From the IMG/VR virus record IMGVR_UViG_3300010354_000372, positions 1 through 30,578 of that record: 30,578 nt of DNA. One strand, written 5' to 3'. The translations under genes and the position numbers were made by a program. Positions 1-30,578 of this stretch are shown here, piece after piece. Within the stretch, counting starts at the first letter, position 1; each line of letters opens with the position of its first letter. Source of the stretch: a virus. The notes below the pieces were generated by a model. The model saw only the letters and a list, made by a program, of their open reading frames with translations. It was not told the DNA's origin and did no database searches.

Positions 1-261
1 CGAAATCGTGCGGTTAGCAGTAGGTGTGACGCATTGAACTGTGGTGGTATACGTGCCGCCGTCGCTGAGGTTGACGTCGCCAGTGATGCCGAGGACGTTG
101 GTGGTTTTGTTCCAGGTCAGATCAGCGTCGCCGCCAAAAGCAGTGCCGCCATCATTGAACTGGATTTGCGTATCGCCCCCGCCAGCAGGCGTTGACCCGC
201 CACCGCCAGCACCTGTCTGGTCAAGGCCTGCACCAAGTAGTGGGTTATAGACGTATCCCAT
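1..261 (-). CDS. Phage structural protein, fibre-like N-terminus (partial)
   Basis: Only the first 87 codons are inside the window; the 3' end runs off the left edge. The start is ATG at 261, with a GGAG-type Shine-Dalgarno sequence about 8 bases upstream that overlaps the end of the previous gene. The protein begins MGYVYNPLLG, has a Gly/Pro-rich linker, then an IQFNDGGTAFGGDADLTWN segment and short beta-type repeats (VLGITGDVNLSDGGTYTT). Such segments are common in repetitive phage tail-fibre or virion appendage proteins. It follows the head connector genes in the same direction, so a virion role is likely. The exact role is unknown, and the missing C-terminus would decide it. Confidence 0.7.
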   Translation of the reverse strand, partial: MGYVYNPLLGAGLDQTGAGGGGSTPAGGGDTQIQFNDGGTAFGGDADLTWNKTTNVLGITGDVNLSDGGTYTTTVQCVTPTANRTIS

Positions 262-265
262 GACC

Positions 266-472
266 TCAGCTCCGGGTAACGGTCAGCAGGTTGCCGCTGC
301 CGTCATAAGTCATCGTCAACGTAGCCACTACCTTGCCGCTAGCACCGCCACGCTTAAATACCGTCTGCGTAAGGTTGCTACCGGTAAATGTATTGCTGAT
401 GTAATCATGCGTCGGAATTTCCAGCCCTTCACGGCTGGCAGCATCGCCGCCTCCTAGAAATACTGTCATCAT
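266..472 (-). CDS. Small conserved phage protein, likely virion-associated
   Basis: A 68-residue protein starting MMTVFLGGGD. It has a short beta-rich core (NTFTGSNLTQTVFKRGG, then VVATLTMTYDGSGNLLTV). The upstream connector gene ends in TGA directly on the first ATG (bases 474-472), and a second ATG at 469 is equally possible. No known domain is recognised. I recall similar small proteins next to head-completion genes in cyanophages but could not check this. Its place between a connector gene and a fibre-like gene suggests a small structural or assembly part. Confidence 0.65.
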   Translation of the reverse strand: MMTVFLGGGDAASREGLEIPTHDYISNTFTGSNLTQTVFKRGGASGKVVATLTMTYDGSGNLLTVTRS

Positions 473-1032
473 CAGCTCCTGCGGATTGCGATATTGCCTG
501 GTCCACTAATTCTAAGGCCTACCATGTAACGCTCAACCATCGGTGGGATTTTGTCCGCCCCGACGGCGCCATCATTGTTGGGCGTCACATCAAGGCTGCC
601 GATCTTGACGTTCTTGTAATCCTCCAGCCCACTAAGCTCAAGCGCATCATGGTTATGGTGCAAATATGCCGCCAGATAAGCGCAGGCATATTTGATCTGC
701 GTTGGGATCTCAGTATCCGTAAAATAATCAGTCGTGATCCTAAACGGAAAGCCGACAGCGTAGGTGTTGATATAGGTATCAGGTTTGCGTACGCCAGTGC
801 GCGGCCACTGCAAGGCCTGCGTATCAGTGGCGCGTGCGCCTAAAAATCGTTCGCGGTCCAAGCGTTGCGTAGCAGTAAACAATGCACGGTTTTTACCGTC
901 TGTTTGACCTGCATTCCACGCTTGAACCGCGTCACTTTCAATGAAGCCATCAATGATGGCTGTAGCATCAGCCAGCGTCAGGTAGCTGTTCGCGTTTGCG
1001 CCGCCCACTGTCGCGTCTAGTACGATTGCCAT
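472..1032 (-). CDS. Head-tail connector/adaptor-like protein (DnaT_2-like family)
   Basis: A 186-residue protein starting MAIVLDATVGGANANSYLTL. The N-terminal NSYLTLADA segment, the middle region LQWPRTG and the following helix-rich part (IPTQIKYACAYLAAYL) resemble the phage family named in databases as putative DnaT-like ssDNA-binding protein. By position in phage head operons that family behaves as a head-tail adaptor. Here it lies downstream of capsid and decoration genes, which fits the adaptor reading. Its 5' end overlaps the 59-residue gene at 968-1147 by 65 bases in another frame. The name from family resemblance and the adaptor role from gene order are both inferences; a replication role is unlikely in this setting. 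Confidence 0.75.
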   Translation of the reverse strand: MAIVLDATVGGANANSYLTLADATAIIDGFIESDAVQAWNAGQTDGKNRALFTATQRLDRERFLGARATDTQALQWPRTGVRKPDTYINTYAVGFPFRITTDYFTDTEIPTQIKYACAYLAAYLHHNHDALELSGLEDYKNVKIGSLDVTPNNDGAVGADKIPPMVERYMVGLRISGPGNIAIRRS

Positions 1033-1147
1033 CTACTTGAGGCTCAATTTCAATCAGTGTAGGTGTAGGCTGCTGCATAGAAATAGAGGCCGCTTCCGTA
1101 GAAGCAGCCTCACGTTCACGCAGTCGCCGGAAGGCGAACAAGCCCAT
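968..1147 (-). CDS. Small Arg-rich protein in the capsid operon
   Basis: A 59-residue ORF. ATG at 1147 overlaps the TAA of the decoration-like gene (TAATG), the coupling used throughout this genome. The protein begins MGLFAFRRLRERE, has a Pro/Thr-rich middle (QQPTPTLIEIEPQV) and ends with an Arg/Lys-rich tail (NRTRRDSGRRKREQ). Its last 65 bases overlap the start of the connector gene. Short proteins beginning MGLFAF with basic tails often follow capsid genes in related phages (recollection, unchecked). Function unknown; the basic tail could bind DNA or an acidic capsid surface. Confidence 0.6.
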   Translation of the reverse strand: MGLFAFRRLREREAASTEAASISMQQPTPTLIEIEPQVDGNRTRRDSGRRKREQLPDAG

Positions 1148-1554
1148 TAGATACGCTTCAGCAGAACTGTAACGACAGCACCGGCCACTGCAGTAGTAGT
1201 GCCGGTAATGTCAAGCGACAGGCGATCGCCTGCAGCCAGTTGCAGATCAGCAGAGGTGGCGGTCAGTGCTGGCGTCTGAAGAGTGTTGTTATCACCCTTC
1301 AGGTTGATCTTGGTAGCACCAAGCAGGTCATCACCGGCAGTTGCCGCTTCAGTGCCCTGGCAGCGCTTAACCGTAGCGATCACATCGCCAGCATCAGTGC
1401 CTTTAGTCGAATGGATCTCGTGGATTTCCACGACTTCCATCGGCTCCGGCGCGATATAAAACACTTGGTCAACGACCGCAGTGTTCAGCACCATGTTGCA
1501 GGTGGCAGTCAGGTAAACCTGGGTGCTTACCTCAAACTGGGAAGGTTGTGCCAT
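1147..1554 (-). CDS. Putative capsid decoration/head protein
   Basis: A 135-residue protein directly downstream of the major capsid gene (11-base gap). It starts MAQPSQFEVSTQVYLTATCN and is almost all short beta strands rich in Thr, Val and Ala (LQTPALTATSADLQLAAGD, LSLDITGTTTAVAGAVVTVL). Size, beta-rich composition and position right after the capsid fit a head-decoration or virion surface protein. No named domain could be assigned. The role is inferred from position. Confidence 0.6.
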   Translation of the reverse strand: MAQPSQFEVSTQVYLTATCNMVLNTAVVDQVFYIAPEPMEVVEIHEIHSTKGTDAGDVIATVKRCQGTEAATAGDDLLGATKINLKGDNNTLQTPALTATSADLQLAAGDRLSLDITGTTTAVAGAVVTVLLKRI

Positions 1555-1565
1555 GGTTAGTTACC

Positions 1566-2588
1566 TCAGAAGTTAGAAGTGACGGTGCCACGGACGATAC
1601 CAATGTTCTTGGTTTCGTACACCTTCGACCAGTTACCGATAGTAGCCAGCTGTGCACCAGTCGGATTGGTAGTACCGGTCAGCCACTTAGCGCCCACGGG
1701 GTGGTAGCAGTAGTGGAGGTCAATCGACATCGCATCGCTCTTGGCGAGGATGTCGCGATCGGTTTCAGTCCGCAGCGCAAGCTGCTCACCCGAGGCGATT
1801 GCGCCTTGAGTGAAGAAATACACCGGATAATTGGTGCTGGTCGGGGTCAGGTCATCCGACACGATCACACGCATACCAAGATAAAAAGGTACCTGGTAAT
1901 CAGTGCCGTAAGCACCAGCGATGCTACCGCCAAATACCGGCGCGATGCCGGTAGTGGCAACGGTGCCGCCACCACGTGCTTCTGGATTGGTGACATAATC
2001 AATTGCCTTGCGCTCTACCAAGTCGTAATAGACAGCAGAGTGCATGGCAACAGCAGTCAGCTTGTCGCCTTGATCACCGAGCAATGCACGAGCTTTTGCT
2101 ACTTGGCGCGGGCCAAGAGCAGTCATGCCGCTCAGATCAAAAGTAAGACCAGCAAATGCAGCGCCGGTGTTAGAGGTAAGACCACCAAAAACACCCTCAA
2201 GGCATTTGATCAGATCCTTTTGCCGTTGGTTGGCGACATAGGTGGCAACCTTTTCGCCAATAGCAGCCATAGGATCGGAACCAGCAGCCAGTGCTGCAAG
2301 GTCGCGCGCTTCCCATGCACGGCCACGGTGCAGGATCACACCGACTTGCTTGTCGGCGGTGATTTTGCCGGGCGTCAGTGAAGTGCTATCAGTAAGCACC
2401 TCAAAATCGCCGGACAGGTTTGCCTTCCAGAAAGGCACGTTAACGTAGTCGCCACCTTCTGCGGCATTCAGCTCCGCCATGGGCTGCACCACACCGGATG
2501 CCAAGAAGGCATCGCGTTGGGTGGTTTGCTCAATCACGTACGGAGTAAAAACCTCAGGGATGATGACATCAGAGCGAAGAGTCGCCAC
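1566..2588 (-). CDS. Major capsid protein
   Basis: A 340-residue protein forming the phage head shell. GTG start at 2588 with GAGG seven bases upstream; a 70-base gap holding two small inverted repeats separates it from the scaffold gene. The N-terminus (SDVIIPEVFTPYVIEQTTQR, then FLASGVV around residue 30) and the segment VILHRGRAWEARDLAALAAG near residues 82-102 are typical of Gp13-like/P22-coat-like phage major capsid proteins. It follows scaffold and precedes decoration and connector genes, the standard head order. An HK97-type fold is expected from the family but cannot be shown here. Confidence 0.88.
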   Translation of the reverse strand: MATLRSDVIIPEVFTPYVIEQTTQRDAFLASGVVQPMAELNAAEGGDYVNVPFWKANLSGDFEVLTDSTSLTPGKITADKQVGVILHRGRAWEARDLAALAAGSDPMAAIGEKVATYVANQRQKDLIKCLEGVFGGLTSNTGAAFAGLTFDLSGMTALGPRQVAKARALLGDQGDKLTAVAMHSAVYYDLVERKAIDYVTNPEARGGGTVATTGIAPVFGGSIAGAYGTDYQVPFYLGMRVIVSDDLTPTSTNYPVYFFTQGAIASGEQLALRTETDRDILAKSDAMSIDLHYCYHPVGAKWLTGTTNPTGAQLATIGNWSKVYETKNIGIVRGTVTSNF

Positions 2589-2658
2589 GATGAATCCTCA
2601 GATTGGTTTACGGTTTGGGCGCAGCCCTATTACACCAGCGCAGCCGGTTGCTTAAATA

Positions 2659-3333
2659 TTACCGCATAGCAGCAGCTTTAAATCGTTCGTACAGGTCACG
2701 ATCAGTGCGAAACAGCCGCGCCTGTTCAGTCAAATTAAAAGATTCGCGTGCAAATGGATTTTTGGCGCCAGCAGGGATGTCACTACTATTGCGACCAGCT
2801 GGTGCGCCACTACCTTGCGGCCTGGGCGCTTTCTGCATCCAAGCTGGCAGACTTGCTTTTGCCCATTCACTAACTGGCGTGCGCTGGTAGCCGTCGACTA
2901 CTACGACGGTGCCATCAGCTTCGCGTTCGATTTGATCGGCGCTTAGCTTTGTTTTTAGTACAAGATCAGGGTCATGCACGATATCCGCCAATGCAGTTAC
3001 AGCTGGTGCGACGAGTTCAAGTTCTCGCACTCTGGCCTCAAGTTCTGTGATGCGCTGCTCCTTCTGCGCCGTCGCCTCGCGGTACTGCTGCTCCAAAGCC
3101 TGTCGCGCTTCGGTGTACTTTCCTTGTGATTCCAATTCGGCTTGTTCAGCGCGACGTTTGAACTCAAGCAGTTCGTTAACATCAACGCCCTCCGGCAGCT
3201 TTGATTTCCTCGCAGTGCGCAATTCAGCGATCAGCTCAGCATTTTTGCGTTCAAGTGCTTCTACGCTACGTTGCAGCGCATCAGCATCAACCACAGATGC
3301 CGCAGGCTCCTGGGTTTGGTTTTCGTCAGACAT
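2659..3333 (-). CDS. Capsid assembly scaffold protein
   Basis: A 224-residue, highly charged protein immediately upstream of the major capsid gene. Residues about 18-110 form a long predicted coiled coil rich in Glu, Arg, Ala and Gln (LQRSVEALERKNAELIAELR, EARVRELELV). A Pro/Gly/Ser-rich linker (APRPQGSGAPAGRNSSD) follows, then a C-terminal helical patch with basic residues (NLTEQARLFRTDRDLYERFK), which in scaffolds commonly binds coat protein. Acidic coiled-coil makeup plus position make scaffold the best call. No protease domain is seen, so a protease-scaffold fusion is unlikely. Confidence 0.82.
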   Translation of the reverse strand: MSDENQTQEPAASVVDADALQRSVEALERKNAELIAELRTARKSKLPEGVDVNELLEFKRRAEQAELESQGKYTEARQALEQQYREATAQKEQRITELEARVRELELVAPAVTALADIVHDPDLVLKTKLSADQIEREADGTVVVVDGYQRTPVSEWAKASLPAWMQKAPRPQGSGAPAGRNSSDIPAGAKNPFARESFNLTEQARLFRTDRDLYERFKAAAMR

Positions 3334-3365
3334 TAGCCGCAGGCTAAATTACTGCCTGATTGTAC

Positions 3366-3641
3366 TCACCATTTAGTCTTATCTGCCCAGAACGCAGCAG
3401 ACATTTTGCCTTTTGCGATATTGGCAGCATGCCTAGCCTTAAATGCTGCGCGTCGTGCTTTAGCGGCAGATGATTCGTTATCGCGTGGCGGGCTACCGCT
3501 AACACCCTGCTGGCCAAATCGGATCAGTTTTACCTGATCGCCTTCTTTGGCCAGTACCGCATGTGATTTGGTCGGGTGGTTTGGCGTGCGCTTTGGTTTG
3601 TTGTAGCCATCAAACTGCTCGCCGCGATAGGTGATGGTCAC
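3366..3641 (-). CDS. Small conserved phage protein, basic C-terminus
   Basis: A 91-residue protein. GTG start at 3641 overlaps the TGA of the preceding gene (GTGA). It contains GYNKPKRTPNHPTKSHAVLA, then VKLIRFGQQGV, then a basic helical tail (KARRAAFKARHAANIAKGKM followed by AAFWADKTKW). This makeup is familiar from a widespread family encoded beside capsid or portal genes in many phages, function unknown. It forms a set with the two lysine-rich genes just upstream. Basic, probably nucleic-acid binding, and perhaps packaged with DNA; this last point is speculation. Confidence 0.8.
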   Translation of the reverse strand: MTITYRGEQFDGYNKPKRTPNHPTKSHAVLAKEGDQVKLIRFGQQGVSGSPPRDNESSAAKARRAAFKARHAANIAKGKMSAAFWADKTKW

Positions 3642-3811
3642 TTGCGCTTTGGCTTTGGTTTCTTTGCTGTTTTAGCAGCTGCTTTGAAATCATCAGCGCT
3701 AGGACGATCGGGGTCGCCCTTGCGCGACATGCGTTCATTGCTGCCAGCTTCAATGCGCTTGCGCTTTGCATTGATGTTGGCGTAAAGGCCTGGCTTTTTC
3801 TTTGCCATCAT
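3638..3811 (-). CDS. Lysine-rich small protein (GLYANI-type, DUF6321-like)
   Basis: A short gene of 56 or 57 residues. ATG at 3811 (overlapping the upstream TGA as ATGA) or ATG at 3808. It begins MAKKKPGLYANINAKRKRIE, followed by AGSNERMSRKGDP and a Lys/Ala tail (FKAAAKTAKKPKPKRK). The GLYANI...KRKRI..GS pattern is a known small phage domain of unknown function usually found with head genes. It ends in TGA shared with the next gene's GTG. The high positive charge suggests DNA or RNA contact, but no role is established. Confidence 0.82.
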   Translation of the reverse strand: MMAKKKPGLYANINAKRKRIEAGSNERMSRKGDPDRPSADDFKAAAKTAKKPKPKRK

Positions 3812-3981
3812 TTTTTACCTTTAGGTTTACGGGCCTTGCCGGCTTCAGATAGCGCAATTGCTATCGCCTGCTTTCGGCTTTTGACCTTTGGTCCCTTGCC
3901 GGGGCCTAGCTTGCCGCTTTGCAGTGTCCCCGCCTTGTACTCGCTCATTACCTTGGCTACCTTGTCTTTCTTCTTTGCCAT
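3808..3981 (-). CDS. Lysine-rich small protein (DUF6496-like)
   Basis: A 57-residue protein starting MAKKKDKVAKVMSEYKAGTL, then KGPKVKSRKQAIAIALSEAG and a Lys-rich tail. The SRKQAIAIALSEAGKA block is the hallmark of a small phage family often paired with the GLYANI-type protein, as here. ATG at 3981 has GAGG nine bases upstream. A TTG at 3996 would add five residues but is less likely. It overlaps the longer ORF at 3845-4150 in another frame by 137 bases. Confidence 0.82.
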   Translation of the reverse strand: MAKKKDKVAKVMSEYKAGTLQSGKLGPGKGPKVKSRKQAIAIALSEAGKARKPKGKK

Positions 3982-4150
3982 CACGCCATTCCTCAATACC
4001 TGTCAGCAGGTTAGCGCCATCAGCTGTTGCCCATCCTTTGTCGGTATAAATCGCGGCGACCCATGCCTCGCCGACCAGTGCTTCTACCGGATCGCTGCTG
4101 ATGTAAAAGATGCCGCGATTGTCAAAATGCCGCAGGCTAGGTAGTTCCAT
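3845..4150 (-). CDS. Hypothetical protein overlapping the DUF6496-like gene
   Basis: A 101-residue ORF. Its first 55 or so residues (MELPSLRHFDNRGIFYISSD, then VEALVGEAWVAAIYTDKGWA) look like ordinary folded protein and occupy sequence that is otherwise unused between the MuF-like gene and the lysine-rich gene. Its last 45 residues are low-complexity (Gln, Gly, Lys, Arg) and are read in a different frame through the lysine-rich gene. It overlaps the MuF-like gene end by 14 bases. The N-terminal half is probably real; the C-terminal half may be a passive by-product of the overlap. Confidence 0.55.
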   Translation of the reverse strand: MELPSLRHFDNRGIFYISSDPVEALVGEAWVAAIYTDKGWATADGANLLTGIEEWRDGKEERQGSQGNERVQGGDTAKRQARPRQGTKGQKPKAGDSNCAI

Positions 4151-5324
4151 AACGTTTGCGCAGTTGATCTAGCGTAAGCTCGGATCCATCATCGCGCACC
4201 AGCTTGGCAATGGCATCACGCGCGCCATACTTATTCGCTAGGCGGTTGAAATATGGCACCTTGCTGGCGCCTAGCGCTTCGGCTTGCACGCTTTCCGGTT
4301 GGCTGGCAAGCCATTCGCCGTAGCTTTGATTGATTGGCACCTGCCCGCCAGCGCTAGCGCGTGTTGCTGTAGTAGATGGTGGCAGGATATCGGGGTCAAT
4401 AATAGGCACTGTCGTCGACCTGCAATTAAAGTGCTGCGGCGGCATCGGCCCCTTGCCATATTCAAATTCTCGGCCATCCAACGCACGACATATTGCGCTA
4501 GTGCGTGTATCAAGCGTCGCGACATAGCGGTACTTCTTGGTTACATCTTGATTGGCCTCATATACTTGCTGACTGGCAGCATTGGCAACTTGGTTGATGC
4601 TAGTGCGTACTAAGGCAACAATCTGATTATCGGCGACAGCTGTAGCTTGGCCGCCTGCTGCAATAGTTTGGCGTACAGTGCGCGCTTCTTCGCCGAATTG
4701 CAAGCTACCGATCAATCGCTTTGCTATCGCTGGTGTCGGCTCACCAGTTAGCAAACCTTGCCGCACCACTTGGCTAAAACGTTCCGCCTGGTCTACAGCA
4801 ATGCCGCGAAATGCTTTGCTAACTACTTCGCCATTGGGCAGCGTGATGGTAGCGCCCTGCGCTGCAGTCAAGCTAAATGTCTGCGGTGCGCCTTGCACTG
4901 CAGCAAATAGGTCATCACTGAGCGCTACCACATTGATCTGCGTTGGGTCAGTTGTAACTACTGACTGCGCAAATTGCGGGCTAATCTCTACAGTACGTAC
5001 CGCATCACGTGCGCCGGCTGGTAGTACACGTCGCAGTTGGTCGGTGACAAATTCAGATTGCAGCTGTGCAATACCTTGCAGTTCTGCTGCTGTAATCTCA
5101 GTAGCATCACCAGACCATCCATCGAGGCTACCTTTTAACTGCGCCAGTATCGCGCGCAATCGTGCTGCCTTAACAGGTGCCGCTAATTCATCAATCGCAC
5201 GTAGCTGATTGACCGCATCAATGATGATGTCGTTATAAGCGTTAATGATGCGCCGTGCTACTGAATTGCTAAACCGATTAAGGTCGAGCGCATTGCGATA
5301 TAACGCGGCCGGCGTGCTGCTCAT
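4137..5324 (-). CDS. Minor head/head morphogenesis protein (MuF, SPP1 gp7-like)
   Basis: A 395-residue protein directly downstream of the portal (4-base overlap), the usual place of MuF/gp7 proteins that enter the prohead and help DNA leave it. The diagnostic C-terminal block lies near residues 265-312: KKYRYVATLDTRTSAICRAL, DGREFEYGKG, then PPQHFNCRSTTVPI, with the conserved Cys, His and Cys residues. The N-terminal two thirds are helical and Ala/Gln-rich. No toxin or nuclease domain is visible at the C-terminus. Size and position fit the family well. Confidence 0.85.
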   Translation of the reverse strand: MSSTPAALYRNALDLNRFSNSVARRIINAYNDIIIDAVNQLRAIDELAAPVKAARLRAILAQLKGSLDGWSGDATEITAAELQGIAQLQSEFVTDQLRRVLPAGARDAVRTVEISPQFAQSVVTTDPTQINVVALSDDLFAAVQGAPQTFSLTAAQGATITLPNGEVVSKAFRGIAVDQAERFSQVVRQGLLTGEPTPAIAKRLIGSLQFGEEARTVRQTIAAGGQATAVADNQIVALVRTSINQVANAASQQVYEANQDVTKKYRYVATLDTRTSAICRALDGREFEYGKGPMPPQHFNCRSTTVPIIDPDILPPSTTATRASAGGQVPINQSYGEWLASQPESVQAEALGASKVPYFNRLANKYGARDAIAKLVRDDGSELTLDQLRKRYGTT

Positions 5325-6766
5325 GCGTCAACATCCATATCCTCAGTATCAGGCGATTCGGTAGGGATGATCGTTGTTTCGGCTGCCTGTTGCGGCTGCT
5401 CCATTTCAACCAGCCCGCCCTGTTGCGTTGCTTCTACTTCTTCTTCTACGTCAAAATCATCGCCCAACACTTCACCTTGCGCCAGGTTAGTGAGTAGTGT
5501 TTCCTGCGTGATTGTACCTGCCGTATAAAGCTGCAGCAATGCTGTAATCTCCTGCGGCTCCAATCTGGCGCCAAGGAAGTCACGGTTAACGTAGCTGCTA
5601 CCAACCTGGGTGATATTCAGGTACTGCGCATGATATGACAGGCAGTTGTCGATCATATCCTGCATTTGCTGCGCGATCACCATCATCGTGCTATCGCCTT
5701 GGCTGCGATCAATGCGCTTTGCTTCGGCAGTTTCAGCGCTTAACTTCTGGCCTAATACTGCAGACAGTCCTAGCTCATTGATCTGCCCTGCCAGCTGTTC
5801 AATGCGTCTGAATTGTGCATCAAATGCACCGGTAGGTGGTGCGATGTACTCTGCCCTGCCATCAGCTGGGAATGCGATAGCTTCGCCGGGGCCTGCTGAT
5901 ACCTCTTCTGCACTAGATGGGAAACCAAAGAATGCAAGCATCGGCACTGCACTAATGTGCAGCTGGTTGTCAAGGTCCGATTGCGCTTGATACGCCTTAA
6001 GGTTCAGCTCTGCAATATCTTCTAACGGCGGCCGTGATTCCAGCACGTTAACGCGGTTAGCGTATGCCACTGCAAATGGGATGCGATCAAGGCTTGTTGT
6101 ACCCTCTTCATATAGCTCGAAACTGCCTTTATCCGCCTTGCGATGCAGCTGGTAGCCGCCAGGCGTGAGCAATCTAATCTGAGCCACTACCTTCTCGCCA
6201 TAGTCGCCATCTGGCACGATGACAGACTCCTGCAGCCGCAATTGCGTTAGCTGCTGCTGGCCGTCGATCATCTCAGTGCGCCAGCCTAAAATCTCACGCG
6301 GTGTATAGCTGCACCAGTATGGTCTACCCTGCTGACCGGCTGCTGGCGCATCAACTAATACACCAACATGGCCGTAGCGGATCATTTTACGCGCAGTTTC
6401 ATATGTCCATACATTCAGGTCGTTACCTTGCAGGTCAACATCAAACAACTGCTCACGGACGATATCATCTACATCATTCAGCTTGACGGGTTTACGCGTT
6501 AGCATGCCAGCCAGCATGCGCTCCAGGCGCTGGTAATAAGGCGGCACTACAGACCGCGCCAGCCTGTTGTCATACGATTCGTCTAGCTCGCGTGGCTCCT
6601 GCGGTAGGTATCGCCGATGGCGGCGGCGGATTTCATACGTGCCGCCGATCAGGTCCTCGATCAGGATCCAATGTGGCTCCTGATTTTGCCACGCTTGGTT
6701 CGGGTCATTGATGCTGGCAACACGGCTAGCAACAGTGCGGTCGTAATGCTGGAAGCCGGTATACAT
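5321..6766 (-). CDS. Portal protein (DUF4055-like)
   Basis: A 481-residue protein forming the ring at the capsid vertex through which DNA is packaged. The start is ATG at 6766; a TTG one codon earlier is possible. N-terminal region: WILIEDLIGGTYEIRRRHRR, then LPQEPRELDESYDNRLARS and YYQRLERMLAGMLTRKPVKL. These are typical of the DUF4055 portal family, followed by the alpha/beta core (YGHVGVLVDAPA) and a helical stem and crown with an acidic, Gln-rich C-terminus. It sits between terminase/cyAbrB and the MuF-like gene, as expected for a portal. The family call comes from recognised motifs and was not searched. Confidence 0.87.
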   Translation of the reverse strand: MYTGFQHYDRTVASRVASINDPNQAWQNQEPHWILIEDLIGGTYEIRRRHRRYLPQEPRELDESYDNRLARSVVPPYYQRLERMLAGMLTRKPVKLNDVDDIVREQLFDVDLQGNDLNVWTYETARKMIRYGHVGVLVDAPAAGQQGRPYWCSYTPREILGWRTEMIDGQQQLTQLRLQESVIVPDGDYGEKVVAQIRLLTPGGYQLHRKADKGSFELYEEGTTSLDRIPFAVAYANRVNVLESRPPLEDIAELNLKAYQAQSDLDNQLHISAVPMLAFFGFPSSAEEVSAGPGEAIAFPADGRAEYIAPPTGAFDAQFRRIEQLAGQINELGLSAVLGQKLSAETAEAKRIDRSQGDSTMMVIAQQMQDMIDNCLSYHAQYLNITQVGSSYVNRDFLGARLEPQEITALLQLYTAGTITQETLLTNLAQGEVLGDDFDVEEEVEATQQGGLVEMEQPQQAAETTIIPTESPDTEDMDVDA

Positions 6767-6790
6767 CAATTTGCTATCGCCTAAGGCAGT

Positions 6791-6814
6791 CTAAAGGGCT
6801 GCAGATGCAGCCCC
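6791..6814 (-). terminator. Hairpin terminator after cyAbrB
   Basis: On the minus strand, eight bases after the cyAbrB stop codon, a perfect 7-bp stem (GGGCTGC / GCAGCCC) closes a 4-base loop and is followed by a short TTTAG tract. The U tract is short, so termination may be partial. Together with the promoter at 7197-7224 it makes cyAbrB look like a separate transcription unit between terminase and portal. Confidence 0.5.
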
Positions 6815-6821
6815 ATGTAGA

Positions 6822-7166
6822 TCAGGCAGCTTGGATGGCAGTAAGCGTAATATGCTTGCGGCCTACGTTGATCTCAAACTCATCGCCAGGTTCCATGCCC
6901 ATCTGGCGGAGGTAACCTTCGCCAATCTGTAGCTTGCCGTTAAATTGCACCTTAGCGCGGTAGGACAGTTTACGGCCTTTGCCATCGCCAGTGCTGGTGC
7001 CGATATCAATGCCTTTTGCCTCAAGCAATGCAGCATAGAACTCAGCGAATTTAACGCGTTGCTTGCCGTCCTTTTCTACGGTGTACCCACAAGCGCGGGC
7101 CATTTCAGTCTTGTTGATGCCTTCGCACTGCTTGACCTTGGCAAGCAGTTCAGTCCCGGTCAGCAT
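6822..7166 (-). CDS. Cyanobacterial-type AbrB transcription regulator (cyAbrB)
   Basis: A 114-residue protein close in length to host cyAbrB proteins (roughly 120-150 residues). The N-terminal part (MLTGTELLAKVKQCEGINKT, then EMARACGYTVEKDGKQR and KFAEFYAALLEAKG) and the C-terminal AbrB-like part (GRKLSYRAKVQFNGKLQIGE, then GYLRQMGMEPGDEFEINVGR and KHITL) match the two-part plan of cyAbrB. These cyanobacterial regulators influence carbon and nitrogen genes. In the host family the DNA-binding AbrB fold is C-terminal. The ATG at 7166 has no Shine-Dalgarno sequence, which is common in cyanobacteria. It has its own promoter with a perfect inverted repeat in the spacer and a following hairpin, so self-regulation is plausible. 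It was presumably acquired from a host. Confidence 0.9.
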   Translation of the reverse strand: MLTGTELLAKVKQCEGINKTEMARACGYTVEKDGKQRVKFAEFYAALLEAKGIDIGTSTGDGKGRKLSYRAKVQFNGKLQIGEGYLRQMGMEPGDEFEINVGRKHITLTAIQAA

Positions 7167-7196
7167 GGATTTGGATAGAACAAATGATGCAGGAGC

Positions 7197-7224
7197 ATAT
7201 TACAGCCAAATGGCTGGGATGCAA
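7197..7224 (-). promoter_or_regulatory. Sigma70-type promoter for cyAbrB
   Basis: Minus strand: -35 TTGCAT (7224-7219), a 16-bp spacer, -10 TAATAT (7202-7197) preceded by TG. Predicted transcription starts near 7190, about 24 bases before the ATG at 7166. The -35 begins two bases after the large-terminase stop codon, so the promoter fills the gap between the two genes. The spacer is almost wholly made of a perfect inverted repeat. Confidence 0.6.
7203..7216. promoter_or_regulatory. Perfect 14-bp inverted repeat, putative operator
   Basis: CAGCCA-AA-TGGCTG reads the same on both strands and lies between the -35 and -10 elements of the cyAbrB promoter. A dimeric regulator bound here would block RNA polymerase. 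cyAbrB itself is the natural candidate because it is the first gene served, but this is inference: AbrB-type proteins often recognise DNA shape more than a strict sequence. Confidence 0.5.
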
Positions 7225-7225
7225 G

Positions 7226-8575
7226 TCAATAAATGCGAATGCCAGTGCTACGGCCAGCGCCGGCATGAAGTGGGTTGAACTCACGCCACACTAGGTAGCC
7301 CAGTGCATCGTTCATGTGATCAAACCCTGCATCCTTATCTGGTTCGCCCTTATCGGTGTAGCACTGTAGCTCTAGGCATTCGATCAACCGCTTGCAGGTG
7401 TGCGATACCTGTAGCCGCACTTGGCCTTTGCCGTTTTCCAGCAAAGCTTGAACAGCAGCCACGCGATCACGGACGGGAGGATTTGCTTTTGGTGACTGGT
7501 TAGACATGCCATAGGATTCAAGGATGTTGATATCAGTTTGGCTTGCATTAGTGCTGCGGTTGCCGCCGCTGGCGTCTGGGTAAACGTACATCCGACGATT
7601 AGGGTACCGACTAGCGATTTGCTGCGCTAAGGCATCGGTATCATGCGCACCGCTGATCTCATCGATGATTAGCAGGTTATTGCCGAGTCGTATCGCGATA
7701 ACTGCTGACATGTTGCCGATGTTAAAGTCAACGCCAATGCGTAGCGGCTCGTCGTCAGTATCAGGCAGATCGCTGGTTACATGTTTAATGCGATCAAAGC
7801 GATCGTATACCTGACCGGCAGTGAGGTTAACGAACTCGCCATCTAGGTAAGCGCGTAGCAGGCTTGGGTCGTAGTTTGCTTCTAGACGTTCGATGAAGTC
7901 TGGCGGCAGGTGTGGGTTATCTGCGGTGCGCATCTTGATCAGATGCCGATCAGGTCTAGCTTTAGCTTCATCGCTGCCGAAGGTATTCCACATCCAGCGG
8001 AAGCCTTCTGGTGTTGATGCAGCGCCAAATTGACGGACGTTACCAGATCGCAAACGACCAAGGATTTTAGGAAATGCCTTGTTGGCAATGCTGGGCGTTA
8101 CGGTATCGATCTCATCTGCTAGCACCCATGCAAGGTTCAAGCCGATAATGCGGCTCCAGTTCTCAAAGCTACGGCATAGGATTTTGGTATCACCGCCTGG
8201 CAGGTGCAGCATGTACTCAGGCAACGGTGACGCCCTAAAGGTATACGGAATCTCGTATGCCTCTAGAAAGCTTTCAAAGTCCGTCTGCCAAATGTCGCGG
8301 ATCAGCGGGCCGGTTGGTTCCATTACGGCGCCAATGAAACCTTGATTGGCTGCGGCCAGCATTACCGCTTTAGCGCATAGGGCACGGGTTTTACCAGCGC
8401 CATAACCAGCTGAGATACCAAGTATCTGCGTGCTGGTGTCATCTACAAAGGCAAGTTGGCCGGGGTGTAGGTCAGCGCGGATGCGAGTTAACAGATCAGG
8501 GACATCAATATCACCATTGCCGTAATTAAGTTGCTGCAGGACGCTGCCAGTAGGTGCTGTAGCAAGGATGCTCAC
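7226..8575 (-). CDS. terL: Terminase large subunit
   Basis: About 449 residues; the ATP-driven motor and nuclease that packages phage DNA. GTG at 8575 overlaps the small-terminase stop as GTGA; a TTG at 8581 is the alternative. Walker A SAGYGAGKT lies near residue 55, Walker B WVLADEID near 150, and the coupling motif AASTPEG near 185. The C-terminal RNase H-like nuclease shows acidic residues in GVDFNIGN (about 283), YPDASGG (about 334) and the GFDHMNDALGY block (about 419-423). All motifs are intact, so it should be functional. It ends just before the cyAbrB promoter. Confidence 0.93.
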   Translation of the reverse strand: MSILATAPTGSVLQQLNYGNGDIDVPDLLTRIRADLHPGQLAFVDDTSTQILGISAGYGAGKTRALCAKAVMLAAANQGFIGAVMEPTGPLIRDIWQTDFESFLEAYEIPYTFRASPLPEYMLHLPGGDTKILCRSFENWSRIIGLNLAWVLADEIDTVTPSIANKAFPKILGRLRSGNVRQFGAASTPEGFRWMWNTFGSDEAKARPDRHLIKMRTADNPHLPPDFIERLEANYDPSLLRAYLDGEFVNLTAGQVYDRFDRIKHVTSDLPDTDDEPLRIGVDFNIGNMSAVIAIRLGNNLLIIDEISGAHDTDALAQQIASRYPNRRMYVYPDASGGNRSTNASQTDINILESYGMSNQSPKANPPVRDRVAAVQALLENGKGQVRLQVSHTCKRLIECLELQCYTDKGEPDKDAGFDHMNDALGYLVWREFNPLHAGAGRSTGIRIY

Positions 8576-8895
8576 GAGCAAAGCTGCGCCAGTTTTGCAG
8601 CGGTGTTAATGGCACCGAGTGCGATGTGATATTGACCGGCTCGGCGTGCTTCCATCTGGAGGGTGGAGCACTGACTAAGCAGATCAGCGATCATCTGGGG
8701 GCGTTCGATGTCCCAGTCGGCCTTGAGCTTGTCGCGTGCAACTCGCAGGTAAAGATCGCAGGCGTCGTCTTTGACCCCCCAGTTTTCCCGGGCGTAGCGG
8801 ATGCAATCTGACCGCCGACCGCCGGACGCAATGATGCGTGCGAAGCGTTCAGCGCGTTCAAGGGTTTCTTGTTTTGGGCCTCTGGGGGCTGCCAT
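8572..8895 (-). CDS. Putative terminase small subunit
   Basis: A 107-residue protein whose ATG overlaps the methyltransferase stop (TGATG) and whose stop overlaps the large-terminase start. The N-terminal helix-turn-helix-like segment (GRRSDCIRYARENWGVKDDA) and the following amphipathic helices (MIADLLSQCSTLQMEARRAG, then YHIALGAINTAAKLAQL) match the small-terminase plan of a DNA-binding HTH plus an oligomerisation region. The assignment rests on this plan and on position immediately before terL. Confidence 0.75.
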   Translation of the reverse strand: MAAPRGPKQETLERAERFARIIASGGRRSDCIRYARENWGVKDDACDLYLRVARDKLKADWDIERPQMIADLLSQCSTLQMEARRAGQYHIALGAINTAAKLAQLCS

Positions 8896-10079
8896 CAGGC
8901 TGATTCCTGTTGCTCCGAGAAGTGGTCGGTGGAGGGTATGCAGACGGCGGTGTTACCGGTGAAGTCTTCCCAGCGCTTGACGATGACGTCGCAGTAGGCG
9001 GGGTCGAGTTCCATCATGCGGCAGTGTCGTGAAGTCTTCTCGCAAGCGATGAGGGTGGTGCCTGAGCCGCCGAACAGGTCAACGATGAGCTGGCCAGGCT
9101 TAGTGTCTTTCTCAATGGCACGAACAGGAAGCTCGCAGGGTTTTTGAGTTGGATGCGCTTTTAAGTGCTCATCGGTCATATGTATGCGGCGGACAAACCA
9201 CAGCTCTTTCTTAGCTTTGGGGTATCGCCAGCACAGCTCAAAGGATGAGCCAAAGACCTTGTTTTCGTCTTCTGAGTGAGCTTCGGCCCAGACGAGAGTT
9301 GAACCTTGATCCCAGATTGGAATTGAGTTGCAGAAATAGTCTGCGCCCCAGATATACCAGACAGGTGACGGCAACAGACGCATCATTGCGCCAGCGTCAA
9401 AGGGCTTGTCGTCGTCGTGAACAGGCTTGTAGGACTTGGTTGAAGTCCCCATTTTTGAGTAGTCGGTATCTAAGTTCATTCCATAAGGCGGATCTGTAAA
9501 TACCATGTCCGCCTTCTTGCCATCCATGAGGCTTTCAACGTGCTGGACGTTGGTGGAGTCACCACAGAGCAGGCGATGGTTGCCGAGGATCCAGAGGTCA
9601 CCGGGCTTTGTCGTCGGTTCCTGTGGAACCTCCGGGACCTCATCGGGGTCAGTGTTGCCTTCAACAGGCTCTAGCTGCTCGGCATCGTTAAGCAGGGCAT
9701 CTAGGTCTTCTGGCTCAAACCACGGTTCTAGATCGTGTTCTTCACTGAGTTGGCGCAGCATCTCATTGTCCCATTCGGACAGATCCGATGTGCGGTTATC
9801 AGCAAGAGCAAGACCTACCTTTTCGTCTTCGGATAGGCCAGCGCGACGTACGGCGATGAGTTCGTCACCTTCTGCTTCAATAACGCGGACTTTATTGATA
9901 CCAGCCTTTTTAGCACCTTCTACGGTGCCATTACCTGCAAGGATGCGCCCGTCTTCATCAATGACGATGCTGCGGGCTGCACCGTAACGCTTCAGGGATT
10001 CAGCGATCAATGTAGCCGAGCGATCAGTACGTCGCCGTGCATTTTTATGATCTGATTTTAGATCTTTGATGGAAGCCAT
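8895..10079 (-). CDS. ParB-like nuclease domain fused to a beta-class DNA methyltransferase
   Basis: A 394-residue protein. Residues about 1-100 are a ParB/Srx-like domain (the GRILAGNGTVEGAKKAG block is its core). Residues about 155-385 are a DNA N6-adenine/N4-cytosine methyltransferase: catalytic DPPY at 196-199, HPTQKP at 309-314 and the AdoMet-binding DLFGGSGTT at 334-342. The catalytic motif before the AdoMet motif defines the beta class. The linker is acidic (EPVEGNTDPDEVPEVPQEP). No partner restriction gene is visible, so it is an orphan methyltransferase that may protect phage DNA from host restriction or mark it for packaging. Codon use looks richer in G/C third positions than the adjacent clamp gene, hinting at a separate origin. 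Confidence 0.88.
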   Translation of the reverse strand: MASIKDLKSDHKNARRRTDRSATLIAESLKRYGAARSIVIDEDGRILAGNGTVEGAKKAGINKVRVIEAEGDELIAVRRAGLSEDEKVGLALADNRTSDLSEWDNEMLRQLSEEHDLEPWFEPEDLDALLNDAEQLEPVEGNTDPDEVPEVPQEPTTKPGDLWILGNHRLLCGDSTNVQHVESLMDGKKADMVFTDPPYGMNLDTDYSKMGTSTKSYKPVHDDDKPFDAGAMMRLLPSPVWYIWGADYFCNSIPIWDQGSTLVWAEAHSEDENKVFGSSFELCWRYPKAKKELWFVRRIHMTDEHLKAHPTQKPCELPVRAIEKDTKPGQLIVDLFGGSGTTLIACEKTSRHCRMMELDPAYCDVIVKRWEDFTGNTAVCIPSTDHFSEQQESA

Positions 10080-11167
10080 GCTCGCACCTGTACTGGCATG
10101 ATGAGGTAAGTTTGACTGATATCTGTATCGACTGGCGTGATAAGGAATGGTGTGGTTGGGGTGTTAGCTGATAGGGTGACCTGTTGAGATGGCATGGCTT
10201 TTAATGCATCTTGCAGGTAAGCAGCATTTACGGCAATGGTTAGGTGATCGCCTGTTGTAGTGATGGGTAGGGTTTCACTGCCATTGCCGAGTTCTACATC
10301 AGCTGTGATAGCAAGGGTATCGGCGATGGCGAGTTTAATGATGTTGTTATGGGTATCTGCGAGGATGCTAGCGCGTTGCACTGCATTAAGCAATGCCTTG
10401 CGATCTACGGTGCAGGTAGTTGTGAAGGTATCAGGGATGAGTTTAGTGTAATCAGGGTATGCACCATCCAGGATACGTGAGGTGATGGTAGTTTGATCAG
10501 TTGCTAGGCGAACGTAAGCATTATCAGCAGTAACGGTGATGTCACCGTTTAGGTGCTGCAGTTCGCGTAGCGTGGTGGCTGGGATGGTGATAGCAGGCGT
10601 TTCGGCAAATGGCGCGGATCCGTATACAGACAGGCGATGACCATCAGTTGCAGCGGCCTGGATGCCATCAGGATCTAGGGCGATGTTAATACCTTGCAGC
10701 AGCTGCTTAGATTCATCACGACTAGCAGCGTGAGCGGTAGCGGTGATAGCAGCTTGAAGGTTAGCGCGTGGGATGGTAACAGGCGTTGACTTAGTGTCAG
10801 GCGCGATGATATCAGGCCAATCTGCGGGGTCTAATGCAGTGAGACTATATTCGTTAGCAGCGGTAGCTAATACGACGCGGCTACCGGATACAGCGATTGT
10901 TATTGCTTCGTTGGATGGAAGTTTAGCAACGAGCGGTGCTAGAAGAGCGTAGGGTACAGCAGTGGCACCGTCTGTTGTTATTGCAGCAGCGATTGTGGTA
11001 CTAATTGCTAGTTTAAGATCGTAACCAGATAGTGTAAGTGTACCGTTTGGGCTAGCGGTAAGCAGTACGGTAGCGAGGATTGGATGCGTGGTGCGTGTCG
11101 TCTGTACAGCGGATCGGATTGTAGCAAGTGCTACATTTAGATCCGATTGTGAGGTGACGATGTTCAT
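10058..11167 (-). CDS. dnaN: DNA polymerase III sliding clamp (beta subunit)
   Basis: A 369-residue protein, near the usual 366-375 for bacterial beta clamps. N-terminal SQSDLNVALATIRSAVQTTR, the middle-domain block AATDGHRLSVYGS (near residue 180) and the C-terminal YLIMPV are typical. All three clamp domains are present. The C-terminus extends about nine residues past the place where the E. coli clamp stops (its last residues are MPMRL); most of this extra tail is coded by the 22 bases that overlap the methyltransferase gene. Expected to tether host or phage polymerase to DNA. ATG at 11167 overlaps the RHH gene stop by four bases. Confidence 0.92.
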   Translation of the reverse strand: MNIVTSQSDLNVALATIRSAVQTTRTTHPILATVLLTASPNGTLTLSGYDLKLAISTTIAAAITTDGATAVPYALLAPLVAKLPSNEAITIAVSGSRVVLATAANEYSLTALDPADWPDIIAPDTKSTPVTIPRANLQAAITATAHAASRDESKQLLQGINIALDPDGIQAAATDGHRLSVYGSAPFAETPAITIPATTLRELQHLNGDITVTADNAYVRLATDQTTITSRILDGAYPDYTKLIPDTFTTTCTVDRKALLNAVQRASILADTHNNIIKLAIADTLAITADVELGNGSETLPITTTGDHLTIAVNAAYLQDALKAMPSQQVTLSANTPTTPFLITPVDTDISQTYLIMPVQVRAWLPSKI

Positions 11168-11430
11168 TGTTGTGGTGTGGCGAGGATTTTAACAGCAATC
11201 GCAGCTGCCTGTTCAGCGTGCAGCTTGGAGATGATACCACCTAATTGGCGGTAGATTTCTGTACTAAGTCGATGATAAGTATTAAGGTTAACAACAACAG
11301 GTTGTTGCGCGGTTGTTGCATTACGAATTAGCTGCCTGAGGCATTCAGCGCGGTTGATACCACGCGCTTGGGCTAGCAGGTCGATACCGGCTGCTTCATC
11401 ATCCGGCAGGCGTAGCTTCAGTTCACGCAT
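11164..11430 (-). CDS. Ribbon-helix-helix DNA-binding protein
   Basis: An 88-residue protein. Its N-terminus (MRELKLRLPDDEAAGIDLLA, then ARGINRAECLRQLIRNA) is a clear RHH/CopG-type domain: one beta strand followed by two helices, normally a dimer that reads DNA with the strand. The C-terminal half is helical (TYHRLSTEIYRQLGGIISKL). It lies directly upstream of dnaN with a 4-base overlap. A local repressor or replication accessory factor is possible. No antitoxin partner is visible beside it. Confidence 0.75.
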   Translation of the reverse strand: MRELKLRLPDDEAAGIDLLAQARGINRAECLRQLIRNATTAQQPVVVNLNTYHRLSTEIYRQLGGIISKLHAEQAAAIAVKILATPQQ

Positions 11431-11615
11431 GATGCACGATCAAGATCGCGGATAATAGCATCCAATTCGTCTTGTAGCATGCGTCGATCAACGGATGATA
11501 ATGGCTTGCATTCTTCTTGACAGTTATCAAGAATTGCAGCAGAGCGATGACGTGCCTTAAATAAATAGGACAGCAGATCATCAATAACGGGTTCGTTGCG
11601 TGATGTAGTTTGCAT
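11418..11615 (-). CDS. Small hypothetical protein
   Basis: A 65-residue acidic protein (MQTTSRNEPVIDDLLSYLFK, then LSSVDRRMLQDELDAIIRDL), predicted all-helical. It overlaps the RHH gene by 13 bases and belongs to the same tight minus-strand operon. No domain recognised. Confidence 0.6.
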   Translation of the reverse strand: MQTTSRNEPVIDDLLSYLFKARHRSAAILDNCQEECKPLSSVDRRMLQDELDAIIRDLDRASCVN

Positions 11616-11620
11616 GGTAA

Positions 11621-11797
11621 TTAGAAATCAATGTAATCGTCGACGGTTATATCGCGCAGGAGGTTGCGATAACCATCAGGGTTAATGCTGCCAGGTGGTG
11701 GGTTATCAAATTGATCAATGGTGGCGCGGTTTGTATCAATAAGGCGCTGCAGGATTTTACGCGCGCCATCTTCAGTGCTAAGGCGTCTTAGGGTCAT
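11621..11797 (-). CDS. Small hypothetical protein
   Basis: A 58-residue protein. ATG at 11797 overlaps the upstream stop (ATGA), preferred over a GTG three codons earlier. The LQRLIDTNRATIDQFDNPPP segment followed by GYRNLLRD looks like a conserved phage motif, but I cannot name the family. Helical with a Pro-rich turn. Confidence 0.65.
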   Translation of the reverse strand: MTLRRLSTEDGARKILQRLIDTNRATIDQFDNPPPGSINPDGYRNLLRDITVDDYIDF

Positions 11798-12090
11798 TCT
11801 GTCCACCGAGTGGCTTTGTATTCAGTATCAGCAGCAGGATGCAAAACAAAGCGCCCTAGGGTAATGCTATCAACAGGTGGACAGTAGGTGCAGTATCTAC
11901 CTAACTCATCGTATTTACCAAGGGGGTAAGGATAAGCGCTGCGTTGTTGTTTGGCTTCAATTTGATTCAACGCGGATTCAAAATCTAACGCCTGGATAGC
12001 TACATAAGTAGGTGGTGTACTTTCTTTGGCATTTTTTGAAACGACAGCAAATACAAACCGGTTTACAGCTTGGGTGTCAAAGAGCTTCAT
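11794..12090 (-). CDS. Hypothetical protein
   Basis: A 98-residue protein starting MKLFDTQAVNRFVFAVVSKN, with strands and helices (TYVAIQALDFESALNQIEAK) and a YCTYCPPVDS segment carrying two cysteines. The first half has the feel of the small alpha/beta modules that many phages code among early genes. Function unknown; tight neighbours on both sides. Confidence 0.65.
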   Translation of the reverse strand: MKLFDTQAVNRFVFAVVSKNAKESTPPTYVAIQALDFESALNQIEAKQQRSAYPYPLGKYDELGRYCTYCPPVDSITLGRFVLHPAADTEYKATRWTE

Positions 12091-12093
12091 GGG

Positions 12094-12618
12094 TCACCAA
12101 AGGTAGGACGGGTCAGGCTGTGCGGCGGCGTGGTCCTCGAGCAGGACGCTGTACCTGCCGTCTCTAAGCCACCGGAAGGCGTCTGGGAGCTTGTAGTCCC
12201 ACTCACAGGCCATAGCGTCCTTCACGGCCCTCTGAGCGGCTTCTAGGAGCCTCTCAGGGGCTTCATGCTTCACAGCTGCCTGCCACTGCTCCCAAGCCTT
12301 TGCCTTCGACTGCGCTGGCACCTTCCGTGGGCATGCCTGATACGCCGCCCAGAACGCCTCAAACTCAGGCGTCGCTTTTGTTCGTTTCCGACTTTTATTT
12401 GTTTTTCTTGGTTTTATTTCTAAAGAAGAAGAAGAATTAGAAGTAGAAGAAGAAGTAGAAGGAGGCCCGGCTTCGCTCGGTCCTCCTAGGGTAACAGGCG
12501 TGTCAAGTGCCCGATCGATCAAAAGGCAGAGAAAGCCCTTCCTGTCTAGGTAGTTGGGCATTGCAGCCGTAATCCGGGCTTCAAGGTCATCAGGGATCTG
12601 GATGCGTAATTCTGGCAT
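12094..12618 (-). CDS. RHH-like N-terminus plus replication-initiation-like C-terminal domain
   Basis: A 174-residue protein in three parts. Residues 1-42 (MPELRIQIPDDLEARITAAM, then LDRKGFLCLLIDRALD) look like a ribbon-helix-helix DNA-binding module. Residues about 48-82 are a Ser/Thr-rich linker and a basic patch (KPRKTNKSRKRTKA). Residues about 84-160 (FEAFWAAYQACPRKVPAQSK, ending LPDAFRWLRDGRY) match a C-terminal domain common in phage replication-initiation or helicase-loader-like proteins. A DNA-binding replication accessory role is plausible but unproven. The ATG has GGAG four bases upstream. The linker is coded by an almost pure TCT/ACT repeat. Confidence 0.68.
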   Translation of the reverse strand: MPELRIQIPDDLEARITAAMPNYLDRKGFLCLLIDRALDTPVTLGGPSEAGPPSTSSSTSNSSSSLEIKPRKTNKSRKRTKATPEFEAFWAAYQACPRKVPAQSKAKAWEQWQAAVKHEAPERLLEAAQRAVKDAMACEWDYKLPDAFRWLRDGRYSVLLEDHAAAQPDPSYLW

Positions 12619-12636
12619 GGGTCTCCGTTCAAACGA

Positions 12637-12652
12637 CGAGCGTCGCCGCTCG
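12637..12652 (-). repeat. GC-rich hairpin with GCGA tetraloop in the leader
   Basis: On the minus strand CGAGCG-GCGA-CGCTCG forms a perfect 6-bp stem with a GNRA-type loop, 19 bases upstream of the gene starting at 12618. Several more GGCGAG copies surround it (12653-12720). There is no U tract, so it is not a classic terminator. It could be an operator for the RHH-like protein made just downstream, or a mRNA leader structure. Confidence 0.35.
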
Positions 12653-12704
12653 CTCGCCGTAACGTACCACTCACTCGCCGCTCTGTCACCATGTTTCTGG
12701 CGAG

Positions 12705-12941
12705 TTAATGGCGAGGCCCGCCAGAATCCTGGAAATAGCCCCCTATGGTCTGCTCATTTTGCTGCGTAAGGCGTGCTGCTAGCGCCTCATGGCGCTGGTG
12801 GGCATAGGTGCCATACGACGGTGCGCGGCCATCCCATAGCGCTGCCTCGTCTGCCTCCAGCAGCGCCTCCAGCTCATCGTTGATCGCCTTCGTTACCGCC
12901 AGGTCAGTCACCAGCAGCTGCAGCAGGTACTCGCGATCCAT
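12705..12941 (-). CDS. Small hypothetical protein
   Basis: A 78-residue protein starting MDREYLLQLLVTDLAVTKAI. It is acidic and helical (NDELEALLEADEAALWDGRA), then AHQRHEALAARLTQQNEQ. ATG at 12941 is preferred over a longer form starting at 12992, because the longer one would run into the divergent RusA gene. It heads the minus-strand unit. No domain recognised. Confidence 0.6.
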   Translation of the reverse strand: MDREYLLQLLVTDLAVTKAINDELEALLEADEAALWDGRAPSYGTYAHQRHEALAARLTQQNEQTIGGYFQDSGGPRH

Positions 12942-12943
12942 GG

Positions 12944-12972
12944 TTGGCAATGGTGGTAGTCGGTGGTACGGT
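12944..12972 (+). promoter_or_regulatory. Weak putative promoter before RusA
   Basis: TTGGCA (12944-12949), a 17-bp spacer and TACGGT (12967-12972). The predicted start falls almost on the RusA ATG at 12980, which would give a leaderless mRNA. The -10 matches consensus poorly. Offered only because this 38-base divergent gap should contain some control. Confidence 0.25.
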
Positions 12973-12979
12973 ACACGGC

Positions 12980-13417
12980 ATGAGGGATGCAATCCACCTA
13001 GCGATCAACGGCATCGAACCAGCGCCGCAGGGCAGCAAGCGGCACGTTGGTGGTGGCCGGATGGTTGAATCCAGCAAGCGCGTAGCGCCATGGCGTGAGG
13101 CGATCAGGCAGGAGGCTGTAGCAAGCGGCATTGCACTGGTTACAGATGCCGTATCGGTGTCGGTTGTATTTCGATTTCTGCGACCAGCAGGTCATTACAA
13201 AAAGGACGGCAGCCTGAAGCCAAATGCACCGGTGCATCTGACGACAAGACGCGGCGACCTGGACAAACTGCTGCGTAGCACGCTGGATGGGTTGACCGGT
13301 GCGCTACTGGCTGATGACGCGCTGGTGGTAAGCATTACGGCTAGCAAGCGGTATGCGGTAGGCAGCGAGCTGCCAGGCGCGGCGCTAACCATCATCCCGC
13401 TAGGCGCTGATCGCTGA
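12980..13417 (+). CDS. rusA: RusA-family Holliday junction resolvase
   Basis: A 145-residue endodeoxyribonuclease that cuts four-way DNA junctions. The start is ATG at 12980; an in-frame upstream ATG at 12944 would overlap the divergent gene's start region. The RusA signature is at residues about 91-123: RGDLDKLLRSTLDGL, then ADDALVV and ASKRY, with the conserved Asp residues (D93, D103, D112/D113) and Lys residues (K96, K123). The N-terminal NGIEPAPQGSKRHV segment is also typical. Works with the exonuclease and annealing protein downstream to process replication and recombination intermediates. Its stop overlaps the next ORF as TGATG. Confidence 0.88.
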   Translation: MRDAIHLAINGIEPAPQGSKRHVGGGRMVESSKRVAPWREAIRQEAVASGIALVTDAVSVSVVFRFLRPAGHYKKDGSLKPNAPVHLTTRRGDLDKLLRSTLDGLTGALLADDALVVSITASKRYAVGSELPGAALTIIPLGADR

Positions 13418-13599
13418 TGCGCGTGCTGGTTGCATGTGAATACAGCGGCCGTGTACGTGATGCATTTCGGCGTCGCGGCCATGACGCATGGAGCTGCGAC
13501 CTACTGGAATGCGAAGGCGATGCCAGCTGGCATTTGCAGCAGCTTGCCACGGGCTTGGGGGAATCAGGCGTCCCATTTCCCATGGCCAGGGGGGTGTAG
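13417..13599 (+). pseudogene. Truncated DNA methyltransferase-like ORF (N-terminal remnant)
   Basis: A 60-codon ORF beginning MRVLVACEYSGRVRDAFRRR, then GHDAWSCDLLECEG and WHLQ. This matches the first 40 or so residues of a phage family usually annotated as DNA (cytosine) methyltransferase, whose full members run past 150 residues. After WHLQ the reading turns to unrelated sequence and stops at TAG. The catalytic part (in the family a PP-C or DPP-type motif follows) is absent, and no frame downstream restores it. ATG overlaps the RusA stop (TGATG). Either a deletion scar or a short protein kept for another reason. Confidence 0.65.
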
Positions 13600-13625
13600 G
13601 TGTCTCATTTCCCATAGCGATGGGG
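13570..13625 (+). repeat. Imperfect 23-bp direct repeat pair with inner hairpin
   Basis: GTCCCATTTCCCATGGCC (from 13570) and GTCTCATTTCCCATAGCG (from 13602) are two near-identical copies 32 bases apart, both followed by GGGG within a few bases. The second copy contains CCCAT-AGCG-ATGGG, a 5-bp inverted repeat. They straddle the stop codon of the truncated methyltransferase ORF. Could be operator sites or the footprint of a recombination event. Confidence 0.45.
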
Positions 13626-13840
13626 TGGCCGAACACTGCCGGCTGCAACCTTCCAGCTGAGCCTATGCCAATCCCTAATCCGTCCCTAGGGTTGCACGGG
13701 GTGGGCAGGGGTGGTAACCTCTAGGGCATGGGGCGGACGGAAGCACCCCGGCGCAAGCCACAAGGAGCCTCCCCCGGTAACGCCGCAGTACGGCCGGGTC
13801 ACCAATCGAGCGGCACCTATCAACATCCTGCTTCTCAGCC
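13600..13840 (+). other. 240-base noncoding control region
   Basis: The longest gap without a convincing gene in the window. It holds the second direct repeat (13602-13625), a candidate promoter (13692-13720) and a GC-rich hairpin at 13773-13798 (CCCG, a 5-base bulge, GCCG, loop CAGTA, CGGC, CGGG). A 45-codon ORF from 13728 exists but is Pro/Ser/Gly-rich and overlaps the next gene, so it is not called. No tRNA-like cloverleaf or long AT-rich stretch was seen. Confidence 0.5.
13692..13720 (+). promoter_or_regulatory. Putative promoter upstream of the membrane-HTH gene
   Basis: TTGCAC (13692-13697), a 17-bp spacer, TAACCT (13715-13720). It is flanked by CCCTAGGG (13684-13691) and CTCTAGGG (13719-13726), which could be paired operator half-sites. 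The predicted transcript would begin near 13727 with a leader of about 115 bases containing the 13773-13798 hairpin. Confidence 0.4.
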
Positions 13841-14035
13841 ATGTTCACCACCGCACTCCTGGTGATCTGGAAGCTGCTTATCCCATTGCTAGTCGTGATC
13901 GCTGTGATCGACTGGCTGACCGCTTCCAATGATCGCCGCATCCTGATCCTGCGTCGCACTGGCCTCAGTCAGCGTCAGATTGCAGAACGCCTCAACATCA
14001 CCACCTACCGCGTCCGTAAGGCGCTTGCATCATGA
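13841..14035 (+). CDS. Membrane-anchored helix-turn-helix protein
   Basis: A 64-residue protein. Residues about 5-27 (ALLVIWKLLIPLLVVIAVID) form one strong membrane helix. Residues about 33-62 (ILRRTGLSQRQIAERLNITT, then YRVRKAL) are a sigma-region-4/LuxR-like helix-turn-helix. A DNA-binding domain tethered to the membrane could hold phage DNA at the membrane or sense membrane state. I recall similar small proteins in cyanophages but know no function. It is the first gene after the control region and overlaps the next gene by four bases (ATGA). No Shine-Dalgarno sequence is visible. Confidence 0.75.
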   Translation: MFTTALLVIWKLLIPLLVVIAVIDWLTASNDRRILILRRTGLSQRQIAERLNITTYRVRKALAS

Positions 14036-14160
14036 TCAACCACGTCAACAATGCCATCTGCTGCCTGATCGTTGCGACTGTATTCGCCATGATCGGCATT
14101 GAAGCCGGCAACCAGCCGGTTGTAACCCATAGCGGCACACAGCACTACTACCGCCCATGA
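14032..14160 (+). CDS. Small membrane protein (42 aa)
   Basis: ATG at 14032 overlaps the previous stop (ATGA). Sequence: MINHVNNAICCLIVATVFAM, then IGIEAGNQPVVTHSG. One hydrophobic helix with a short polar tail, probably with the C-terminus outside. Its stop is shared with the next start (ATGA). Function unknown; tight coupling on both sides supports it being real. Confidence 0.55.
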   Translation: MINHVNNAICCLIVATVFAMIGIEAGNQPVVTHSGTQHYYRP

Positions 14161-14327
14161 CGATGCGTCGCTACTGGTTTCAGATCAAAGCTACCAATCA
14201 AATCCAATCTGTCTGGGCGGTCAGTTTTACAGAAGCCAAGGTAAAAGCCGCGCGGATGTATCTACCGCAATGGCAAGGTATCGAATGGCTTGACCTAGGC
14301 CGCAGCGACCACAGCCCAAACCCTTGA
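14157..14327 (+). CDS. Small hypothetical protein (56 aa)
   Basis: ATG at 14157 (overlapping the previous TGA); a second ATG two codons later is possible. The protein (MTMRRYWFQIKATNQIQSVW, then AVSFTEAKVKAARMYLPQW) reads as a small alpha/beta fold: strand, strand, helix, strand. The composition is that of a real protein and it is conserved-looking, but no family is named. Its 3' end contains the -35 box of the next promoter. Confidence 0.65.
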   Translation: MTMRRYWFQIKATNQIQSVWAVSFTEAKVKAARMYLPQWQGIEWLDLGRSDHSPNP

Positions 14328-14353
14328 CACTACCGCTTACCACCGTCTACGAT
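14324..14353 (+). promoter_or_regulatory. Strong sigma70-type promoter of the recombination operon
   Basis: A perfect -35 TTGACA (14324-14329), an 18-bp spacer and -10 TACGAT (14348-14353). The -35 overlaps the stop codon of the preceding gene. The predicted start near 14360 leaves a leader of about 24 bases before ATG 14384. The phage sigma factor at 17533-18453 keeps the residues that read such boxes, so it and the host sigma are both candidates. Confidence 0.65.
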
Positions 14354-14383
14354 CCCATCAGCCCATCGGCTACCCCTTCTTCT

Positions 14384-14572
14384 ATGCGTTCCGACCAGCA
14401 GGTTCATACCCTCCTTACCGCCCAACGCTTTGGCGGTAACTTCTTCCGCAAGCTGGCAGAAGCTGGCTTGGCAGCTGATCCAATCAACCGCGCTACCATC
14501 TTCTCTGCATTTCCGCAGTTGCCGCAAACATTCGGCCCACATAGCGCGCTTTATAGCGAGGATCTGGGCTGA
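14384..14572 (+). CDS. Small hypothetical protein, first gene of the recombination operon
   Basis: A 62-residue protein starting MRSDQQVHTLLTAQRFGGNF, then FRKLAEAGLAADPINRATIF and SAFPQL. Helical; the ADPINRATIFSAFPQL part looks like a conserved small phage motif just upstream of exonuclease genes. The longer form from TTG 14324 is unlikely because a promoter occupies that stretch. Its TGA overlaps the exonuclease ATG. Confidence 0.68.
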   Translation: MRSDQQVHTLLTAQRFGGNFFRKLAEAGLAADPINRATIFSAFPQLPQTFGPHSALYSEDLG

Positions 14573-15363
14573 TGATTTCAAACGCCGATTACCACGCCGA
14601 TCCAGCTGTTAGCGCCAGCCATCTGCATGCTGTCGCCAAATCACCGGCCTACTACTACGCACGCTTCCTTAATCCAAACCGTCCGCCATCAGAGCAGACT
14701 GCAGCGATGCGTATCGGCAGCCTGGTGCATTGCGCAGTGCTAGAACCTGATGAGGTAAGCAAGCGCTATGCAGTAGCACCTGACCGCCGCACAAAGGCTG
14801 GCAAGGAGCATGCAGAGCATTATGCAGCCAATGGCATTGAGGCAGTATCACCTGCTGATATGGCACTGGCGCAGTCGATGGCAGCTGCAGTACGCCAAGA
14901 TCCAATCGCTGCGGCACTGCTAAAAACTGGCGCTGCTGAGCAATCATTCTGGTGGGATGATGCCGCGACCGGGTTGCGGTGTAAATGCCGTCCTGATTGG
15001 CTAACGGCTGATGGCATCTGCGTAGACCTTAAAACTACTACTGATGCAAGCCCCGCAGCCTTTGCCCGTAGCGTCGCCACATGGCGTTACCACGTACAAC
15101 AGGAGCATTACCTAAGCGGCCTGCCTGATATCAACCATTTTGTCTTTATTGTTGTTGAAAAGTCATACCCATATAGCGTTGCTGTATACGAGCTAGACGA
15201 ACACGCAAGCATTGAAGGCGGTGCATTGCGCATGCGTGACATGCATCGCATTGCTACCTGCACTGCTGCTGATAACTGGCCTGGTTACAGCAGCACTGCA
15301 CCTACACTGCTCAGCCTGCCGCGCTGGGCGTATGACGACACTATCACTCCTGAGGATTTCTAA
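14572..15363 (+). CDS. RecE/exonuclease VIII-like PD-(D/E)XK nuclease
   Basis: A 263-residue protein. Motifs in order: GSLVHCAVLEPD (about 49-60, with H53 and E58), an acidic residue near E123, RPDWLTADGICVDLKTTTDA (about 140-159, with D142, D152 and K154, the catalytic triad) and YHVQQEHY (about 173-180). This is the classic layout of the RecE/ExoVIII-like and lambda-exonuclease-like superfamily, which chews 5' ends to give 3' tails. It is followed directly by a single-strand annealing protein, its usual partner. Its stop overlaps the next ATG. Length matches single-domain phage members, not the long E. coli RecE. Confidence 0.87.
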   Translation: MISNADYHADPAVSASHLHAVAKSPAYYYARFLNPNRPPSEQTAAMRIGSLVHCAVLEPDEVSKRYAVAPDRRTKAGKEHAEHYAANGIEAVSPADMALAQSMAAAVRQDPIAAALLKTGAAEQSFWWDDAATGLRCKCRPDWLTADGICVDLKTTTDASPAAFARSVATWRYHVQQEHYLSGLPDINHFVFIVVEKSYPYSVAVYELDEHASIEGGALRMRDMHRIATCTAADNWPGYSSTAPTLLSLPRWAYDDTITPEDF

Positions 15364-16049
15364 TGGCAATGCCGAACCTAGCTGGTGTTATTAAAACATC
15401 AGACGTGCTGGTCAAAGGCACTGGCAGCTTCAAGGCATCGTATGTGCCATGGGCTAAAACTACCGCTCTGCTGCAGGAACATGCAGCCGGTTGGGAGTTC
15501 CACCTGATGCCATATGAAGGCAAACAGCTGGTGCATCCTGCACCTGATGGCACTGGTTACCTCATGGGTTATTTCACTGGCCCTGACGGTGAAGCAACGG
15601 CTGAGTTTCCATTCCCTTGTATGGACAACCAAAACAAGCCGATTCAACTTGAGCGCATCAGTGCTCGTGTATTGACTGATAGCCACCGCCGCGCGTTAGC
15701 AGCATGCGCTGCATTTACCTTTGGCCTTGCTTACGAGCTATGGGCAAAGGAGGAGATCGGCGAACATGATGCGCCACTTGCTGCGGTGCAGGCTGACCCT
15801 GAGCCAGCTGCCACGCAACAGCGCGCACGTAGGGCTTCAACGCCTGCAACGCCTGCAACGCCTGCTGCGGCCGCCAATAGCAAGGCATTTGATGCCGGCT
15901 CAAAAGCAATCGCTAGTGCTGCCACATTGGATGCACTAAAAACACTTGGTGAGCGCCTGCAGGCACGCTTTGACTCTGGTGATCTCACCAGCGATGAACG
16001 CGACCAGCTACTGCAACAACTGTTAGATCGGGAGGCCAGCATTGCTTGA
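15363..16049 (+). CDS. Sak3-like (DUF1071) single-strand DNA annealing protein
   Basis: A 228-residue protein. The N-terminal half has the family features: ASYVPWAKTTALLQEH near residue 25, then LMGYFTGPDGEATAEFPFPC followed by MDNQNKPI, and RVLTDSHRRALAACAAFTFG near residues 102-121. It should coat and anneal the 3' tails made by the nuclease coded just upstream. Residues about 148-170 are a Thr/Ala/Pro linker coded by a 9-bp tandem repeat; the C-terminal 50 residues are helical (LKTLGERLQARFDSGDLTSD) and may bind the host SSB or replisome. The DUF1071 assignment is by motif recognition. Confidence 0.8.
   Translation: MAMPNLAGVIKTSDVLVKGTGSFKASYVPWAKTTALLQEHAAGWEFHLMPYEGKQLVHPAPDGTGYLMGYFTGPDGEATAEFPFPCMDNQNKPIQLERISARVLTDSHRRALAACAAFTFGLAYELWAKEEIGEHDAPLAAVQADPEPAATQQRARRASTPATPATPAAAANSKAFDAGSKAIASAATLDALKTLGERLQARFDSGDLTSDERDQLLQQLLDREASIA
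15839..15865 (+). repeat. Three tandem copies of AACGCCTGC in the SSAP linker
   Basis: Three exact 9-base units coding Thr-Pro-Ala steps of the annealing protein's hinge. Copy number could vary by slippage and change linker length without breaking the frame. Confidence 0.8.
16030..16035 (+). promoter_or_regulatory. Strong Shine-Dalgarno site fixing a TTG start
   Basis: GGGAGG lies six bases before the TTG at 16042. This spacing supports TTG as the true start of the HTH gene at 16042-16299 even though no ATG or GTG is nearby. Few genes in this window carry so complete a site. Confidence 0.7.
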
Positions 16050-16299
16050 TCATGATGATACCGCTGCTTATATCACCACTGAGCAGCTTGCTACACGGTA
16101 TGGCATTAGCCCCGCCACCATTAAAGGATGGCGCAGCCGTAGCAGACGTGGCATCAAAATCCAAGGACCGCCATGGTACAAGGTGCCACATATCGGGCAG
16201 CCCTATGGCGCTGCAATCATCCGCTACCGGTTAGCGGATGTACTGGCCTGGGAACAGGCCAATGGCATTACACCTATCGACTTCTCTGGTTTTAACTGA
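16042..16299 (+). CDS. Excisionase/MerR-like HTH DNA-binding protein
   Basis: An 85-residue protein starting at TTG. ITTEQLATRYGISPATIKGW near residues 11-30 is a winged-helix-type HTH of the excisionase family; the following basic part (RSRSRRGIKI) and the YRLADVLAWEQANG block complete the fold. No integrase is seen in this window, so a regulatory role is as likely as excision. It overlaps the annealing protein gene by eight bases and is followed after one base by the next gene. Confidence 0.75.
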   Translation: MLDHDDTAAYITTEQLATRYGISPATIKGWRSRSRRGIKIQGPPWYKVPHIGQPYGAAIIRYRLADVLAWEQANGITPIDFSGFN

Positions 16300-16300
16300 C

Positions 16301-16606
16301 ATGGCTGATTTCACCCCTGCACTGCCGCAACCGATCAAATGGTCTACCAGCAGTAACCGCTACGACCAAGGCGGTAAAGCGCCGCGCTCCATTAGCTTGT
16401 TTGTACCGCTTGATTCAATCAAGGCATTGCAGCAGTACCTGACTGATCTGGCGGCTGATATTGAGCGCCACAAACCAGGCAAAATCTGGAACTACGAAAC
16501 AAAATCAGAAGAACAGGTGACAGGGGTTTACATTAACGGCAAAGGCCGCGAAGGTAGTGACGGTGATTATGGCACCATCAATCCAGCCGTTATTGTTCCT
16601 TTCTAA
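16301..16606 (+). CDS. Conserved hypothetical protein of the recombination operon
   Basis: A 101-residue protein starting MADFTPALPQPIKWSTSSNR. Beta-rich N-terminus (SISLFVPLDSIKALQQYL), then IERHKPGKIWNYETKSEEQV and TGVYINGKGREGSDGDYG. The composition and position right after the annealing protein and HTH genes suggest a nucleic-acid-related accessory; an OB-fold SSB was considered but its aromatic pattern is not clear. ATG at 16301 follows the previous TGA by one base. Confidence 0.68.
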   Translation: MADFTPALPQPIKWSTSSNRYDQGGKAPRSISLFVPLDSIKALQQYLTDLAADIERHKPGKIWNYETKSEEQVTGVYINGKGREGSDGDYGTINPAVIVPF

Positions 16607-16824
16607 TGGAAAGCACCCTGCTAGAACGTAGCACGGTGGCATATGTGGAGGCCGTAGAGGCCTCCTCTTACCCCGGCCATACGTGGCGCACACGTCAACT
16701 AGGCGTTGCTGCAGTATTAGTACATTTGGCGGCAGAAATCGTCGTCGAATGCCAGCATCGTAAGCTTGACCCGCATGATATTGCGGAGCTTTTTTGTATC
16801 GCCGCGAAGGATGCTCAGCAATGA
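16606..16824 (+). CDS. Small hypothetical protein (72 aa)
   Basis: ATG overlaps the previous TAA (TAATG). The protein (MESTLLERSTVAYVEAVEAS, then RTRQLGVAAVLVHLAAEIVV) is helical with a hydrophobic but not clearly membrane segment, ending DIAELFCIAAKDAQQ. No domain recognised. Confidence 0.6.
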   Translation: MESTLLERSTVAYVEAVEASSYPGHTWRTRQLGVAAVLVHLAAEIVVECQHRKLDPHDIAELFCIAAKDAQQ

Positions 16825-17003
16825 CCAAGGAACAAATCGAGGCTGCTTTTCGTGCATGGTGGCAGGCATCGTATGGCATGCCACCTGGCATCCATGCTGT
16901 GATGACGCATGTTGGGTTTGTTGAATACCTCCTGCAGCAGATGGCATCAGATGACTACCCATCCAATCACCCCACCGCCGGCGCTGGAGGATGCCGGTGC
17001 TGA
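16821..17003 (+). CDS. Small hypothetical protein (60 aa)
   Basis: ATG at 16821 overlaps the previous TGA (ATGA). MTKEQIEAAFRAWWQASYGM, then HAVMTHVGFVEYLLQQMAS. The FRAWWQASYG..PPG...M.H..F pattern looks like a conserved small phage family that I cannot name. The C-terminus is disordered and Gly/Cys-rich where it overlaps the next gene. Confidence 0.62.
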   Translation: MTKEQIEAAFRAWWQASYGMPPGIHAVMTHVGFVEYLLQQMASDDYPSNHPTAGAGGCRC

Positions 17004-17170
17004 ATGACATCGCCCGCTGCCAAGGCATCGACTGCCACCAGAAGCATCAGTGCACTAGGCACACCGCGCCGGCGCCTGACAACGTGCTGCTGTCGTGGGT
17101 GGCCACCATGAACCCCGAACGGGCGCACCTGTGCTCTGGATTTATCGCCACTAACGGGAACGGCCAATGA
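16991..17170 (+). CDS. Small Cys/His-rich, possibly zinc-binding protein
   Basis: 59 codons from ATG 16991, or 57 from GTG 16997. GGAGG sits directly against the ATG (no spacing) but six bases before the GTG, so GTG is the better start. Residues DIARCQGIDCHQKHQCTRH carry Cys-x4-Cys-x5-Cys with nearby His, and a fourth Cys follows (HLCSGF): a plausible small zinc ribbon. It overlaps the neighbours at both ends. Function unknown. Confidence 0.6.
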   Translation: MPVLNDIARCQGIDCHQKHQCTRHTAPAPDNVLLSWVATMNPERAHLCSGFIATNGNGQ

Positions 17171-17502
17171 AGCGTGACGCCCTGCGGCTTAGCCACTACT
17201 GCTTTGTTGAAACCAGCCGTGATATCAACGGGCGGTATTTCATTGCCTACAGCAGTGGCGCTGCAGTCTTTGTTCGTGATCAGGCTGCCCTAAGGAAGTT
17301 TCTTAAGATACCAAAAGGCATCCCAATGCGTGAATCACTCGATTCATGGCTGGTTAGCCTCGCTGATATGGATGCAGCACGCAGCAAGCCAAAAGTACCA
17401 GTTGACAGCGGCCTGCCGGCTGATGTACTAGCAACTGGCTTTGGCCCTGAATGCCATCTAGATGAAGAAGATCCAAACTTTCAAACAAAAACCATTATCT
17501 GA
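17167..17502 (+). CDS. Hypothetical protein upstream of the sigma factor
   Basis: A 111-residue protein starting MKRDALRLSHYCFVETSRDI. N-terminal half alpha/beta (GRYFIAYSSGAAVFVRDQAA), C-terminal half acidic and flexible (PECHLDEEDPNFQT). No domain recognised. It ends 30 bases before the sigma gene in the same operon, so sigma binding or anti-sigma action is a possibility, without sequence support. Confidence 0.65.
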   Translation: MKRDALRLSHYCFVETSRDINGRYFIAYSSGAAVFVRDQAALRKFLKIPKGIPMRESLDSWLVSLADMDAARSKPKVPVDSGLPADVLATGFGPECHLDEEDPNFQTKTII

Positions 17503-17532
17503 TGTACCATTACCAATGCACACAACCGCGTC

Positions 17533-18453
17533 ATGACTGATTCAGTTAAGGAATACCTTAACGCCATCGCACGTTACCCCCTGCTATCCGCTGAGCAGGA
17601 GATCCAACTGTCGCGTCAAGTGCAGGCAATGCGCGAAATTGATGCCGCTGCTGAATTGACACCTCAGCAGCGACGCATCGTAAAACGCGGTCATAAGGCA
17701 AAGAACACAATCATCAGCTGCAACCTACGCTTAGTAGTTCATGTAGCAAAGAAATACATGCGCCGCTTAGGTGGTAGCAACATGGAATTGATGGACCTTA
17801 TCCAAGAAGGCAATGTAGGCCTCCATCGTGCCGCTGAATTGTTTGACGGCACCAAGGGTTATAAATTTTCGACGTATGCCTTCTGGTGGATACGACAGGC
17901 GATAACACGCGCTATTGATACGCAGGAGCGTATGATCCGTGTACCGCAGCACAACTTAGAGCGTATCTACCGTGCTATCAAAGTACAGGAAGAATACGCT
18001 AGGCAGCATGGACGGTCGCCATCAATGGCTGAACTGGCGCAGCTAATGGAAATTGAAGTAAACGAACTGGTAATGTTGCTATCGCGTAATGTACAGATCA
18101 AAAGCCTTGACAGCCTAGTAGCGGATGACGGCAGCCCGCTAATTGATTTTATTGCTGATGAAAGCCCACTTAATGAAGAGCATACATACGCTGAACAAAG
18201 CGAGCGCATGGAGCAGCTGCAGCTGGCCTTTTTTCGTCTAGACAAAGATGACAGGAATGCTGTAGCTAAACGCTACGGTATCTATGGGCTTGAGCCGAAG
18301 AGTAATGCCGATATCGCCCGCGAGGAAGGCGTTAGCCGTGAGCGCATTCGGCAGCGTGTACAAAAGGCAGAACGCAAACTGCGCTTATTGATGGGCGGTC
18401 AATTTACAAGATCTTCCACCATGGACGCCGCCTGGCGTGACGCGATTGCATGA
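17533..18453 (+). CDS. RpoD-like sigma factor (group 2 type)
   Basis: A 306-residue sigma70-family factor. Region 1.2 (residues 1-32), region 2 (about 60-130: NLRLVVHVAKKYMRRLGG, MDLIQEGNVGLHRA, FSTYAFWWIRQAITRAI), region 3 (about 138-200) and region 4 (about 222-288: RYGIYGLEPKSNADIAREEG, VSRERIRQRVQKAERKL). Region 1.1 is absent, as in the short group 2 sigma factors of cyanobacteria. The region 2.4 residues that read TATAAT and the region 4.2 RERIRQ that reads TTGACA are intact, so consensus-type promoters should be recognised. It closes the plus-strand operon. Likely taken from a host; it would steer host RNA polymerase to phage promoters. Confidence 0.92.
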   Translation: MTDSVKEYLNAIARYPLLSAEQEIQLSRQVQAMREIDAAAELTPQQRRIVKRGHKAKNTIISCNLRLVVHVAKKYMRRLGGSNMELMDLIQEGNVGLHRAAELFDGTKGYKFSTYAFWWIRQAITRAIDTQERMIRVPQHNLERIYRAIKVQEEYARQHGRSPSMAELAQLMEIEVNELVMLLSRNVQIKSLDSLVADDGSPLIDFIADESPLNEEHTYAEQSERMEQLQLAFFRLDKDDRNAVAKRYGIYGLEPKSNADIAREEGVSRERIRQRVQKAERKLRLLMGGQFTRSSTMDAAWRDAIA

Positions 18454-18658
18454 TATGCACCTGCGCCTCTAGGTATGCAATATGACCTGTTGCTTGAGCT
18501 AGCAGGCGCTCCTGAAATGCCGTTTGACGTATCAACTGCGCGCATAGCTTCGCCACTTCAACGCCGTCGTCATGACTGATTACAGACCGTGCGCGGCGTT
18601 CGATTACTAGCTTCTCCTCTAGTGAGAAGTTAACAACTAACCAGTCAGTGCCAATCAT
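18404..18658 (-). CDS. Small hypothetical protein after endolysin
   Basis: An 84-residue helical protein (MIGTDWLVVNFSLEEKLVIE, then HDDGVEVAKLCAQLIRQTAF and LLAQATGHIAYLEAQV) ending in a basic tail. The composition is protein-like and it follows the endolysin by 30 bases in the same direction. Its last 50 bases overlap the 3' end of the sigma gene tail-to-tail. Function unknown. Confidence 0.7.
   Translation of the reverse strand: MIGTDWLVVNFSLEEKLVIERRARSVISHDDGVEVAKLCAQLIRQTAFQERLLAQATGHIAYLEAQVHIMQSRHARRRPWWKIL
18453..18483. terminator. Possible bidirectional hairpin between convergent operons
   Basis: ATATGCACCT and AGGTATGCAATAT form an imperfect stem (a two-base bulge) around an eight-base loop just after the sigma stop codon. 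It lies inside the converging small gene at 18404-18658. No clear U tract on either side, so the call is weak. Confidence 0.25.
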
Positions 18659-18688
18659 GATAATGGCCTCTTTGCTAATGCTACCGCG

Positions 18689-19774
18689 TCAATAATCCCA
18701 CCTAACACGTGGCTTGCCAGCGCGCATGCCAAGATGCACAAAGCCTTTTGGTGCGCCATAGCCTAAGCTATACGGCCAATTTTTATCGCACCATGCCTGC
18801 ACAGCATTGATGTCAGCACCCTTGACGTAGAAATCAACGGCGCCTACATCATTTGCTGAATACAAGTGCTCACTGCCTGATGCACCACCTACTGCCTTAT
18901 TGATAGCAGGTGGACGGTAGCCGCTAGTAATGATAATCGGCTTGTTGCCAAATTGTACGCGTACACGCTCGAGGAATGCCGCTAGCTCGGCTGCAGTATC
19001 TACTTGATACTGATGATCAAAGCGTCGCGCTTCTTCGTTTAATGCAAATTCACCAAGCTGGATATGAGCAGTAAGGCGGCTAGCAAATGGGCTATTTGGC
19101 GTAAGATGATATGTCGTAGTATCTTGCTGTTTGGGCGGCATATCTTTTGCCCATAATGCACCTTCCGCCTTGCGGCGTCGCAGTAGGCCAGCTTCTACGT
19201 TAGTACCTGGATTGCGGTATAGCAGTAGTGCATCAGGTACTGCCGCCCAATCTTTATTACGCAGGCAGCGGCTAATGGTTTCAAAGCCATCGATGCCATA
19301 AAATTTGGCGCCTAGGTTATAGGCAAAACTAACTAGCGCTGATTTCTGGTTATCTGACATCAACTGCCAATGCGGGATGCTAGTGCGCAGTTGTTCAGCA
19401 ATGCGATCTATCTCTAGCCGCAATAGCATGTCGGCTTCAATTACAGTAATCTTGTCGCCGCGTTTAACTGGTGAGCCGCCGCTGTAACGCGTGGTGCCGT
19501 AGCCAATCGTCCACGGCTCACCGCCACTTAGCGGATCAGGATATGCACTAAGGTGACACCCCTCAAACTCCTTGACCAAGCCGATAGCAGCTGTTAAATC
19601 AGCCTGCTGGCCTGCGGCACTCCATGTCTTAAACCATCCCTGTTCGCGGCCAAGGATATAAGGGTTAGTTTTATTGATGGCTGCTTCCAGCTCGCTGATA
19701 GCTGCTAACTGATGTGGCAGTCCCTTGTAATAACGAAACAGGTCAGCAAGCCGGAGGGGGTTGGTCATCGTCAT
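18689..19774 (-). CDS. Two-domain endolysin: GH24 muramidase plus M15 peptidase
   Basis: A 361-residue protein (ATG 19774 or, two codons on, 19768). Residues about 65-210 are a T4-lysozyme-type GH24 domain: EGCHLSAYPD (catalytic E71 and D80), PWTIGYGTT (T94/T95), then LVSFAYNLG and LLRRRKAEGALW. Residues about 232-361 are an M15-type peptidase domain: IITSGYRPPAINKAVGGASG, SEHLYS (H303), GAVDF (D314) and VHLG (H347), the expected zinc ligands. H303 to D314 is longer than the usual His-x6-Asp spacing, so there may be a small insertion. It would cut both the sugar backbone and the peptides of the wall. No signal peptide, so a holin is needed. Confidence 0.87.
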   Translation of the reverse strand: MTMTNPLRLADLFRYYKGLPHQLAAISELEAAINKTNPYILGREQGWFKTWSAAGQQADLTAAIGLVKEFEGCHLSAYPDPLSGGEPWTIGYGTTRYSGGSPVKRGDKITVIEADMLLRLEIDRIAEQLRTSIPHWQLMSDNQKSALVSFAYNLGAKFYGIDGFETISRCLRNKDWAAVPDALLLYRNPGTNVEAGLLRRRKAEGALWAKDMPPKQQDTTTYHLTPNSPFASRLTAHIQLGEFALNEEARRFDHQYQVDTAAELAAFLERVRVQFGNKPIIITSGYRPPAINKAVGGASGSEHLYSANDVGAVDFYVKGADINAVQAWCDKNWPYSLGYGAPKGFVHLGMRAGKPRVRWDY

Positions 19775-20036
19775 CCCATGGTGATTTAATACTCATCGGG
19801 CCACCAAGCAACCTGCTATCACCAGTTTGATCAGGTGATATCGGTTCATGGCGAATCGTTGGGCGTCTGATACTACGCTCAATATCAAGATCAATCAAAC
19901 GACTGGCGCGTTCAATTTCACGATCTAACCGAGGCGATAGAGTAGCGTGAAACTTAAAATCTTGCACGGCGCGTTGTAATCGATCACGCCAATCACGGCT
20001 ATCGTATCGGAATAGCCATGTTGTGTGATCGTTCAG
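19743..20036 (-). CDS. Hypothetical protein, probable CTG start
   Basis: The C-terminal 74 codons start at a GTG (19967), but the same frame stays open and protein-like upstream to 20111 (a TAG at 20114-20112 ends it) with no ATG, GTG or TTG in between. CTG at 20036 overlaps the previous gene's TGA (CTGA), the same geometry as the ATGA and GTGA overlaps elsewhere. From there the protein reads LNDHTTWLFRYDSRDWRDRL, then KFHATLSPRLDREIERASRL, ending DDDDQPPPAC. Aromatic-rich N-terminus, helical middle. Its end overlaps the endolysin by 32 bases. Family unknown. Confidence 0.55.
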   Translation of the reverse strand: MNDHTTWLFRYDSRDWRDRLQRAVQDFKFHATLSPRLDREIERASRLIDLDIERSIRRPTIRHEPISPDQTGDSRLLGGPMSIKSPWDDDDQPPPAC

Positions 20037-20173
20037 CGCTTTGGGAATAGCGTGCGGCCAACCATCAGCAGCGCTTGAATAATACCGTTCGCTCTGATGC
20101 CAGGGTACAGGCTAAGTGCTTCTGACAGTGCAGCGATAGCAATGGCGATGACTGCTGTTGTTGTAGCATCCAT
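20033..20173 (-). CDS. Small membrane protein (46 aa), holin candidate
   Basis: ATG at 20173, three bases after the stop of the 83-residue gene. MDATTTAVIAIAIAALSEAL, then SLYPGIRANGIIQALLMVGR and TLFPKR. One hydrophobic N-terminal segment, an amphipathic second half and a basic end. Position just before the endolysin and size fit a small lysis-related membrane protein, but one clear membrane segment is few for a classical holin. I recall similar proteins in cyanophages. Confidence 0.68.
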   Translation of the reverse strand: MDATTTAVIAIAIAALSEALSLYPGIRANGIIQALLMVGRTLFPKR

Positions 20174-20175
20174 GA

Positions 20176-20427
20176 TCAGCATGATGGCGGTCGCGCTTCT
20201 AGCTTACTGACCCGCTGCTCAACATTTGAGATCCTTCCGAATGTTTCCCGGCGGTCTTCTTTAATGTCCTGATGTAATACTTCCAGCTGTGTGGCGATAT
20301 GCTCCACTGCTGCGGTAAGGCGTACGACAGCCTCACGCGCCTCACCAGTGCGTTTACCAGATGATGCGACACCCATTGCCGCGACGCTAATTGAGGCGCC
20401 AACGATCGCCGCTAAAACCTCAACCAT
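20176..20427 (-). CDS. Membrane-anchored coiled-coil protein, lysis-cassette candidate
   Basis: An 83-residue protein. Residues 1-22 (MVEVLAAIVGASISVAAMGV) form a membrane helix; the rest (EAVVRLTAAVEHIATQLEVL, then HQDIKEDRRETFGRISNVEQ and RVSKLEA) is a charged coiled coil. This resembles inner-membrane spanins or holin-associated proteins in layout. Proximity to the endolysin supports a lysis role, but a virion role is not excluded. Confidence 0.7.
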   Translation of the reverse strand: MVEVLAAIVGASISVAAMGVASSGKRTGEAREAVVRLTAAVEHIATQLEVLHQDIKEDRRETFGRISNVEQRVSKLEARPPSC

Positions 20428-20444
20428 GGCGCTGCAATCAACGC

Positions 20445-20594
20445 TTACAGCTTACTGAGTTGTTGATCATCCATAGGATCTGGCTTGCCTTGTAATATCG
20501 CGATAGCACGCTGATAAAAGTGGCAGTCGGTTTTACCGGCAGCTTCTAGGGCATGTTTTACCTTGCGCCAATTTTCGATGTCGCGTGATGTCAT
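20445..20594 (-). CDS. Small hypothetical protein (49 aa)
   Basis: ATG at 20594 overlaps the previous gene's TGA (CGATGA). MTSRDIENWRKVKHALEAAG, then KTDCHFYQRAIAILQGKPDP. Helical; the NWRKV..ALE.AGKTD.FY.RA.AI pattern looks conserved in cyanophages. Function unknown. Confidence 0.68.
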   Translation of the reverse strand: MTSRDIENWRKVKHALEAAGKTDCHFYQRAIAILQGKPDPMDDQQLSKL

Positions 20595-20725
20595 CGACCT
20601 TGGCCGCGTAGTTTTTTGCGGCCGTGGTTGGGCAGACTGTGTTGCCCTTGTCCTTGGCGGGTGCGCTTGGGTTTGCCTGGTTTGTGCTCGACGCGTCCCA
20701 GTGCGGTCTTGGATTTAGCGGCCAT
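20591..20725 (-). CDS. Small Lys/Arg-rich protein (44 aa)
   Basis: ATG at 20725 overlaps the previous TGA (TGATG). MAAKSKTALGRVEHKPGKPK, then RTRQGQGQHSLPNHGRKKLR. Very basic and unstructured-looking; probably binds nucleic acid or an acidic surface. Both ends are coupled to neighbours, and the start resembles a small cyanophage family as I remember it. Confidence 0.7.
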   Translation of the reverse strand: MAAKSKTALGRVEHKPGKPKRTRQGQGQHSLPNHGRKKLRGQGR

Positions 20726-20802
20726 CAGTCGTCAGTGCGCGGGTTGATTGCAAGCAGGCAGTAGCCCATCAAAAGTGCTATACCAAGCAAAAACAATGCC
20801 AT
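20725..20802 (-). CDS. Micro-protein with one membrane helix (25 aa)
   Basis: ATG at 20802, two bases after the previous stop; TGA shares a base with the next ATG. MALFLLGIALLMGYCLLAIN, then PRTDD. It is nearly a bare membrane helix with a short charged end. Start-stop coupling on both sides is the main evidence that it is translated. Confidence 0.5.
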   Translation of the reverse strand: MALFLLGIALLMGYCLLAINPRTDD

Positions 20803-20804
20803 TG

Positions 20805-21026
20805 TCAGCTGTCAATGGCTATAACAATAAACGCATTTCCCGTCCATTCAAGACGCTGTGTCTTGGGATCGTAATCAGGTTTTTCGTAGGGGCCGGTATA
20901 GCCCCACTCGGCAAGCTCTTCTGGGGTAAACGTTTCTGGGTCGGTGCGTGAACCCCCGTCGGCAAGTCGCACCCTAAAGTGCATTTCTTGCGGCCAACCG
21001 CCATGTAGCGAATATAAGGGAATCAT
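20805..21026 (-). CDS. Small hypothetical protein (73 aa), virion/tail-associated motif
   Basis: MIPLYSLHGGWPQEMHFRVR, then PEELAEWGYTGPYEKPDYDP and KTQRLEWTGNAFIVI. The GYTGPYEKP.YD..TQ.LEW.G pattern recurs in small phage proteins beside tail-fibre genes (from memory). Likely a small structural or assembly protein. It follows the 242-residue gene by three bases. Confidence 0.68.
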   Translation of the reverse strand: MIPLYSLHGGWPQEMHFRVRLADGGSRTDPETFTPEELAEWGYTGPYEKPDYDPKTQRLEWTGNAFIVIAIDS

Positions 21027-21029
21027 CGT

Positions 21030-21758
21030 TTAGGGCGGAATTAACCACATTGAAACGGGCCTATTAGATTGGGAAATAGCATAGTAATTATCGATGCCGT
21101 TGTCTGTATTAACAAAAGGCGCTGTACCGAATGGGAAACGTGTTGACGAAACCACTAATTGTGTACTGTAAGCAAATGCGCTGTAATAAGTGCTCATGCC
21201 AAGCAAATGATAATCTTGCCCTGTAGCCGAGCACGACGACGCTTCATCGTGATACATATATCTATCGCCTGTGCCGCCTGTGTAGTCATAATCTATTCTA
21301 AAATTGTTGGCATTATGGCACGACATTCCGGTTGAAACGCGTTTTACATTACCGGCTTGCACTGTGAGGCCAAAAATGTTTGATCCGGTTGGTTCATCCC
21401 AGTAACGGAGATCAAACCGCCAATTTAAATTATTGGTAACAGCTTGAGTGTAAAGGTATGACCACCGATCATCGTCTAAGCACAGGCCTCCTTGGCTGTA
21501 AATCTTTCTTGGCCTGACGTAATCACGCGTAGTTTGCGTGCTGCCTACGGCGTTGCGCCCCTTGGGTATATAAGTGCCCACCAAGATGTGGCCACTGCTG
21601 TTGGTGGCGTATGGCGCCAGATCTGGATACGTCGGAGTAACCCAGACGCCATCGACGCGGCGCTGGTAAACCTCTGGTTGTTTCCACACGCCAGTGCGAA
21701 ATGCGGCGCCCGTCGGTCTTGGTCCCAGCAAACCCCCAACAGTTGTAAGGACACTCAT
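21030..21758 (-). CDS. Putative tail-fibre/receptor-side protein
   Basis: A 242-residue, Tyr/Thr/Asn-rich, beta-type protein (MSVLTTVGGLLGPRPTGAAF, then VYQRRVDGVWVTPTYPDL and RWSYLYTQAVTNNLNWRFDL). It lies downstream of the long fibre and the 112-residue protein. Composition and place fit a distal fibre domain or adhesin. No family recognised. Such tip proteins usually vary most between related phages, so it may set host range. Confidence 0.65.
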   Translation of the reverse strand: MSVLTTVGGLLGPRPTGAAFRTGVWKQPEVYQRRVDGVWVTPTYPDLAPYATNSSGHILVGTYIPKGRNAVGSTQTTRDYVRPRKIYSQGGLCLDDDRWSYLYTQAVTNNLNWRFDLRYWDEPTGSNIFGLTVQAGNVKRVSTGMSCHNANNFRIDYDYTGGTGDRYMYHDEASSCSATGQDYHLLGMSTYYSAFAYSTQLVVSSTRFPFGTAPFVNTDNGIDNYYAISQSNRPVSMWLIPP

Positions 21759-22096
21759 CAGGTAATCTCCATGGCGGAGATGGTTACTTCAAGATCATTG
21801 GCAGCACTGGCTGTGGCACGAATTTTTTCCCCGCGCTTGAGGATCAGTTTGTTTGGGATAGCCTCCAGCGTGCTGTCGGCAGGCACTTGAATTGTGTTTG
21901 CAATTTTTGCGATCGCCACATCAGCCGAGTCTGAAATCGTCAGCGTAATATCGGCAGCGTTTACGCCGTCCACATTTGCCACCAAGCAGCTAAGGATGAT
22001 GGCACGATCAGTGGCGGCAACATTAGGCGCTTGGTAAACGTCTGTAATGTTGGTTGTTGTCAGCGCCGCTGACGCACGATTAAAGGTTTCCGCCAT
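21758..22096 (-). CDS. Small beta-rich virion protein
   Basis: A 112-residue protein starting MAETFNRASAALTTTNITDV, then YQAPNVAATDRAIILSCLVA and ADITLTISDSADVAIAKIAN, ending LEVTISAMEIT. A beta-sandwich-like pattern typical of small virion surface proteins coded beside fibre genes. It starts two bases after the fibre gene ends, and its last base is shared with the next ATG. Role inferred from pattern and position. Confidence 0.7.
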   Translation of the reverse strand: MAETFNRASAALTTTNITDVYQAPNVAATDRAIILSCLVANVDGVNAADITLTISDSADVAIAKIANTIQVPADSTLEAIPNKLILKRGEKIRATASAANDLEVTISAMEIT

Positions 22097-22098
22097 GG

Positions 22099-24549
22099 TC
22101 AGGAAAGCGCGAGGACTTTAGCCAATGTTACTGTGCTGGTCGCTGGTGTACTCCAAGAGAGCGTGCCAGAGCCGTTGGTCGTCAAGACCTGGTTTGCGGT
22201 ACCGTCAGCATTGGGCAGAGTCCATGTGACGTTTGCGGCTACTGTAGCCGGCGCCTGGAATGCCAGCCAGTTGCTGCTATCGGCATCAGCAAACCGCAGG
22301 TCAGCCTGCGCATTAAGCGTGATGTCGCCGGTCAGCGTGCCACCTGCCTTCGGCAGCGCGGCATTTGCCAAGTCGTATGCCGTCTTTACCGCAGCTGGTG
22401 TCGCGGCTGTTGTTGTACTGGTACTGCTGATCGAGTCCGTAAGTTGCAGCTTGCCGGCAGTTGACGTAGAACCGGCTACGACAGACGTGACGCCAGCGTT
22501 TGTGATGGTCACATCGCCAGACATCGCAACGGCTGCCGCTGCATTACTGGCATTACCTACAAGAATGGAGCCGCTAGTAAGTGGCGCCAGCTTACCAAAA
22601 GCAATCGCTGCGCCAGCGGCAATATCGGCGTTAATAATTGCGCCAGCAGCAATGTCTACAACGCCGCCAGTGCTAATGCTTATGTCGCCGCTAATCGGTA
22701 CAGCGGTTGCTACATTGCCGGCGCTGCCGATAATAATGTTGCCGCTGGTCAGTGATACAAGCTTATTAAGCGCAATGCTGCCGGCCAACATGGTGTTGGT
22801 AACCGTGCCAGTATCGCCATCTGTGATGACAGTGCCACTGCGGTCTGGCAGTGTAATCGTACGGTCTGCAGTAGTAGGATCTGCAACCGTCAGATATGTT
22901 TCAAACCCATTGTCAGTGGCGCCTTCAAAGGCCAACGCGCCAGTTGTACCGATCAGCAACTCACCAGTAATCGTGGCGCCAGCTGCGCCGATCTTTTCGT
23001 TGTCGAGTTCAACTAGGGCAGCTTGTACGTTGTTAGAGGAGATGTTCCCGGTAGGTACGACAGTAATGCCGCTTGCCTGGGATACACCGGCAACAGTTGT
23101 TGATACATCAACTTCCTGCCAAGTTGTACCGTTGGACAGGATCATGTCCGGCGCAGACAACGTTCCGTGCGGAGCGTGCCCATTTGTGATTGTTCCACCA
23201 ACGCTTACAACTAGGTAATACCGGTTGTTGTTAGCGGATGCAGCAGGAAGAGCGCTGCCTGCGGTAAGGCCTAGTGCTGTACCGGCGGCTGTAACAGAAG
23301 CCACTGTCCCTGTGCCGCCGCCTGTGCTGGCGTTAAACGTTCCAGCAAAAACGATTTCTCCGTTTGTGATGGTGATGGGCTTCCATGCATTGCCATCCCA
23401 CAGGTACAGATCGCCGTTGATAGTGTCGAAAAAGTATTGGCCGGTAAATTCAGCGGTCGGAAAAGTGACGATTCCTGCTGTACTTGTTGCGCCGCCGAAT
23501 TGCGTAACGCTGCTGTCTGCCAGTTTTGCGCCGGTGACAGCATCATTCAAAATGCGATCAGTCGGCAGCTGGCCGCTTACAATCTTTGCGGCATCAATAT
23601 CAGGGATGTCTGCTGCCTGCAGAGATGCGCCAGCTGTTACATGTCCTTGCGCATCAACCGTTACCTTCGTATAGGTGCCAGTAGCGGCAGCATTTGTGTG
23701 ATTCAGTTGGCCGTCGGTGCTAACGCTAAGGCCGGTGCCTGGATACACGGCACCTATTGATCCAGCGGTAGCGGCTGGCAGATCGCCCGATACAATCGTG
23801 CGGCCGCCAGTTACAAGGCCGTTGGCGTCGTAACGGACAAGGTGGTAAGTGGCTGTGTTGGCAGTGACGGTATTGTTGATTTGCAGCTGGTCGCCGCTCA
23901 TCGTTAGGCCGGAACCGCTAACACGTACGGCGCCTTTTGCGCCGCTTGTTGCGGCTGGCAAATCCGCAGAAGCAATGGTCCGATAGCTGACGCTGCCCCC
24001 GCTGCCTGTAGGACCAGCCAAAAACTGCGCGGCTGCGCTGGTGTTATCAAGCGTTGTATTAACAGTGACGGTATCGCCAACTTGACTAACTGTGATATTG
24101 ACGATCCCAGTGCTGCCGCCAACCACTGTATTGATAGAGCCAGCCGCTTTAATGGACTGCCATGCCGTGCCGTTCCAGCAGTAGACAGCAAGGGTTGCAG
24201 TGTCAACGGCAAGTTGGCCTCTGAATGCTCCACTGGCAGGTAGCGACGCAACAAAATTTACGGACGAATAGTCCGCAAGTTTGGCCGCAGTTACCGCATC
24301 ATCGTTAATTTGCGTCGTAGTAACGCTGCTGTCCTCAAGCGCGGTACCAGGGATAGTGTTGTTGTTAAAGAGAATTTTGCCGCTTGGAATGGTATCATCC
24401 GCAATTAGCGTGACCGCATTACCAAGGAAATCGGTAACGGTAATCTTTTTGCTTTCGCTGGCGCTGATGTCCGCAAGCGGCAGGTAGTCGCCGGCGGCCA
24501 GATTGGCGCCCGTCAGCGTCTGTAGTTCTGTAATGCGCAGATCAGGCAC
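22099..24549 (-). CDS. Long repetitive tail fibre
   Basis: An 816-residue protein. The N-terminus (MPDLRITELQTLTGANLAAG, then DYLPLADISASESKKITVTD) is the part that usually docks to the virion. The body is made of related beta modules: ADLPAATSGAKGAV and GDLPAATAGSIGAV around residues 195-270, and two units starting LTSGNIIIGSAGN and LTSGSILVGNASN around residues 590-690. Ala/Thr/Gly/Ser make up most of the chain, and there are no cysteines in the repeats. No chaperone or lyase domain is visible at the C-terminus (LTTNGSGTLSWSTPATS). Likely trimeric and involved in host contact. Confidence 0.83.
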   Translation of the reverse strand: MPDLRITELQTLTGANLAAGDYLPLADISASESKKITVTDFLGNAVTLIADDTIPSGKILFNNNTIPGTALEDSSVTTTQINDDAVTAAKLADYSSVNFVASLPASGAFRGQLAVDTATLAVYCWNGTAWQSIKAAGSINTVVGGSTGIVNITVSQVGDTVTVNTTLDNTSAAAQFLAGPTGSGGSVSYRTIASADLPAATSGAKGAVRVSGSGLTMSGDQLQINNTVTANTATYHLVRYDANGLVTGGRTIVSGDLPAATAGSIGAVYPGTGLSVSTDGQLNHTNAAATGTYTKVTVDAQGHVTAGASLQAADIPDIDAAKIVSGQLPTDRILNDAVTGAKLADSSVTQFGGATSTAGIVTFPTAEFTGQYFFDTINGDLYLWDGNAWKPITITNGEIVFAGTFNASTGGGTGTVASVTAAGTALGLTAGSALPAASANNNRYYLVVSVGGTITNGHAPHGTLSAPDMILSNGTTWQEVDVSTTVAGVSQASGITVVPTGNISSNNVQAALVELDNEKIGAAGATITGELLIGTTGALAFEGATDNGFETYLTVADPTTADRTITLPDRSGTVITDGDTGTVTNTMLAGSIALNKLVSLTSGNIIIGSAGNVATAVPISGDISISTGGVVDIAAGAIINADIAAGAAIAFGKLAPLTSGSILVGNASNAAAAVAMSGDVTITNAGVTSVVAGSTSTAGKLQLTDSISSTSTTTAATPAAVKTAYDLANAALPKAGGTLTGDITLNAQADLRFADADSSNWLAFQAPATVAANVTWTLPNADGTANQVLTTNGSGTLSWSTPATSTVTLAKVLALS

Positions 24550-24578
24550 GGCGCTACTTTTGGATCAGTACGCACATC

Positions 24579-25475
24579 TTAGGCGGACTCCTCGCCTTCA
24601 AGCAGCATGTAGCCGCCCTGCTCCAGCAGGATGGGGCTGCCGGACTCCTGCAGCAAGCGGCTGACTGCAGTAGTGCGTGCCCGCAGTTTGATCGGCCCAG
24701 TGGCCACAAAGTCGATAGTCGACATGATAACGTCGCCCGCTGCAAAGCTAGTGGCGCTGCCTGTTACCAGCGCATCAAACTCCCACCACAGGGCATCATT
24801 AAGTTGACTAGCTGCAAAGGGGCCGGCACTTGCGTCAGTGCCTGCATTTTTGATGTAGAGCTTTGCGCGGAAGCCGGAGCCGATCTCTGTGCGCAGTACA
24901 AGCTGCATCAAATAGTGCACGGGTTCTTGGCCGGCTTCATTCACATAATCCCAGTGCGCTGTAATACGCCCGGAGCCTGTAATCAGCGAGCTGTACTGCT
25001 GTCGGTACTGATCGCTAAGTGATGTAACATCGACGGTTTCGCGGTTTGTATTCAGTTCGTATTCAGTTACTGAGGCGAGCAGCCGATTGCCGCGATCGCG
25101 CACAATAACCTTAATGGGGATATCGCGGTTGATTGTTACCAGTCCGATCAGGCCGGGCGTACTGCCCTCTAAGCTGTCGTCGAAATTATCGTACAGCCGG
25201 ATTCCGCCTACTTCATCTACAAAAACAAACCAGTTGCCGCTGTTCTGCACAACATTGTTGCCCCAAGCTGAGGCCACAATAAAATCTAATGGCGTATTAT
25301 CGGTGCTTGTAATTTCAACAAAATCGCCACTAATTAAACAGCCTTCGTCGAAGTCAAACGAGAAGCGGTCTCGCGTAGCGTTAACATCATTTGGGTTTAC
25401 GACGCTGGCCAGTCCGCCTTCCGCTGATCGGCGTGTCAACTCAATACTGCCAATAGCGCCAAGGTAGACGCCCAT
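24579..25475 (-). CDS. Tail-associated structural protein
   Basis: A 298-residue protein whose ATG overlaps the tail-tube stop (TAATG). Beta-rich; starts MGVYLGAIGSIELTRRSAEG, with IKVIVRDRGNRLLASVTEYE near residue 108 and the C-terminal pattern LLQESGSPILLEQGGYMLLE. Short LLxExG steps like this close many phage tail and fibre proteins. Its place directly after the tail-tube gene suggests a tube-related or tail-tip part. No named family. Confidence 0.7.
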   Translation of the reverse strand: MGVYLGAIGSIELTRRSAEGGLASVVNPNDVNATRDRFSFDFDEGCLISGDFVEITSTDNTPLDFIVASAWGNNVVQNSGNWFVFVDEVGGIRLYDNFDDSLEGSTPGLIGLVTINRDIPIKVIVRDRGNRLLASVTEYELNTNRETVDVTSLSDQYRQQYSSLITGSGRITAHWDYVNEAGQEPVHYLMQLVLRTEIGSGFRAKLYIKNAGTDASAGPFAASQLNDALWWEFDALVTGSATSFAAGDVIMSTIDFVATGPIKLRARTTAVSRLLQESGSPILLEQGGYMLLEGEESA

Positions 25476-25900
25476 TAGATCGTCACCTCGCTTAACGCGC
25501 CAGTGGCTTGGAAACTAATCTGTGCTGAACTAATCTCGCCTACGCTGGCACCGTAGCTAACGCTGGTGATATACGCGGTAAGACGTACGTCGTGATTTGT
25601 ACTGCCTTCCACTAAGCGCAGTCGCAAGTCGACGGTATCAGCAGCGCTGACGCCGGTTACGCGTAAGACTTTTTTCAGTGCTGCGGCTGCGTCGTTACGG
25701 CCAGTACCGTCGTTGTAGTACAGGATTGTGGCGCTGCCGTTAAACTCCTGCACGCCTGGTGCGTAGGAGCGTTGCGCATCGCCAAGGCTGGTGGTTTCTA
25801 GCATCTCGAGTGAACCAGACAGCTGCCAGCTGGTCACCTTGATTTGGTCGACGCCATCAATCAGCAGGCGGCCGTCGCGTCCGGTATAAATCTTGGCCAT
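25475..25900 (-). CDS. Major tail (tube) protein
   Basis: A 141-residue protein starting MAKIYTGRDGRLLIDGVDQI, then KVTSWQLSGSLEMLETTSLG and SATILYYNDGTG, ending with a beta-sheet pattern (SYGASVGEISSAQISFQATG). Strand order and size match siphovirus tail-tube proteins. It has a textbook Shine-Dalgarno (GGAGG seven bases before the ATG), the strongest site in the late operon, as expected for a protein made in many copies. It is placed after the tail-tip genes, an unusual order for siphoviruses. Confidence 0.82.
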   Translation of the reverse strand: MAKIYTGRDGRLLIDGVDQIKVTSWQLSGSLEMLETTSLGDAQRSYAPGVQEFNGSATILYYNDGTGRNDAAAALKKVLRVTGVSAADTVDLRLRLVEGSTNHDVRLTAYITSVSYGASVGEISSAQISFQATGALSEVTI

Positions 25901-25923
25901 GATGACGCCTCCTAGCGGTCAGT

Positions 25924-26301
25924 CTAAAGAACACCGACCAGCTTTACCTGCACGCTACTGCGGCCGGGGCGCACGCTAGTAATTGCAGGCGCTTCGGCAT
26001 AGCGCCATTGGTTGCCGGTACCACTAGCGGTTAGCGCAGCAGTAGCACCAGTCCATCCGGCCAGTAGGGCGCTGGGCAGCGTGAACGTGGAATACGTTCC
26101 GAGCACCTCGTCAAAATGGGTCACGAAGTCGTCGGCGTCAGTATCGGCAATGTTGTCGTACGCCAGATCCAGCATCATGTTGGTGCGCTTGCTGCCGTAC
26201 AGAATTCGCACCTCAGCGCCAGACTGTGCCTTAAAGGTTTTTACGGGGTATTCGCCGGCATCGAAATTACGACTGGTGGGTTGCAGCGTAGGAAATGCCA
26301 T
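25924..26301 (-). CDS. Tail protein, unknown role
   Basis: A 125-residue protein starting MAFPTLQPTSRNFDAGEYPV, then KTFKAQSGAEVRILYGSKRT and FDEVLGTYSTFTLPSALLAG, ending VRPGRSSVQVKLVGVL. Mixed alpha/beta with a beta-rich end; the beginning resembles lambda M-type minor tail proteins but this is not firm. Its ATG overlaps the J-like gene stop. It sits between the tail tip and the tube gene. Confidence 0.68.
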   Translation of the reverse strand: MAFPTLQPTSRNFDAGEYPVKTFKAQSGAEVRILYGSKRTNMMLDLAYDNIADTDADDFVTHFDEVLGTYSTFTLPSALLAGWTGATAALTASGTGNQWRYAEAPAITSVRPGRSSVQVKLVGVL

Positions 26302-29300
26302 CAGTCTGCACCTTGCCCGATGATCTCAAAATTAGAGCTGCTTAGTACATCAGCAGCAATCAGGCTGCGGCCTTGGCTGTCCACCGGAAAACTGCTTGCC
26401 TTAATACCCACAATACCGTCTTCGTTCAAGTCGATGGCCTCCACTTGATACACCTGGCTGCTGACTTGGTTGTTTTTGACCGAGAACACCGTATTGCGTA
26501 AATCCTGCGCCACGCCGTTACTGATGGTCAGCGTGCCCTCGTCGATTTCAGGTTGGCTGCGGTCCCAGTAGTACACCTCATAGCTTCCATCGACCATTGG
26601 GCTAACGCTGACGACTGCACCATCGGCTGTAATAATCCCGTTGTTGGCAGGGCTATAAGGGCTTTGCTGCACTGCAACACGGATAAAATCGCCCGGCGCC
26701 AGCGAGACGCCATACGGCAAGGTCTGGAAACTAAGCGTATGGGTAACGTGTTTCCTGATAGCCAAGAAGTATTGCGCCGCTTTGGTGGCGTGCTCCAAGC
26801 TGGTGATGTGCGGCAGGTCAAACTCCTCTAGCGGCAGTGCGCTGGCGCCGGCCTCGTTGTAACGCACCACGATTGTTTCCTGCTGCGGCAACTTGTTATA
26901 TGGGTTGCGGCGATAAATTACCGCCGCTTGGAACATTTGCCGTTCCTCCAATTCCAGCCATTCGATACTGAGGCTGCCGTCAATAATGTTGCCGTCAGTA
27001 AACATTGCGCTAATCGGCACTGGGATGTTGGCGATTTCGTAGTTGTCGTTGATAGGTAAGGCAGGGTTGACGCTTAGCAGGCCGTTTTTAATCGCAACAA
27101 AGCACAGCATGGACGGCGCCTTTTCGGCCAGCCAGCTGCGCAGATTAACGGGTTCGGCAACTACATCATCAAAAAACAGCCGGTTGGCGCGCAGGTAACG
27201 GCCAGTGGCGATTAGCTGGTCGCGATCCAGCAGGCTGCGGTTGATAACAGCGCCAGCGCCGGTATCCGTATCAGTGGCCAGATACCACAGCAGGTCGGTA
27301 AACAGGTTGCTGGCGCCAGTGCCGCCATCGACTAGGCGCTCCACCTCAATGCCATTTGCCACGTAGCAGCGAATCTGGTCCAGTGCGGTGAAATTATTGC
27401 TGGATTGCAGCTTGAGGCCTACAACAGCGCAGTTGTCGTATTCGACTACGCGGTCTTCAGCGACGCTTTCGTTGACGTATACAACCTCGTGCTCCGGGCC
27501 ACTATCGCAGCTGCGGGTGATAAGGTCGCCATAATGTGATACTTCGGCGATGCCGCTATATGTTTCCCATACGCGTGTCTCTGATTTGGGTTGGTTGTAC
27601 TCAACATAGGTGCCGGCCGACTGCATAATTCGGTGCTCAAATCGCCATTGCTCGCCGAACCCGTCAGTAGCATTTTTAAGGAAAGTATCGTTGTTATTCC
27701 ACGTACCTACAAGGTTTACAAGTTCAATACTGATGATTTCCCACCAACGGTTGCGCGGTGTACCGCTTACCGTCCGTTCGAAAGCCTTTAGGGTTACTTT
27801 CATGTATACGCCACGTGTGGGCATGTCACGCTCGTAGTTCCAGCCGGTGAACGTGTAAACAGTCCCTGGGGCAACATTGTTAAAGTACGGGTCCCGGCCG
27901 GAAGCAAGGGACATAATGTTACTAATCTTGCGCCAGTCGGCTGCGCGGTTATCTACGTTTGAATACGCTGCAACAAATTGCACGGAATATGTTCCGGGCA
28001 GCCATTCGCCATATACAAGGTTGCCAAGCAACTCGGGCTTTGCAACCATCTGGTAATGAGTGAAATAATCTTGAGGTCGGATATAGCGGCCACGGCCGCC
28101 TACCGTAAACAGTCCCATGTAGGTGTCGACTGCCCACTCGGTAAATGGTGTCCGGGCGCCATTCAGTTCAAACACATCAAAGTTTCCGTCGCTCTGCTGC
28201 GACATCACGGCGCTATTAAACGGCCGCAAGCGGAACTCATACATCGACTCCGAGGGGTGCTTAATTCGGATAAAGCTGAAGATGTCCTGAGGGGTGGAGC
28301 CGATTACAGCAAATACTGCGAGGTTGACGAAGCCCTCATTTTTGTTTAAGTCGTAGAAGGGCTCGCTATTGGCGGGGCGTGCATCTAGTGCAAAAAATGA
28401 GACACGATGGGCGTAGCTAGTATTCTTGCCTTCGCGTACTTGGATGCTCTTTTTGTTGTACTTAAACAACTCACGTGGCGACGGCACGCTATTAAAATTT
28501 GTGATGCCGTTAAACCGGGTCCATACTTGGGATTTGATCCCGATTTCTGTTACATCGCAAGGACGAGTGTTGCGGATACTGCCGAACTCAACCCGCAGCA
28601 GTGGATACCACGTCTCGTCGATGTCAACGCCGTAGGGCAGTACGCGAGTTTCCTTGACTGCTTTTTCCGCAACAAGGCCGATTTTGTTCTGCGCAGCGCT
28701 CCAAGCTTCTACGCATTTCAGCTTTACGTATAGCGGGTTTTGATTGCTGGCATTATCTAGGACACGGCCGGGTGGTAGGCGCTCAATAACCTGCCATGCA
28801 CTGCGGCCGATCATGAACATGTCGCCTACGCTCATTGCTTGATCGAACTGCACAGCTTCTGAGTCCGTCGCAGATCGCACGTCATCAAGGCGTACAGGCT
28901 CGGAGTCTTTGCCTACTTCATCAAATGGTTTTGTTTCTTGGCGCCCGTGACCGACGTGCACGGTAATAATGTCGCCCTTTTTGACATAACGCTCTTCCTT
29001 GTATGCGCCAACCCATGCGGTGTAATTAGCCTTGCTATTTGGGATGTTTTGCTTTGTAGTAACGGGATCAGGTATCGCGTATACAGTGCCTGTTGCACCA
29101 TCCTGCAGGGCAACAATGCCGACATGGCGCGCATAATTTCGGCCAGTACCAGGCATACCGGACTTAAGGCGTGTACCAGAGCGATCGCCGCCGCCGTATT
29201 CGTGCGTTTCCCTTAGGTATGGCTCAACGAACTTTTTCTGGTTTGTTTCCTGTTGGTCCCATGTCTCCTCTGGGGCATCTTTTAGTAGCTGCACGATTTC

Positions 29301-30167
29301 CCAGTTCGGGCGATACGGCGTACCATTGGGAATACCGCCGTACACACCGAAGCGCGTCTGATTGCTAGGTGTAAATGCACCGCAGAAACCTAGGTCGGCG
29401 ACGCCATTACGCGTAGGGCATACAAAGGCATCCTCGCCATAACCCGGTACTGCCGGGACAAACAGCGAGCCGTAGCGTAGGTTGGCACCACGCAGTCGGC
29501 TATTGGTGTCAGTTACCTCGTAGCCGCCGTTCCAGTAAAACTGGAAGTTATCGGCAAATGCACTATCCAGCGCATTGTTACCGAAGAAAATACCGGCTAG
29601 GTCAGGTTTGGCCATTTTGCCTTGGCCGGCGATGGCTACCATCTCCAGCACTTGGAAGCCGCCCCAGCTCTTAAGGCGCGACCATACAAGTGATGGTGAA
29701 ATTGTCAGGCCGCCAGTGCTATACCCCGCTACGTGATCTTCGCGCTTTGTAAATGCAATCGGGACAACATTGCCGTATGTGGCAAGGTCTTGGATGGAGT
29801 CGAATCCAAAGGATGGGGCGTAGTTTTCGCGTCCTGTGCGACCGCCCAGTTGCTTCTGCCGCGAACGTGTTGGGCTATCTAGTTTAGGTTTTGGCGCCAG
29901 CAAATATGAAACAGCAGATAGCGCAATGCCGATAATCAGGTTGGCTAAGAAAATCTCAAAGCCGGTCATTGTTACCGCCGCTTTGGGTTGCGTGGCTGCG
30001 GTAGCTTTTACCTGCTCAACAAACTGCTTATACTCTTCTTCACTGCAACCCAAGGCTGCGATCAGCTGTTTTTCGTACGGAAGCAGTGGCAGGTTTGCAA
30101 AATGCCGATAGGGCACCATGCCACCTGATCCAGGTGTTTGTTGATGTGAAAAATGCCGGTCTGCCAT
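26301..30167 (-). CDS. Tail tip / host-specificity protein (lambda J-like)
   Basis: A 1288-residue protein at the tail tip that contacts the host. Segments: NLPLLPYEKQLIAALGCSEE near residue 25; a hydrophobic helix (MTGFEIFLANLIIGIALSAV near residue 65); GFDSIQDLATYGNVVPIAFT near residue 118, typical of J-like proteins; a long beta-rich middle with WEIVQLL and VHVGHGR; and a C-terminal part with LAPGDFIRVAVQQSPYSPAN. The start is ATG 30167 or 30119; both make it overlap the NlpC/P60 gene, by 106 or 58 bases, in another frame. The second start has AGGTG close upstream. Confidence 0.87.
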   Translation of the reverse strand: MADRHFSHQQTPGSGGMVPYRHFANLPLLPYEKQLIAALGCSEEEYKQFVEQVKATAATQPKAAVTMTGFEIFLANLIIGIALSAVSYLLAPKPKLDSPTRSRQKQLGGRTGRENYAPSFGFDSIQDLATYGNVVPIAFTKREDHVAGYSTGGLTISPSLVWSRLKSWGGFQVLEMVAIAGQGKMAKPDLAGIFFGNNALDSAFADNFQFYWNGGYEVTDTNSRLRGANLRYGSLFVPAVPGYGEDAFVCPTRNGVADLGFCGAFTPSNQTRFGVYGGIPNGTPYRPNWEIVQLLKDAPEETWDQQETNQKKFVEPYLRETHEYGGGDRSGTRLKSGMPGTGRNYARHVGIVALQDGATGTVYAIPDPVTTKQNIPNSKANYTAWVGAYKEERYVKKGDIITVHVGHGRQETKPFDEVGKDSEPVRLDDVRSATDSEAVQFDQAMSVGDMFMIGRSAWQVIERLPPGRVLDNASNQNPLYVKLKCVEAWSAAQNKIGLVAEKAVKETRVLPYGVDIDETWYPLLRVEFGSIRNTRPCDVTEIGIKSQVWTRFNGITNFNSVPSPRELFKYNKKSIQVREGKNTSYAHRVSFFALDARPANSEPFYDLNKNEGFVNLAVFAVIGSTPQDIFSFIRIKHPSESMYEFRLRPFNSAVMSQQSDGNFDVFELNGARTPFTEWAVDTYMGLFTVGGRGRYIRPQDYFTHYQMVAKPELLGNLVYGEWLPGTYSVQFVAAYSNVDNRAADWRKISNIMSLASGRDPYFNNVAPGTVYTFTGWNYERDMPTRGVYMKVTLKAFERTVSGTPRNRWWEIISIELVNLVGTWNNNDTFLKNATDGFGEQWRFEHRIMQSAGTYVEYNQPKSETRVWETYSGIAEVSHYGDLITRSCDSGPEHEVVYVNESVAEDRVVEYDNCAVVGLKLQSSNNFTALDQIRCYVANGIEVERLVDGGTGASNLFTDLLWYLATDTDTGAGAVINRSLLDRDQLIATGRYLRANRLFFDDVVAEPVNLRSWLAEKAPSMLCFVAIKNGLLSVNPALPINDNYEIANIPVPISAMFTDGNIIDGSLSIEWLELEERQMFQAAVIYRRNPYNKLPQQETIVVRYNEAGASALPLEEFDLPHITSLEHATKAAQYFLAIRKHVTHTLSFQTLPYGVSLAPGDFIRVAVQQSPYSPANNGIITADGAVVSVSPMVDGSYEVYYWDRSQPEIDEGTLTISNGVAQDLRNTVFSVKNNQVSSQVYQVEAIDLNEDGIVGIKASSFPVDSQGRSLIAADVLSSSNFEIIGQGAD

Positions 30168-30427
30168 GTTACTGAAAATGCCGTAGGGGTTTGAAGCAGA
30201 ACCGCGATGTCGCCATCATAAGCAGGGCAGTCGATGCGGTCGCCCCATTGCAGTAGGCTGCGTGCAATCGCAGCTTTAGAACTGGTGTACCACGCTGGAT
30301 TGAACGGTGGCGTCTGGATGCCTAAGCGTTCCAGCACCGTATAGACAAGGTGAATGCAGTCCAGCGCGCCATCTGGATCTGTACCATCAGCGCCGTAGCG
30401 ATACGGTCGGCCGATTAAATCCATCAT
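30062..30427 (-). CDS. NlpC/P60-family tail peptidase (lambda K-like)
   Basis: A 121-residue protein. GRPYRYGADGTDPDGALDCI carries the family signature with catalytic Cys24, and GIFHIN carries the partner His94. These enzymes cut wall peptides and are built into the tail tip so that DNA can cross the cell wall. The domain is minimal and short; the last 35 or so codons are also read in another frame as the start of the J-like gene. ATG 30427 overlaps the previous stop (ATGA). Confidence 0.85.
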   Translation of the reverse strand: MMDLIGRPYRYGADGTDPDGALDCIHLVYTVLERLGIQTPPFNPAWYTSSKAAIARSLLQWGDRIDCPAYDGDIAVLLQTPTAFSVTWQTGIFHINKHLDQVAWCPIGILQTCHCFRTKNS

Positions 30428-30578
30428 TGGATGCGTACGTTTGCTGTGACCGGTAAATTGCCCACCAGTTGCTTGGTCAGCTTTTTACGTGGTACGTCAG
30501 CACCTACAGCATCCAGCACGCTGGCTAGGCGTATTTCAATGCCTTGGTCGCTCCAAGTGCCCGCCACAATCTGCGCTA
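30424..30578 (-). CDS. Tail-tip-region protein (partial, C-terminal 50 aa)
   Basis: Only the 3' end is inside the window; the 5' end runs off the right edge. Visible: VAGTWSDQGIEIRLASVLDA, then VPRKKLTKQLVGNLPVTANV and RIQ, with TGA at 30426-30424 overlapping the NlpC/P60 ATG. In siphoviruses the gene before the K-like peptidase codes a minor tail (L-like or DUF2163-like) protein; position suggests that, but the visible part shows no diagnostic cysteines. Confidence 0.7.
   Translation of the reverse strand, partial: AQIVAGTWSDQGIEIRLASVLDAVGADVPRKKLTKQLVGNLPVTANVRIQ

Follow-up and report, generated by a model that had tools for sequence, protein, structure and literature searches.

The locus described here raises the question of what a cyanobacterial AbrB-type (cyAbrB) gene is doing among the packaging and head genes of a virus, and how it came to be there. 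The window, by which we mean the whole stretch of DNA analysed, is a single viral record of 30,578 bases, and it belongs to a KBS-S-2A-like cyanosiphovirus. Its minus-strand genes follow the order methyltransferase, TerS, TerL, cyAbrB, portal and Mu F-like head protein, and the three that matter most are these:

7226-8581, minus strand: TerL, the large terminase (PF03237/PF17289, phrog_2), upstream neighbour of cyAbrB
6822-7166, minus strand: cyAbrB, a complete gene of 114 aa with its ATG at 7166 and a PF14250 match
5321-6766, minus strand: portal protein (phrog_145), downstream neighbour of cyAbrB

The preliminary description of this DNA had placed a complete cyAbrB between large terminase and portal, and this holds: the open reading frame is intact, and the range of 6822-7226 given there comprises the gene plus a 5' gap of 59 nt, its right end being the TerL stop. 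The protein matches the AbrB-like family PF14250 over the whole domain (88.7 bits, E 2.8e-25, against a curated Pfam cut-off of 25), as part of a cyAbrB set in which all 69 of 69 aligned members were matched. It consists of an N-terminal cyAbrB region, with Cys26 in an R-x-C-G-Y motif that is at least 90% conserved in our alignments, and, in the C-terminal part (within residues 42-108), a predicted DNA-binding domain of AbrB-like (swapped-hairpin) type, and it carries no acidic tail. Searches against PHROGs and the PDB sequences returned nothing significant. The AlphaFold monomer model is of middling quality (pLDDT 75, pTM 0.41), and its best Foldseek matches include the AbrB N-domain, SpoVT, MazE and Sso7c4, with probabilities up to 0.98-0.99 and weak E values (0.065 or worse). 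The database search and tree also bore out the assignment, as the protein falls in cyAbrB and groups with picocyanobacterial paralogs.

How general is this arrangement? A profile scan of IMG/VR found 240 cyAbrB relatives, of which 80 were kept, and the same TerL and/or portal family lies next to or near cyAbrB in 79 of the 82 contexts examined, a set of loci that contains redundancy. The usual spacing is 24 nt between TerL and cyAbrB and 26 nt between cyAbrB and portal; in the three exceptions (L006-L008) the head module is an unrelated one, and cyAbrB follows its capsid gene. Cultured relatives of the virus infect Synechococcus WH7803 (KBS-S-2A, S-H1) or Prochlorococcus (MED4-184, MED4-117, P-HS2) and share 74-83% identity with the window in TerL and 62-79% in portal, with KBS-S-2A and S-H1 at 79-83% and 75-79%. 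cyAbrB is absent from all five: the terL-portal junction holds nothing in MED4-184, and other ORFs in KBS-S-2A and S-H1. The phages that do carry the gene belong to a widespread virus family that seems to be undescribed.

Of the 70 nearest IMG/VR portal relatives with both flanks present, 49 have an empty junction, 11 carry cyAbrB there and 10 carry other genes, so that the gene is absent from this very position in most close relatives, as would be the case for a moron insertion. Mapped on a tree of 68 representative portals, cyAbrB presence requires 9 changes (6 of them forced by supported branches), compared with 22.9 in shuffles, which makes cyAbrB a cargo gene that clusters on the tree but has repeatedly been gained, lost or exchanged; judged by gene content, the TerL-portal junction is best described as a cargo site with optional cyAbrB. 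The suggestion that the gene interrupts the head operon like a late insertion is therefore partly right, in that the site is optional, but the insertion is old: the cyAbrB clade is kept at the junction in more than 100 contigs, and its presence is patchy on the portal tree. In five other relatives (L338, L346, L350, L359, L387) the junction holds different, partly repetitive basic ORFs, and it may be a general cargo locus. A 60-aa ORF elsewhere in the window, 13417-13599 on the plus strand, looks like a truncated form of a longer ORF (MRVLVACEYSGRVRDAFRRRGH...) found at the TerL-portal site of L340 and L341, whose N-terminus it resembles. As a further sign of exchange in the region, one relative (L002) is 97-100% identical to the window over most shared genes, whereas TerS is only 30% identical and the methyltransferase is unmatched, so that the segment at 8572-10079 was probably exchanged recently.

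A typical cyanobacterial genome holds two cyAbrBs. A group of cyanobacterial genomes of 1.6-3.7 Mb holds two to seven each, with the common motif MLTGSELLAKVKELGD..GRKLSY...PGDEFEIKLGRK, and we call this group picocyanobacterial on the basis of genome size, the motif and the hosts of the cultured phage relatives. These copies had to be found with an alignment query, as scanning the genomes with just the window protein gave no match. In a 123-row tree, which is limited by its 121 columns, by a bootstrap that is not fully settled and by a sampling that favours the query's relatives, the late-locus copies (44 from TerL-portal junctions and 3 from the capsid module) form one group with support of 98/85, repeated in an 81-row tree at 99/90, and the phage copies together with the picocyanobacterial paralogs separate from those of other cyanobacteria at 100/99. 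The window copy does not resemble a recent host-like acquisition, since the best cyanobacterial identity is at most 62% among the 386 genomes searched and the late-locus copies have a clade of their own. On the evidence of sequence, synteny and these trees, the window gene is a domesticated picocyanobacterial cyAbrB in one old phage clade. The cyAbrBs of other, larger viral contigs scatter among the host paralogs in the 123-row tree, which suggests separate acquisitions. These contigs (L233-L250, L254, L258, L262), several of them of 44-82 kb, carry host-like cyAbrBs, most of which keep an acidic tail; sigma genes or genes of RusA-like or exonuclease-like type often lie nearby, and TerL was detectable in 7 of 17. 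On two Acaryochloris plasmids (L091, L092) cyAbrB stands beside an HU gene, followed in one of them by a sigma factor gene. Annotated phages hold almost no match. P-TIM68 was rejected as a carrier because the match is limited to 50 N-terminal residues. AP013549 (Krakvirus, MedDCM), a marine podovirus, has an annotated AbrB-family gene that also lies next to virion genes, but it is only 29% identical, follows tail genes and falls outside the late-locus clade on a very long branch (length 10), because of which it was left out of the tree.

The late-locus copies differ from the host proteins in several ways. Their median length is 110 aa, compared with 121 aa in picocyanobacterial hosts; the acidic tail is lost, the net charge of the last 12 residues being +1.25 versus -3.36 (p 1e-13); and the whole protein is more basic (+4.4 versus +0.9, p 2e-12), both p values being optimistic because the rows are related. 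They retain the RxCGY Cys, which is near-invariant. In Synechocystis cyAbrB2, C34 is glutathionylated (PMC13421787), and the phage Cys26, at the same position, is presumably its equivalent. The median dN/dS of the late-locus gene is about 0.23, compared with 0.09 for portal and 0.15 for host cyAbrB, and no value exceeded 1 in 532 pairs, which points to purifying selection. Such constraint, and the persistence of the clade over large divergence, are hard to reconcile with a selfish or neutral cargo gene that brings little benefit and merely occupies a permissive insertion site; even with the junction empty or filled by other ORFs in most near relatives, we regard this as the least probable of the explanations considered. 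The same features bear on the idea that the phage protein acts like the host regulator on carbon, nitrogen and energy genes, tuning metabolism for phage production. Host cyAbrBs govern C/N, hydrogenase and atpT genes, and the phage copy still has the N-terminal domain along with the regulatory Cys; yet the loss of the acidic tail speaks against simple mimicry, and a position in the head region suggests late expression, when reprogramming would pay less. A metabolic takeover of this kind seems to us somewhat unlikely but a serious contender.

If the gene has been kept for its product, when and how is it expressed? The preliminary description had given it its own sigma70-type promoter and a hairpin terminator. 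A consensus promoter and terminator scan of the window flagged neither, the former because TTGACT and TGTAAT/TAATAT (7204-7197) are 19-21 nt apart, a spacing beyond the range of 16-18, and a comparative analysis of the upstream regions of relatives was used instead. The elements discussed are the following:

7194-7229, minus strand: cyAbrB promoter-like element, with a -10 conserved at this offset in relatives and a predicted start near 7190
7202-7197 or 7199-7194, minus strand: -10 candidates TAATAT or TATGCT, respectively
7229-7224, minus strand: TTGACT, -35-like, poorly spaced, overlapping the TerL stop
6795-6814, minus strand: GC-rich hairpin of 8 bp between cyAbrB and portal, MFE z -2.7
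6788-6793, minus strand: portal -10-like element TAGACT, of a class conserved in relatives

A -10-like hexamer occurs within the -40 to -10 window in 78% of 50 non-redundant cyAbrB upstreams versus 25% in shuffles, mostly as TATATT or TATACT and in most cases about 30-34 nt before the start. Upstream of portal, hexamers of the TAAACT/TACACT/TAGACT/TACAAT type are found in 95% of 65 non-redundant sequences versus 24% in shuffles, and also at empty junctions, while the same test gave only 0-7% upstream of TerL, MuF, MCP (capsid) and DnaN. Anchored on the -10, a base is conserved 7 positions past the hexamer, G at cyAbrB and A at portal, where the start site would be. The cyAbrB hexamer overlaps the end of terL (RLY-stop) in part of the set, so that coding constraint contributes to its conservation; it persists where the upstream gene is a different one (L006-L008, L010). 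The notion that gaps of 24 or 26 nt are too short for a promoter was rejected, as the -10 sits at or over the terL stop. The claim of a sigma70-type promoter thus survives in its -10 and not in its -35, for which no conservation was found among the upstreams of cyAbrB relatives, and comparative conservation supports a putative transcription start for cyAbrB separate from that of portal. In six loci (L003, L004, L006-L008, L017) a conserved leader, roughly ATTTACYCTACCCATG and with no Shine-Dalgarno, precedes the start codon, and the unrelated head module has it as well, as though the gene had travelled with its 5' region. A TAAACT/TACACT -10-like element also lies upstream of the minus-strand gene at 472-1032 in 8 of 9 relatives (89% versus 10% in shuffles), and its sequence suggests a wider phage promoter class.

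At the other end of the gene the hairpin itself (6814-6795) is real; it is followed only by UU(U), and it abuts the portal -10 (6793-6788). The short U-run and the abutting -10 make the label of terminator plausible but unproven, and a weak terminator or an insulator is possible. Of 25 portal starts with cyAbrB, 6 have a hairpin that abuts the portal -10, where 1.1 would be expected, and of 21 empty junctions none has one; in most relatives the hairpin is absent. In KBS-S-2A and S-H1 the portal -10 (TAAACT/TAGACT) is likewise preceded by a hairpin, there a strong terminator. A stand-alone transcript of 0.35 kb is doubtful, because the 26-nt gap to portal in most relatives leaves no room for a terminator and the U-run of the window is poor. 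From its position we infer that cyAbrB would be made together with the head genes, at their time, and yet be separately startable, the promoter being supported by conservation. Could the protein be a local timing device, which binds the TerL-portal promoter region and adjusts head-gene transcription as an autoregulated late switch? Two conserved -10 elements flank the gene, and its location is fixed in two unrelated head modules. Nevertheless, phages with an empty junction keep the portal -10 and manage without cyAbrB, and no conserved operator was found beyond the -10 and start region, so that we consider such a switch unlikely.

Of the functional ideas raised for this gene, displacement of the host protein, or counter-silencing, is the better grounded, since host cyAbrB2 has been described as a nucleoid protein that binds AT-rich and IS DNA and keeps SigA and SigE away from it, with a role against foreign DNA proposed by the authors (PMC11368403). 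The phage gene is homologous to precisely such a protein, one that binds AT-rich foreign DNA (PMC11368403). We favour, with a probability of roughly 0.42, the reading that it encodes a homolog of host nucleoid proteins which relieves silencing by competing or co-assembling with the cyAbrB of the host. Transcribed from the conserved promoter just downstream of terL, the product would dimerise via its AbrB-type C-terminal domain and bind DNA broadly, competing with the host cyAbrB nucleoid proteins or co-assembling with them into heteromers. Having no tail and more positive charge, it would tend to bind DNA constitutively. The silencing of phage DNA by the host would then be relieved, and RNA polymerase re-routed to phage promoters, possibly with a phage sigma factor. 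Against this counter-silencing role, an anti-silencing factor might be expected early and not in the head region, and most close relatives do without the gene. Dispensability at the locus also weighs against a virion or packaging protein, carried with the genome or assisting its translocation; the late-clade copies always lie inside packaging or head modules, as such a protein would, but AbrB folds are not known to serve in packaging, and we find this very unlikely.

A candidate partner for counter-silencing is encoded in the window:

17533-18453, plus strand: sigma-70-type RNA polymerase sigma factor

Its identity to the related factor of KBS-S-2A is 46%, and to the S-CBS1 factor 45.5%. The gene is present in 11 of 12 phages with cyAbrB and in 2 of 10 without it, an association that we rejected as an independent signal because it is confounded by ancestry (1 independent pair). 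It is conceivable, if improbable on present evidence, that the tail-less cyAbrB and the phage sigma form a two-part takeover, in which the former unsilences or remodels DNA and the latter reads TANNNT-type promoters; if so, cyAbrB would be the cyanobacterial counterpart of H-NS/Lsr2 in the silencing conflict between phage and host.

Phage-borne nucleoid-protein homologs are already known. Lsr2-type homologs, whose acquisition histories are complex, occur in actinophages, and these xenogeneic silencers (e.g., CgpS) are likewise diverged phage copies of an AT-rich-binding nucleoid protein of the host phylum (PMC8612146). The phage cyAbrB differs in belonging to the unrelated AbrB-like family and in forming one lineage at a fixed head locus, while copies of Lsr2 lie dispersed over the tree, with an enrichment in temperate phages (PMC8612146). 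It resembles Synechocystis cyAbrB1 (Sll0359) and cyAbrB2 (Sll0822), both PF14250, in architecture, N-terminal region, Cys and AbrB-like domain, and is set apart from them by its head/packaging locus, the missing acidic C-tail, its more basic character and its own clade. AbrB or nucleoid proteins of cyanophages are undescribed in the literature searched, judged from titles, abstracts and hit counts, and so is a cyAbrB family of these phages that is dedicated to a late locus.

Picocyanobacteria rank among the major primary producers. For Synechocystis, a role of cyAbrB against foreign DNA, similar to that of H-NS/Lsr2, has been put forward, and whether cyAbrB is such a defence can be tested directly with a large phage family that keeps an altered cyAbrB. 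The promoter map, with TAAACT at portal and TATAYT at cyAbrB, also defines transcription units open to testing in a group of phages of which few are in culture. In such infections, the phage cyAbrB may help to override the host's DNA packaging and silencing.
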